From Candolleomyces eurysporus (lineage: Eukaryota > Basidiomycota > Agaricomycetes > Agaricales > Psathyrellaceae), in contig JANBPK010001192.1 in NCBI GenBank assembly GCA_027579435.1, forward strand, positions 1-64,000: DNA of 64,000 nucleotides, given 5' to 3'. Position numbers and translations under genes: made by a program. Shown here in pieces: positions 1 through 64,000 of the stretch. Position 1 is the stretch's first letter; every line of letters begins with the position of its first letter. The notes beneath the pieces were generated by a model. It was given only the letters and a program-made list of their open reading frames with translations. It did no database searches and was not told the origin of the DNA.

Positions 1-485
1 CGGTGATTGCGCGGCTCCAGATAGTATATATATTGGACTCTTTTAGCATAGTTTTCCCCCAGAGAATTACTGCTGTTTTATTTGTGTTTACTTTGCGTTT
101 GCAATCGACTGGATTTGTGACTTTTATCTCGCGCGGCGTGATACTAAGTTAAAGGAAAGATCAAAGCTATAAAGAAGTAACCTTAGGGTTAACTGTGTGA
201 TTATCGAGTACTCCTCGATTACTTGGAATTAGTGTGCACAAGAGAGAGAATCTGTAAATTCTTAATACTCTACACTACCCCCCATACTCGCACCCCCGAT
301 TTGGTACGGCACAACTACAAAGGTTTATACATACTGCTTATCTCGCACAGCTCAACTTAGAGTTGGTGTAGGTGTTAGGTTGTGTGTTTTAGTAGTCTCG
401 CCGTTCTCAATCACTTCAGCGGTGACTAGTCATAGCGGTAGTAGTAGTGTATTCTTTGCCTGTACAAGTGCTGAAATAGAATACC
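1..485. other. no recognisable gene; upstream of copia protease
   Basis: I find no gag, zinc knuckle or LTR here. The only copia LTR recognised in the window (12567-12927) has no second copy in this stretch, so the 5' LTR and gag of the outer element lie outside the window or were lost. A TAG at 477-479 closes the frame just before the protease region. The sequence CTGCGTGCAG ending near 500 could serve as a 3' splice site, but this is weak. Confidence 0.5.
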
Positions 486-3400
486 TTGTTCTGCGTGCAG
501 ATAAAGAAGAGTGATAACAGAGGATGGATCCTTGATTCTGGAGCAAGTCAACACTTCACCAATAATAGACAAGCTCTTGTTGATTATCAAATCATCGAGG
601 GAAAAGGGGTTACTACGGCAACCTCATCTATTGCAATAGAAGGCAAAGGAACTTGTTTCCTAGCTCTCTATATCGGTGAGAAAAAGTGTGTGATCTGTCT
701 CCACCCAGTCTTTCATGTCTCTAGCTTCAAGGAAAAACTCCTGTTGTGAGGATGGTTCCTTCAGAACGGTCATACAATGATGGGCGATCAATCTATGATC
801 ACTCTATTCAATGAGAATAACCAATTAAGTTTGGAGGCTAGACCATATTCTCATGGGCGGACCGTTTATAGGACTCTACCGGTGAATGCTAACCCGGTGG
901 ATCACTTCAACACCCACACGGTCGTGTATTCTGCTAAGTATGAAACTTGGCATCAGCGAATGGGACACCCCTCAGTGGATGTTCTCAGGAAAGCTTCAAA
1001 GTTCACGAAGAATTTCCCAAAGAATCTGGAGATTCCCAAAGAACCCGGACTTTGTTCCAGATGCGCGGAGGGAAAAATGACGTCAGCATCATTTCCTCCA
1101 AGCTCTACTTGAGCTAAGCATCTCTTTGAGAAAATTCATTCGGATCTTAAGGAATTCCTGATCAAATCGTATCATAAGTATAAATACTTCATCAGCTTCC
1201 TTGACGACTTCTCTTCATATTGTTGGATTACGCTGTTGAAGACCAAAGATGATGCTATCAAGTCATTTTGGCACTTTGTTGCCATGGTCAAGATGCAATT
1301 CAACTCCAATATCAAAGGTCTGATGACCGATTTTGGAGGAGAGTACAAGTCTCGTGCCTTTGATAATCTGCTCAAAGAGCTTGGCATCAAAGAGCTGGAC
1401 TCTGCGCCAAGGACTCCTCAACAGAACGGGAGAGCTGAACGATTGAACAGGACGATAATGGATAAAGCAGAAGCCATGCGGCACTACACTAGCATTCCAC
1501 AATCCTGGTGGGAATTCTCAGTGGAACATGCGGTACATGTTTACAATCGAACTCCAATTCAGAGATTAGATTTCAAAACGCCGTATGAACTTCTCTACAA
1601 AGAAGCTCCTGATGTATCACACTTACAAGTTTTCGGTTGCCTAGCATGGGTACCGGTCAGTCCTGAAAGCCGGCAGAATAAATTAAGTCCGAAGGCTAGG
1701 CCCATGATCTACTTAGGTAATCGAAAAGGGGTGAAAGGGTTCCTCTTTATGCGCATCGCAGATAATACGGTGCAAATAGGAACCAAGGCTATGTTTGATG
1801 AACAAGCCTTTCCCAAATCAAAAGATTTCAAGTTACCGAAATATACTTTGGTTAAAACTAAGGAATCACACGACAAGCCTAATGACGAGCCATCAGAATT
1901 CTCTGAGGAAGAGTCTTTCACCAGAACGCGAAAGAAAGACTTCTCTCGTCCCCATCATCAAAGAGATCAGTCACCTCCCTCCGACGGGACGGAGCCCACA
2001 GACGATCCGCCTGAACGGCAAGCCGAGATACCCGAGGATAGACCTCAGGGGGAGCCTAGATGCTCTGGCCGCCAGGTAAAACCTCCAACTCAACCAGGAA
2101 ACGTCTACGGTGAATTGAAAGCACCCACGCAAATATTGCGTGAGGTATCAGGGGAAAAAANTGTGGTCTAAGGCAATTGGGGAGGAGCCGAAATCAGCTC
2201 CCAAACCTAAGCAGAAACAAAAGGGGAACCCCAGCCCGAGTTCTGCACCACCGCTTCCAGAGAATGTACCTCTCCCCGAGATACCTGAAGGCGAAGTTGA
2301 TGACACATTAGATTCCAGTACGGATCACTCTAATCTGAGTGAAAGTACAGGGTGGGCTTCCTCTGATGAAGAAAGAGAACTCTCAAGGAAAGAGATTATC
2401 GATCTCTATGGCCCAAAGAAATGGAATCGACATGTACGGAGGATAAAGTGGAGTAAGCAGAAAGAGCAGCAGAAAGCTACTGTTGCTGATCTGTGCCACG
2501 ATGGGGGAGAAGATTTTGCCAATTTTCTGCTAGCCCAGGCAGTTCCAGAAATGGATTCTGGCAAACTTCCGAACAAAAGTCCATGCAATTGGACCTTTCA
2601 AGATTTACAACGGCTACCTGAAGCCAAAAGAAGAGAATGGAGAAAGGCAATGTCTGAAGAAATTGATGCTCTCAAAGGACGCCAGGTCTTCGAACTCGTC
2701 GAACTCCCACATGGGAGAAAGGCAATCAAAGGCAGATGGGTCTTTGATATTAAGTCCGATGGATGTAAAAGGGCCCGATATGTTGCCAAAGGGTTCTCTC
2801 AGATCGAGGGAATAGATTTTGAAGTGTTATTCTCACCTGTTGTCAGGTATGAGAGTGTTCATTTTGTCTTTGCGCTTGCTGCCATCCACGGATGGTACAT
2901 GACAGCGGTTGATGTAAAAACGGCATTTCTCTATGGGAAGCTTGACGAAGAAATCTATATGGAACAACCCGAAGGCTTCCATCACAAGGGCCAGGAACGG
3001 AAAGTCTACCGTCTCCGTTGGGCCATTTATGGCCTCAAGCAAGCCGCTTGTGCGTGGTGGCAAGAGCCTAAACAGTCTGTGAAGAAAATGGGCTTTGTGC
3101 GCCTCAACGCAGACTCCGGGATATTCATATTCCACTCTAAGCAAGGAGTTGTCATCCTCATTGCATATGTGGATGATATAATCTTCTTTGGGAAGAAAGC
3201 TCTTGCTGATGAGAAAAAGGCTGAGTTTATGCTCAAATGGGAATGCCGACCGAGTTTCTAAGCATGCGCATCAAAATAGATGGAGATAAGATTAGTCTTG
3301 ATCAAACTGTCTATCTTGAGAAGGTTCTAGAATGCTTTGGCATGACCAATGCTAAAGCGGCAAGAACTCCCATGGTTGAAGGGTATTACCCTTCAAAGCA

Positions 3401-3743
3401 TACAGGACCAAACAACTTGATGCTAACGCGCAAGTATCAATCAGTGATCGGATCCTTGCTCTATTTGATGCTAGGAACACGACCCGATATTGCCTACGCT
3501 GTTACCAAAATGGCACAGCATTGCACCAACCCGACCAAAGAGCATCTGTCAAAGGTGCTCTACATTATGAAATACCTGGCGGGTACACAAAACTATTCAT
3601 TAGTTTACAAAGGACGCAAGGGCATGGCCTTCGGCCTCAAGTCTTATACCAATGCTGATTACGCCCAGGATCCTATGCACAGGCTCTCCCAGACGGGCAA
3701 TTTAGTCCTCCTCGCGAGCGGTGCGATTTCTTGGAAATCCTTC
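486..3743 (+). pseudogene. copia pol, N-terminal part (PR, INT, RT, start of RNase H), broken
   Basis: The protease motif DSGASQH lies near 537-557. The pre-integrase zinc region (HQRMGH and CSRCAEGK) spans about 950-1080. The integrase core runs about 1140-1560, with its acidic residues in HSDL, MTDFGGEY and PQQNGRAER. Reverse transcriptase covers about 2590-3260 and has an intact YVDDI motif. The RNase H domain starts about 3640 and stops at the gypsy insertion. Lesions seen are an in-frame TGA at 747-749, a TGA at 1110-1112 that fits a CGA change, an N at 2161 that shifts the frame, and a one-base frameshift near 3235. Translation would have been as a single gag-pol polyprotein in the intact family. 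Confidence 0.9.
3739..3743. repeat. target site duplication of the gypsy element (left copy)
   Basis: CCTTC immediately precedes the TG of the 5' LTR. The same five bases (12153-12157) immediately follow the CA of the 3' LTR. Five bp is the usual duplication length for Ty3/gypsy integrases. Removing one copy plus the element leaves the copia RNase H reading frame continuous. Confidence 0.93.
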
Positions 3744-3982
3744 TGTAACGAAGTTCCACAGCTCATCCTTACATACGGACCCATATTACGATCACATGAC
3801 GGATGCTCCCATATATATATTACTTAGACGCGACTCTTGCTGGATCACCTTTCTTCCTTCCTTCGTCTCTGCGTCTCCTCAGTCCTGTATCATCTCGANG
3901 ATCTCCCCCCGAATACACGTCGATCTAACGTACCTTGTTTGTGAGTATCATTTAGTGTAGCCGTCGTGAGAGACAGCTTCCA
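3744..3982 (+). repeat. 5' LTR of gypsy element
   Basis: Begins TGTAACGAAG and ends CTTCCA. It matches 11915-12152 except for three substitutions and an extra N at 3899. No clear tRNA primer-binding site follows the LTR; the next bases are a T-rich run. Confidence 0.95.
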
Positions 3983-4287
3983 CTTTTTTTTACGTTCCAA
4001 TCAACGTGTACCCCCCTATCATTCTTCATTCCCTTTTGGTGAACGGCGAGCTTGCCAATCACTCATTTTTACCACATCGCCCTTAACGATATCTGTTTTA
4101 ACCAAATTGCCATTGGGCGATCCTCGTTATTTTGCTTCCGTACCCTCGCTTAAGGCAAATAGGACCGAATACCATGGGTAGAACACCATTAGGGTTCTTC
4201 CCCACTGCCTTACCGTTACCGTACCGCTTTCGCTATATCCCACAACCGGAGCGTCCCGCTAATCTTCTCGCGAAGATACTAGCTAAG

Positions 4288-7200
4288 ATGGCCCCGAACA
4301 CCCGCCAATCAGCTAGGAATGGAACCGCTGAACCGAACACGGTCCTTGCTGGTGATGCCATCGACGCTGAGCCTCAAGGAGCACCGTCACTGTCTGGCAA
4401 AGACTCGCCTTTAACCGATGTGTCGGGTGACAAGGAAACTGTTGATATCCTTCCCGATCCCCAAATCATTCCTCCTGCCAGTCCCCCCAACAAATCAGAT
4501 TTATCCTCCTCTGACTACGAATCTTCATCTGGCTCCGATTCTGACGATTGTATTGCCCAGACTATTCCAATGGGCAACTCCGACATCGCCACTATCACCA
4601 TCAGCAGACATGGAAAACGTCCTAGCGTCTCATCGGGCACATTAACTCCTGCCGTTCTGCTCGAATTCACTCAGTACTGTCGCAGTTACTTCGACGAGAA
4701 GGACATTCCTGAGGATGGACCATCAGGAAATGAGGGAGACCCTTTTTTTTCCCAGGTAAACTTGATCACATGCAATAACACTGGTATGCGTTTTAAGCCT
4801 TGTTCAGCACTTTATATGATGTTGAAACCAAGCTCAAGAGCTCCCAAGGTGACCGTACTGCCACAGACTTTAAAATTAACTGAAATTAAGGCTTCCGTTT
4901 GTAATCTAATTATCATGACTTAACCACTGAATGCCAAGTTCCCCATGTCTTCACAGAGTTTCCAATAATTTTGTCTCTTGACAACGAGTTCCAAGTACGA
5001 TATTTAGCTTACAATCACATTATTCATGACTACCAAGTTGCGTAAGTCCTACCAATGTGAGCGGACTGCTATGTGCTTGACAATCAACTGCACGTAGGTC
5101 CCCAGTTTGTCACCACATTATCATGGCCTTCCCACCTCACGCCAAGTGGCGTAAGTCTTCGCAAAGTCTGCAATCATTTCTTTTCTCGACAATCAGCTGT
5201 AGGCATGACACTCAGCTTACAAACGAGCTCTAAGGTTCATGCCACCGACTGTTGTCTTAGTCAATTCTTGCGAGAGTCCATAAAGACTACAGTCCATGAT
5301 CTTTGAGTACGACAACGACAATCAGGTTATAATTTAGTTACGGTGCGGGTATCAGCAATAGATATATCAAATAGTTCATAATCATGAGATCAATGCGACA
5401 ACTGATTACTCGTCCTGACCCATTGAACAGTATGTAAGTTTGCCCTGGTTACCGTCATCTGAGCTTGGTAGGCACAAAGCTTGTCATAGGCAGTACGTAG
5501 CAAGGAAAGCAAGATTCAGGAGATTTGATAGTTGTAAACTCATACTTGTATTGGCTAAAAAGGAGACGTACACGTAGGGGATATCAGTGTTCATATGATA
5601 GGACTAGTTGGTCAGAAATACTGTTATCCTGCGCTATTGCAGCTGCTGATATTTCCAAAGACGTATCTTTCCTGCGGCTACACACACTACACGCATTCCT
5701 CCTCAGAACAGCACTCTCAGCTTGATCAAGGCCAGACGTGCAGTGCTCAAGAAGCAATCCCTCAATCGTGCTAATGGTGGAACTCAGCAGTAGAAGCCCT
5801 CATACCTAAACTCTCTCTCTTTTCGTCTTTTCTATTTCTTTTTTTTTTGTAAAGTTGCTGGCAGTCTTGTAATCCAATACCATCTTCCTATGAAAATCGT
5901 GACGTCCAAATTCACCAAAGAAAAGGATGGATTTTGGGGCCTACAGTGGCTGCTCGTGAGATGAAGTAGATCATAGTTTGAAGTCCGTTCGATCCGAGGA
6001 TTAATTCACTTTATGCCATCCTTTACCAACTTGTCCCATAAGTACTCAACTGATCGAGAGTAATCACGCTTCTACGACTTGTCATTTTTGTCTGGCATAT
6101 ACACGTCACAACCCAATATATTTTTCTTAGAGATGTGATCGGTTACCAGAACCACCACGCGTTCATATCTGGGGGCGGCATATCGCAAAACCCACACTTG
6201 TGCAGTCGCTCAGTTCCGCCAGCCTTTCGCATTCCAAAACGCAATATCGCCTGTACAAAGGTGGCGCTGTTTACCACCTTCATCAGCGATCCGCCTATAG
6301 TCATGAAATATCATCGGACTCGTCATTGTTCAGCTGTTCAGTCCCCCAATTCAGCCACGTAAGGTAATACGTTCTCGTCAATGAAACTGCGAACAAGTTA
6401 ATAACCATTCTGTACTATGTATTCACTGACCTAATACCTTGTAACGATACATGTTGCAAGTTACTACAACACTTGCTGAGCTTTTAGTCATCACAAAGAC
6501 CAAAACCTCTTGTATTGCTTTATAGCACTTACGACGACTCTCAGTGTTGAAAGGCGTTCAGCGAGTATAGTCGTTCATAAGGACTTATCAGGTGTCACAA
6601 CATGCTAGTCATTGAGCCCTTCACAAGTCGTAAAGTCCCTTATAATACTAGGTGAATCTTACACAGGGTGGCAAGTGTCCAACTGCTGTAGAGCTGATCA
6701 GATGCAACGCCCCATCCAACTCTTTGAATACTTGACCAGAAGCAAAATTACGGCCCACATTGCGACCAATGCAAGTGCTACAGCTGAATATATGGAGTGA
6801 CATTGATTAGGCGGTACATAAGTTAACCCCAGACTCAAAGCCTTGAGAAAGCGTTATCAACAACATCAATACTGGAGATTTGATCATATCTGCAAGCGCT
6901 GTAAGGCACAATGGTGATTACAATATCAATAAGAAATCTAGAGTTTGGGCCAGTCATCAGCCCTCAACCTCCTTAAATACAGTTATCATTCCATATGCAA
7001 GTCTTACAGACTTTTTACATGTTATCGAGCTTTATGCTTTTATCTAATTCCAAATAACCCCTTGTAGGAGTCGCACCGAATCCCTGATGACGGGTCGCGA
7101 GGCCTGTTCTCTTCTGTTTCAAGGATGTCCGCATCTCAACGTATGTTTCAGCCAACCAGTCGGTACTGGGCGCACTGCCATTCGACGACTTCCTTAAACG

Positions 7201-8428
7201 TATTCGCGACAATTTCCTACCGCATGACTGGGCCGACAGCTTGCGAGCCGACATCTTCCGTGCCAATCAGGGGAAAGATCAACCGTGGAGGGACTATGCA
7301 AACAAGGTGGCTCGTGACAATGCTCTCCTTACCTTATCGGATGACGGCGCCTTGCCTGAATCCAGGATTATGGAGCAGCTCAAGTCAAACATGTCCGACC
7401 ACCTGCGTTCGAAGCTCCGACCCATCACCATTCCCAAAACGATCCAGATTAGTGGCGAAGAAGTTCCGATCCCTCTACTCCAGTGGACCGAGTTCATCGT
7501 GCGCTACGACGACGATCTTCGCTTCGAACTTAAACGAGCGCGGGAGATTGCTGACGACGTTCACTGTAACGCTAAGCGCCAAAACACCGGCTCCTCCTCC
7601 TCCTCCTCCAACGACCGTCGTTCTCGTCCTACCGGTTCTGCTCCCAAAGCCGGACGCCTCCCAGCGCTCACCGAAAACGAAATCAAACTGTTGAACGATC
7701 ATCAAGGCTGTCGGAAGTGCTGCGAATTCTATGCGGGCCACTACTCGAAGACGTGCACCGGGAGCTTCCCTTCGGCCGCCGACTATGCGGAGCTGACATT
7801 GGCTAAGGCCTTGTCGGCCAAGAAGAAGCTCAACGCCAAGGGTTCAGCCTCGACGACTGTTCGTACTGCTGTTGTTACCACCCTCCCAGATTCCGACGAT
7901 GAGGAACCGGTTGTCACCGCTGCTGCCGTCAATACCGTCACGCTGAAGAGAAACCGTGTTCATTTGCCAGCCCGCAAGGAATTGTTGGGCCGATGGGATG
8001 TTACCGGGCAGCTGTACAACGATGTGAGTAGTCCGGTTCCAGTCAAGAATTTATACTGGGATGCTCATGTCTTTGGTGTCGACGAATTCCCCACTCTGGT
8101 CACTACGATGCTGGACAATGGAGCAGGATTGACTTTAATTGACGACAGCTGGGCGGATAGGCTTGGCCTCCAACGGTTTCCCTTGCGCAACCCTCCCACC
8201 ATCGGCGCTGCCTTCACTTCTAACGCCTCCGCCGTTCCTTCTCACTTTGTACGCCTTTCTGTCACTTCTGTGGACCACGCATGGACATCTTCAGTAGTAA
8301 ATGCAGTAGTTGTTGAAAATCTCTGTGTGCCTATCCTCCTGGGTCTACTTTTCTTGTTGATAATAATATTGTGGTTGACCATGCCGCCCATACTGCAATT
8401 GCGAAGACTGAGAGTTACAATCTCCTGA
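4288..8428 (+). pseudogene. gypsy gag and protease, interrupted
   Basis: The likely start is the ATG at 4288 (protein begins MAPNTRQSAR). An acidic, serine-rich N-terminal stretch leads into a capsid-like segment near LLEFTQYCRSYFDEKD. The frame is then lost, and the capsid homology (FDDFLKRIRDNFLPHDW) resumes about 7170. A CCHC-like knuckle (CRKC, then H and C) lies near 7710-7757. The aspartic protease motif appears as DNGAG near 8114. A one-base deletion at about 8356 shifts the frame so that the end of the protease is out of frame with reverse transcriptase. Gag would package RNA in a cytoplasmic particle; this copy cannot make a full-length product. Confidence 0.85.
4719..7079. other. 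about 2.3 kb non-coding stretch inside gypsy gag
   Basis: No ORF here resembles a known protein. The stretch is AT-rich and carries loosely repeated phrases such as GACAATCA and CTTACAA between about 4980 and 5330. It starts close to a good 5' splice site (CAG|GTAAAC at 4754-4762). It ends close to possible 3' sites (TTGTAG at 7063-7068, or the pyrimidine-rich TTTCAAG near 7120). The flanks 4705-4718 and 7080-7093 match at 11 of 14 positions, so an old insertion with target duplication is an alternative to an intron. I cannot decide between the two. Confidence 0.5.
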
Positions 8429-11400
8429 CTGGCCTCAAACGGTCTCCTCTAAATTGGTTGACTGCCCTCCTGGCTAGTCGACAAAAGAATACACCGCGCT
8501 CACGAATTCTGCAACTCAGGAACGACTGGGCAAACATGTTAACAGAACTCCTGCAACGGACCACACATCGCCGTTTGGCGCTTCGGGGTTTGAGTGACTC
8601 TCGCTGTGTCAATGCTGCCATTGCGGCTGTGAACAAAATTGTACAAGATAGAGCAGCCGCCGTGCAGCGAGCTGAACTGGAACAGCAACTTCTGAAGGAG
8701 TACGAGGATGTATTCTCCCCACCGTCCTCCGTAACTGACTTGCCTTCTGATGTACATGTGAGGATACGGCTCAAGGATCCTAATTGGTCCATGCCGTCAC
8801 GCACCTATAGCTGCCCTCGCAAGTACAGGGACAAATGGAAAGAACTTATCGAAGAACACCTAGCGGCGGGTCGTATTCGCCCGTCCTCGTCCCCGTTTGC
8901 TTCCCCTTCTTTTGTGATCCCAAAGGCAGATCCCACTGCAAAACCGCGCTGGGTCAATGACTACCGGGTATTGAACGCGAACACTGTCCCTGACCGATAT
9001 CCACTGCCTCGGGTTGACGACATCCTCACTGATATCGCATGCGGAAAAATATTCTCAGTGTTTGACATGACGAATGCATTTTTTCAGACACGCATGCATC
9101 CAGATGATGTGGAACTGACAGCTGTCAGCACGCCGTGGGGCTCCTTCGACTGGCTGGTAATGCTGATGGGCTTGCGCAATGCTCCCTCTATCCACCAGCG
9201 GCGCATTGCCCGCACGCTCGCCCCGTTCCTCGGCAAATTTGTCCATGTCTACCTTGACAACATCGTCATCTTCTCAGACTCTGTTGAGGAACACGTACAG
9301 CATCTACATGCAATTTTGAGTGCTCTCTGAGAGCACAGACTGTCCTTGAACCCAAAGAAGACATGCCTCTTCCGGGACGAGATCCAATTCCTTGGGCATA
9401 CTATTTCAGCGGAGGGTGTGCGACCGGATGGGCAGAAAATCGAGAAGATCAAACACTGGCCGGTTCCTAAGTCAGCGACCGAGGTCCGCCGTTTTCTGGG
9501 TCTTGTTCGGTACCTGGCGAACTTTTTACCGAACCTCGCAACACACTCCGAAGTCCTGTTCCGTCTGACAACAAAGGATTGTGATTCTGAATTTCCAGAA
9601 TGGACCCCTGATCACCAGAAAGCGTTTGACGGAATCAAGGAACTTGTGATAGGTGCTGAATGTCTGACAACAATTGACCATGAGAACCCGGGCGCTAACA
9701 AGATCTACATCACTACGGATGCATCCAACACTCGCTCTGGTGCTATGTTGTCCTTTGGACCTTCCTGGGAGACGGCTAGGCCTGTGGCTTTTGACTCCGC
9801 GCCATTTAAGGGAGCCCAATTGCACTATCCCATCCACGAAAAGGAGATGCTAGCTGTCATGCGCGCTCTCGTGAAATGGCAATCAGATCTGATTGGGGAA
9901 CCGTTCTTCATTTACACCGACCACCGTACCTTGGAGAACTTTGATAATCAAAAGGATTTGTCTGGCCGTCAGCAGCGTTGGATGGAATATCTCTCCCAAT
10001 TTGATGGGAAGTTTGTGTATGTTAAAGGGGCTGACAACACGGTTGCCGATGCCCTGTCACGGACAGAATTGGTTGATAGCAGCAACCTCGCCGAGCAAAT
10101 TGCCGCAGAGTTTGACCTCTGGGATGACCGTGCTGTTTCAGACGTACGACTGTTGAGGCCGTCGGCTGAATCCCCATTAATGGCAACAGCAGTTATCCGT
10201 GATTGCATCTCTGCGCCCTGCGACACTTCCGTTTCACTGGCCGCCACAGTTGTGGACAACCGCAAGTCAATCAGGCTGTCAGTCAATGATGAGTTTATTC
10301 AGAAAATGGTCCACGGATACACAGTAGACCCATGGTGTCAAAAACTAGCTGACGCCGCTGAAGGGATACAGAACCTGTGTAGTCGGGATGGCTTATGGTA
10401 CTTAAACAACCGCCTATTGGTCCCCGACGCCCCCGGCCTACGCGAAACTGTTTTCCAGATGGCGCATGACGCGCTAGGTCACTTCGGTTTCCAGAAGGCG
10501 TACGAAGCATTGCATGATGATTTTTATTGGCCGAACATGCGCCGTGACTTGGAGCAAGGTTATATTGCCGGATGTGAGCCGTGCCAGAGGAACAAGTCAC
10601 CCACTGTGTGTCCAACCGGCCCACTACATCCCTTGCCTGTCCCAGATGCACGTTTTACGTCGGTTGCGATCGATTTTGTAGGACCACTGCCTGTTGATAG
10701 GGGGTTGGACTGTGTGGTCACGATGACTGATCGCATGGGCGCCGATATTAAACTCGTACCGTGCAAGTCCACCATGACTGCACAAGAATTTGCTGAGATA
10801 TTCTTTGATCATTGGTACTGCGACAACGGGTTACCCCTCGAAATTGTGTCGGACCGTGATAAACTGTTCACCTCGAAATTCTGGAGAACCCTCCATACGT
10901 TAACAGGTGTGAAACTGAAAATGTCTTCGGCATTCCACCCACAAACCGACGGCTCTAGTGAACGTACAAATAAGACTGTAATTCAGGCTTTACGCTACCA
11001 TGTTGAACGGGATCAGAAGGGTTGGGTTAGAGCCCTCCCCAAGGTCCGCTTTGACATCATGAATTCAGTTAACAGCTCGACTGGATTTTCGCCCTTCCAG
11101 CTTAAGTCCGGCTTTTCTCCTTGCATCATTCCCCCATTTTCCCTCAGCAATAACCCAATTCCTCCCTCTTCCGAACTCGACTTGGCACTCGCGACACTTG
11201 AACGTTTACATGTAGACGTTCTCGAGGCCCAAGACAACCTCCATCGTGCGAAGATCAACCAGGCTAAGGCAACAAACAAGCACAGGAGCCTGGACCCTCA
11301 TTTCCAGGTTGGCGATAAAGTGTTACTGTGCACAAAAAACCGGCGAAGGGAATACTTGGCTGGCGACGCACGAAGAACCGCTAAGTTCATACCTAGATTT

Positions 11401-11766
11401 GACGGCCCTTATAGTGTGGTGAAAGCTGTTACTGATACCTCCTCATATACCCTAGACCTGCCTGCGTCATCAAACATCTTCCCTACTTTCCATGTCTCCC
11501 AGCTTAAACGTTTCGTTCCCAACGACTCGCAGAACTACCCCTCACGAGAACATGCACGCCCTGGTCCCATCATGACATCGGAAGGTGCCGAAGAATGGTG
11601 GATCGACAAGATCATCGATTCACGACGACGAGGTAGAGGATGGCGTTATCTTGTGAGGTGGAGAGGTTATGGCCCTGAAGACGATGAATGGCTGCCCGGA
11701 AAAGACCTTGAAGAGTGCGAAGCCTTGGATATTTGGCAAGCGGCCCACCCCCAGGACTATGTATAA
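8371..11766 (+). pseudogene. gypsy pol: RT, RNase H, integrase, chromodomain; one in-frame stop
   Basis: Reverse transcriptase covers about 8760-9330. Its catalytic box reads YLDN (9250-9261), with Asn in place of the second Asp of YxDD. A TGA at 9328-9330 then interrupts a frame that stays open on both sides (SAL*EHRLSL). RNase H (9640-10060) has the ITTDAS and YTDH motifs. Integrase (about 10450-11100) has an HHCC zinc finger (HDALGH, CEPCQ) and the D, D, E residues in IDFVGP, SDRDKLF and TDGSSER. A C-terminal chromodomain (about 11580-11750, WRYLVRWRGYGPEDDEW) would tether integration to modified histone in active members. Confidence 0.92.
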
Positions 11767-11914
11767 TTCTTCACTTTCTTCTTCGGCCAGCCGGTAGCTT
11801 TTGTCCCACTGGGTTTTGATGCACCCGTGCTGAGCATTTTAGTGTTATTGTCTCTTTTCTCTCTCTAATTTTTTCAGTTGAATGTTTCTCTCTTTTTTTT
11901 CACGACGGGAGTAG

Positions 11915-12152
11915 TGTAACGAAGTTCCACAGCTCATCCTTACATACGGACCCATATTACGATCACATGACGGATGCTCCCATATATATATTACTTAGAC
12001 GCGACTCTTGCTGGATCACCTTTCTTCTTTCCTTCGTCTCTGCGTCTCCTCAGTCCTGTATCATCTCGAGATCTCCCCCCGGATACACGTCGATCTAACG
12101 TACCTTGTTTGTGAGTATCATTTAGTGTAGCCGTCGTGAGAGACGGCTTCCA
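11915..12152 (+). repeat. 3' LTR of gypsy element
   Basis: Begins TGTAACGAAG, ends CTTCCA and pairs with 3744-3982. The short purine stretch CGGGAGTAG directly upstream is the best candidate polypurine tract. Confidence 0.95.
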
Positions 12153-12157
12153 CCTTC
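12153..12157. repeat. target site duplication of the gypsy element (right copy)
   Basis: CCTTC, identical to 3739-3743. The copia RNase H codons resume directly here. Confidence 0.93.
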
Positions 12158-12517
12158 ACCCAAAAATCGATAGCTACGTCATCAACAGAAGCCGAGTATA
12201 TGGCCCTGTTTGATTGTGCGAAGCAGGTCGCATGGCTTCGGCTACTATTGGGAGAGTTAAGATTACCAATGAAAGCTCCCACACCGATCTACATTGATAA
12301 TCAGGGCGCTATTTTTAACACCTTGAATCCAGTAATGGAAAAGCGCACAAAACATATTGAAGTGCGTTATCACAAGATCAGGGAGTATGTAGAAGAAAAG
12401 CGAGTGTGCTTATTCTACATTCCGACCGACAAAAACCCAGCAGATATTTTTGCTAAACCCCTTGGACGGGTTAAGTTTGAAACATTCTGCAAGTCATTAG
12501 GCTTGGTATTTCACTAA
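12158..12517 (+). pseudogene. copia RNase H, C-terminal part
   Basis: The frame starting after the duplication reads TQKSIATSSTEAEYMAL, the standard copia RNase H motif. It continues with YIDNQGAI and the terminal HIEVRYHKIRE and NPADIFAKPL blocks, and stops at 12515-12517. It is the severed end of the polyprotein that begins at 486. It has no start codon of its own and is not a separate gene. Confidence 0.92.
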
Positions 12518-12566
12518 GCATAATTGGCGCTTAACTATTCTCTGTGGAATGAAACGCAAAGGGGAG

Positions 12567-12927
12567 TGTTGAACTTACGTGAAATAGACGCCTGTTCCAT
12601 GGCGCTTATTATGTAAACCTCTATAAATAGTATTACGCAGTAATCTCGGTATATAGTAGGTCTAGTAGTTATCTAGGTTCAGCTTCTAGAGCAAAGCGTC
12701 ATAATGGTGTCATTATTGCACCTTAAGCACGCAATGCTCAGTCATCCAATGTGCACAGACCACTAGGTGACTTGGTGTGACATTACGGTCACATATTTGA
12801 GTAGTATATAAACCATGTAGTTTAGTATGAATAAAGCTCGAAGCACTTTCTATAAGCAAAGTCAGTAGTACATCCCTCAAGCATCACCCCGTAGTCGATC
12901 CTAGTACAACGGTATGTCTCACCAACA
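12567..12927 (+). repeat. 3' LTR of the copia element
   Basis: Placed by the purine tract that ends at 12566 and by the short inverted ends TGTTG (12567) and CAACA (12923-12927). It contains a TATATAAA-like promoter box near 12805 and an AATAAA-type signal near 12829. No second copy exists in the window, so the right boundary is inferred. Confidence 0.75.
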
Positions 12928-14340
12928 TACTCTCCCTACTTGTAGCTGTGTGACACCTGGACTCGCATTACCATGCGAGAAATGCTGTCTAACAATGAAC
13001 ACACATCCCAGCAAGTAAGAAACCATCTCCACACTGGCTTTCATTCCCAAAGCACCAAGAACCTGATTCTGAGGCCTATAAGGACTTGGGTACTTGTTCC
13101 CTGGGGTTCTTGGTGCCAAGCCTGACACAAAACCAAACCAGGTGACTCCCATGATTTTTGACATGTGATCTGCTTCTCTTTCTCTTTGATTTTGTATAGG
13201 CCTCGGAATCACCGCGCGCAGCGACGGCCTCTAGCCACAAGTAATAAGATAGAAGGTGCCTGGTATTTGGGAGTAAGCACATATTTCTCTGGTCCAAAAT
13301 GAAGCTGAAATGTGGCTGGATGCTGCCAGCTTACCTGTGAAGAAGGTAAATGCATGCAAAAAGATAGTGATTTGAATGATGGTGGTCATTTGGGTCCAGA
13401 GGGATGTAGGTTACAGTAGGTAGGAATTGACATCAGGAAACCCATTGAATGATTGGTAGCTTGCCTTGAAAAATCAGAGGGGTACAATCAGTGAACATCC
13501 TGTATAACACTCATTAATGCCTCCTGAGACCAGGAGGTAAGAGCGAACGTCAAAGGTCATTGGAAAGGAAAGTCAATTCAGTCAAAAGAACCACTCACAA
13601 TTATGATAGCAACCCTCTGGTCCAACCTTGTCTGCAGCAACAATTTGCTCAGTATGCATGTTTCTTGCTTCCAAGGACTGAGAGGCACCCGGCCTGCTGC
13701 TCTCTCTCTGGTCTTGCTCTGTGATCATACCTGGACCAAAGCCTGCAGAAGGTTATGATTTTCCAGTGCATGTTTTGTAATTCTTGTATCATGTTTTGTT
13801 TGGCCCTTTGACACGTGCTCAGTCATTAATATACACTGAAGTAAGATGTCCAAACTAAAGTGATTGCTTCACTGAGATAGTGTGAGTCAAAATGCCTCAG
13901 CCCGCTTCCACTAAGTTTATCCAACCGGCTCTTCATGTTTTTTGTGGACACGTTCATTGCATCGTTTACTCTTCTTTCCCCCTTTTCTCGTTCTCCCCTT
14001 TTCCCATCCTTTGCTGCTTACATGTCCTCCTCAACTCTCTCTCCCTTCCTCCCTTTCTTTTTACCAATTGTTCATTGGCCTTTTTTCTTCTGGTTTCATG
14101 CTCCTTATTCCCAGCATTGTAGGGTTTCTCTCCTTCACCTCATCTTTCCCACTTTTGCTCGTTCATTGAGCACAGAGATTGAATTCATTCAGCGCCAACA
14201 GAAACATAAGCTCAGGATACTTTGGTGTCCAGGAACCTCAGAAGGATTATCATGAGCTAGAGATCTGAACTGACGCACAGTGGTTATTACATTGATCTAC
14301 GAGTACAAGAGTTCCCCAAGCAATAGTCTCTAAGCTCTAA
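12928..14340. other. non-coding stretch, nothing recognised
   Basis: No ORF here looks like a gene. A perfect 12-bp inverted repeat (GCACCAAGAACC at 13052-13063, complement at 13105-13116) spans a 41-nt loop. A strongly pyrimidine-rich tract lies at about 13970-14110. Confidence 0.5.
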
Positions 14341-17245
14341 TCAACCAGCAAATGAGACCTCCGTCTCGCCACGCTCATACCCCTCAACATCGTCCACACC
14401 CGTCTCACCCCCATCATCCGACTCTTCTCCAGCCATCTCAACGTCATCTCGGTGTGGGGCATCGTAAGGGTAGATGGAATCACCATCCGTCGTTGCACCT
14501 TCCTCCTCCTCATATGCGGGAACAGACGCTCTGTCGTCATCCTCTTCCTCTTCAACAGCAAAACCATACTCTGAGGCGCCACCACCCTCCTCCTCTTCCT
14601 CTTCAAGGCGGACACTGTCAGCCCGCACATCGGTGTCCTCAGTTGCCCTTCCTCCAAGAAATTCATTGAAAAAGCCTCCACTAGCTCCCGACTTCGAACT
14701 TGACGACATTTCAACGATCCTTCCCCCNGTATTGATGCCCTTGAGCCGGTGCTGGCGAAGTAAATTCCCTTGTAGCAGACAAGGGCTTTGAGGAATAAGA
14801 GGCGGTCGAGGTCGGGGGGAACCCCGCAGCCGACCCAGCAACAGCTGCCAACGACATCAACGAAGAGGGGGAGGGTGCAACAGGCGATGCTATCGTTCTC
14901 GAAGTAGGACTCGTGTTACTTGCAACCGTAGATGCATGGGCAGCAGCAGCAGCAGCCGCAGCCCTCTGTCTGCCTTCCTTCGATCCAGGCGGAGCCCTTG
15001 AGCGTGGAGGGCCATGAGATACCGGAGGCGGAGGCGGAGGTACGGGAAGAAAACCTTTGTCCTTCTTATGGCTTGAGCCATCATCGTCCTCGCCCATATC
15101 TCGATACGCTGTTGACTGACGGAGAGGGCTGGGGCTGGGCCTGTTCGACAGGTCCTGTCGTCCGACAGCATGGTGATGAAGATGAAGGTGCGCGGCGGCA
15201 GCTGCAGCAGCTGTAGAGGATATCGACGGGGGNAGGAGGAGTTCCAGCAGGAGTTTCGGTTGCAGAGCGGGGTGTTGGTGCTTCCGGTGGTCCATGTGAG
15301 GTAGCCACACCCAACGCAGCCTGCCCTTCAGCCTTCTTCGTTCTCTTTTTAACCCTGGCAGTCGTTTCACCTTTTCCTGCAGCTTCATCAGGAGCTGGTG
15401 TCCCCGCTTTCGAGGCGGCGTCCGGCTGAGGAGTTCCCGTTTTCTTCTTCCTGTTTCCTGTACCTGCTTTTGCCGTTGTCGTTGCTTTCTTTGCACCTTC
15501 AGATTTCCGTCCCTTCGTACTTTTAGAAGAGATGCCGGCCTCTTCCCTAGCCTTTTGTTTCTCGAACTCTGCCTTTGCTTCATCTTCTTCCAAGGCATCC
15601 AAAGCCCATTGCTCTTGCATAAACTCGGGGTACCTTTCGATAGCGGGTCGCCAGGTCTGGTGATTAGGTGTACTAGAGATAATTGGTTTCGTGTCTTCGT
15701 CGATATCCATTTTCATATCCAAAGACGCGCTCTCGGGCTCCTGCTTGATAGGGGATATAGTCTCTGGTTGCGGCAGCTCGGGCTGAGGTCGTCCGTCGAG
15801 CAAGGCATCAATGTCCGGGGGTGGCGGGAAGGCGAAATCAGGGCCAGGATTAATCCTGACAAATGCATCGTTGAATACGGATATCATAGGATAGTAACCC
15901 AAAGTCCCGTCGTCGAAAGGATTTTCTCGGTGTTCCTTCACGCCCTCCTTGGCACGCCGGCCGCTCTTTCCTTTTCGTTGTTCGCTTGTCTGGCGAAGGG
16001 GAAGGAAGTCGTAGAGGTCTTGGAACGCAATTCCTTGACATTCTCCATTCACAAAGAATGCAACGCGAGAACCTTCAAGGATCGGAAGTGGTCGAAGAGG
16101 GGGTCCGGTTTCCTTCGCCTTCTCCTTGTCTGGGGGATTACTCCGATCAGGGAGTTTGGCGCCAGTGTTCGGCTTCTTTGTGCTGGTGGAAGGAAGAGAC
16201 GCCGAGTTGTTGGCTTTGGTCGGCTCCTCCATGAGCGCGGACATCTCTTTTGATACAGGATATTCAAGGATTTCGAATACTTCCTGGCCTTTGAGGTCTA
16301 TCGGTATACGTTCGCGATGGAGGTGAGCGGGATCATGTGGGTCCTTTTTACTGGGTTGGCGTAAGGGAGGGAGGGAGATGTACATGCCGACAACATCTCC
16401 AGACTTGAATGGTTTCCCGTAAGGTCGCGGTCTTGAGAGCGCAACCTTTTCGCCAGTTCTGTCTCGGAATCCGTAGCTGTATCCGTCCAAACCAACAGGC
16501 CCGTTCAAGGGAGCTTCTCGCCTACCCCAGCCAAGACGTACATGGCCTCCCTCCTTTTTTGATTCGGCCGCTTCGCCGACACGTTCGCCCCCGCCAACCT
16601 CGATTTTGACTTCGAGGTACCATTTGCCTTCGCGCATTGGAGCGTTGCAACGCGCGCTACGGAAACCTTTGGATCCGCCGAGACCTACACCATCCTTGGT
16701 GACTTTGAGAGAGGGACTACGGTCTTCCCAGCTGATCCTGAATGAGGTGGGATTCGATTCGATTGTGCGGCAAGGCGTGATGAATCCGGGCTGGTTGATT
16801 CCTGCAGGTACGTAGCGGAAGCCAAGGCGGTTTGCCGCTGCATAGTCTGTTCTGTACCACTCTGAGTCTTCAGCGACCGGAATGAACGTTGGTCCCCGAG
16901 AAATACTGAGGATTGGCCGAGAGTAAAGGTCTGTGCGGGCTAGGAGACTAGGAAGGGATTCAAGGCCATGCGCTGGACTCGGAAGCGACATACGTACTCG
17001 TTTGTGCCGTTTCCTGCGGTACTTCCTGGATCTGAAGGCGCTGGGGACGCAGCGTGGGTAGCTGATGCTGCATGTCCTCTTTTGCGTTTTCGACTGGGGG
17101 CCGGGGCCGTCACATTCGGCTGGGCTGGGCCATGGACGTTTCCATTGGTGTTCGAGCTCGGTCCTGGGGTCTCTGGAGCGGAATTTGGGATGGAGTTGGA
17201 CGCGTCGATGTCGTTTGGAGGAGGTGAGGAGCCAGCAGCATACAT
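14341..17245 (-). CDS. ASH2: Ash2/Bre2-like SPRY protein, COMPASS subunit
   Basis: Subunit of the Set1/COMPASS histone H3K4 methyltransferase in the nucleus, where the SPRY domain binds the Rbbp5-type partner. The N-terminus carries a basic run (SRKRKRGH) that could be a nuclear signal. The SPRY domain runs from about residue 130 (GKWYLEVKIEV, RLGWGRREAPLNGPVG, YSYGFRDRTG, GDVVGMYISLPP) through an insert to RVAFFVNGECQG and the YYPMISVF block. The C-terminal half is low complexity: basic, poly-Ala, Pro/Ser and finally acidic. It starts at 17245. An intron of 50 nt (about 16975-17024, GTACCG...CCAG) keeps frame. Ns at 15233 and 14728 each break the frame. Dropping both gives one 950-codon frame, which supports a single gene. 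The long disordered tail is unusual for the family, as yeast and human homologues end soon after SPRY. Confidence 0.85.
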
Positions 17246-17591
17246 GACCTTGATGGAGAGAACGAAAGCAATTAGCAGTCAGTCTTACCGACGGCTGGCG
17301 TCCAGTTCACACGGAAACAATGCGCGCTGCTAGCACTAGCGGTTTCATTCATAGTTCTGCATTTCTGACGACCTTGGTCTCGGATTTTCAACATTTTTAT
17401 TGTATATGAATGGCGCACTTCGATTTGTGGCCAGTGGCCGAGATTCATATTCAAGTTTGGGATGATGCCAAACCTCGTCAAAGTGTCCGGCATCCAGTAT
17501 TCAGTGATCATCATCTTGCTCTTGACCATTCACTTCCTTTATCCTGACTCATGGCCTCGTTCTCTTAAAAGCCCGCCTTCCAATGCTTCAT
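17246..17591. promoter_or_regulatory. divergent promoter between ASH2-like gene and conserved hypothetical
   Basis: The two start codons point away from each other across about 346 bp. I see no clear TATA box. Two CT-rich patches (for example near 17500-17570) are compatible with basidiomycete initiators. Confidence 0.5.
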
Positions 17592-18447
17592 ATGGACATT
17601 GACCTTCGACCACCACGGTCGCCACCTTCCGCTCTGCACGCTTTTGGCGTCCGCCAAGTCTCTTCGATGAGTTCCGCGAAGAGAGCCCGCTCCCCTGAAA
17701 CAGGGTACCCCTTCGATCGTCCAGCTGTCAGTTGTATTCTCCTCACTGTGACTATTGTAGTGGCTCATGGAGGTTGTCCTAGAAACGTCTGCTCATCGGG
17801 GCCCATGAAGCTGCGATGGACTCAGCTGAGTTTTCGGACGGTTCGTACGGTCTGGCACCCTCGGCGACAACCAGTCGCTTCCCTTCCGAGGATTGGGTGT
17901 CCCAGGCGAGAGGGCTGAGTATAGATAATGCCACGCCGTATGATTCAAGATCGACTAATCCATCTCTTGAAAACCTTGGGCCACAATCAGGCGACGTGGA
18001 CATGGTAAGTGGTAATTTGTGACTCCTTCAATGCCGGCAGCTAGCTCACCCAGTGCCCAGATGGACTCGGAGGATACTCAATCTGCTCCAGTATCTAGTT
18101 TCTCTGATCCCAGTATTCAGACGCCGGAGACTCGTTTTCATCCAGCAACACCTCAGCGACCAATTTCGGGTTTATTCTCCAGGGTGTTGCAGCCCGAGAT
18201 CAACGTCACGCCGGCGACTCCTTGCGGCACCGTCCCGCCATCGGTCTCTAGCAGCACTCAGGATCTCACTCACCTGGCGCACGTTTCATTACCCCAAGGA
18301 GGAAGCCCTATGTCAATTACGCCAACTTCCTCGTTCTCTCAGTTGACTCCTCAGCAGTCGCGCCGACCAAAGTTCAGCATGGGACCTCGAGCAGATTGCG
18401 AAAAGTGCCGCCTGGGTGTCAAGGGCCACTGGGCACATTTCGATTAA
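17592..18447 (+). CDS. conserved fungal hypothetical with C-terminal CxxC/HxxH motif
   Basis: Three exons, 17592-17726, 17783-18004 and 18061-18447, with two 56-nt introns, give 247 residues in one frame. An in-frame ATG at 17583 would add three residues. The N-terminus has KRARSPE, then a serine-, proline- and threonine-rich middle. The end reads GPRADCEKCRLGVKGHWAHF, with two Cys and two His spaced like a small zinc site (inference). I recall similar tails in other mushroom proteins but know no function. It lies between the ASH2-like gene, with which it shares a promoter, and POL5, co-directional. No signal peptide or membrane segment is visible. Confidence 0.75.
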
Positions 18448-18650
18448 CGTTCTTAAACTGATCTCCTAGTGATTTCATTTTTTTCCTGCATTGCTTTGCC
18501 TCCTCTGCAACGGAACATCACTCAGCACCAAGGACAGTCATACGTTATATTATTCGCTAGTTGATGATTGTATATTGTCGTTTATCTCGTTTCCGATATC
18601 ATATCTGCGTGGTTCAGCTTCATTGGTTGTTCTTCAGACGCGTTCCGATA

Positions 18651-18794
18651 ATGGACGCGTTCGATTTGTTTGGTGCGTTCGCTGGCTCCCAATTAGGACC
18701 AAACATGAGGTTGCGCGCGCGGTCCGATGCGGTCCGGTCGAAAAAGTTTGTGATAGACGTTCTGCAGCAGAGGCAGAGCGCTGTGGATCTATGA
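18651..18794 (+). CDS. upstream ORF of POL5 (47 aa)
   Basis: This reading frame (MDAFDLFGAFAGSQ...QSAVDL) ends with TGA at 18792-18794. The POL5 ATG follows after one base (TGAAATG). The spacing suits termination-reinitiation control of POL5 translation. It could also be a chance ORF in the 5' leader. Confidence 0.45.
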   Translation: MDAFDLFGAFAGSQLGPNMRLRARSDAVRSKKFVIDVLQQRQSAVDL

Positions 18795-18795
18795 A

Positions 18796-21700
18796 ATGAC
18801 GACCACTCTCCCTCTCTTCTGGCATCTCTCTTCATCTTCAAAAAAGGACCGCTTGGATGCCTCTGTCAAGCTAGTCGGCGCTCTTGAGCAGTTCCAGTCT
18901 CAATTCACCCCCAACACCACTGGTGGAACCCAAACCAATGCCGCGGCTGCGTCGGACGACAGTGAAGACGAGGACGCGATTGCAACTACATCGAGTCGTA
19001 AACCTGACGAACTCGGTCTCCTCAACTCTCAAGATGTGGCCTATTCGATAAGGAGGTTGATTCGCGGCCTTGCAAGCCCCAGAGAAAGCAGCAGGCTCGG
19101 CTTCGCCGTCGCTCTTACTGAAGTACGTTCTTTGAAGGCTCATTCTTATTGGAGAAGCCTGTTAACTGTTTCTGTAGCTGCTGTCTCGGATAGACACAGT
19201 AACATGCGATCAGATCGTAAATCTCATCCTGTCGAGCAGCAAAACCCAGGGATCCATGACAGGACAAGAAGAACGGGACATGCTTTTCGCCCGACTCTTC
19301 GGATTCATGTCCGTCATCCGCTCAGGCCTCCTCGTACGCGCCGCACCTCTCGCAACTTCAGCTTCTTCCAAAACCGAGTCGTCCAGCCCCGTCAGCTTTA
19401 AGCAAGTAGTCGAAGAGTTGGTTGCCCTGGGAGAGAAGAAGTCGTGGTTGAGGGAAAGTGCCTGGTTCACCATTGGGTTGGCGATTGATGCTTTGCATGG
19501 GTCAGACGTTGCATGGAAAGAGGAATCAGTGGACTTTGTGTTCGATCAACTCTTTGTGTCTATCACAATATGGTCACCAGAGAAAATCGCCCTCACGTTG
19601 AAGCTGCAGGAATTGTATCCGGAGCGGGATTGGTCGAAGCTCGTTGCACCCACCTTCAAAAACCCAAAATTGCTCAGCTCGTCGAATCTTCAGACACTTT
19701 CTCGCATACTGAAGGTGATGTTATTTGGCTTTCCATTGTGCTTTACATTCATAGTTGTTTTCGTAGGAATCATCCATCGACGAAGAAGGACATAAGGATC
19801 CGTCCAAAGCTCCCAGTGGCACATGGAAGCCTCAGCTACACTTTGCATGGGATGTTATTCTCGAACAACTGCTCCCTGGACCAAATAATACCAAAAAGCA
19901 GCCAAAAGGCTCTCTTCAAGAATTCTTCAAGGTTGTTGTCGACGGTAAGCGTCTTCGAATCTGTCCCAGTCCTCCTTATAGAACCCCTCTTGCTTCAGAG
20001 TCCCTCTTCTCCACGACTTCGTCCCCTCAGCGGAAATACTGGGGATTCCAGGTCTTCCAAAACGCCTTGAAACGGGTAACAGACGAAACGATGCCAATGC
20101 TCTTCACCAGGAACTTCATGAGGTCCTGGATAAACCATCTCTCGAACAAGGATCGGTACCTCCACAAAATAGCTCAGCAGACCGTCACGGAAGTGCAAGC
20201 CTTCGTCAAGGACAAGCCCCAATTGGGCTTTGCTCTGATTCTCGAGCTCACTGGTGTTAACGGAAGTCAGCAGTTTGACAAGTTGACTAAAACGAAGACG
20301 GTGGAGTCCATTTTGGCCTCGATGACCTCAGAGGGTATCCAGAACTATGTCAACCACTTGTTCTCGCAGTTCAACGAATTCGACGAGTGAGTAGTCGACG
20401 ATTTGCTTTTCCCGAAAGCGCACTGACAATGATTCATTCGAAGATCTAACCAGAGTGAAGCCGATACGCGCAGAACGTGGATCGTGGACCAGGTCGTTGC
20501 ACTTATCCGAAATGGTGGCATTCCCAAATCGGACGAGTGCATCCAAACTGTGTTGGAATGGCTCACGGTGTACGGTCTGTTTGTCGTGAAGAAAAAGTCC
20601 TCAAAGAGTTCTATCACTGTTGTAAGTCTTTGCCCATCGAAATCCGGTTCCTCAGACCATGTTGCGCTTACACATTGTGTTATATCAGCTTCGTCACGTA
20701 CCCAATCCTCCCATATCAGAAGAGATCCGTGAAGTTTGCAAGAACCGATTATTGACCTGCTTGGGGGAACTCAGTGGCCAGACTGCCGTGGTTCAGTCAG
20801 GTACGAGTCTCGTTCAAACGAGTGGAGAACATCGCGTGTCTAAAGGCATCGATTGCAGATGACAAAACAACAAAAGCTTCAGCCATCGCCTCCGACGGCA
20901 AGCTTTGGGTCGCAAAAGTCGTCGTCACAGTCAAGGCTTTGGAAGAGGACCCCAAACACGTCGCCCCCGCTAACGAGTTGGAAGAAGAGGAGAAAGAGTT
21001 GCTCACGAAGGCCCATGAGCAGGCGGCGAAACTCAAGGATGTACGAGCGGACCCTGGCACTCCCTGCACTTCGATTCTAACTTACTTTCGTGTCGCAGGT
21101 TCTTGAAGAGCAACGAGAACCGGCTCGAGGCGCCGAGCTGCTCCTTCTTTCACTCATCCTTTTACAATACTGTGGAGAAGGTCAAGATAGCGACGCAGTC
21201 GAGGTTCGTTTCTTTTTCATCTCTCCCTTTCGTTTCTCTGGCGCCTTATACGCGAGCTTTGTATAGTCATGTATCGAGGCTATCTCACGCATGCCATTCT
21301 GGCCCTCCAAAACCAAGAAATCGAAAAAGAAAGGCAAGGAGAAGGAGAAGCAAAAGGTCAAGGAAGTAGAGGGAGAGGGCGAAGAGGAGATAGAGCCCAT
21401 CGACCTCCTGGCCGATGTTATTATCGGATTCTTGGAAGCGTCGACTTCGTATCTACGGACGATAGCTAACCAGGCGTTCGGGTACCTCGCTGCTTTGGTC
21501 AAGGAGAGTACGGTCGACTTGCTTGTGTCTGTGAGTTTTCTTAATCCCTTCTCTTGTTTCAACGTGCTCATCTCCGTTGTTTTAGCAACTCGAACGCCGG
21601 ACTCCCGCTGAACTTGCAGAGAGCGACGAGGAGAATGAAGATGTGGAGATGGACGATGAAGAGGAAGAGGATGATGACGATGATGACGAAGATGCAGAGG

Positions 21701-23099
21701 CCGAGGCTGCCGGTACTGGTGGAGAAGACGACGACGACGACGAGTCAAGTAGCGACGAGTCATTCGGGGAAATCGATCTAGGGAATGACGACGAGGACGA
21801 AGAGATCGACCTGGAGTTGAGGAACAAAATTGAAGAGGCTCTACGGGTACACGGGATCAAACCTGCGACAGAAGAGGACGACGAGGAAGAAGACGAAGAA
21901 CTCATGGACGATGACCAGATGATGGCTATCGATGCACAGCTAGCTCAGGTGTTCCAGGCGCGGGCGAATGAGAAGAAAGGCGCTAAGAGTATGTCCACTC
22001 GCTTTCACGCTCTCTTTTATGTGGACTCATCTGTTCTCCAGATGCGAACGCTCAACGAGAAGCCACGCATTTCAAGAACCGCGTCCTAGATTTGGTGGAC
22101 ATTTTCTTGAAGAAACAGCCAACAAATACTCTGACTCCTCGATTTATCGTGCCATTAGTTGAGGTGATTGCAGGGTCTGGCCAAGACGAAATGCAACTTC
22201 GGGACAAGGCCAAAGGCATCCTCCGATCTCGCATTTCAAAAGCGAAGGAGTACCCTTCCGCTGTCGACGCCGACGAAGTGGCGGAAATCCTCCAGGCTCT
22301 GCATGGACGCGCCAAAAAGGCACATGGTTCGGATATCATGGAAATCCTAGGAACGTCCAGCGTATATCTCGCCAAAATCCTTGTTCAAGCCGGGAAGGAG
22401 TCGGCTGTTGAAGAGGCTTACCGCAGTTCTCTCCAGGACTTCCTCACGCGGAAAAATTCGACTTTCAACACAGCATTCTTCAAATTCTTCTTCCAACGCC
22501 AACCGGCTCAGGCATGGAAGCTCCGTAGCAGTATTCTCGAACTCGCAGCGCAGGCCATTAATAGCTATCGACAAGCACAATCACTCCAGCTGCTTGAGCT
22601 TCTGATCAACCAACTACGGAGCATGGTGAGTTTTTCCGTGGTCCGTCCGTCCTTTTCTCCAGTTTTGATAACCGAATCTCGATAACAGGAGAACCAAGTG
22701 GAGGCCGTCGCTGAATTCATGCCGTCATTGCGGGAAGCGTTGCTGGATCTTGCCAATAAGGCTTGCGCCGACCAATCCAAGCTTACGGCTCCCCAACTGA
22801 AGGAATTGCTCAAGTTGGCGCTCGCCTCTGCGCGTCAGACAAAACGTCTCGCGCCGGATACTGTGTCAGACGTATGGCAACCTGATGAATGGTCCACGCT
22901 CAAACAAAATTTGGCGCAGTCATCTCGATTCAGCTCATCTACAGGGCTACACAAAATGTGCGATCAAATGGTACAGCTGACTAGCCAATCCCAGGGAAAG
23001 GGGGAAAACAAGAAATCGCCGACAAAGCGGAAACGGAAAGCAGATGCAGAGCCCGAAGCAAAGGGTAAAGCAAAAACAAAGAAAGTTAAGGCGTCGTAG
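18796..23099 (+). CDS. POL5: POL5 / MYBBP1A-family nucleolar protein
   Basis: Homologue of yeast Pol5 ('DNA polymerase phi') and animal MYBBP1A, an essential nucleolar HEAT/ARM-type protein needed for rDNA transcription and ribosome assembly and not a working polymerase. Twelve exons: 18796-19122, 19178-19714, 19767-19944, 19999-20386, 20444-20621, 20689-20800, 20859-21040, 21099-21203, 21267-21530, 21586-21988, 22042-22625, 22689-23099. They sum to 1223 codons with no frame break. The N-terminal block has FWHLSSSSKKDRL and RLIRGLASPRESSRLGF. A very acidic loop (Asp/Glu run, about 21640-21760) follows, and a lysine-rich C-terminal tail (KRKRKADAEPEAKGKAKTKKVK) is probably the nucleolar signal. 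It converges with MSH3 over 174 bp. Confidence 0.92.
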
Positions 23100-23273
23100 G
23101 TCGTAGAAACCCTGTTGGTCGTTCTATAGCTTCTGCTAGTGCTTTCAACTCTTCGATACATTGTTTTGGATTTGACTTCTTGGTTAAGAGTTGACACATG
23201 GAGAGTTTGGCTTTGCGCGCCCTGGAATCAGGTGCACGTCAGCGAGATCCGTCTGAGATGCGTCGGTCTGTCC

Positions 23274-26200
23274 TTACTTGTTCCATTTCACGCGTGCGTC
23301 GACTTCTCGACGCATCTGATCCGAGCGTTGTGACGCTATTTGGAGAAGCTTATCGGGGAGACCAGCCAGACGCCCACACTCGATCCCGAAAGATTCTATA
23401 AAGGTATCAGCGAGCTGCTCATGGGACCAGATGCTTTCCTTACCTGGCGCAAGGCCAGAGGTGAGTTGATAGAGAAATGTGATCTCCCGAGAGCCATCAA
23501 TTCGGGTGTCAGTCCTGTACTGCATGTGCAGATTCTCCAGATCGTCGGGGAAAGTCTTCTCCAGATCTGCGGCAACCATAGGGTAATGTGTGATAAACAA
23601 GGTCTTACAACGTTTCTGCTGCACAAGGTGCCGTAAAACAGCATCGGCAATAGCCATCTGAGGGATGTACATGAATTAACATGACTTCCGTTTAACGATT
23701 CAAGACTTACGCCGTCGAATGTAGAAGTTCCACGACCGAGTTCATCGAGTATAACAAGACTGTCTTCCGTGGCTGTCTGAAGTATTTCACTTGTCTCCGA
23801 CATTTCGACCATGAACGTCGATCTTCCTCGAGTAATATCATCGGAGGCTTCATTTAAGGTTAGGTCGCGAATACGCTATTTGGAAAGTGGAGACTAACCT
23901 CCCATTCGAGTAAGGACGGAGTCGATCAACTTCATCCTCACAGAAGCAGCGGGAACATACGATCCAATCTGCGCCATTATCACGATCAAGGCAATCATTC
24001 GTACACAGGAACTCTTGCTGGTACCGAAGGACGTCAGTAACTAGATCATACAACGTCATTGAGAAGGCATACCCTCCCATGTTTGGGCCTGTGATTATCT
24101 TGCTCCTAGGCGTCCCGTCCCCCATTTGCACGGAGTTAGGAATATAAGGGTCAGAACGGAGTTCATCTACCATAGGATGTTTGCCGTCTTCGATTTCCAA
24201 GACATCTTCATCCACGAACTCAGGCTTTACATAGCCATCTCGCATGGCAACTTGAGCAAGACTGAGCAGGCAGTCAGCAACGGCCAATTTGTTGACAGCT
24301 TCTCTGAAAACATTATAATGCGCCGCTGCAATATCTTGAAGAAACGATTGGAAGGCAGCTGATGCTGCGGCCTTTAGACCATTCTTTAGTCTAAGGAAGA
24401 ACAATAACGTTGAAAGGATTGACTTACTTCGAGCCTCTCCAGATATTGCGCCTTTTCCTGGATCTTGATGCGGACCGCCGGAGTGTAATAGCGTGCAAAA
24501 AATTTCGTGCTAGCTGCCGTCAGTTAGGACGTCAGTGGAGTAGACGTGAGAGACCTACGAGGAATGCAAAACCCAGTCGTCTGGTATCGGACGCTTCTCC
24601 TTCTTTTTGACTTCGACGAGATACTAGAACGATGTCATGAGTCTCGAATGACAAGAACGGAAGGGATCAAGCGCACTTCGTCTAGGCCCCAGGTCGTCCA
24701 CTGCAAAGAAGGCACTCGTAGCTGCTTTCGTACTACTCCGGATAAGATTTAGTATGAAGTACCGTTGGGAGTACTCACCTGCTGTTAGTTCTTCTTTCAA
24801 TTCAATTTCGATAGTTTGCAGGGCCTTGCAATTTCCATGAGTAAGATGGTGACAATAAAAACAGGGTCCTTACCATGTAAGTGTCAGATATCTCAGGATA
24901 TTTCTCAAAGTCGGTCCAGAGTGAATCTTTCTTCCCCTCGGCTGCTGTCTTGAGATGGACATCCTTCATGATGCCCTGAACTGGTTCCTTGACTTTCGGT
25001 AGAGAAAAAATGATTTGATTGAGCAAAAGGGACTTGAACCCCACATCCTGCGGCTCAGTAAAGTTTTCTTGATCAAAGGCTGTCCCGATCTTGTTGAAGG
25101 CGGGTAGTAATATGGCCAACTCCTGCGGAGTACACTGCAACAAGGATTTAATGATCATGTCCGAACAGAAAATAGGGGATCAACCAGCCTGGCCATATTG
25201 TATTCTGCTCAGACCTTTGGCAAGATCTGGTAAGCCTTTCAGCATTCCGCGCAGAGTCAATAGCTTTTCAGACACGCTCTCTATTATTTCCTCGACTGCA
25301 TCGACGCGCTCCTGCAGCACTCTGTACGCGATCGCATCAAAGCTCTTTATTGAGGTGCTCCGACGGCGTACCTTGTGTCAATGAGAGGCCGCCCGATCCA
25401 ATTACGGAGCAGCCTCGCCCCAAACTTGGTCTTTGTTCGGTCCAAGATCCAAATCAACGATCCATTCACAGAATGGTCAGTTTCGTTCCGATAAATCTCT
25501 AAGTTGGTCAACGTATTCGCCGCAAGAAGCATGTGAGCTCTGGTGGCGAATTTGCTGAAAAATCGGGTCTCCAGGAAGGCGTCAGCGATCCCGAATGTGG
25601 ATAGATGTTTGATGGCATGGGCTAATGCCACCACGACGCCTTTGGGAAAATCCGTAATCTCTGCCATCAACTGGCCTAGAAAACGGGAGATTAAGGATTG
25701 AATGTATCAACGTGAAGCGGAAGTCGCCTACCAGACCGGAAGCTTTCCGACGCAGCACCACATCTCTTCTTATCAGTGAAGAATTCTGACACATAGTCAA
25801 AGGCCACGGTATATTCCATTGGCTTGTTGAAGTGCTCATTACGTATCTTTTCACCTGTTGCTGAAGACCTTTCATGTTGTCATAATTAGAAGCACCCTCG
25901 AACCAGGGGTCAGGAACCTACCCAGAGAGCTCGGTAAGCATCTTCGCTGTCTGTGGCGTGAGCCCTTGTCTCGGAAGCAGGATCTCAGAGGGTTGTATGT
26001 GAGCTAAGCGTGTCTGTTCGCTCATCAGCCGATATATTAGGGATATAGCGTAAAGGGGACCTACCTCGAGTTCGATACGCATATTTGTATCTGTAGGAGG
26101 ACGGGCATGAGTAATTGCTGTGGAAAGCTCCAGCGAGTTACCCACCCTGGAAGTCGTCCCAAATGACGTCCCCTGTGGTCGGACAGATGCTGATGACGCT

Positions 26201-27432
26201 GATACATATTTTCTCTGGGTCATTCTGCTTCGACTCCTCCACCAAACACATGAATGGTGGCGGCGTATACCGTTCTACCTCATCTACTGAATTGAGATCA
26301 TCCACGAATCTGGCGCGGAAGTTAGCGAAAAATCCTGGGAGCAGAGAAGTTTTGCGAACGTTGCAGCCGTATATAGATGTGTCAACTTGCGCTCAAAGGG
26401 TCCACTTTTGTTATCTCCGATCTTCTTGAGCGCAGCTGTTTCGATTTGATTGACAATGCCAACCCTGTGACCTTTTGCTAGAAGTCTGAGGTATACATAT
26501 TTGAATGAGCTTGTGCGTATCTCAAAAATTGGTGACCTACTTTTTGAGATGGACATCCCGGCGGTGCGTTGGAATTGACGCTACTACGTAGTTTCTGTCG
26601 GGAAAGGACACCATCCCTAATTCTTTGTCCGCAACCTGTGGCCAATTATATAAATTTAGCACATATCTCCACCCAGAGTCATTCCTTACCTTGGCGTCAT
26701 CACCGAAAAACTTGTACCTGTAGCCGACTTCGATCATCAATACAGTCCCAGGGTTATCTACCTTGAGCTGTCGGACCTGAAGGGAAAAAAAGATATGTGT
26801 TCAAACACGATGCTCAGTGAATGGACCAGAGATCGGGGTCGTTACCTGAAGCTCCAAAGGCGTGTAACTCTTGCCACTGGGTCCGATTTCAACTACCTTC
26901 TTGGATCGCTTCTGAGGCGCGTTAGAAACCTTCGGATTGCTACTCTTTTTGCCTTTGTTGGCAAACATTTCGCTCAATTTTTTTGAACTGTTCCTCAGGA
27001 TCCTCGCTTTCAGAATTGGAGTTCGAAGGGTCCCCGTTTTCTTCACCATCTGACCCTGGAGACTCTTGGTTGGATACAGAGGCTTTGGGTAGTAATGTGC
27101 TGTTGTCTAACAGCAGCCGTCGTTTGAATGCTTCATGCCGCTCCTGCTGAGCCGCTGTTTTCGGCGTTTGACTGGTCTCCCCAGGTGTATAACCGTACTT
27201 ATTAAGGATTGGACCGGAGCCGGCGCTCGACGTGGATTGGGAGCCCAGGAGATGAGACGAAGAAGGCTGTGTCTCGAAAGCATTCTTCGATTTCTTCGCT
27301 GGTGGTTGTATCTCTTCGATGTCGGAGTCGCCGGTCAGGTCAAGATGTGATGAGGCACGCTTTGTGCCAGCAGAAACATTGGAAGACGTTGAAAAAAAAG
27401 CTCGATATGGTAGCCTGCTTGCGTTGGCTCAT
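23274..27432 (-). CDS. MSH3: MSH3, DNA mismatch repair MutS-beta subunit
   Basis: Partner of MSH2 for recognising insertion/deletion loops in nuclear DNA. The start at 27432 gives [13 protein letters not shown], whose QxxIxxFF is a PCNA-binding PIP box at residues 6-13. [19 protein letters not shown] and [21 protein letters not shown] are typical of MSH3 and distinguish it from MSH6. The clamp region (about 25350-25670) follows. Walker A GPNMGGKSS is split by an intron after NMGG (about 24070). Walker [16 protein letters not shown] lies near 23740. About fourteen or more exons. Exon 1 (26846-27432) is two bases too long: T8 (A8 on +, 27392-27399) and A7 (T7 on +, 26978-26984) each carry one extra base. 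The C-terminus ends at 23274, or a further short exon follows (GTAAGG is present there). Confidence 0.9.
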
Positions 27433-27631
27433 CGAGTTCAAGCAATCTAAGGTATAGCCAAGTCAGTAGATGATCGTCAAGACAGACCTCGCGCGCCAGT
27501 TCGGTGCCACGCCTGACGCGCCACCGCTCCGACCCTAATTAGGCAGCCACGTGACGGTGAAAAGACGCGGTTTCCGACACGTCCGTCATCCGCTGAAATT
27601 CACTGTTTGCTTTGCTCTCTTGCTGACCATA
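27433..27631. promoter_or_regulatory. shared divergent promoter of MSH3 and ATP12
   Basis: 199 bp between the two start codons. It holds two ACGCG cores (27516-27520, 27565-27569), which resemble the core of MBF sites controlling S-phase genes in fungi, and a CACGTG box near 27548. Function is inferred from sequence only. Confidence 0.45.
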
Positions 27632-28777
27632 ATGCTTTCTCAAGGCCTCGCACGGTATTCTTGGCTTCAATCCCCCCCATTCTAGACAATGGACGCAGCT
27701 GGCTCTGCGCACATGCACAAGAGTGCGCTGGAACTCCTCAGCAGCCCCAGCTCATGACGGTCTTCCTCAGACCGAAACCAACAGTACGAGCAGGGTTATC
27801 TGGTCAATCATCTCAATGCTGACAGTTTGGGACTCGATGTAGAGGCTGAGGTCACCTTGAAGCGTTTTTGGAAGCATGTTGGGATCGGTCAGCGAGGGGA
27901 GAACTACACCGTGACATTAGACAACAGGGCTATCAAAACGCCTTCTGGAAATACACTGCTCCTTCCTAAAGACAAGCGGTTGACTGCGTCTCTCATCGCA
28001 GCGGAATGGGACCATCAAGAAACATTATTGAAGCCTCATGCCTTGCCTATGGTGGGTTTTCTGGACTAATATCGGAGTAACTGCTCACTGGGCACCTAGA
28101 CCTCAATTGCGTCTCGCGCGATCGATACTTTGACCGAGGGCAACGCTCGGCAGGAAGTAGAAGCTTCGCTACTCAAGTACTTCGACACAGACACCGTCTG
28201 GTACGTTTTATGAGAACCGAAATGATCCTATTGCTGACGACTCCAACCCCAGCTTCTTCGATGAAACCTCTGAACGGTTAGACCGATTGCAGAAAAAGCA
28301 CTGGGTCCCATTAATCGAGTGGGCACGGAAAGCCTTTGACATTGAAATTAGTGTCTCGGATTCCGTCCTGTCTCCCACGCAACCCATCGCTACAAAAGAA
28401 AAGTTGGCAGAGGTAATGAAGACACTCAATAGCTGGGAAATGGCTGGTACGCAGTTACTGTGGTCTGTGACGGAAGTAATCACTGATTCCGATTTGTAGC
28501 ACTGGAAAGAGCCACGCTCTCCACCAAGTCTTTTATTATTGGACTCGCTGTCGTCAAGAAGCATCTAACTGTTGAGGAGGCCGCACAAGCCGCTTCTGCC
28601 GAAGTAAATAGTCAGATTGAAGTATGGGGAGAAGTCGAGGATAGTGAGTGCAAATTCTTGGGTATAAGGATGAACGCATTTGTTGAATTCAAATTTTCAC
28701 CAGCTCACGATGTCGACTATCAAGATATCAGGCGGCAGCTGGGAAGTGCTGCCCTGCTTCTGTCTAAAGCAGCTTAG
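27632..28777 (+). CDS. ATP12: ATP12, mitochondrial F1-ATPase assembly chaperone
   Basis: Matrix chaperone that binds the F1 alpha subunit during assembly of ATP synthase. The presequence is Arg/Ser-rich without acids (MLSQGLARYSWLQSP..., TQLALRTCTRVRWNSS). The conserved body begins AEVTLKRFWKHVGI and includes AAEWDHQ, TSIASRAIDTL, HWVPLIEWA, SFIIGLAVV and EVWGEVEDTHDVDYQDIRRQL. Exons: 27632-27783, 27843-28051, 28100-28200, 28253-28446, 28500-28643, 28704-28777. Their sum is one base over a multiple of three. The C7 run 27672-27678 explains it, since six Cs join the presequence to the body in frame (290 aa). A 31-nt intron there is possible but too short to favour. Confidence 0.9.
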
Positions 28778-30073
28778 AACACTGACCCAAATCAATATCT
28801 GTTCTTGGGTGTTCTTTATGTTTCCACCGAATTCCGAGGAAGATTTGAACGAGCGAGAGCTGAGAGCAGATTCCTCGAAATCTTCTGTTCCTCATCTACA
28901 CTCCCACGAGTTTTAATGAGTTCTCTTTGACCACTTAATCGCCTCCCGTGAAGGCCTGCAGCAGACCCAAAACTTCGTTTCCAGCACCGGGAAGGTGGCT
29001 CACTGATGGTAGCGCCGAATGTCGCAAGCGTCGATGACCTGGACCATGGAATATTGTTCGTCTCTGGCGTACACCGCACAGCTATATCGTTCCCTGGAGA
29101 CTCGCATACTCAGGGCGTCCTCAAGGCCTTATAATGCAGGCCAGGTGAAAGCGCGTCAGCGGTAAGTGCTGTCGGATTTGGGAGAGATGACTGATAGCAT
29201 CTTCATGTTTTAAGTCCGCGTTGCAATCATTAATTGCTACTAGTCAACGCGATGTGTATTGTACTGTGCAACGTGTCTGCGGCTTCAGTGTCTGAAGAAC
29301 ACGCATCTCACCGACTCCGGCCCGCCGCATCTCATAAGCCCAATTGTCGAAACTGCACTAAACCCTCTTCAGATGATATGGATTCATAAAATTGGATATG
29401 AAAAGTCACATTTGCCTCGTGCACTCTGCGCCGATAGATAACAACGTCTCGGCCAGCCTTCATATCTCGTTTTATCAGCATCTTTTGGGCAAAAGCTGTG
29501 GGGCTGGGTGTGGGCCATTGAAACAGGATTACCACGGATTACCAGAAATGTTTGCAGTAATCTCAAAGACAGACCGCATGTTTTCTCATATTACCTTCCT
29601 CGGTTTGCCAGATAATTCCTTCAGGTTAATCGTTGCCCATAGATCCATCCATCTTCATCCAACTTGGAAAATACGACCCAGTACCAGGATTACATGTCTA
29701 CACTACCAAATGCACGTAACAGAAGAAGAAGGCGAGGGTGCACACGTGTTTCCAAAAAGGCATGGAGGTGCCGACGATTCTCCTCCGAGCGATCGAGATT
29801 TGCGGGGAAACGGCATGTGGGAATCTGGTGAGAGGGAGTTGCTGTTTCCTTGTGTTTTCACCACTGATCTTGCCTGCAACCACGTTCAAATTCAGCGATG
29901 CAATCGCCGGTTCCTCTGTTCTGGTTATTCCGAACAATCAGGACAACAGTCCGGATGAAATCAAGAGGTTCTGGTATATAAGAACCATTGTCTCGAGTCC
30001 TGTCCTACCCAATTCGTCTGCTTCGTGCAACAGTGAATACCTGTCTTCACCCTCTCACCTGCCTAATATCGAC
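28778..30073. other. intergenic, no gene recognised
   Basis: Several short ORFs exist on both strands, but none has recognisable domains or a consistent intron pattern. A frame ending at about 29130 (VHRTAISFPGDSHTQG) is open for about 45 codons with no identifiable relative. The right end contains the promoter of the next gene. Confidence 0.5.
29975..29982 (+). promoter_or_regulatory. TATA box of small hypothetical gene
   Basis: TATATAAG about 92 bp before the ATG at 30074, a normal distance for a fungal promoter. Confidence 0.55.
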
Positions 30074-30415
30074 ATGCCACAATCGCCTCTACTTGGATCT
30101 TTCGACCCCTTCGCTACCCATCCCTTCACCAATGGCTCTGGCCTCGTTCCGGCGGGCCCACAACCCTCCGAGTATCTGATGCCCATGCCATCGCGTAGCG
30201 CGAAACCTGCCTACCATGCTAGCGCGTCTTACTCGTATACGGCATCGCCAGGAAGTAGCGGAGCATCCACCCCCGCGTCGACCCATGCATCGACCCCGAT
30301 GCATTCCCCTAGGCCTACCGGCGGGAAGCCAATCTTTGTGCCCTTCCAGCGAAGTGACACTTCCTCGCCAGAGCTGGTGTTGAAGAAGAAGGTTCCTTAT
30401 CTCGCTGGCAAGTGA
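30074..30415 (+). CDS. small Ser/Pro-rich hypothetical protein (113 aa)
   Basis: Single exon. Protein starts MPQSPLLGSFDPF and is rich in Ser, Pro, Ala and Thr with an STPASTHASTPMHSP-like stretch. It ends with a short ordered-looking segment, KPIFVPFQRSDTSSPELVLKKK. No signal peptide, membrane segment or CAAX end is present, so it is not a mating pheromone precursor. A TATA box upstream and typical codon use support a real gene. I do not recognise a function. Confidence 0.6.
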   Translation: MPQSPLLGSFDPFATHPFTNGSGLVPAGPQPSEYLMPMPSRSAKPAYHASASYSYTASPGSSGASTPASTHASTPMHSPRPTGGKPIFVPFQRSDTSSPELVLKKKVPYLAGK

Positions 30416-31671
30416 GCTCATTACATACCCTATCTCTGACGATACCCCGTAAGTCTTTCAGCCGTCTTTCACCGTCTTTGACGTAGCCTCTGACCAAATC
30501 TTTTTCCCATCTCAGACGGAATCGCGATTCGTATTATCTATATATCTATTGCAGACATCCCCACTTGCTTTGGCGCCCGGCCGTGCTTCCCGACCCTACC
30601 CAGGGTGTAGGGCATATTCCGGGTCGCCATAAGCTCTCCGTGAGCTGCGCGAGGACACCTCGTCCTCGCGCACTGTTCTGCCTGCCTCCACCACGGACGA
30701 CGCGCCCATGTGGGTCAGAAATTATTTTTAATTTCTAACTCTCGCATTGGGGTGCTCGATCCGCCCCCGCCGCTCCCCGCCCGCCCCTTGCGACAACCGC
30801 ACACATTTTCCGGCCTTATGGTCGGATGCACACCATGTGCCTAAGGGACGTGAATGAGCGGACCACCCCGGGACCCTACCTCCCTTCCAGGATTCGCTTG
30901 CTTTGCCTCGGATTGGAATTGGATTTGTGTTGTTCCCGCTCGGACTCGGATACTGACTGTTCCAGTCACGTTTCTTTGTCGCCTGGATATCGCTTGGTCG
31001 CGTACATAGCTAGGCGTTTCACCTTTTGACTAAAAGGCCTGTTTTTGTTACGCGATATGTAGTAGTTAACAGTGTCTTGGAAACGTGGTTTGAAATGGTG
31101 CTACCCATACCTGAATATTTTCCGGATTAACCCTTGAGGACCGAGGACCGAATCCGCTCAGGGCTGCCCACCCAGAAATATGACCACGGATCCGGGGCGG
31201 GCTGAACATGAACCCGATGTTCCCCCTTTCCCGCTCCGGGGTACGGGGAAGGGGCGCAAGATGAGATGTAAGGACGTCAGCCTGACCGATTAATCTGTCC
31301 ACTACGAGAGCCCTGAAGACTGTCACAAGACTTCATTACGGGATTCTTGGGGCCCGTCTTTCACGATTTACAACCACATCTCCCCTCAATCCGGTCGACC
31401 GCCCATTTGCTTCCGTGCCTGCACTCGCGCTCATATAGATCGAAACGACGGATCGATGATAATCTCAATAGATTCGTTCGGGGGTAATTGCCATCACCGA
31501 CATTTCAGCTCTTCACCAAGTCACAGATCTTCAATTTCAGGTACGCTGCGTACTACGGCTAGCCCTGGTGACCCTCCCGCGAAACTTCTGGAAACCGCCC
31601 TCGAGCACCGACACGCTGAACCCGACTCTTGCTTGTTGTACCACCTTTCCCCGCAGCCTCGGCGTCTGATC
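30416..31671. other. intergenic, GC-rich, with hairpin
   Basis: No coding sequence recognised. It contains a short perfect hairpin (30646-30672) and a C-rich block at about 30565-30720. The right half leads into NTAQ1. Confidence 0.5.
30646..30672. repeat. perfect 11-bp stem, 5-nt loop hairpin
   Basis: TGCGCGAGGAC (30646-30656) and its exact complement (30662-30672) flank the loop ACCTC. It is GC-rich and therefore stable if transcribed. No T-run follows, so it does not look like a Pol III or bacterial-type terminator. Confidence 0.7.
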
Positions 31672-33030
31672 ATGCCCCAGATGAATCCCCCAGAATTCCC
31701 CAGTGATTCGGAGTATACCAGCTGCTATTGTGAAGAGAACGTGTACCTCCTGTGTCAACGGTTTTCATCAGCTCCAGAGATCACGGCTCATTGGCTTATC
31801 TGGGTTGTCTTCATCTCAAATACAGACAAGAAGGTTGGTTAGCTATAGACTTTTGGCCATGATATGATAGGCAGCATGCGTCATCTTGGGTAGTGCGGGG
31901 ACATATGACCCCGCACCCCGCATCGAATCCATCCCAGATCGATTCGATTTGGTGCTGGAAGGAACTTGAAGGAAGGAAGGAAGGGAAGAAGGAAAGAAGA
32001 AAGGAGGGTAGAGTTCACCGACTCGGTTCACCAATTCAGCGGAGTCGGAGGTGCAAGACGTCTGTCTGGCTGAATTGGGGGTGTTCTCGAGACCAGGCGA
32101 CTCTAGTCTCTCAGTACCTTTGGCTCTACCCTCTGCCTCGATTGCTTGCTGATCTTGTGAACGTTCGTCGCTATTAGGTCGCCCTATTCTTCCAGAAAGC
32201 GGCCAGGGAGGCCCATCTACCAGTGGTCTGGGACTATCATGTTATCCTCGTCCTACAGCCACGAAGTTCGGAATCCTTGGGTGCTGACGCAGCGCTAGCA
32301 GCTGATTCAGAGGCCAGCGCTCAGAGAACCGGAGACGATGAAAATCGCCAAGGCGATGCCAGAAGTTGGGTGTATGACTTTGACAGTCATCTTCCAACGC
32401 CGTGCGCATGGGAAGGTGAAGTGTTTTTAGCAAGGTTTACAGAACCCTTTTGTCGATGCTGACTTGAGTTCATCATCATCGGCGTTGGACGTTCTCCACG
32501 CAGATTATCTTCCGCTCACCTGTCCATCGGATCTATTATCAGAGTATGAAAGGTACGTCGGAGTGTCGTACTTTCCTAGATGCCAATATCAGACCTCGTC
32601 TATATCGAGATGTCCGGTCACGTATATACCGAGTAGCCAGGGATGGTGAATAGCTGAGCGAGCACTGATCTTCCATTCATTGACAGCTCTTTCAGAGTTA
32701 TATCCGCGCAAATCTATCTCGACAACTTTGCATCGGACAGATCACATATGGTAGGTTTAAAAAAGCTATGCCAGCATTCGGGAGTTCATTGATGCTTTCA
32801 ACGAGTAGCTCGTCGAAGACAGTGCTACTCCCGAAACCTTGATTGCAGAGCCAGCGGCAAAGCAGCTTGTGTACTTGTCTCCACCGCCATCATATGAAGC
32901 ACTTTGTGGTGCTGAGGCTTCCAGATTGGGAGTCAAGGCCAACCTGATGACCCACTTTGTGAGCATGGGTGCACCGTATGCTTTCGGCGAGGTTTTTGGG
33001 CGAAGAGAAGTTGGCTCGCGGTTCCGCTGA
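31672..33030 (+). CDS. NTAQ1: protein N-terminal glutamine amidohydrolase
   Basis: Deamidates N-terminal Gln to Glu in the Arg/N-degron pathway in the cytosol. The catalytic Cys-His-Asp are visible: Cys20 in SCYCEENVYLLC, His in VVWDYHVIL, Asp in VYDFDSHLPTPC. FRVISAQIYLDNFASDRSHM and PPPSYEAL complete the match to the human enzyme. Exons: 31672-31833, 32178-32552, 32687-32750, 32809-33030. The first intron is 344 nt, long for this region, and holds a GGAA-type purine tract. Exon 2 carries one base too many between about 32425 and 32445 (the frame passes from ...FTEPF to VDADLSSSS), near a TTTT run. With that corrected the protein is 273 aa. I treat the break as probably technical. Confidence 0.85.
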
Positions 33031-33378
33031 TAGGAGTTTACAGAGAACCTCTCCTTGCAGCTACTACAGCTTGTCGGTTGGGTCGTGCTTTTGCAGAAGT
33101 ACCTGTGGTTTTCTCTTAATACAAAGCCTATATTTTGAAGGGGCAGATGGCCGAATCGTTCTCACTGTGGGTGGTGGCGAGTGATGAGGAGGTGCCGGTG
33201 ATGGCTTGGTTGCATGTGACATGTTGAGGGGGCGTGACAGGCGTAACTCTGCTGGATCGTTTTGGCCTCTTCCCGTCGTCGAGGTCGTCCCGCTCAGCCA
33301 GCTCTGCTCCTCTTCTTGTCATTTTAGCCTCTTTCCTCGTTCTATTGTTGTTGTCTTTTTAGCTCCTCAAAATCCACA

Positions 33379-34794
33379 ATGAGCTCTGCTGCGTCTTCAT
33401 CGGGTTCCCTCAACGGTCGCGCGCCCCTCACCAATGGCACCAGCTCACATGGCGAAGTCGGCCCATCTACCCCCCCNATTCCATCCATCCAACGGAAATA
33501 GTCCTCCTTCCAATGGCTATCCAGTAAACGGGTACTCTGTGTGAGCTTCTTTCTCGATTTTTCGCGATTCCAACCCCTCCATCACGGGCTAATATAACGC
33601 GTCACTTTTCTTCCAGCCCATACCACCAATCTCAGGACGACCAGATCATCAATCATTTGTATCATGCTTTCCAGACAGGCGTAAGTGTCATCGTCCCCCT
33701 CCAATTTGGCAAAGCTGTTTGACGGCCTCTTCTTGTTATGCCCCACAGAACTACGCAGACACCACACTGGTGAGTAGGACTGTCTCCAGCGCCGAAAACT
33801 CCCACTCATCCAATCTCTATCGCTCAACAGCATGTCCACGGCAACATATATCGTCTCCATGCAGTCATGTTATCGCGCTCTCCCTACCTTGCCCACTTAA
33901 TGTCGACTTCGCCCCAAACCACTGGTCAAAGAGTCATATACGTCAATCTTGACCAAGAACCCGAAGTTACCAATGAGGTGCGCCGGAACTATTTCTGCCC
34001 TCTAGAATTGCGGATATTAATCATCTTTTCGCTTTCACTCAGGGTTTCGCCATCGGTGGGTCATTATTTTTCAATCAGCAAGAAGGATCAATAACAGACT
34101 TTCCTTAGCTCTCGGGTACCTCTACTCCTCCATATCCATCACCCTCATTCAATCCGAAAACGCGCGTGGCACTCTTGCAGCAGGATGTCTACTTGGTGGG
34201 ATGGACGATCTCTGCACATACGCCTATGAAGTTTGCAGAAGATCTCTATCAGTTGAGACTGTTGGTGCCTGGCTCGAGTTTATTGACGCCATCCCACAAC
34301 CTACGAACGGCTCAGCGTCGCCCGAAGTCGTCCCCACTGTATTTGGGCATTATGCTCAAAGGCTGCGAGAGGATGTTATCCACTTCCTGGTTGTGACGTT
34401 GCCCGAAATTCTCGAAGTCCGTCAATCCCCACAACCCGACGCCGTCCCCGGGAGGAGGACAGGTCGTGACGTCCTACTCCAAGTCTACTCCCAAGTGCCG
34501 TTCGAACTGTTCAAAGCCGCAGTCGAATCCCCAACCTTTGCTATCGGTACGTTTTGGCATCTTTTAGAGTTCCCGTGACTAAAGGAATTAAATCCTGACT
34601 TCTGCCGTCCCACAGGATCGGATCAAGCTAGATTCAAATTTGCCAAAGACGCAATAGAGCTGCGCAAACGAGGCATTGCCCGAGGGAACGGTGAGGAGAC
34701 GGTGGTTCTCGCGTTTGGGAATAATTATGGGAGCAGCGCGGTGCACGTCACACGCAAAATGCGCAAGCGTCAGCTATGGAAGGTCAATACGTAG
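33379..34794 (+). CDS. BTB/POZ domain protein
   Basis: Exons 33379-33540, 33617-33680, 33749-33769, 33831-33977, 34043-34055, 34109-34546, 34616-34794. After dropping the N at 33477 they give 340 aa in one frame. A Ser/Pro/Asn-rich leader precedes the BTB fold (YADTTLHVHGNIYRLHAVMLSRSPYLAHLM), then GFAIALGYLYSS and a helical BACK-like region (GCLLGGMDDLCTYAYEVCRRSL). BTB proteins commonly dimerise and act as Cullin-3 adaptors, but no kelch or MATH partner domain is present, so the role is open. Two exons are tiny (21 and 13 nt). Confidence 0.82.
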
Positions 34795-35282
34795 GGTTTG
34801 ATCGTCTTTTTCTTGTGATTTATACGGGATATCTGTCTTCTTGCTTCTGCAAATACCTGCATTTTTGCCTGGATGCTCCCAGACACTGGGTCCGAGGAAA
34901 TAAGCGCCCGAGAAGAACATGTGGCAAAAACGTGGCTTGACAGGCCGAAAAGGGTTAGTATCGGTGTTTGCCAGTTGTTTAGGCTTTCAGTGGCAGTGGC
35001 AGGCTTTGACATGTCCCCCCNGGCTAATGTCGATTATTTGTGATCCCTCGATGGTATTTTGGCGCCGCTGAAGGTCACATACCCCTGGTACCTCGTTTTT
35101 CACCTCGATACAGGCTCACACCGCTTCTCTTCCTGCGCCACTATCGATAGATCTCAAAATTCCCATGGACCCGAGAGGCGCAAATCACGGGAGCCAGGCC
35201 CAACTCATACCAATTCTATGGTTTATAAAGAACACGAGTATGGCTTCGCCTTGCGCGTCTTTGACTTTCTGGTAACTTCTGA
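34795..35282. other. intergenic, promoter of next gene
   Basis: No coding sequence seen. An N at 35021 follows a C6 run. A TATAAAG-like box lies near 35223, about 60 bp before the next ATG. Confidence 0.45.
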
Positions 35283-36023
35283 ATGCCTTCCGCCACCTAC
35301 GACCTTTTCTTCACCGGCCGCGACGATCCTCGGGGCTGCATCATCATCGGGGAAGACACCAGGCCCATCTACTTCTGCTTCGAGACGGCGGAGAAAGCGC
35401 TTTCTTGCGCACGTACCATCGTAAGTCTTTTCGCGGCGTTAGTGCTTTTTACAAGCGCCTGTATACTAGAAAGTCCTACTGCAATTAGGTATACGGGGGC
35501 GACCAGCAATATGTTGCTAAACTGGACTGGAGTCCTGGTAACCATCTGGGAAGTGTGACGGTCGGCAGCCGCCAGCCAATACCCATGTCGCACCTGGTCC
35601 TTCCTGGGACCAGCCCACAGTGAGTGTTTCATCCCCAGCCCCCATCCCCAATGTCGGCAAGCTGACCGAGCTGCTGCCTCTTTATACAGATCAAGGGCCT
35701 TCAACTGTCTAAACGGGCGACGTTACGAGTGGAGAAGACTGCGTGATAACCCAACGTCGTACGATGTAAGTAGTCGGCCAACCTCCGAGCCTCCACACCT
35801 ATAGACCGACGACCTGCTCACCCAAACCCACCTTGCAACCCTCTAGCTCTACTCGTTAACCGGCGTCCCCTCAAAAATTGCAGTATTTCGACGATACGCA
35901 CAAGCGACCGTGGTGGGACCTTCCCATGCCATGCTGCAATACACGTTTGATAACGGGGAGCTATTGGTCGAGGCACTGCTAGCACTGTGCATAAACCGGT
36001 GGATAGATCTCCACGGGGTCTGA
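35283..36023 (+). CDS. small conserved fungal protein, DUF6593-like
   Basis: Four exons, 35283-35420, 35489-35619, 35690-35765, 35847-36023, give 173 aa in frame. The pattern (YDLFFTGRDDPRGCIIIGED, RPIYFCFET, YVAKLDWSPGNHLGSVTVG, RRYEWRRL..SYDLYSL) suggests a compact beta-rich domain like the mushroom proteins labelled DUF6593, whose function is unknown to me. That assignment is from memory and moderate. There is no signal peptide. It converges with the next minus-strand gene over 276 bp. Confidence 0.75.
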
Positions 36024-36299
36024 TGACGATGCAGGGTCGGCGTCCGCTGTTTCACTAATCCCTTCGTACATGTTTGGTTTTTTCTTGCTGCTTTCGGTGC
36101 TCTCTCTCTGCTTCGCTATCATCATCATCACGCTGTGATTACGACGGACTTTTGCTATTCGATCAATACTGCATATGGACAACCAAGATATTCAGGATAT
36201 ATATAATATGAAAGACAACACACCAAATAGTACAAGAGAAACAAATAGACAAGCAAGGTATCGATTCAATGAATGAAGGAGAAGGGAAGAAAGGAAGGA

Positions 36300-39200
36300 T
36301 CACGGTCGGTTGATAGTGTTTAGTAAGTTGTCAATCTCGTTGATGTTCCACTCATTGGTTGATACTGAAGACGTTGTAGAGTGTCCGTGGCTCTGAGTAT
36401 TACTGCGGCTGGAGTAAGGCGGAGAGAAGTTGAAAGTCCCGGCGTCCATCCCTTGTGAGATGTTCTCTATCAGGCGACCAATTTGCTCCGGAGATCCATA
36501 CAAAACCTGGGAATGCCATAAGATACACCTTCCTAGACGCTTGCTTTAAAGACGCACCTTAGTCTCGGGACGCGCTTTCCCTCCGCTCGGTTTCTTGCGT
36601 GACACAAACGAGGCGTTGCTGCCTTTGGAAGATCCGCGAACGTGTTCTTTCACAAAGACTTGCATGTTGTTTTCACCGCTTTCCCTGGTAGAATATTCTG
36701 ATCCAACGCTATTTCGGCCTGTGTACAGCGATTCATCATCGTCGTCGCGTAAGCCATTCACCACATTCCTGCAGAGATAGCACCATGTGAGAACGAAATG
36801 AGCAGACGACGGCGCATAAAGGATGAGGCACTTACCAAATGATGTCCCCGTTGGCAAGCTGGATGACTTCAACCCCAGTCGCCATCTCGGAGTTTATGTG
36901 AGGCTCTCTGCCGAAATCTGAGCTGTTTGCATCGACCATCATGCTGGGGACCCTGCTGTCACCATAGAGTTCATACCTATATAGAATTGAATTAGAGACC
37001 TGAACTCTATCGACACATGCTCCAAACTTACAATGAATCGTACGCCGCTGAATTAGACTTCTCGAATTGACCAGTAGGAACTGTCAAGTGATTGTCTGCT
37101 GGCCCACCTAGCGCGTGTGGAAGTCGTGGGACGGGAGGTGACGCCTCATGGGAGAAACGCTTTCCTTGTGGGGCCTTGGAAGGAGGTGGTGTTGGAACCC
37201 TATCGTGAATCGAGCGATTAGACGCCGACTGAACACTTGCCCTTCTGCGGCGCACAGTACTCCGTCTTGACATCGAAGGGTCCGCCATCGACTGCCTTGG
37301 ATCGGCAAATATGAGAGTTCTCCGGACGATGGGGTTGGTTTCACTATTGGCATCTTTTCCCTGACGGAGGTGGTCGGGCCTCTTGGCCGAAATCCTTTGA
37401 GTTTGTTCTTCCGCCGCCCGCGATTCTTCATTATACAAGAAATTGTTGCCGATGGAAAGATCAGAAACCGGGGAAGAATTGAACATCCCTGGGGTCGCAG
37501 TATAGTCCGATCCACTGCTAGATGAAAGATTCGGTTGCTGTATCGGGGGTACTGAGAGGTGTTGTTGCCCAGCCCCATTGCCTCGAGAGGAAGGTGTATC
37601 CTTGTTTGGACTGAGAAGCGTTCGAGAATTAAGGGAGCCAGAGCGTTTCAAGAGGTCATTTAGAGCCGCCTGGTCGATTCCAAGGTTGGTCGCAGCGGCA
37701 AATAGCTGATTAATCGCCCTAGTATCGTCATTCTCAGGTTGAGTGCCATCGGACGTTGTTGACTCTGCTTGGGAAGGTGGAACGTTATTAGGAATTTGGT
37801 TCCGATGTTGGTCTGGCCTGGGTGTGGTGACTGTGTGAGTCGAGTCGGACGTGGCTGTATGAGATGGTGTTCGAGATTGCGTCGACGAAGTAGAGAACTG
37901 CCTTTGAGGATGAGCCAGCGGCGACAATGGTGAATGGGGTATTTGGGGCGATTGATGGTGATCAGACGATATCGAAGACGAGGATGACTGGGGTACATCC
38001 GTGTTCCGCTTCGTTCTAAAGCGAGCCATGAAACCTTTGAGCCCGGGACCGGCAGAAGCGGGAGGACTGGGAACAGGAACCTTGAATCTCGCAGGCTCAG
38101 TAGCGCTGGAAAGGTTTGGCGTGCCCGGAGACTTGATTTTCTCCGGATCGTAGTTCACAGTCTGGGAGTTCGGCGAATGCTTCCCGTCAGACCCTGCGGC
38201 AGCAGCGGGCTCCTCAGGACTTAGAACGTTCTTCGCCCTGAGACTGCCCCGTAGCTTCCTGAATCGAGATCCGATCTTCAGGGAAGAGCCCGATCCATTA
38301 CCCGCGGACAAAACAGGCGCCTTGAGGGGAATGGTGTCAACACTCGTCGAGGACGAAACAAGCAGGGGTTTGGAGATCTGGCTGGGGTCGATCTTCTTGC
38401 GAGTGGTGGGCTGGGCATGCATGCCTTCCTGTGACGGCGGCTTCCTGAGAGCGAGAGTTGCCGCTTCGGCCTTCTGTCGAACTTCAAGCGCCAAAGCGGC
38501 CTGGTCTTGAGGCGTCTGAGGCGGCACCCTGGTAGCGGACGGATTACGATTGAGGGATATTGCACCTGGAGAAGGCAGACCTTGGATGCTGGTGTTGGGT
38601 GACGCAAGGAGAGGGTTTTGTTCCATCGCATCGCTCGATCGAGAGAACGAAGAGAAAATAGACCCAGTGGCATCTACTGAACTGGAGTGAGCTAATGAGG
38701 GTGCTGCATTTGTCGGGGTGTCCGCCTCTGCGGTCTCTTCTTCTTGGCCGAATAGGACTTGGGCAAGATTTCGATTGGGCCGATCCAGCGAAGAAGACGA
38801 TGATAGAGAGGGCGCCATAAGAGGAGGGGGTGGTGTGATGTTATGCTCGACGCAGGTGTTGAGTACATGGATCTGTTGTTGCTCGCGGGAGTTCGGATAG
38901 ATGTTCACAGTGGGCGACGCTGGAGGGGGACTTGCAACCTGCTGCGGTCTATGAGCCTTGCAATTACGGGAGAAAAAGACGCTTCAACTTACCCTGTTTT
39001 CACGGACCGAATAGTTCGACTGGGATGTCGATGGACGACGCTTGCGCAAAGCTGAACCTCGGTGCTCGGTAGTCCTCGCGACCGAGACAAGCTTTTCTTG
39101 AATCATCGCAAAGTCACCTCTCTTCAACCCAGCATAGCCTCTAATGATATCTTCTGGATCCCAATCTTCCTCGGGAGACGTTCTCGTCGACGTGGTGGCG

Positions 39201-41813
39201 CTGTTAGCCAAAGACTTCCCGGACGAGGATCGCGAAAAATCGTGCCAGGCTGGTTGGACTTCTGCATCGTTGAACACGCTCAGTAGTTTATCCTTCTCCC
39301 CTTCCCACGAGTGGAAACTCGACCCAGTAGATTCAAGGGACGAGCTGGACCTATTCGCCCTTGGGTTCAAAGCAAGGGTAGGCAAGGGACCCAGATTGAA
39401 GGGGGATGAAGTAGCGTATCCATTCTGCCTCGAAGCCCGCCTTGGAGATCTCGACGTAGTGTTCTCCATCCCTCCGAAGGTTGGTGAGCTGGGTGATCGG
39501 GGGACATTCTGCGTTGGCGTTAAGGATCTGTGATTGCGCTGAGGGGACATTTGAGATTGGCCAAGATCACCATTGCTGCCGTTGGAGGGGGAAGTGGGAC
39601 GTGCTCCGTTCGATGGTATTCCATTAGCTCTGAAAGTCCAAGACCTGGATAGTTGGCCTTTTTCTGGCCCGGGAGAATCAGATCGAGGGGGTGACCTCAT
39701 GGGTTGACTGAAGCCATTAGCGACTGTCCTATCCAGACTAGCCATTCCGAATCCAGCGTCGTCGTCGGTATCTCCAACCCCGGATCCGTAAGTGTCCGAT
39801 TCACCCTCACTAGCCCAGCTGTTGTCACGACTATGCCTTCCTTGTCGATCCGAGGTCGATGATGGTGATGCTTCTTCAGGTCTAACAGTCCAAACGATAT
39901 TGGAAGGAGTGGTAGGTCGAGAAGGGGAAGAAGAGACCGACGATATCGTATGGAGGGGCGGATTGGATAGTGGAGAAGCTGGCCGACGTAACGAATTCGT
40001 GCTGCTCGTACTACTGTTCAGATCTGTGGCGACTCGATTTCTGCCTTCATCCACGGGAGTATATCGACCATTGGGGGAACCATTGCTTGTATAGCTTGAA
40101 ATCGAGTGATGAGCGCCGTGGGTGCTGCGCTGCAAGAACAGCGGAGTGGTAGGCCGCGGCGATTGGCGAGATGACGTCGAGTCTCGGCGGAGGATATTGG
40201 AAATGCTCGCCGCAGCTGAGCCTGCTTCCGATAGGGTGAAGGAACCGTGCATGGGGGAGGTCGCGCGTGGAGTCGTTGAATGGGATCTTTGTTCATCTGC
40301 GAAGGATTCAAAAGCGCGAGGAGTCATTGGCCTCGGCATTCCTGGAATGTAGCCTGGAACGATGGGGACGGGGGAGGCGCCGCGTTGAGCGTTGACGTCG
40401 CCTGAATCGGTGGGCTTGTCAGAAGAAATCGCCATTCCTGCTTCGACCACGGAGGATAACATTGATGCGTCACTGTCTCGCTGCAAAGGAAACGTGAGAC
40501 ATTCTTCATAGCAGGAGAAGGTAGTTAAAGACTTACAACAAACCCTTCTCCGAGTGGCCTCAGGTGCTGACCGTTGTGATATGGTGAGTGGTGGTCGGCG
40601 TGGTTTCTAGGTATAGGCGTCGACCGAGGCAGGACAATCTCTTCTTCGATCTCCTCATCCTCAATTTCTTTAATCACGCTCTCCAACGCCAGTGATGCTC
40701 TCTTCAAGCCCGTTGGTCCCAAGCTTTTCTGCAACCTATACTCGGCCGCAGAGATGGGTTCGCTAATCGAGGATGACGCCGAAACTACCGAGCTCTGGTC
40801 GTTGGCGGTCGTGCTGGGATGGGAAAGAACAGACTCTTCTTCATTCGAGTCGGTCGGCAGGGAAGACGAGGTGACACTATCCGCAATGGATGACGTGTTG
40901 GCGCGAGGGGTAGTGGACTCTTCTGATGGGGTGATAGAGGCGGTCTTCGAGCTTCCCCCTGCAGAATTCCTTGAGGACGTGACAGACCGAAGGTACGTAT
41001 AATCCCGCAACCTTCCCGACCCAAACAGGTTGTTACTGTATCTCTTCGACCGCGATGGCGACGACCCGCTGGCACTCGACGAGCTGCCCTTGGTCAGCTT
41101 GATAGTTGTGCTGCTGTTGCTTCCAGATTCTTCGGTCAACGCGGGATCACTTGCGCTGAAACTCTCCTCCGATCGTTCAGGCGTATGGTTACTAGCCGAC
41201 TTCCCCCTCAGTTTTCCAAGTGTTTCCAACAACATGTCTTCCTCTTCCTCCGAAATGCTATGCTCGGCACCCTTGGCCCGCTGTTCCGCGAACTTGGAAC
41301 GGAGGTCGTCGATCGTCACAGGGTCTCCAGTTGGGGTGCGTAGGAGGGAGAAACGACGAGAGAGACTAGCCAACGGTTGAGTACGCAACGGAGAAGAAGA
41401 AGGGAGCAACGACTTACTCGGGAAGGATAAGGGATGTGCGAAAGTCGGTGACTGGCGGCAGCGGCAAGAAGTCGAGTTGCTGCTCGCCGTGGTCGCTCTC
41501 TTGCTCGAGCTGGGGGGGAGGGGATATAGGCGCTTGGGTGCGCTTTACGTCTGACTTTTTGCTGTGTAATGGGTGCGAATTAGCGGTCGGTGGTGGTAAA
41601 AAAGGAAGGATGACAGGGAAACAAGGGCCGGGAACCCAAAATTACAAGAAAATCGGGTCAGGATGGCGCGTGGCGAATCAGTCGGAGGACGAAAGAAGGG
41701 TCTATTCCAACTTTATCTTGCCCGCATCGCTGAGCCCAGGAGCTGGGCGGACAAACGGAGCAGGCTGGAGCAGAGAGAAGGCAAGGGAAAGGAACCCACC
41801 GAAACCTATGCAT
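36300..41813 (-). CDS. large serine-rich conserved fungal protein (1646 aa), function unknown
   Basis: Eight exons: 41800-41813, 41418-41561, 40537-41365, 38993-40480, 37032-38938, 36836-36976, 36558-36768, 36300-36506. They sum exactly to 1647 codons. The first exon is only 14 nt (MHRF plus two bases) before a 238-nt intron, so the start is inferred. Two ordered blocks stand out. Near the N-terminus is DFRTSLILPD, LSRRFSLLRTPTGD and EEEEDMLLETLGKLR. At the C-terminus is EVIQLANGDIIWNVVNGLRDDDDES, then QIGRLIENISQGMDAG. The middle about 1300 residues are Ser/Pro/Thr-rich and probably disordered, with many SP and TP sites, as in polarity or cytokinesis scaffolds. I do not recognise a named family. 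Confidence 0.8.
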
Positions 41814-42554
41814 TTTGCCTTATAACACCCTAAATGTGTCTAGAATGGCGTTTTCGACCTCTTCACTCTTCACAAGTTATCAGCCCGGACGGTTGTAGAT
41901 TGGGATAACGGCGTTTGGGACCGAGCAAGCACCACACTTTCAGCAGCGCACACTTTGGCTCCAAGTTGGAAGGTAGCGCCCAGCCGCGAGGTCAGGCGAT
42001 GTTTTCCTGTGAATAGCGAAAGAGCCCCTCCTTGACAGGGTGCTGTGTTCAATTCGTGATTGGAAATGCGAATGTGGTTGGACCTGGAAGGGAACGATAA
42101 TGATGATGGTTCTGCAACGTGTTGTGCACGAGTTTGACTTGAAGAACCTTGACAAATTGGGGTTGCAGATTTTGGGTTATTAGGCTGGATTTAGAAAACG
42201 GAAAGTTGAAGGAATGGTGATTTCGGAGGCCGGAAATGGTCACGAAAGGGCAGGAGCAGACGAAAACATAAAGACGGAGATGGTATGTGGTGGAAAAGCT
42301 TGCTCTCCTGTCAGTTGCTCCGTCAACAACTCTTGCCCTATCCGGCATTCCTTCCCCTATCCGCGTTTGGACATCATCTCAGGATCCTGTGCAACAGTCC
42401 GTGCCATGTTCATTATTCAGTAGCGATACAGGTAGATACAGATACAAGTTATTTGGAGATTGTCCATCTTTCACGACCCATGTGCCTTAGGACGCATGTC
42501 TGGGCAGATTTAGCCATGTAAGCGCACGAGAAGCACGGAGAGAAATCGTTTGAC
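41814..42554. other. intergenic between two minus-strand genes
   Basis: Holds the promoter of the 1646-aa protein and the 3' end of the E2 gene. No coding sequence recognised. Confidence 0.45.
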
Positions 42555-43694
42555 CTACTTCTTCGTCCACTCTTTTGCAGTCGCCAAGAACTTCGGCTTG
42601 TCGTCCTTGAGGATCTAACGAGAATCGATGAGGTCTGCTCATTCAGGACAAAGATGAAGAGAAGAAGCGCGTACTGCAGCGATATCGGGCTCAAAGGGAT
42701 CATCCGGACTAGGGTTGTTCAGCTTCTCTTGAATAATGTTGAGCACTACGATTAGAAGTCAGTTCAACAAGCTCTGCATTCCGGAGGCACGGGGGTCCCT
42801 TACCCGTCGTCAGCGTCACAGTTGGCTTCCACTAAAAAGGGACGTATGTTTAACACCAAATTCCCAACCGTTGAACGTCCAATAAACTCACTTCATCTCT
42901 CAGGACGGGTACACAAATGGAACCCTCCTCATTGATTCCGGGATGATAAATCTTCGTCGTGAACGTCACCTGTATAATGAAAAATGAAAACAAGGCATCA
43001 GTTATCAGCATTTGGCAACATTCAACAGCAAGGCAGCACGGAATTCGGAAAAGCGCAGTGAAAAAAAAACGCAACACGACGTACCGTTGGGGCCTTGAAG
43101 GGGAAGTTTTCTGGCAGCGATAGATTAAAGTGGAACGTTCCCCCCTTGTATGGCGAGTCGGACTTCACACCCCACAGTCCATTAGGCAACAAGGTGAGGT
43201 GAAGGGAAACGGCAAACGGTAGATGATTTAGACAAGTCACACAGTCGTGGTTGTGGTGTGGCGATTCGCGTATCCCAAGGGGTTAAAAAGGTGAATTATG
43301 TGCAGAGGGAAAAGAAGCCACGGGTGGGAGAGTTCAATAAGCGAAAAACACGGCACACGAGGTTTTTGAAAACACATACGAATGCCTTTATCGAACACTT
43401 CCATTCGAACAAATTCGAATCCTCAACATGGACGCTGAGGCCCTAACACCGAGGAGAATCGATCAGTAAATGAAAGCCTGCAGCGAGTTCACGAGAAAAC
43501 ACACATCGATCGGATTGGCATTGATGGAGGTCAATTCCTGCAAGGCAATGAACGTGCTTAGAATTACTCCAAACTGACAGAGGCCACACAGTCGGTGACA
43601 CGCGCACCTTTTGAATTCGTCTGCATTCGTGAACCGAAAATCAGCATCGCGTACAATCGAACCGAGTAAAGCCTTCAAACCTAACACTGGTCAT
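42555..43694 (-). CDS. ubiquitin-conjugating enzyme E2, UBE2L3-like
   Basis: Carries ubiquitin on a catalytic cysteine and hands it to E3 ligases. Nine exons: 43681-43694, 43608-43620, 43503-43537, 43380-43434, 43085-43162, 42892-42969, 42804-42831, 42675-42745, 42555-42614. They total 143 aa with no frame break. Features are RRIQKEL (helix 1), NLFEWKCSIK, SDSPYKGGTFHF, Cys84 in GSICVPVL, and a short C-terminal helix ending KEWTKK. The usual HPN tripeptide reads HPG (residues 74-76). The end resembles UBE2L3 more than UBC4/5. The first two coding exons are 14 and 13 nt, and the fourth intron is 217 nt. UBC4-type remains possible. Confidence 0.87.
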
Positions 43695-44091
43695 CGTTCA
43701 GTAGTTCGTAGATAAAAGTAGGGAGTCCGACGACGGTGATGATGGCGGTTATAAGTGAGAGCAAGACACGATCGGAGTCATCTCTCATCGAGTGACGTCC
43801 ACCCCGGTTTTCGGTGATGGCTCTATATCGGGCGGAACGCCCCTGAACCATTTAGCATCCGCACACAGCCGCACCCACACCCAGAACCTCGAACGGAGTC
43901 AAACCGACACATCCAGCATCCAAATTACATTTATTTCTACAACAGCTCGCTACAACAATCATAATTTTACAACGTTTCGCGCGTATGTACAAGTATTTCT
44001 ACAATTTTTTATTCCGGTCAACGTCCAATGAGATTCACGAAGCACACGAGATGATCTCCCAAAGACACCGATGTGCGATTGAAGCATCGAT
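43695..44091. other. intergenic between tandem minus-strand genes
   Basis: 397 bp holding the E2 promoter and the 3' untranslated region of trehalose phosphorylase. No coding sequence seen. Confidence 0.45.
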
Positions 44092-46794
44092 CTATCCTTG
44101 CATCTGGAGACCACCACGAGGCAACCTCGGCTCCTCGTCGAGATACTCTTCACCAGTCTCAGCACGCAACATATCGTTGAGCCAGGCACCATTAGGCTTG
44201 AGCTTGACGCCACGGTGGAGCATGACAGCGAGGTAGAGCCACGCAGCGGTGTTTCCGACAGTGGAGACTTCGTCAGACACGTGCTTCTTGGCATACTGGC
44301 TCATGGTTCGGTAGAGACCCTCGTCGGTGTAGAGGTTGTAGAGATGCTTGGCGACGGTCTCGTTGTCTCCAGCATCAACGAGGTATCCGGACTTGCCGTC
44401 CACAACTTGGAGAGGAATACCACCGGTGCGGCTCGCGACGATGGGCTTGCCGGCATGAAGAGCTTCAGAGACCTTGACTTCGAAGCCTTCACGAGTGGAC
44501 AATTGAAGAGCAATGCGGGAGTTGGCCATCAAAGCATTTAGGACTGCGAAAAAGGGGTTTGAATAAGCGGCATGAAGGTATAAAACGAAATCACATACGC
44601 TGATCGCTGGGTGGCAGCCTCATGACGACGACGTCCTTCGCGTACTTGACGTAAGGCTCGGAGGCAAGGATCTGCATGACCTGATCGTAGATGATACTGG
44701 CATCAGGGTCATCGACAGCACCGTGACCACAGAGAAGGAGCTGAGGATGCTCCTCCTCCGAAAGGTCGGACGAATCCTTGTGGAGGAGCTCGCGCAGCTT
44801 GTAGTACGAGTCGATAACATTGGGGATACCCTTGGCAGGGTCGAAGCGGGCGATCTGAACGATGTAGTCACGTTCAGGCCACTTGAGCTCGTTCATCTTC
44901 TCCTTTGCGCAAAGGCTTCGGAATTCTCCCATATAAAATTGGGAATCCCAAGGGTCCAATTCCTTGTTGAGACCATCGAGCCTGGAGGAAAATCAGTCGG
45001 ACGCCAGAAACATCAGGAAAGTGAGAGCTCACCAATCGGTTGCAGCACCGAGAAGGGCAAGCTTCTCGAGAGGAACGTCGCTCGGGACGAACTTGCTCAC
45101 AGGGTGACCTGAAATACCTTTTAACGAGTGGCCTAGATGAATCGATTGTCTACTCACTGATGAACAGGTCGGCATGTTGGATGTTGTTCCAGAGGTACTT
45201 CCACACTTCCTCCTGAGGAGAGCCCGCCTTGTGGATGAGGTCGCTTCGAACCTCGATGTGAGATCGGTAGACGATGGGGACATTGGGGCGAACTTTCTTG
45301 ATGAGGGGAATGAGACCAGGCATCTGGGGGTCGTCTGGAAGTGTACGCGAGTTAGATCATTAAAGGGAAAAGACAGAATATACTCCATACCAATGAAGAC
45401 GATGTCTACACCACCCTCCGCGAGAGGCCCACCTTCTGCGGTCCATCGGAGTCCGTTCTTCAAAATCCAGGCATCGAAGCCATCCTTTTGCTCCTGGGTG
45501 AGGCGCAAGTCGGGCGGGGCGACGCCTTGCAGAATGTTGTGGTTGTTTTTGGTGGTACGGAATACGCTCGGCGAAGGATTGGGAACATACCTAAGTTTTG
45601 GGTTAGTATTGGTATCCAGAAGAAATAGAGAAAGATGAAGCTTACCAAGCGACGTCCACGTCCAAGGCAGCGCAGAAACGGATGAGTGCATGTCGCATCT
45701 GACTGGATGTTAGAACTGGGACATTAATCAGAATAAGTAAAACTCACCAATGCAACTCCTCCTCCTTGGGGGGTGGAAGAGAAGAAGCCAATTTTAACCT
45801 TTTTCTCGCGAAGCTCATCGGCCAGCTTGGTGACAGCGCTCCATGTCCTAAACCAATTTCAGGATACGGGAGAATTAACACGTTCAAAAAACACACCTTG
45901 CTCCAACAGTGTTCTTGAACTCGTCAAGATCGTCGATGAGATGGATTTTACCGCCAGCATCAACCGTGACCTGGTTCCTGGCACCGATGCTAAGACGGGG
46001 ATTGTTGCCTGGACCAAAGTGCATCAAACACTTGCGAGCAGCAGAATCCGCCTGTTCATCGAGCGTGCGAGGGATCGGGAGGCGTCCGGAGACGTCTGCC
46101 TTCAGGCCAGTCATAGCACTGACGTGGGCCGATTCGACAAGGACCGTAGGGGTCTCAGTGCCTGATGGCACATAAGAGCCTGTAGTCGACGAGATGCGAT
46201 GCCTTACGTTGGGGCGCGTCACCGAATCGGTGTGGAATGGCTTGATATTGAACACGATCGGAACGATGTCCATGTCAAGCCACAACCTCGTGCAAAGATT
46301 AGGGGTCTAGAGGGATGAAATCAGATAACGGACACTAGTCGATCGCGAAAAAAANGGATTTCTCACCTCCTTGAGCAGAGAGAGGGTGACACCTGCACCG
46401 AGGAACTTGCAGAGGTGATCAATGGAGAACTTTCGGAGGGACTGGAGGACGAGCTGCTCGATCTCCTTGGAATTCTTGTCAGGGCTGTTGACATTGTAGG
46501 GAATCACGATGGAGGCAAAATCCGCGGTATAGACCGAGTCGTGGACGGAGATGGCGAGCTCATACTCTGTGTTGTTGTTGACTGGTGCGCCAGCAATACC
46601 AACCCACATAGGCTACGCGATGCGGGGTCACGATCAGTGGCGAGATAAGACGCGATCAAAGACATACTGTGAGGCTGGCGAAGGTATTTGGGGGGGAGAT
46701 GAGGCCTCTGGGCACCATCGGCGACGGTGGATGAGAGCCTGCGCCTGACGGCGACCGAGGGCACCGACTGGAAAGGGAGCGAGAGATGAGCCAT
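44092..46794 (-). CDS. trehalose phosphorylase (retaining, GT4 family)
   Basis: Basidiomycete enzyme that reversibly splits trehalose with phosphate into glucose and alpha-glucose 1-phosphate in the cytosol. Exons: 46668-46794, 46367-46612, 45897-46306, 45748-45847, 45646-45698, 45391-45590, 45158-45334, 45033-45108, 44599-44981, 44092-44543. The N-terminal part has NLCTRLWLDMDIVPIVFNIKP. The GT4 domain has HPVSKFVPSDVP, QIARFDPAKGIPNVIDSY, LLLCGHGAVDDPDASI and the E(x7)E motif region in STREGFEVKVSEALHAGKP. The end LPRGGLQMQG matches the family. The exon sum is one base over. The C7 run (G7 on +, 46689-46695) in exon 1 is the cause, since six join the presequence to PMWVGIAGAPVNNN. Length 740 aa. 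Confidence 0.93.
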
Positions 46795-46830
46795 GACTGG
46801 TGAAGAAAGAGATGGAGCCAAGAGCCTGCA

Positions 46831-46838
46831 TTTTTATA
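46831..46838 (-). promoter_or_regulatory. TATA box of trehalose phosphorylase
   Basis: TATAAAAA on the minus strand, about 37 bp before the ATG, so the 5' leader would be very short. Confidence 0.5.
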
Positions 46839-47266
46839 GCCAAAAAAGAGCGGGGTTCATGATAGTATGGAATTCGCCGTAAACGGCATGCAGACCCTTA
46901 AAGTTCCAGGTTGCCACCTATCCACAGATCCCAGAAGATGGCCTGAGTGGCGCCGGATGCTGCGGCTCTTGTTATCGGTCGACATGGCCGTCTGATAAAG
47001 CGCCAGACAGCCAAGAGAGCCCGCCGCCAACGGACATATCAGGACGACGAAGACAGGACGGCGCCTGAGGCTGGAGCGCTCCTTCCATTGCTGGGCCTCA
47101 CGTGGACTGACGCACGTGCACCGCCACCGTCCTGAGTGACACTCTTCCTCTGCCAATCTTGCACAGAATCCACAGCGCTACTGAGGTCCAGAGGTCACCG
47201 GATTCCTCGCTTGTCCCTTCCAGCTTCTGCTTTGTCCCCCGGATCACCACCGAGCAGGCGGGCGCA
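46839..47266. other. divergent intergenic region
   Basis: Lies between trehalose phosphorylase (-) and the TFIIB-like gene (+). No coding sequence recognised. Confidence 0.45.
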
Positions 47267-49251
47267 ATGTCTCCCCCTTGCAGGGAATGTGGGGGCCCTA
47301 CAGTCTGGGACGATGCGGCGGCTTCAGAGATCTGCACATCATGTGGTTCTCTTGCAGACGTTGCCCAGGTCGTCCTCACATCCCAGGACTACCTTACTGA
47401 GCTGGGGCTGCACCACGAGCTGCACGTCCCTGCCCCAAATATTTTGAAATCGCGCTCCAACTACACCTTCGCTGGTCAGGGACAGGCAGTCAGGGACCAG
47501 AAGAACGCGGTATGTCCCCAGCATTTTTTTTTTCTGAGGAACAATAAACTGACTCCCGCCCTGTCATATAGCTCACAATGGCGAATTTCATCAAATCTCT
47601 CGCGGTGTCAATGAACGCCCCCGGTCTAACGCCACGCGCAACAACACTTTTCAGTCAAGCGAAGGCAGTTAATTTCTTCAGATGGGGCTCGAGAGCCAGA
47701 ACAGTCGCTGGCGCATGCCTATCTCTTGCGCTTCGGGAGTCTAATCGCCCTGATTCTATCCCCGACATCGCCACCCTATTGAAATGCTCGCCCCATCTAC
47801 TTTCCCGTACTTTCATTTCGTTAACTTCAGTCTTGAAGATAACGACAGTCCCTGTTGATCCTTCCGTCTACATTGGGACCCTTCAGGCTTACCTGACGAC
47901 TATCTTGCAAGAGAATCCCATGGAGTGCAATCTCCCGGCACCGCTGCTGAATTTCTTACGACAAGTTTCCATTCGTCCTGTGGCGAATACTGCGCTCTCT
48001 CTCGGCCGAATCCTATCTCGAAGCTGCCCGCAGACCGGTAGCAGTAAACCCTCAGCGGCGTCAACAGCTTGTGCCATTTTTATGTTGTCCTTCGAAGCGG
48101 AAAGCCGTAACGTCCTATCTTCTCTTGCGGAATTGGCAGGCTGTTTAGCCGGCCGATGTCACATTGGAAAGGGCGTTGTGATGACCCAGTACAAGATCAT
48201 TCAGGATCAAGCCGCTATTTTAATCGAAAAGGTACCTTGGTTGGACAAGTACGAACAGAAGAAGGGACGTGCCAAAGTATCCAAACGATTGGTCGTTGCC
48301 CGGGGTTTGAAAGATGTGATTCGCTTCAACGAAGAAATCCTCCAGAACATCCTACTGCCTGACATCCATCTTGAACTCACCGGTGACGAGATTACCGAGG
48401 ACCTCGAACTCGACTTCGACAAAGGTCCAGAGCCAGAGCAAGATAGCTATCCAAGCTCCGAACCGAACGCTGCTCGTTGTGGTAACGACGAGCGCCCAAT
48501 GAAGCGACGAAAGCTCCATCATTCATTGGATGATGCAAGTCAGTTTCTTCTAAACCCTTTCAACGCGTCCCAATTACCCCGCTCAGGGCAACGTAAACCA
48601 GCCTTATCCCATTTTGCCCTTACCTCCTATGTGTTGTCCACCTCTTCCCTGGGATCCGTCGGTCGAAAACCTCCGACGCGCCTTCAGCTACTTGCTACTG
48701 CCCGTGGAGGTTCGGGGGAAGACGTGATCCATGACGACGAGCTCTTCGCCGAAGGAGAGCTGGAGGGCTTGCTACGAAATGACGAAGAAATCAAGATGAT
48801 GAAACACCTTATCTCTTGGGATGACGAAGACGAGAGATCCCCTTCGCGTTCTGACGCGCCTATGACGACGAAGAAGGCGAAAACCAAGCGACAAGAAACT
48901 GGGCCGAAGAAGACTTCGAGAATCAATATGGAGGCATTCGCAAGTTTAATGCGAGAATCGGAAGATGAACCCATAGGTGAAGAGAAGGAAGACGAAGGAG
49001 AAGATCACAGTTACTCTCTCCTAGGACTCGATGGCATGCTGACTGAAGACGGGCCCATCGAGTATGAATCCGACGAAGAGGATACTCAGGAAGTTGATTA
49101 CACTGCAACTCCGAAGACGCCATTCAACTCACGAACAACGAGCGTAGGCGCAGAAGACAACGATGGGGAAACGATCCTCGATGCATGGAGACCCCCCAGT
49201 CCCTCGGGAGGCGTCTCCCTTGACAATAGATACGAAGAAGAGTATGATTAA
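47267..49251 (+). CDS. TFIIB/Brf1-like transcription factor
   Basis: Two exons (47267-47509, 47572-49251), 640 aa. The N-terminal zinc ribbon is CRECGG followed by CTSCGS. Cyclin-like repeats follow (RTVAGACLSLALRESNRPDSIPDIATLL; SAASTACAIFMLSFEAESR). The C-terminal half is acidic and charged (about 48400-49240). This layout fits the TFIIIB subunit Brf1 or a related TFIIB paralogue acting with TBP in Pol III transcription. The linker that normally follows the ribbon in Brf1 is not recognisable and the cyclin folds are divergent, so I give no gene symbol. Confidence 0.72.
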
Positions 49252-49950
49252 CCGTCCCGTCTACTTTTTACTCACTCACCTTTCGTCCCCCCCTTCTTTC
49301 TTCCCATTATCTGCAGCCCGGGATAGAGTTCGAGCTCGGAGCGGATACTACCGTACACTCGAGGTCGGTTATGAATACCACCTCTGAGACCGGTCGGACA
49401 CACCTGCGTGAGTATCTTTCAGATTACTTTACCAAGAAGCCCTTCGATATTGAACTTCTCTCTTTCTTTCGGCGGTTATATGATATCGATATCTATACTT
49501 TTGGTACTCGTGAATAATGGAAACCACGGGGTGAACGATCTCAGAGGAGCGGTTCTCGTATCGGCAGTGACCCTCAAGGTCATCACTCTATCGCTAAAGA
49601 ATCAGTCTTATCCAATCCGATATCCACGTCGGACCCTAGCTAGCCGAGGTGCACGTTTAGGTAAGTGGTACTCGTACTTATCTCCTCCCCAAACCATGGG
49701 TTGAAGAGTCCAGTTGGAGTTGGGAGTTCGAAGATCCTAGATATCCACTGGGAACGGGCCCCGACTGGCAGTGGTGCATGCCTTGACCAGGGTAGATGCC
49801 TAACTTTACGATGCACTATTCCCATTATTCCTCCGATAGGGTATTTACATGCGTAGCATAAGAAACCGCGTTACACGGGTACTGAAAAAGAGTGGGAGAA
49901 ATTCTTATGCATGCTGGTTGAAGTTGACTTGACATGTTCTGAATCAACCA
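49252..49950. other. convergent intergenic region
   Basis: Between the ends of the TFIIB-like gene and CAP. Nothing recognised beyond expected 3' untranslated sequence. Confidence 0.45.
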
Positions 49951-51899
49951 TCACCCTGTGTGCTCGACAACAGTCGTCACTAGCTTTCCATTCTGCAGGA
50001 CCGTCTTCAACATCTCGGGGACAGGTTGTTCCTGGAACACACCCTCTTCATCACCGTCAGGTATGCTGATATTAATGGCGCTGCACTTGGCTGTAGTGAT
50101 CTCTGCGTTGAGGCTGTCTTTGGAGAGGAAGACTTGGCCAGAATCGGTAGAGTCGATCTGGACCATGGGTGCGGTACCTAACACTTGCACGGTGAATGAA
50201 GGGGAAGAGGTGACAGAGACGGAGGAGACGACAGAGTCGACGAGGACGGAAGTCTTGGTGCTGTTATCTGTTCACATTAATATGTATGTAAGCTTTTTGA
50301 GGATGTACTTGAGATAGACGATCTTCAGGTACTTACAGATGGTGACAGCGTTGATCTTGCCCTTAATGATAATCACACTGCCCTTGCACCCAAAGATGTT
50401 CACGGATTGGTTGATCTCGACGTTCTCAACTGTCAACGATTCGTTCTCTTGGTGTTCCTATCGGAGTCCTTCCGTCAAAAAAAAGAGAAAAACTGGTGCG
50501 TTCGGAGAAATCACATACAATGAGCCACTTGTTCCCTTCCAAAGCGAATTTGGGCGGCTTCTTTCCAGCAAGGGCAGAAGGTTTAGTTGGCTTGATAGGT
50601 TTCTTGCCAGCGGGGGACGTAGAAGTCGACGCAGGAACCGTGCTGCCCGCCCGCAAAGACGGGTTCTTGTGGGTCATCTCGCTCTTGTCGACCTTGCGAA
50701 GGCCCTTGGTGATGTCTGCACCTTTGTTGATTTCGGCGAAGACGGCGGCGGCTCCACCACCAGACGCAGGAGCTGCGGCGGCCTTGGGTGGAGGGGGAGG
50801 AGGAGGTGGAGGGGCACCAGGGGCGCCTCCCGCAGCTGAAGAATTAAACTGATCATATGGAATGCCCTGCGTTGTAACATTAGAACGTTAGTGATTCACA
50901 GGATAACGAGGATGGCAGTACCTTGGCGTTCCAGACCAACCCGGTTGTGTAGTGCTCCTTTGCGTACTTCTGCAGCTCAGTGAGGATTCCGCTGTAGGAC
51001 CTAACCCACTCGACGTGCTTAGGGCCCCTGCAAAGCAATAGAGGCTTAGACGATAACTGTAGCAAACGAAAGAAAGCTGCGTACTTTTCTTTGTATTCCT
51101 TGATCACTTTGTTCGCATAGTAGTCGGCCGACTCCTTTATGCCCTCAACGTATGGGCCAGGCTTGGCCTACAATGAACTCAGTCAGTCGCGGAGAACGGA
51201 AGTGAGCACAATGATAGAAACCGACAGTGACAACCCATCCAACAGCGGGTGCGCCTTCCGCGATGAGGGTCAAATGGCTAAACCAAGCATTATCCCTCCT
51301 ATGAGATTCCTTGGCTCTGGAAACAGCCTGGATCGAGGCCTCCAGTCCACCCAACAATGCCTCAAGTGCCTTCTGGTCTGGTTTCTGACAAGTAGCCGCT
51401 GCAAGCAAGAAGGATCGCAGCACAGTGTATTCCTTCTCGATGAGCCCGGCCTACATGACGCGTTTGATGAGTGCTACATGTCAGGAGGCTGCGGAAACCG
51501 GGGTGCGGTATGAACTCACGAGCTCAGTAACGCTTGCAGATCCGAGTTCATTGCTGACTTTGACGAAAGGCTTGATCTTGCCTTCGATGATTTGTTCGTC
51601 AAAGGCAGTGACGGTCGCTGGAGTTTCCTGGGTTGGGGCAGCTGATGCGGGTGGAGGTGGAGGCGGAGGCGGGGGAGGTGGTGGACCTGAGGACTGTCCA
51701 GGTGGTTGCTTTGGTCCTGGCACCGCTCCCTGAGGAGCCAGGGAACCTTGAGTAGAAACGATATCTTCGATTCTCGATGTCGCAGCCTCGAGGCTATTAT
51801 TTCCTGATCAGACTCATGATTCTGTCCGAGTAGCACTCGATATCCCTACCGCTTAATGATAGTGGCCAGTGAGTGAAGGCCTTGGGCGGGATTAGCCAT
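49951..51899 (-). CDS. CAP: adenylyl cyclase-associated protein (CAP/Srv2)
   Basis: Actin-monomer recycling factor that also links Ras to adenylyl cyclase in fungi. The N-terminus (MANPAQGLHSLATIIKR, LEAATSRIEDIV) is the oligomerising, cyclase-binding coiled coil. A first poly-proline run follows at about 51640-51680, then the helical folded domain (LEASIQAVSRAKES, GPYVEGIKESADYYANKVIKEYK, HVEWVRSYSGILTELQKY). A second proline run lies at about 50780-50820, then a WH2-like stretch (LRKVDKSEMTHKNP), then the beta-helical CARP domain (NIFGCKGSVIIIKGKINAV, TAKCSAINISIPD) that binds ADP-actin. About eight or nine exons with introns of 50-70 nt. The start at 51899 is supported by a 56-nt intron after IIKR. 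Confidence 0.92.
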
Positions 51900-52087
51900 G
51901 GTTTAGCTTATGCTGGCTGGAGAGAGAGAGAGAGCTTAACAGCTTGTTTCCAGGCAAACGCGAATGTTATGTCTCCATCACTGCACAGTTCTCCAGTCGG
52001 CAGGTGCCGTCACCACGCGTTTCTGGACATGGACTTGGCCAAAAAGATAAACATAACGTATAGAGCCTACTGTAAACGATTATTAAA
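51900..52087. other. intergenic: CAP promoter and 3' end of release-factor-like gene
   Basis: 188 bp, with nothing recognised apart from a short GA repeat near 51922-51935. Confidence 0.45.
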
Positions 52088-52813
52088 ACTAGTCACTATC
52101 TTCACCATCTTCCATAGTTTTCAACTGAGCCTTTTTCTTTGCCTTCTTGCGCCGCCTCCGTTCTCGCTCTCGCTGTTTCGCTGCCTTCATCTCTTCTTTG
52201 GACATGCCAGGATTCTTTAGTTTGTCGAGCTAGGAACACATTCATGACTCGGAAAGCGGAATGCAAAGACGAGAACAAACTTTTTCAAGCATCAACTTCC
52301 GGGCACGCGCTCTGTTCAACGAGAGAGAACGGGTCTCCTGGCACGATACTCGGAGACCAGTTGGCTTATGGAGAAGCTGGACGTTGTTTTCGGTTTTATT
52401 GATAGATTGTCCACCCTACTACAGGTGTCACCGTTGTTTACATCCGAAACTACAGCAGAGCATACCGGTCCACTCCCTAAGCATCGATCAGTAACGACGT
52501 CTGTGACCGTCAGAGAGAAGATACCCACCACGAACAAATGACTCCTCCAAGTCCTCCTCTCTCAGCTCTGGTAACTTTCTCTCTTTGTGAGCACGTTTCA
52601 GGGCCGAGTAGTTGAGTGGACGTGGAGGCTGTGTGGTATCGCTATGAGGCGGAACAGCACCTAATTTCTCGCTTCAATCAGAGTTCAGAGACTGGCAACG
52701 ACAGTACCTGTGACCTCACCGTTTGCGTGCACTCCGGCTTGAGGTGTCCACTGGCGGGGAGTTCTTGATGGTGTCGTTGTCACCAAGTTCTGTTTCCTTG
52801 CGGATGTTTACTC
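52088..52813 (-). CDS. mitochondrial class-I release-factor-like protein (GGQ), start unclear
   Basis: Relative of yeast Rso55 and human MTRFR, which rescue stalled mitochondrial ribosomes by peptidyl-tRNA hydrolysis. Exons: 52529-52660, 52466-52476 (11 nt), 52281-52415, 52088-52229. They read LPELREEDLEESFVR, GSGP, then GGQSINKTENNVQLLHKPTG, CQETRSLSLNRARARK and a basic tail (RERERRRRKKAKKK). The catalytic GGQ lies just after the micro-exon. Upstream the frame continues through 52720-52813, an exon that also encodes the end of MZM1 in another frame. No ATG is found in the release-factor frame before TAA at 52808-52810. The start is therefore unresolved: a separate 5' exon, a non-ATG start and read-through are all possible. 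Confidence 0.75.
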
Positions 52814-53232
52814 CTGCAGCACCGTTGTGGGTTATGAGAACCGCAAGCTCAGAGGAATAGACTTACTATACAGGTCCTTCCCATCGGACTCCCCAACCTT
52901 GACTCCTTGTACGATGTTCTTCCGGAGAACGACACCAATTTCACGAAAGAGTTTGGTGTACTGTTCATAGCTTTCAGGAACCTTGGCTTCCTGCGCTGCA
53001 TTCACTGCATCGAGACGCATTTTCTGTCGGAATGCTACCCAGTGTCAGAGCCTTGCCAGAATACCTTGTGACGTATATACCTTGTAGCACGGCATCATCG
53101 CCTTTTACAGGGTGTGAGCTCAAATTTCTAATAATTTGGGGACCACATACCTCTAAATGTCACCGAGGACGCCCTCCAGACATCCCGATAGGCAGAGCGG
53201 GCAGCAGCCTTGAGCGCTGGTGTGATGGACAT
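52642..53232 (-). CDS. MZM1: MZM1 (LYRM7-like), complex III Rieske assembly factor
   Basis: LYR-family matrix chaperone that stabilises the Rieske protein before insertion into complex III. Exons: 53151-53232, 53081-53101, 52867-53034, 52720-52813, and 52642-52660 with the stop. They give 127 aa in frame. SAYRDVWRASSVTFRGDD is the LYR-type helix, NIVQGVKV and RVNIRKETELGDNDTI match the yeast protein, and the end is SARKRCCSAS. If the last intron is retained the protein stops four residues earlier at TGA. The last two exons are shared, in a different frame, with the release-factor-like gene. Confidence 0.85.
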
Positions 53233-53687
53233 GATTGAGTAGTAGACCTCGGAAATTTACCGTTCCTGGTAGGCTACCCGTACTCGGGCGCCGGATCAAT
53301 TATGCTACCTCACGTGGGCTGTAAGTTTGGACGCGTCGACGCGTTTGATGGGAAGACTATAAACATACCCTACTTGCGGCCCATTCCCTGCAGGGCTAAT
53401 TTCGGATTTTATTAAAATAACAACATAGAATGACTCTTTGGACTTTACGCTATTGAATGCATGTAGAATTGTCGCAAAATATGCCCCGACGACCGAAATA
53501 AATGGCTCTCAAAATGCTTGTTGATTGGGTTAAGTTTTGATGTCACGTGGGAATACGCGCCCGCGTTTGTATAAATAGCGGAGCGGACTCTACGTTATCA
53601 TCCCCCTTTTCGCCCACTTCAGCGTCCTCTTTAACCGCCGCTAACCTCGGTTTCCCTCCCCTCCCCCCGCTTTTTCCAACAACAATA
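53233..53687. promoter_or_regulatory. divergent promoter, histone H1 and MZM1
   Basis: TATAAATAG at 53570-53578, about 110 bp before the H1 ATG, is a good TATA box. CACGTG boxes lie at 53311-53316 and 53544-53549. A long pyrimidine stretch precedes the H1 ATG. Confidence 0.6.
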
Positions 53688-54913
53688 ATGCCTCGTGCCG
53701 CTGCTGCCTCTAAGGCCTCTACCACTAGGACCAAGGCGACTGCGAGGTCTGCCGCCGCAAAGCCAGCGAAGAAGGCCGCTGCGCCTAAGGCCTCTAAGGC
53801 TGCTGCCCCCGCTCGCCCCCCTTGGGCCGAGATGATTAAGGTAATTATGACTGTCCAGTGTCTTCGTTACCGAGTCTGCACAGGCGCTGGCATACTCGCC
53901 GGGTCGTTCTCATTGCCCTTTGCCCATCATGCTCTCTGTCTGCATCACCTTCTCGCTTGCTCACGCGCACCGTTTTATTCTAGGAATGTATCGTTGAGCA
54001 CCGCGAGGAGGCCCGCATTGGTGTTTCCCGACCACAGATTAAAAAGTAAGCTTCTACGACGCTTGCCGTCGTCATCATCGATGTTTATCGTTGCTCTACT
54101 AGGTATGTTGAGGAGAAGTACAAGATTGTCTTCGGCACGGCCCAGAACACCCAGTTGTCTCGTGCACTTGCCACCGGTGCTGACAAGGGGACCTTCGTTC
54201 TGCCCAAAGGTTAGTCTCTTGCTCTTACCTTTCTTGTCATCGTTCTCATCGTTCTTCAAGGTCCATCGGGCCGTGTCAAGTTGGCACCCAAAGCTAAGCC
54301 CGCCGCCAGCGAGGCTACTAAGGAGGTAATAACCTTTATCTATTGATCCATCGTGCGCCGAACTTATGACGTGTTGTTAGAACAAACCCGCCAGCAAGGC
54401 TAAGACTGCTGCTGCTGCCAAACCCAAGTCCAAGGCCACCGCTGCCAAGGCTTCGGGGAGCAAGGCCAAACCCGCCTCCGAGAAGAAGACTGAGAAGAAA
54501 CCTGCCGCAACCAAGGCAAAGGCTTCAACTGCCGCAAAACCTGCATCAGGGCGGAAGACCACCGCTGGTAAGGCCAAGGCCACCACTACCACCAAGAAGA
54601 CCACCGCTCCATCAAAGCGGGGCGCAGCAAAGAAGGTGAGCAGAGATTGCAACTATTCACCTCCCGTCAGCTCATCTCCGTCGTTTAGGCTGTCACAGGG
54701 ACTACTGCGACTACCAAGGCCAAGGCTGCCGCGAAGAAGGCCGCTCCTGCAAAGAAGGCTGCACCCGCGAAGAAGGCCGCACCTGCGAAGAAGGCTGCTG
54801 CGAAGCCTGCCGCCAAATCAACGACCAAGAGAACGGTATGTGTTGTCCTTCTTTCTCACAAAGTTCATACCAGAACTCATCACTTCTCGTAGGCCGCCAA
54901 AAAATCATCATAA
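53688..54913 (+). CDS. linker histone H1
   Basis: Seven exons: 53688-53840, 53984-54045, 54103-54209, 54261-54325, 54381-54635, 54689-54835, 54893-54913. They give 269 aa in frame. The lysine/alanine-rich N-terminal tail is followed by the winged-helix globular domain (RPPWAEMIKECIVEHREEARIGVSRPQIKKYVEEKY and QLSRALATGADKGTFVLPKG). The long Lys/Ala/Pro tail has repeated PAKKAA units. It binds linker DNA at the nucleosome exit. The gene is intron-rich, unlike animal H1. Confidence 0.95.
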
Positions 54914-55278
54914 ATTCTTCTCTTGTTAAATGCACTCTTTTTCTGAGTTGTATTCTTTTTGCATCTCAACGCCTGGCATTTTCGGTCTTATATTTCTTTG
55001 TATTCCTAATTTATTACCCTGTACCATGTACTGCATCGCCTACGCTATCTGTTGGTTCTACTTGTGGCTCCCTACCATGCACTAAGTGCAATCTGGTGAA
55101 TAAGAATTATGAATGTCTCTGGAACTACTCTCATCAGATCTGCATGGCGCTGAATTCTCCGTTCGGCCAAGTCTAAACGGAACCCCAGTGTAGGGTTACG
55201 ACTTGATCATAATTCCGCATATAATGTACGTTATGTTCTTCTAACACTGCCCTCACCACTTCTCTCTGGAGATGCACA
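54914..55278. other. intergenic
   Basis: H1 3' untranslated region and promoter of the membrane protein. No coding sequence seen. Confidence 0.45.
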
Positions 55279-56863
55279 ATGCATCCTCTCATTGCCAGAC
55301 AAACTCCAGGCGACCCAGCACCTTCTGAGCCCCCCAGCGAGCCTGGTCCAGGACCAACAGAAGAACCATCTGGCAGCGCAGCAGCACCTTCATCGAGCGA
55401 GCCGCAACCCCCTGCGTCGGAAAGTACTCCACCCCCGTCGGAACCAAGCTCAGAACCACCCCCGCCACCCCCGTCTTCAAGTGAAGAACCGCCAGCTCCA
55501 CCCTCGAGCACACCAGAGGAAACGTCTACCACACCTACCTTTACGCCTCCCAGCGAAACCCCTACTCCATTCCCAACGCCAACCACACAACAGCTGGAAA
55601 CCCTTACAACGCCCACTTCTCCTTCCTTGACCGAGTCCACCGAAACTGCTGCTTCTCTGACGACTGTAACTACTACGGTTAATGGTCTCCCCACCACTTA
55701 TGTTACACCCATTCCAACTTCTTCGCGTCTTGGAGCAAATGGAGGGGGCGACTCACGAACAGGGCTTATCGCCGGCCTGACAGCCGGCCTCATCGCTCTC
55801 CTGGTGGTCATCTTAAGCGCCGTCTTCTTATACCGTCGGCACCGTCTCCGGCGGCAAATGGAGGTGCAGACGGCTGAGAAGAAGCGGAAGGAAGGCAGGA
55901 GTTTGCTCGACGGAGAAGGCTTCGAGGACGACGATCACGATATCAGCGAACGTGGGTCTGGGAGGGGCTTCGTAGTAATGCGTTCATACAATAACGTTAG
56001 CCAGCAACCAAGGTCGAGCCCACTGGGCAGCCCCACTCCGTATGGCTCACACCAGACGCAGCGCTCTGCCTCGCCGACCTTGTCGATGCTGCGTTCACGG
56101 GCATCCGAGTCCGGGTCTATCTTCAGGGAAGATGTCTGGCCGCCCCCGGCTGAGGGACTCGTTGATCCCATTACGAAGGAGAGCAGCCAGGTCGACCTCA
56201 GCCGTGTCATCGACGAGGTGATGGGGCCGTTGTCCGCTCAACCTCACTCTAGGCAAGGGACACATACCAGCGTCGACAGCATGAGCCCCCTCATCCCGAA
56301 TTACGATCATGACACGGTGCACTCTCGTGGTCCGTCCGTCGACTCACAGTACATGGATCCATTCCAATCAACTCCCCTTCCTTCTTCGTCCTTTGCTAGG
56401 CCGCAATCGACTTCTTATCCTTCGTTAGCGGGGGCAGCTGTACTCGCCTCTCTCTCCTCCTCTACCCCAGCTGGCGCGGCGTCGACCTCTACAAGCCATC
56501 CTCAAATAAATCCGCTGGTACCTCCCCCGCCAGCGACAATGTCAACAGCCTCGACTTCACTCCATCGACGGTCTCCGTCACCCATTCAATTTGTAGCATC
56601 TCCCACATCCACAACACTATTATCAGGATCTAATTCTCCCGCTCCCCCCNAGTGCGGTAGCTGTGCTGCCGGCATCGTCCTCATCTTCTCAACAAAGATC
56701 GTCACCACCGATATCTATCAGTCCTATCTCAACGAAAAACCCCAACAGGAGCAGTGTGCCCAAGAAGTCGAGTCCTCTGGCACGGAGGCTAAGCCAGGAT
56801 GCATTGACATGGCTTTCGAGAGGCGTACCTCCTGGTACAGGGTCCCAGTCGAAGAACTCGTGA
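55279..56863 (+). CDS. single-pass membrane protein with Ser/Pro-rich ectodomain
   Basis: Single exon, 527 aa after dropping the N at 56650, which otherwise shifts the frame. About 160 residues rich in Pro, Ser, Thr and Glu precede TTTVNGLPTTYVTPIP and one hydrophobic segment (LIAGLTAGLIALLVVILSAVFL, about residues 163-185). Arg-rich YRRHRLRRQ then acts as the stop-transfer. The cytoplasmic part is Ser-rich and disordered. The layout resembles fungal cell-wall stress sensors of the Mid2/Wsc kind (inference). No N-terminal signal peptide is visible at this ATG, so an upstream exon may be missing. Confidence 0.72.
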
Positions 56864-57664
56864 ACCCGCTCCCTTCCCGACATTCATTCCAATGTCTCGG
56901 TGCAACGAGATATGTTGATATCTTATCGCCGACGGTAATGCTTGTTGGGACAAAGGAGATGCTAGAAACTGAAAATGGTGGTTTGCGGCCCTGTTTCGCT
57001 GGGAACCAGGGGCGGCATCTGCCAATTTACGAGCATTCATTTCAGGAGGATGACATCTTTATTGATTTATGGACTGCATATAAATACACGCTTGCAGTGA
57101 TGTCTAGCGCTCGGACGTTGGATATCTGTTTTGGACTCTCTTTTTCGCAAACTCATTTTTTNATCCCGTTTCGTTTCATTTCAGTGTGGCTTCCCTGCCC
57201 ATGGACATTGGTAGCGGCCGTCATCATTCACCCTTCGATCTTTGATACCTACCTCCTTATCACGATTTTGCGGACTCGTTTCTTAGCACCCCTAATGCAT
57301 AAATCCCTACCTACCTCTCTGATTTTTTACGAATATTACTACGTATATTTTATGTACATACTATCAGTAACGACAAAGTTCAACATTCGGACGGACATAC
57401 CTAGTTCTTATCATTGTATACAGATGTTCTGTTATTTCTATACGACGAGATACGACATGCTACTACCCATTTACTCGAAGAAAACTCTGGCATTGTCGTC
57501 TGGTATCGAGATTGCCTCCGTCTTGCGCACTCCGATGAGGCGGTTCTGACCTCATCAACCCAAGGTTGGCGCTCAGCGGACCGGGCAATCCCGACCCCTG
57601 AGCCTAACCGTCCTCAGGCTTGACGCACCGCACTACACACCACGCGACCCCCCNAGCGCTAGTT
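56864..57664. other. intergenic with two Ns
   Basis: 3' untranslated region of the membrane protein and 5' leader of the EI24-like gene. Ns at 57162 and 57654 follow T6 and C6 runs. No coding sequence recognised. Confidence 0.45.
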
Positions 57665-59333
57665 ATGGCCTCGTATCCGTCGAGGCCGCAATCGTTCCAA
57701 TATGGCGAGCGACCTGTTTCGTCTCGTACCTCCTATCCTACGTTTCTCTCTGCAACCGAATCTCTACAACTCCAGGCCCGCTGGGCTTGGCATGGGCTCT
57801 ATGATGCGTTCCGGTGGAATGTCTTGTTCAGGACCATTGCAAAGTACGTTTGGCGACGCATTGTTGTACTGTATGCTATTCTGAACTGACTAAAGCATCT
57901 ACTCATCCAATGCACACCTCTTTATCTGTGGTGGTGGTTGATTGCAATACAGCGACCCTGAAATCCGAGCCAACGTGTACAAGTCGGTCCTTCTGAACAC
58001 CATATCTCTGGCGTCGATATACACTTTCGAGTTGATTGTGGAACCGTTTGTGAGGGACCAGGAGAGATGGCTCCATCGGAATATTGGGTGGTTTTACCAT
58101 GTTATGTGGTTATTGCCTGTCGTTGGGACGTCGTTCTATCTTAACGTACGTTTTCGCCTACTTCATCCGCGTTCATGGCACGTCGCTCACATGGAACTCT
58201 GGCAATCGACAACCCCATCGAACGAATACTCTGACACTGTCCAACTCCAACTCCAAACAGAGTACATGGGTGAATATCATCGCCAAACGTACATTCGTAC
58301 TGCAGCATGGAGGTCGAGCGACTGTGCACCAGCCTGCAGGCTACACCGGGATGCTCAAGGCTATCGCAACATCTGCTTACCGCGTGGTGATGGTCTTCAC
58401 CTCTTTGTTGGTATCGTTTGGGCTGGGGATTATACCGTATGCCGGTCCGGCTGCGTCGTTCGTTTTCTTTTGTTGGCTAGATTCGTGAGTGTTCTGTTCC
58501 TTCTCCTCGAGGTCCGGGAATTAACTCGGATGTCACATTTTTCTTTCGGATGCAGGTATTATTGCTTTGAGTGAGTGACATTATATCCTTGTCCACCAAG
58601 GGTGTTGAAGCTCACTATCATCATCGTGGTTTAGATTCGTGTGGGTCGCGCGTGGAATGTCGCTATCTCGGAGAGTTCGGCACTTGGAAGAACGGTGGGC
58701 GTACTACCTCGCATTCGGTATGCTGATCTTTTTCTTCGTATGCTCATTGCATAACTAACTCTCAATTCTACCCAACTCCACTTGCCAATAAATAATAGGC
58801 CTGCCTTCCACCGCTGTATGCATGCTCGGCTCTGGCCTAGCCAGCGCGGCTTTATTCGCCCTCATATACCCCGCAGTAAGTCGCGAACTCTACGCTAACA
58901 AATTTTATTAACATTAACGTGAACATGATATATGCGCTCGCGTTAGTACATTATTCTAGCGATGTACGCCCACCCAGTCCCTCTCGATCCATACAATCCC
59001 CTCCCACCCTCAAGCTCCCATACCGCCGAGGAAGACCACATCCGACACCCCTCACCCTTCGTCCCCATTCGCATACCCGTTTTTGGGCTCGTTATCTGGC
59101 TCAACGACTCCATTGTTCGGGTATTGAGCGTCGGCGGTGGGACACCTCAGACCAGTACTACTGTAGGCAAGCAGCGGAGTAGGGCGTTGAGCGATGCTTC
59201 GGAGAGTGTGGAAGCAGGCGAGAGCTACGAGTTGGAGAATAAGGGTATTAGTATGCCCCAGTCGCAGCCGGTTCCAAGGCAGGTCAGGCAGACAAGGGAG
59301 AGGGTTACGTTGAGTAGGAGGAAGCTTGATTAG
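57665..59333 (+). CDS. EI24-family multi-pass membrane protein
   Basis: Exons: 57665-57843, 57953-58145, 58261-58484, 58556-58570 (15 nt), 58635-58717, 58799-58875, 58947-59333. They give 385 aa in frame. Conserved EI24 blocks are LQARWAWHGLYDAFRW, an NVYKSVLLNTISLASIY membrane segment, WFYHVMWLLPVVG, VSFGLGIIPYAGPAASFVFFCWLDSYYCFEFVW, and LPSTAVCMLGSGLASAALFALIYP. About five to six membrane segments are predicted, with a cytosolic charged tail. Animal EI24 is an ER protein linked to autophagy and apoptosis, and the fungal role is not established. Confidence 0.85.
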
Positions 59334-59844
59334 GTGGATCGTCTGCTTGTTACATCTTGCTGTCGTATTTTTCACAGATATATATATATATCATCTTCAA
59401 TAATATAATATATACTATACATTCATATTTTCGGTGATTTTGAAGACACAGCCAGGTAACCCTGGAAGCTGGCTCCGCCGCAACGCCCGCTACTTGCGGA
59501 CACTGCCCAACACTTATTCTATTGAAAAGAAGCGCCTCTCCCTACCATTTACAACATTGAAAATTGCACATGCTCGTAGACATCCCCTCTAAGACACTCA
59601 ACGGCAAGATAGACCCAGCTTTCGACCTACACGTTCCAGAAATTAACTTGTACATTGACGTAAAATATACGCTCATCATATCTAGATTGCTATGCCCGTC
59701 CCAAAAATTCTATGCACGTTGTCTCATTTTCAACAAATGCTATGTACTCCTGCTCCTAGGCATTGTCCCGACCACCTGTCTCGTCTATCCAGCAATCCGA
59801 GAAACGTATGGAGAGCCTATATATCCAAGAAGGGTCCTGCTCTA
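59334..59844. other. convergent intergenic region with AT-rich tract
   Basis: TA-repeats at about 59381-59425 lie in the 3' untranslated region of the EI24-like gene. No coding sequence recognised. Confidence 0.5.
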
Positions 59845-62419
59845 TCATCCACGATGACCGCTGGCACCCTTGTCGTTCTGAGGCGCCTTCACCGTCTTTC
59901 TACGCTTCGAACCGCGTCCGGAGTTTGGCCGCCTCCAGCTACTACCACCCTGGTCATTCTGGGGTGCCTCCGCCTCCCTTTTCCGCTTGGGTCTCTCTGT
60001 AGCTTTGTTCCCGGACTTTGGCTGTCTCAAACTGGTTCTACCCTGATCGTTCTGAGGTGCCGCCTGGATTCGCTGCGAACGACGTACTTGAGTCACAGGC
60101 AGCTCGGCATCGTCTGAAATGGACGGGGCCTTGCGTTTTGTGGTTGCAGAACCAAGGTGATGGTGAGATCCAGAAGGAGGTTCAGGAGAGGGAGGTTCAG
60201 GAGAGGGAGGTTCAGGAGAGGGAGGTTCAGGAGAAAGAGGTTCAGTCTTCACATCATCCCGAGTGGGGCTCCAGCCATCAGAAGCCAACGCGTCTTCAAA
60301 AATCTTTTCGAGAGCGCTGTGGTTGTCCAGCTTGAAGGGTGAATGATGATCGAGTTGGGGGGTCCCAGCTTGACCCTCCGTATCATCCAAGATCTCTCGG
60401 ATCGCGTTGTGTTTGAACACCTGCAATGTGTCCTTGTACCACTTCTCGAGAGAGGGATTACTGGGAATGTGAAGGGACTTTAGTGGGGAGGTACCCAAAA
60501 TCAACGTCTCCTTAGCAGTCCCACCTATGAACGTATCGTGTACATTATCGTAGATGCAGTATTCAAAGTACTGCTCGAGGAGAACCTCCACACTCATTGG
60601 GCGCATGGGCAGTTCGAACTTGAATGTCCGGAGGATGTGGTAGAGAGCAACCCAGAGGAATGACTGTTGGTCGTCGGATAATTCATGCCTGCGCCACCCT
60701 TTGAGAAGATAACACGACATGAAAGGCCAAGTGCCCTGCACCACAATGAATGAGTGATATGTTCGTGGACACTGTAGTGCGAGTCTTACCGTGCGATGAC
60801 GTTGCCGGGCCTCATGGTTGATTGGATTCCCATGTTCATCCTTCACCCGAATGGCCAGCTCCCAGTCAATTAGGACACCACGTCCGTTCTCATCGATCAT
60901 GATGTTATTGTCGCTGACATCGCGATGAAGATACCCGAGCTTGTAGGCACCTTTATGGGCTAGGGAGTAACTGTCAATCTCCATGTCAACACTAACAATG
61001 GAAGGGAGACTCACCAATGAAGGCATCAAAGATAGCCTGTAGGAACTGGACCGGAGACTCATAGTCTGCAAGAGATTTTGGGATGAAATTTACCAACAGG
61101 CGGTGGTGCACCCGTGCATCCGATTTTGTATGGGAATTGCTCTTGACCCACCCCGGCTGGACGTACTCCTGCGTCAATGTTCGCTGGTACTTCCCAGGAA
61201 GATCGTCTCCTGCAACAAGAGTTGGGACGTGCGGCACATTGGCTTTGTTGAGAGCCCCGATGATGTCTGACTCCTTCTCCACTCCACCTGCATCTGTCCT
61301 CCAGACGTCCTTGAGAAATTGCACCTTTTCGTCCATTGGATCCCAGGCAGCGAAGGCTCGCGTGCAACGGCCTGTCAAAGACACAGAGTCATAGTGGGAG
61401 CCCCAGACCAGGACCTGGCGAACCTTGCCATTCTCCGACTCGTTGGGTATATCAAGGACAAGAATGGGATGATCCTTCTTATTGTCCGGGACATGTTGTG
61501 CGAGCTTCAGTTTGGCAAGCTTGATGTCCTTGCCAGTCGCAAGTTGCACTGTGGAATCAACACCCCTCTCTTCGGGTGAAAGAGAGTTGAAGCGCCAGAG
61601 GAATTCCAAGAATGGGCGGGGGTTGGTTCTGATGTTGATTCCTTCAGTAATGATGAGTCCAGCTCGATCGGCACGGATAATGTAGACCATAGGGTCGGCG
61701 AAGAGGATGAAGAAAACGAAGGTTCGCCACTGGCGGTTCAGATGTTCCATCAAGCAGGTGGATATCTGAGCAAGAGTCTCGGTAGCATCCTGTGCTGTTG
61801 AGAGAAAGGAGGCGTCCCCGAATACCCTGGCCTTGGTAGTCTTGACCTCCATCAACAGGTCCGCCTTATCCAGTTGGGTCGGTCGACCCTTTGGAGATTT
61901 GTCGCTCCTCAGCCGGCCAGGGTACGTTGAGAGACCTGGGCGGCTTTTCTTTGTTGGACCAGACAGACGATTGGAGGTGTCGACAACAGTACATTTGGGC
62001 AGAAGGAGTTGGAGACCCCCTAACTATACGATGGAAAACGTGAGTGGGGTAAACTCACAAAACAGTGGGACTTACGAGGGAGTTATACATATCCTTCTCA
62101 GTAACCTTTACTCGCCCCTTTTCTCGCTTGACCGCATAGCACTTCTCACCGAGAGCTGTGTCCCATTGTTTCCTCAAATCGAGCGACGCCGTTGTTGGGA
62201 CCTTGGCAAAGTACGTCCTGTTATTCAACGCCACCGGGGGACTCCCTCGTGGACACTGCGGAGCACAGAGCTCCATAAACTCGTTGATGGGCATGGGGGC
62301 CACCATTTGTCCATTGATGTCAATGAGCACTTGTTTCTTGGTCCGTGTTGACTCCGTGAAACGCTACGGTTCGCCTTCCTCACAGGTGTCTGCTGGGATA
62401 CGTGAGTACGATGCAGCAT
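59845..62419 (-). CDS. FunK1-type fungal protein kinase
   Basis: Exons about 62384-62419, 62076-62336, 61015-62023, 60790-60959, 59845-60735, total 788 aa in frame. FunK1 kinases are an expanded mushroom family with unknown substrates. The N-lobe region includes EVKTTKA. The catalytic loop reads YLHRDVSDNNIMID. The metal-binding motif is the FunK1 variant LIDWELA in place of DFG, and GTWPFMSCYLL follows. The first intron is 47 nt and weakly supported. The tail has four Pro-Glu-Pro-Pro-Ser units (see 60179-60245) and three APQND(Q/K)G units mixed with basic RPKRKRE and SKRRKT runs, which suggest nuclear location (inference). Confidence 0.85.
60179..60245 (+). repeat. 15-bp tandem repeat in FunK1 kinase gene
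   Basis: Four near-perfect units of GGTTCAGGAGAGGGA plus a partial fifth. On the minus strand they encode repeating EPPSP. The unit length keeps frame, so copy number can vary without breaking the protein. Confidence 0.9.
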
Positions 62420-62589
62420 GGTGCGATTTTTATGGGACAATTTACCTCGTTTCTGTTTCACAATTTCTTTCTTGTCGACGGATAATAGGAGAGACAGTGG
62501 TCCGTTTCAAAAATCGAGAGTCATGTGGATTCCCACGGCGGATCATACCAAGCGCTAGAGCAAGCACACTCTTCTGGTGTAAGCAAAGT
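62420..62589. other. short spacer between tandem minus-strand genes
   Basis: 170 bp. Must hold the FunK1 promoter and the 3' end of the cyclin gene. No motif recognised. Confidence 0.45.
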
Positions 62590-64000
62590 TCAGTCTGATC
62601 CTGCTGCTGCCTCTTCTGCGGACTTCCTTCCGAACTCGAAAATCTGGACAGGGTATTGAGAGGGCTGTTTTCGTAGGCAGAGGCGGCACTGACAACACCC
62701 GACGTACTTCCGGTAGTCGCACCAGCAGATCTTCCCATCCCAGAAGAGAAACTCGAATGTAGAATATTCAGGATCATGGAAGTGGGCGGCTTGGTGGGCA
62801 AGTGCGCGCCGAACGAAACGCTGGTAGGCGAAAGGTGGCTTCGGCCGTGCGCTTGTGGGGACAGGATATGATGATTGAGTTGCCGAGGAATGGGTCGAAG
62901 GGTACTGAGTGTTTGAAGAGGTGTAGGGATAGTAATGCACGAAAGGAACTACGCGTGAAAGTGAAGGCAGCCGCGTCGGCGTGGCATAGCTGGAAACTGC
63001 ATCAGACTCGGCAGTTTGGCTCACGGAAGTTGAGGTGGTTGTCGCATATGAAGCCGGGTGTCGAGGCGGCGAAGAAATCGCGGGTGGTTGATATTGCGTT
63101 GACTTGGGCTGAGAATTTTTGGTAGTGCGCGGGGTGAAGCAATGGTCATATCGGACCTTCTTCGGGTCCCTTGCGTCCCTCCTCCTCGAAGCGATAAACT
63201 GGCTGTTCCTCGTGTCCTTCTCCTTGGCCTGGACCAGACTTTCAACAAGTTCAACCAGCTCTCGTGAGTCGGCTTGTCAACATACAAGTTGAAGTCGACG
63301 CCTAGGAGGAATTCGCGTTCCATGCGGTTTATTTCTGCCAACTCAATCCCCGAGACCTCGGACCACGTCTGATTAGTGTAGGTTTTGCTAGAAAGACGTT
63401 TTGAGTTAACTTATGCACGTAAAAACATCGAAATGACATACTTGCTCGTCCAAAAACCTGTTGGCCATCATCAATCCAGCAACTGCGTTCCTAAACTCAC
63501 TCCCTCTCTGCGCCAGTGTAAAGTGGTTCCGCTCCTTCAGTCGGTAGATGTAATGTAGCGACAGCACAATGACGCCCTGAGACACTTAGGTAGTCTCCAA
63601 AAGCTTTTGCATAAACGAAAAGAAAGAAGGGGTAGCCACAAGTTGCAAGAGTGAGGAGGAATTGTGACTCGAGACGGAGAGTAGGCTCGAAGTCTCACTC
63701 AACTCCGAGTTCGCCATCCTGGAAGGTGATGAAGGGGGATGGTTGGAGCTCGGATACATCATCGAGACGTCGCCTAGACCGTTTCCCGCAACCCAATCAC
63801 CGTCCTTACTTGGAAGAGCAGGCGTTGACCGGCGGGTTGCTGGGCTGCTAGCGAACCACAAGTAGCAAATCATCTCGCGACTTTCGGCGACGAAGTGTGC
63901 GCTACGGTTCCGGGCAAAGTCGAGCCAGTCGATGCGATGTGGGACAGAGTCCCAAACATATCCTGAGGCTGCCAGGGTAGGGTGATGGTGTGCCGGTTCC
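62590..64000 (-). pseudogene. Pho80/Pcl-type cyclin, broken; 5' end beyond the window
   Basis: Cyclin-box blocks are clear: ESREMICYLWFASS (about 63830-63875), FFSFMQKLLETT, VSQGVIVLSLHYIYRLKERNHFTLAQRGSEFRNAVAGLMMANRFLDEQ (about 63440-63585), TWSEVSGIELAEINRMEREFLLGVDFNLYV (about 63280-63375). Such cyclins activate Pho85-type kinases. Lesions: TAA at 63586-63588 replaces the expected CAA (TTQVSQ). One base is extra at the start of the next exon (about 63380-63387). One base is missing after WLNLLK (about 63235). The C-terminal tail continues in frame to a stop at 62590. The frame shifts could be technical, but the TAA is a plain C-to-T change. Confidence 0.75.

Follow-up and report, generated by a model that had tools for sequence, protein, structure and literature searches.

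MZM1 and a mitochondrial release factor (RF) of the C12orf65/Pth3 type share one exon series on the minus strand of the window, by which we mean the whole 64,000-nucleotide stretch of Candolleomyces eurysporus DNA analysed here. From the sequence, we propose that this is one gene with two products, MZM1 and MZM1-RF, according to which 3′ splice site ends intron 4, a reading to which we assign a probability of roughly 60%. An RF homologue search found 623 proteins; among the 120 listed (98 NCBI-sourced and 22 from jgi/lgn records), MZM1 sequence stood in front of RF in 97 of the 98 NCBI-sourced homologues, and none of the 22 jgi/lgn RF ORFs was fused to MZM1. The last count makes the route of RF production the main uncertainty and limits our confidence to the stated level.

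In the proposed mechanism, the distal TAG acceptor (exon from 52660) would yield standalone MZM1 with a Cys-Cys-Ser tail, a putative LYRM7-type chaperone of the Rieske protein, and the RF exons would become 3′ UTR in that mRNA. The proximal AAG acceptor (exon from 52671) would shift the frame and yield a 264-aa MZM1-RF, with an N-terminal LYR domain that presumably directs the protein to mitochondria and a C-terminal C12orf65/Pth3-type GGQ domain with a putative role in the rescue of stalled mitoribosomes. The bases for CCSAS* would serve as linker in the fusion, hence their reading in two frames. Both frames and both AGs can be read in the window, the fusion frame is the one annotated in relatives, and a CCS tail appears encodable in the +1 frame of many of them. 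The frame switch is better explained, at the level of sequence, by two alternative intron 4 acceptors than by two separate proteins. The preliminary description of this DNA had raised the possibility that one transcript yields factors for both complex III assembly and mitoribosome rescue; one gene for both is supported by the sequence, but a fusion fits better than two separate proteins. We infer that this species produces the two mRNAs, the distal one being the major form, and that the fusion is the sole source of RF and is imported, with any cleavage following import. Introns downstream of a stop codon are expected to invite mRNA decay, and against the two-acceptor reading stands the distal mRNA, which would have three introns beyond the MZM1 stop.

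Exon structure of the MZM1-RF locus

ORF reading, homology and genome search placed exon 1, common to MZM1 and MZM1-RF, at 53151–53232, with its ATG at 53232–53230. Exon 2 (53081–53101; 21 nt, reading GDDAVLQ) was found by ORF reading and aligned with relatives, and exon 3 (52867–53034), encoding the LYR-family core of MZM1, by homology and genome search. Exon 4 (52720–52813) carries the TELGDN..SSRSARKR end of the MZM1 core; at least 90 of the 98 NCBI-sourced relatives read it in the frame of MZM1. Intron 4 has two candidate forms. One, of 48 nt (52672–52719), ends at the proximal acceptor (AAG, AG at 52673–52672) and would give an in-frame MZM1-RF fusion, as suggested by comparison of the linker SARKREKLGAVPP with SARKREKLDAAPP of the related protein P0004; the other, of 59 nt (52661–52719), ends at the distal acceptor (TTAG ending at 52661) and would give standalone MZM1 ending CCSAS*, to which CCS-tailed standalone relatives and a YAG signature point. 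Exon 5 of the fusion (52529–52671; 52529–52660 in the distal form), placed by splicing trials and genome search, joins the linker to the N-terminal RF part. Within it, positions 52642–52660 form the predicted dual-coding stretch, read as the MZM1 tail (R)CCSAS* or as GAVPPHS of the fusion linker, on the evidence of linker back-translation and shuffles. RF is completed by an 11-nt micro-exon (52466–52476; ORF reading) that supplies GSGP directly before GGQ, by exon 7 (52281–52415), which encodes the RF-1 domain and its catalytic GGQ loop (Pfam PF00472, E 2.3e-23 when the RF exons are joined), and by exon 8 (52089–52229; ORF reading), which encodes the Lys/Arg-rich RF C-terminus and ends at the stop TAG 52091–52089. 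MZM1 of the distal form ends ...RSARKRCCSAS, and its TAG stop (52644–52642) lies 19 bases into the exon that starts at 52660.

Much of the earlier account was borne out by ORF reading: the MZM1 exons, a candidate intron at 52661–52719 that gives the RCCSAS end, the sharing of exons with RF, and an ATG at 52968–52966 in the RF frame, upstream of a TAA. With the 59-nt intron, the RF frame is indeed +1 to MZM1 and open from that TAA (52810–52808) into GSGPGGQS. The openness of exon 4 in this frame, over 29 codons, is no more than expected by chance ((61/64)^29, about 0.25 by hand calculation). The same account had read exon 4 in +1 as the beginning of RF, with TSARKQNLV.. as a presequence; this was not supported, given the MZM1 sequence before RF in 97 of the 98 NCBI-sourced homologues, and an exon 4 presequence finds little support in the sequences. 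Two models, P0010 (Coprinopsis cinerea AmutBmut) and P0031 (Amanita muscaria), read exon 4 in +1 via changes before exon 4, and are the sole hint that this frame codes.

Genome search found the MZM1-RF locus once, with no second genomic copy. Other RF-1 family matches in the genome lay at C346:6184–6542 and C1023:17668–18023 (both in G000), with near-equal scores; by score only they are perhaps mtRF1, and the pair perhaps represents two haplotypes. Downstream, at 51481–51807 on the minus strand, begins a gene for the adenylyl cyclase-associated protein CAP (PF01213), whose likely ATG lies, by eye, about 190 bp past the RF stop. The divergent neighbour, from 53688 on the plus strand, is Lys/Ala-rich and histone-H1-like by eye, and its first 51 codons had no Pfam match.

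Family assignment of the two halves

The RF part combines the RF-1 domain and GGQ with a C-terminus that is basic by reading, and it has no stop-codon recognition domain, features that place it in the C12orf65/Pth3 (MTRFR) family. Its best sequence matches in the PDB were C12orf65 structures (7a5h, E 2.7e-21; 2rsm, E 1e-17), followed by bacterial RF1/RF2 from 5e-12 upward and by ICT1/ArfB at 0.36–0.47. A Foldseek search with the model of P0004, the Ephemerocybe protein and not that of the window, returned 2rsm second and 7a5h third. For the other half, the MZM1 profile found Mzm1p of Saccharomycodes ludwigii (8.5e-22) and proteins named Mitochondrial zinc maintenance protein 1 (1.4e-18 to 1.2e-16), thus relating it to named MZM1/LYRM7 proteins. 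Against solved structures this profile gave just two matches, at E 0.62 and 0.97. NCBIfam models beyond chance for P0004 were release-factor models alone, with nothing useful for MZM1. With the 52671 acceptor, both domains are predicted to lie in a single 264-aa ORF, as in a tandem protein.

Alternative acceptors of intron 4

We tried the eight AGs that follow the 52719 donor, down to 52628. The 52671 acceptor, with an intron ending GAAG, gave one unbroken 264-codon frame (...SARKREKLGAVPPHSDTTQPPRPLNYSALKRAHKERK..GSGPGGQS..) that matches the Ephemerocybe fusion P0004 (...SARKREKLDAAPP...). The 52660 acceptor gave the CCSAS* ending and 127 aa, that at 52641 gave a fusion as well, of 254 aa, and the remaining five gave products that stop at 123–133 aa. 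One intron had been taken to serve both frames, a claim that was not supported.

The proximal AAG acceptor lies 11 nt upstream of the distal TAG acceptor. The 48-nt form of intron 4 fits the gene better than the 59-nt form because the other introns measure 46–53 nt, and intron 1 likewise ends in AAG. Towards its 3′ end, intron 4 holds a single YTNAY branch-like site, 17 nt away from the distal AG but just 6 nt away from the proximal one, a spacing that favours the distal acceptor; the test is a weak one, since introns 6 and 7 give no site with the same pattern. Among other routes to a fusion, the 52641 acceptor was less favoured than 52671, for which EKLGAVPP has a counterpart, EKLDAAPP, in P0004. 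Skipping of exon 4 stays in frame but loses the TELGDN..SARKR segment that relatives keep, and acceptors within exon 4 that rescue its +1 frame would need a start in exon 3, an arrangement found by hand in no annotated relative. Retention of intron 4 gives SARKR*, with a TGA from the donor. P0121, annotated in Candolleomyces eurysporus itself (Agaricales, Psathyrellaceae; 122 aa, 100% identical over 122 aa), ends in this way at KR, and matches neither the CCSAS* form nor the fusion.

A probable two-frame tail in relatives

Fusion linkers of relatives showed a recurring pattern: a residue with a possible T-ending codon, A or V twice, and then P, Q, L, R or H. Shifted one base earlier, such a pattern can read TGY TGY TCN, that is, Cys-Cys-Ser. 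We back-translated the linkers of related proteins and asked whether +1 could hold CCS with a stop no more than six codons further on, using the 90 of 120 proteins in which the exon 4 end in the MZM1 frame was found by pattern; the 30 left out were the 22 jgi/lgn ORFs together with P0010, P0031, P0048, P0067, P0085, P0096, P0100 and P0102. CCS plus stop was possible in +1 in 66 of the 90 linkers, compared with a mean of 15.8 and a maximum of 23 over 100 shuffles, and in the other shifted frame in 2 of 90. A stricter rule that left out sites by the RF start gave 58 of 90 (shuffles: mean 13.3, maximum 22). In eight of the 66 positives, seven with an AVPR-like site, no site occurred except within nine residues of the RF start, and these eight are probably coincidental; P0118 may be another coincidental positive, and P0009 was scored as a miss since its linker had been cut one residue short. 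CC in +1 was the strongest outlier among 795 dipeptide/frame classes (z 9.3, 50 shuffles). Because the sequences are related, none of the linker statistics, that for the acceptor below included, translates into a clean probability.

The residue before the preceding G-codon could be encoded as NYA, allowing a YAG acceptor, at all 21 D/G-type and all 22 E-type sites, against a background of 0.56 of linker residues; these two types make up all but about 23 of the sites.

The 24 linkers lacking the +1 motif include those of Polyporales, Amanita, a Russula, Mycena and Schizophyllum, and the CC falls in the fusion frame itself in Pleurotus, Hohenbuehelia, Gelatoporia, Obba and Serendipita. Three Polyporales linkers (P0065, P0068 and P0113) read VLLLMTS or VLSIMTS; by a reading by hand that does not enter the counts above, the shifted frame other than +1 could encode CCCS* or CCQS* in them, and in this group the two acceptors may stand in reverse order.

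The CCS frame signal is strong by back-translation, and the fusion frame is seen over the same bases as the annotated reading. The tail over 52660–52642 in +1 is apparently non-random, and two conserved readings seem to overlap over about 19 bases, since standalone MZM1 proteins share the CCS tail and 66 of 90 linkers can encode CCS plus a stop. Retention of the overlap in relatives, on which the earlier idea depended, appears to hold for many of them, and the CCSAS* tail is also seen in relatives.

Standalone MZM1 proteins

A profile built from 25 MZM1 halves found 179 proteins, of which 120 were listed. Among the first 28 new entries (P0131–P0158), 13 ended in CCS plus at most seven residues, five carried RF sequence and ten showed neither; CCS endings also occurred in P0171, P0184 and P0190. 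Named examples are Pleurotus ostreatus (CCSE*), Armillaria luteobubalina (CCSS*) and Marasmius tenuissimus, whose CCSAS* is identical to the tail in the window; three standalone CCS-ended ORFs are in NCBI annotations. Marasmius tenuissimus is annotated in both forms, P0133 (..CCSAS*) and P0038 (..PVAPPAE..), and a single DNA can encode both. CCSAS* fits just 4 of 91 linkers, including those of the window and of P0038. The tails of Armillaria and of Pisolithus-like and Suillus-like proteins each fit a related fusion as well, a weak agreement because the same tails fit 37–39 of 91 linkers. As standalone MZM1 proteins of other fungi frequently end, by eye, in CCGG, CCSS or PCSA, the Cys tail looks ancestral.

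Routes to the release factor

The uninterrupted ORFs of the jgi/lgn contigs suggest that these are spliced transcripts; if so, the lack of any fusion among their 22 RF ORFs implies that a fused mRNA is rare or absent. These ORFs begin with Met in 18 cases, Val in three and Leu in one, and they favour the alternative closest to the preliminary description, a dicistronic mRNA in which only the distal acceptor is used and RF is started separately in +1 by reinitiation, leaky scanning or a non-AUG codon. Polycistronic mRNAs are widespread in mushroom-forming fungi according to the excerpted text of PMC4503453, and Tephrocybe is annotated with two proteins under successive numbers (P0147 and P0100). 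For an RF ORF (P0028) and an MZM1 ORF (P0153), the jgi contig has a listed length of 1693 in each case, and the two may belong to a single dicistronic transcript. A Met lies between the CC motif and GGQ in 29 of the 65 motif-bearing fusions, where a separate RF start is possible, but not in the other 36, and in the window no ATG occurs in the RF frame between the TAA at 52808 and the GGQ loop; in species that lack such a Met, only the MZM1 start or a non-AUG codon can lead to RF. As the MZM1 sequence is also present in 97 of the 98 NCBI-sourced models, though these are predictions, we consider separate initiation unlikely.

Unfused RF ORFs in transcript-like records would also suit a programmed +1 frameshift at the MZM1 stop of the distal mRNA, which would make the MZM1-RF fusion. 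Bacterial prfB and eukaryotic antizyme use such frameshifts, and the RF frame is +1-compatible with the CCS tail in 66 of 90 linkers compared with 2 of 90 for the other shift. The stop context in the window is TCA TAG, however, and relatives' linkers imply other codons, with no conserved slippery codon apparent by hand, and nearly all NCBI-sourced homologues are annotated with splicing that joins the two parts in frame. We regard this route as improbable. At the same long odds, such frameshifting past the stop of a complex III chaperone would produce a mitochondrial release/rescue factor, a eukaryotic parallel to the bacterial RF2 gene and its self-regulation, and the Cys-Cys tail and RF linker would be under joint selection across Agaricales and Boletales.

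Slightly more doubtful is a simple gene fusion, in which MZM1-RF is the sole product and the CCS reading a relic. MZM1 preceding RF in nearly all NCBI-sourced homologues would be expected of it, and Serendipita, Pleurotus and Hohenbuehelia retain an in-frame CC inside the fusion. A relic fits poorly, however, with the existence of standalone CCS-ended ORFs, with Cys-ended tails being frequent among fungal MZM1, and with linker variation (A/V, then P/Q/L/R/H) of the kind expected if a Cys-Cys-Ser frame is preserved.

Gene predictors prefer long ORFs to short genes and may have forced some annotated fusions: P0053 has a linker that resembles intron sequence, and models of its type run through probable intron. 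Nevertheless, an annotation artefact, in which two ordinary neighbouring genes were merged and RF has separate, unseen 5′ exons, is very improbable, as the N-terminal exon of RF and the exon with the MZM1 tail are one and the same, and the two-frame signal lies within it. In a search for relatives' DNA, the best 80 of 334 genome-contig matches were all bacterial records, and viral contigs gave none.

Discussion

If two acceptors are used as we propose, a single transcription unit would supply a class of fungi with both a chaperone of the respiratory chain and a rescue factor for mitoribosomes; in this species, their ratio would be set by the choice between splice sites 11 bases apart, and a few bases would be held in two frames across Agaricales and Boletales. 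Many mushroom annotations would then carry just one of two products.

No precedent had been named for the pair, and we too found no description of MZM1 with a release factor in open-licence papers; LYRM4-RF1 fusions have, however, been reported. Among those papers, LYR-RF1 fusions were found treated only in the review PMC4381221, in whose excerpted text LYRM4-RF1 (C12orf65) fusions are annotated in five insect species as unreviewed predictions. Since LYR and RF are joined in insects also, the pairing may have arisen twice, which would hint that iron-sulfur assembly and the rescue of mitochondrial translation are functionally connected. The insect LYRM4 (ISD11)-RF1 resembles MZM1-RF in joining a LYR protein to the same RF family, but the LYR paralogue is another, and the excerpt describes no two-frame tail. 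The same source reports that the S. pombe tandem protein Rsm22-Cox11 is cleaved after import. Like MZM1-RF, it unites a mitochondrial translation-related protein with an OXPHOS assembly factor in one polypeptide; its partners differ, and section 10 of the review mentions neither alternative splicing nor a dual-coded tail for it.

The MZM1 half resembles fungal Mzm1 and human LYRM7 by profile match and by the Cys-rich C-terminus of many fungal members, whereas the named Mzm1 proteins have standalone lengths and lack RF. Pth3/Rso55 of yeast and C12orf65/MTRFR of human are encoded by separate genes; the RF half is like these, with C12orf65 (7a5h, E 2.7e-21) as its best solved relative. Pth3 rescues stalled mitoribosomes (excerpt of PMC7940416), and another C12orf65 fusion, with MJ1316, is noted in an excerpt of PMC6514570. 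'Release factor' and 'Mzm1' do not occur in the main text of PMC4503453, nor 'release factor' and 'zinc maintenance' in PMC11590231. In their excerpted text, these two papers report alternative splicing and polycistronic and overlapping transcripts in Agaricomycetes, with 25.2% of transcribed P. crispa loci alternatively spliced (PMC4503453). MZM1-RF would resemble such mushroom loci in that one transcript unit has several readings.
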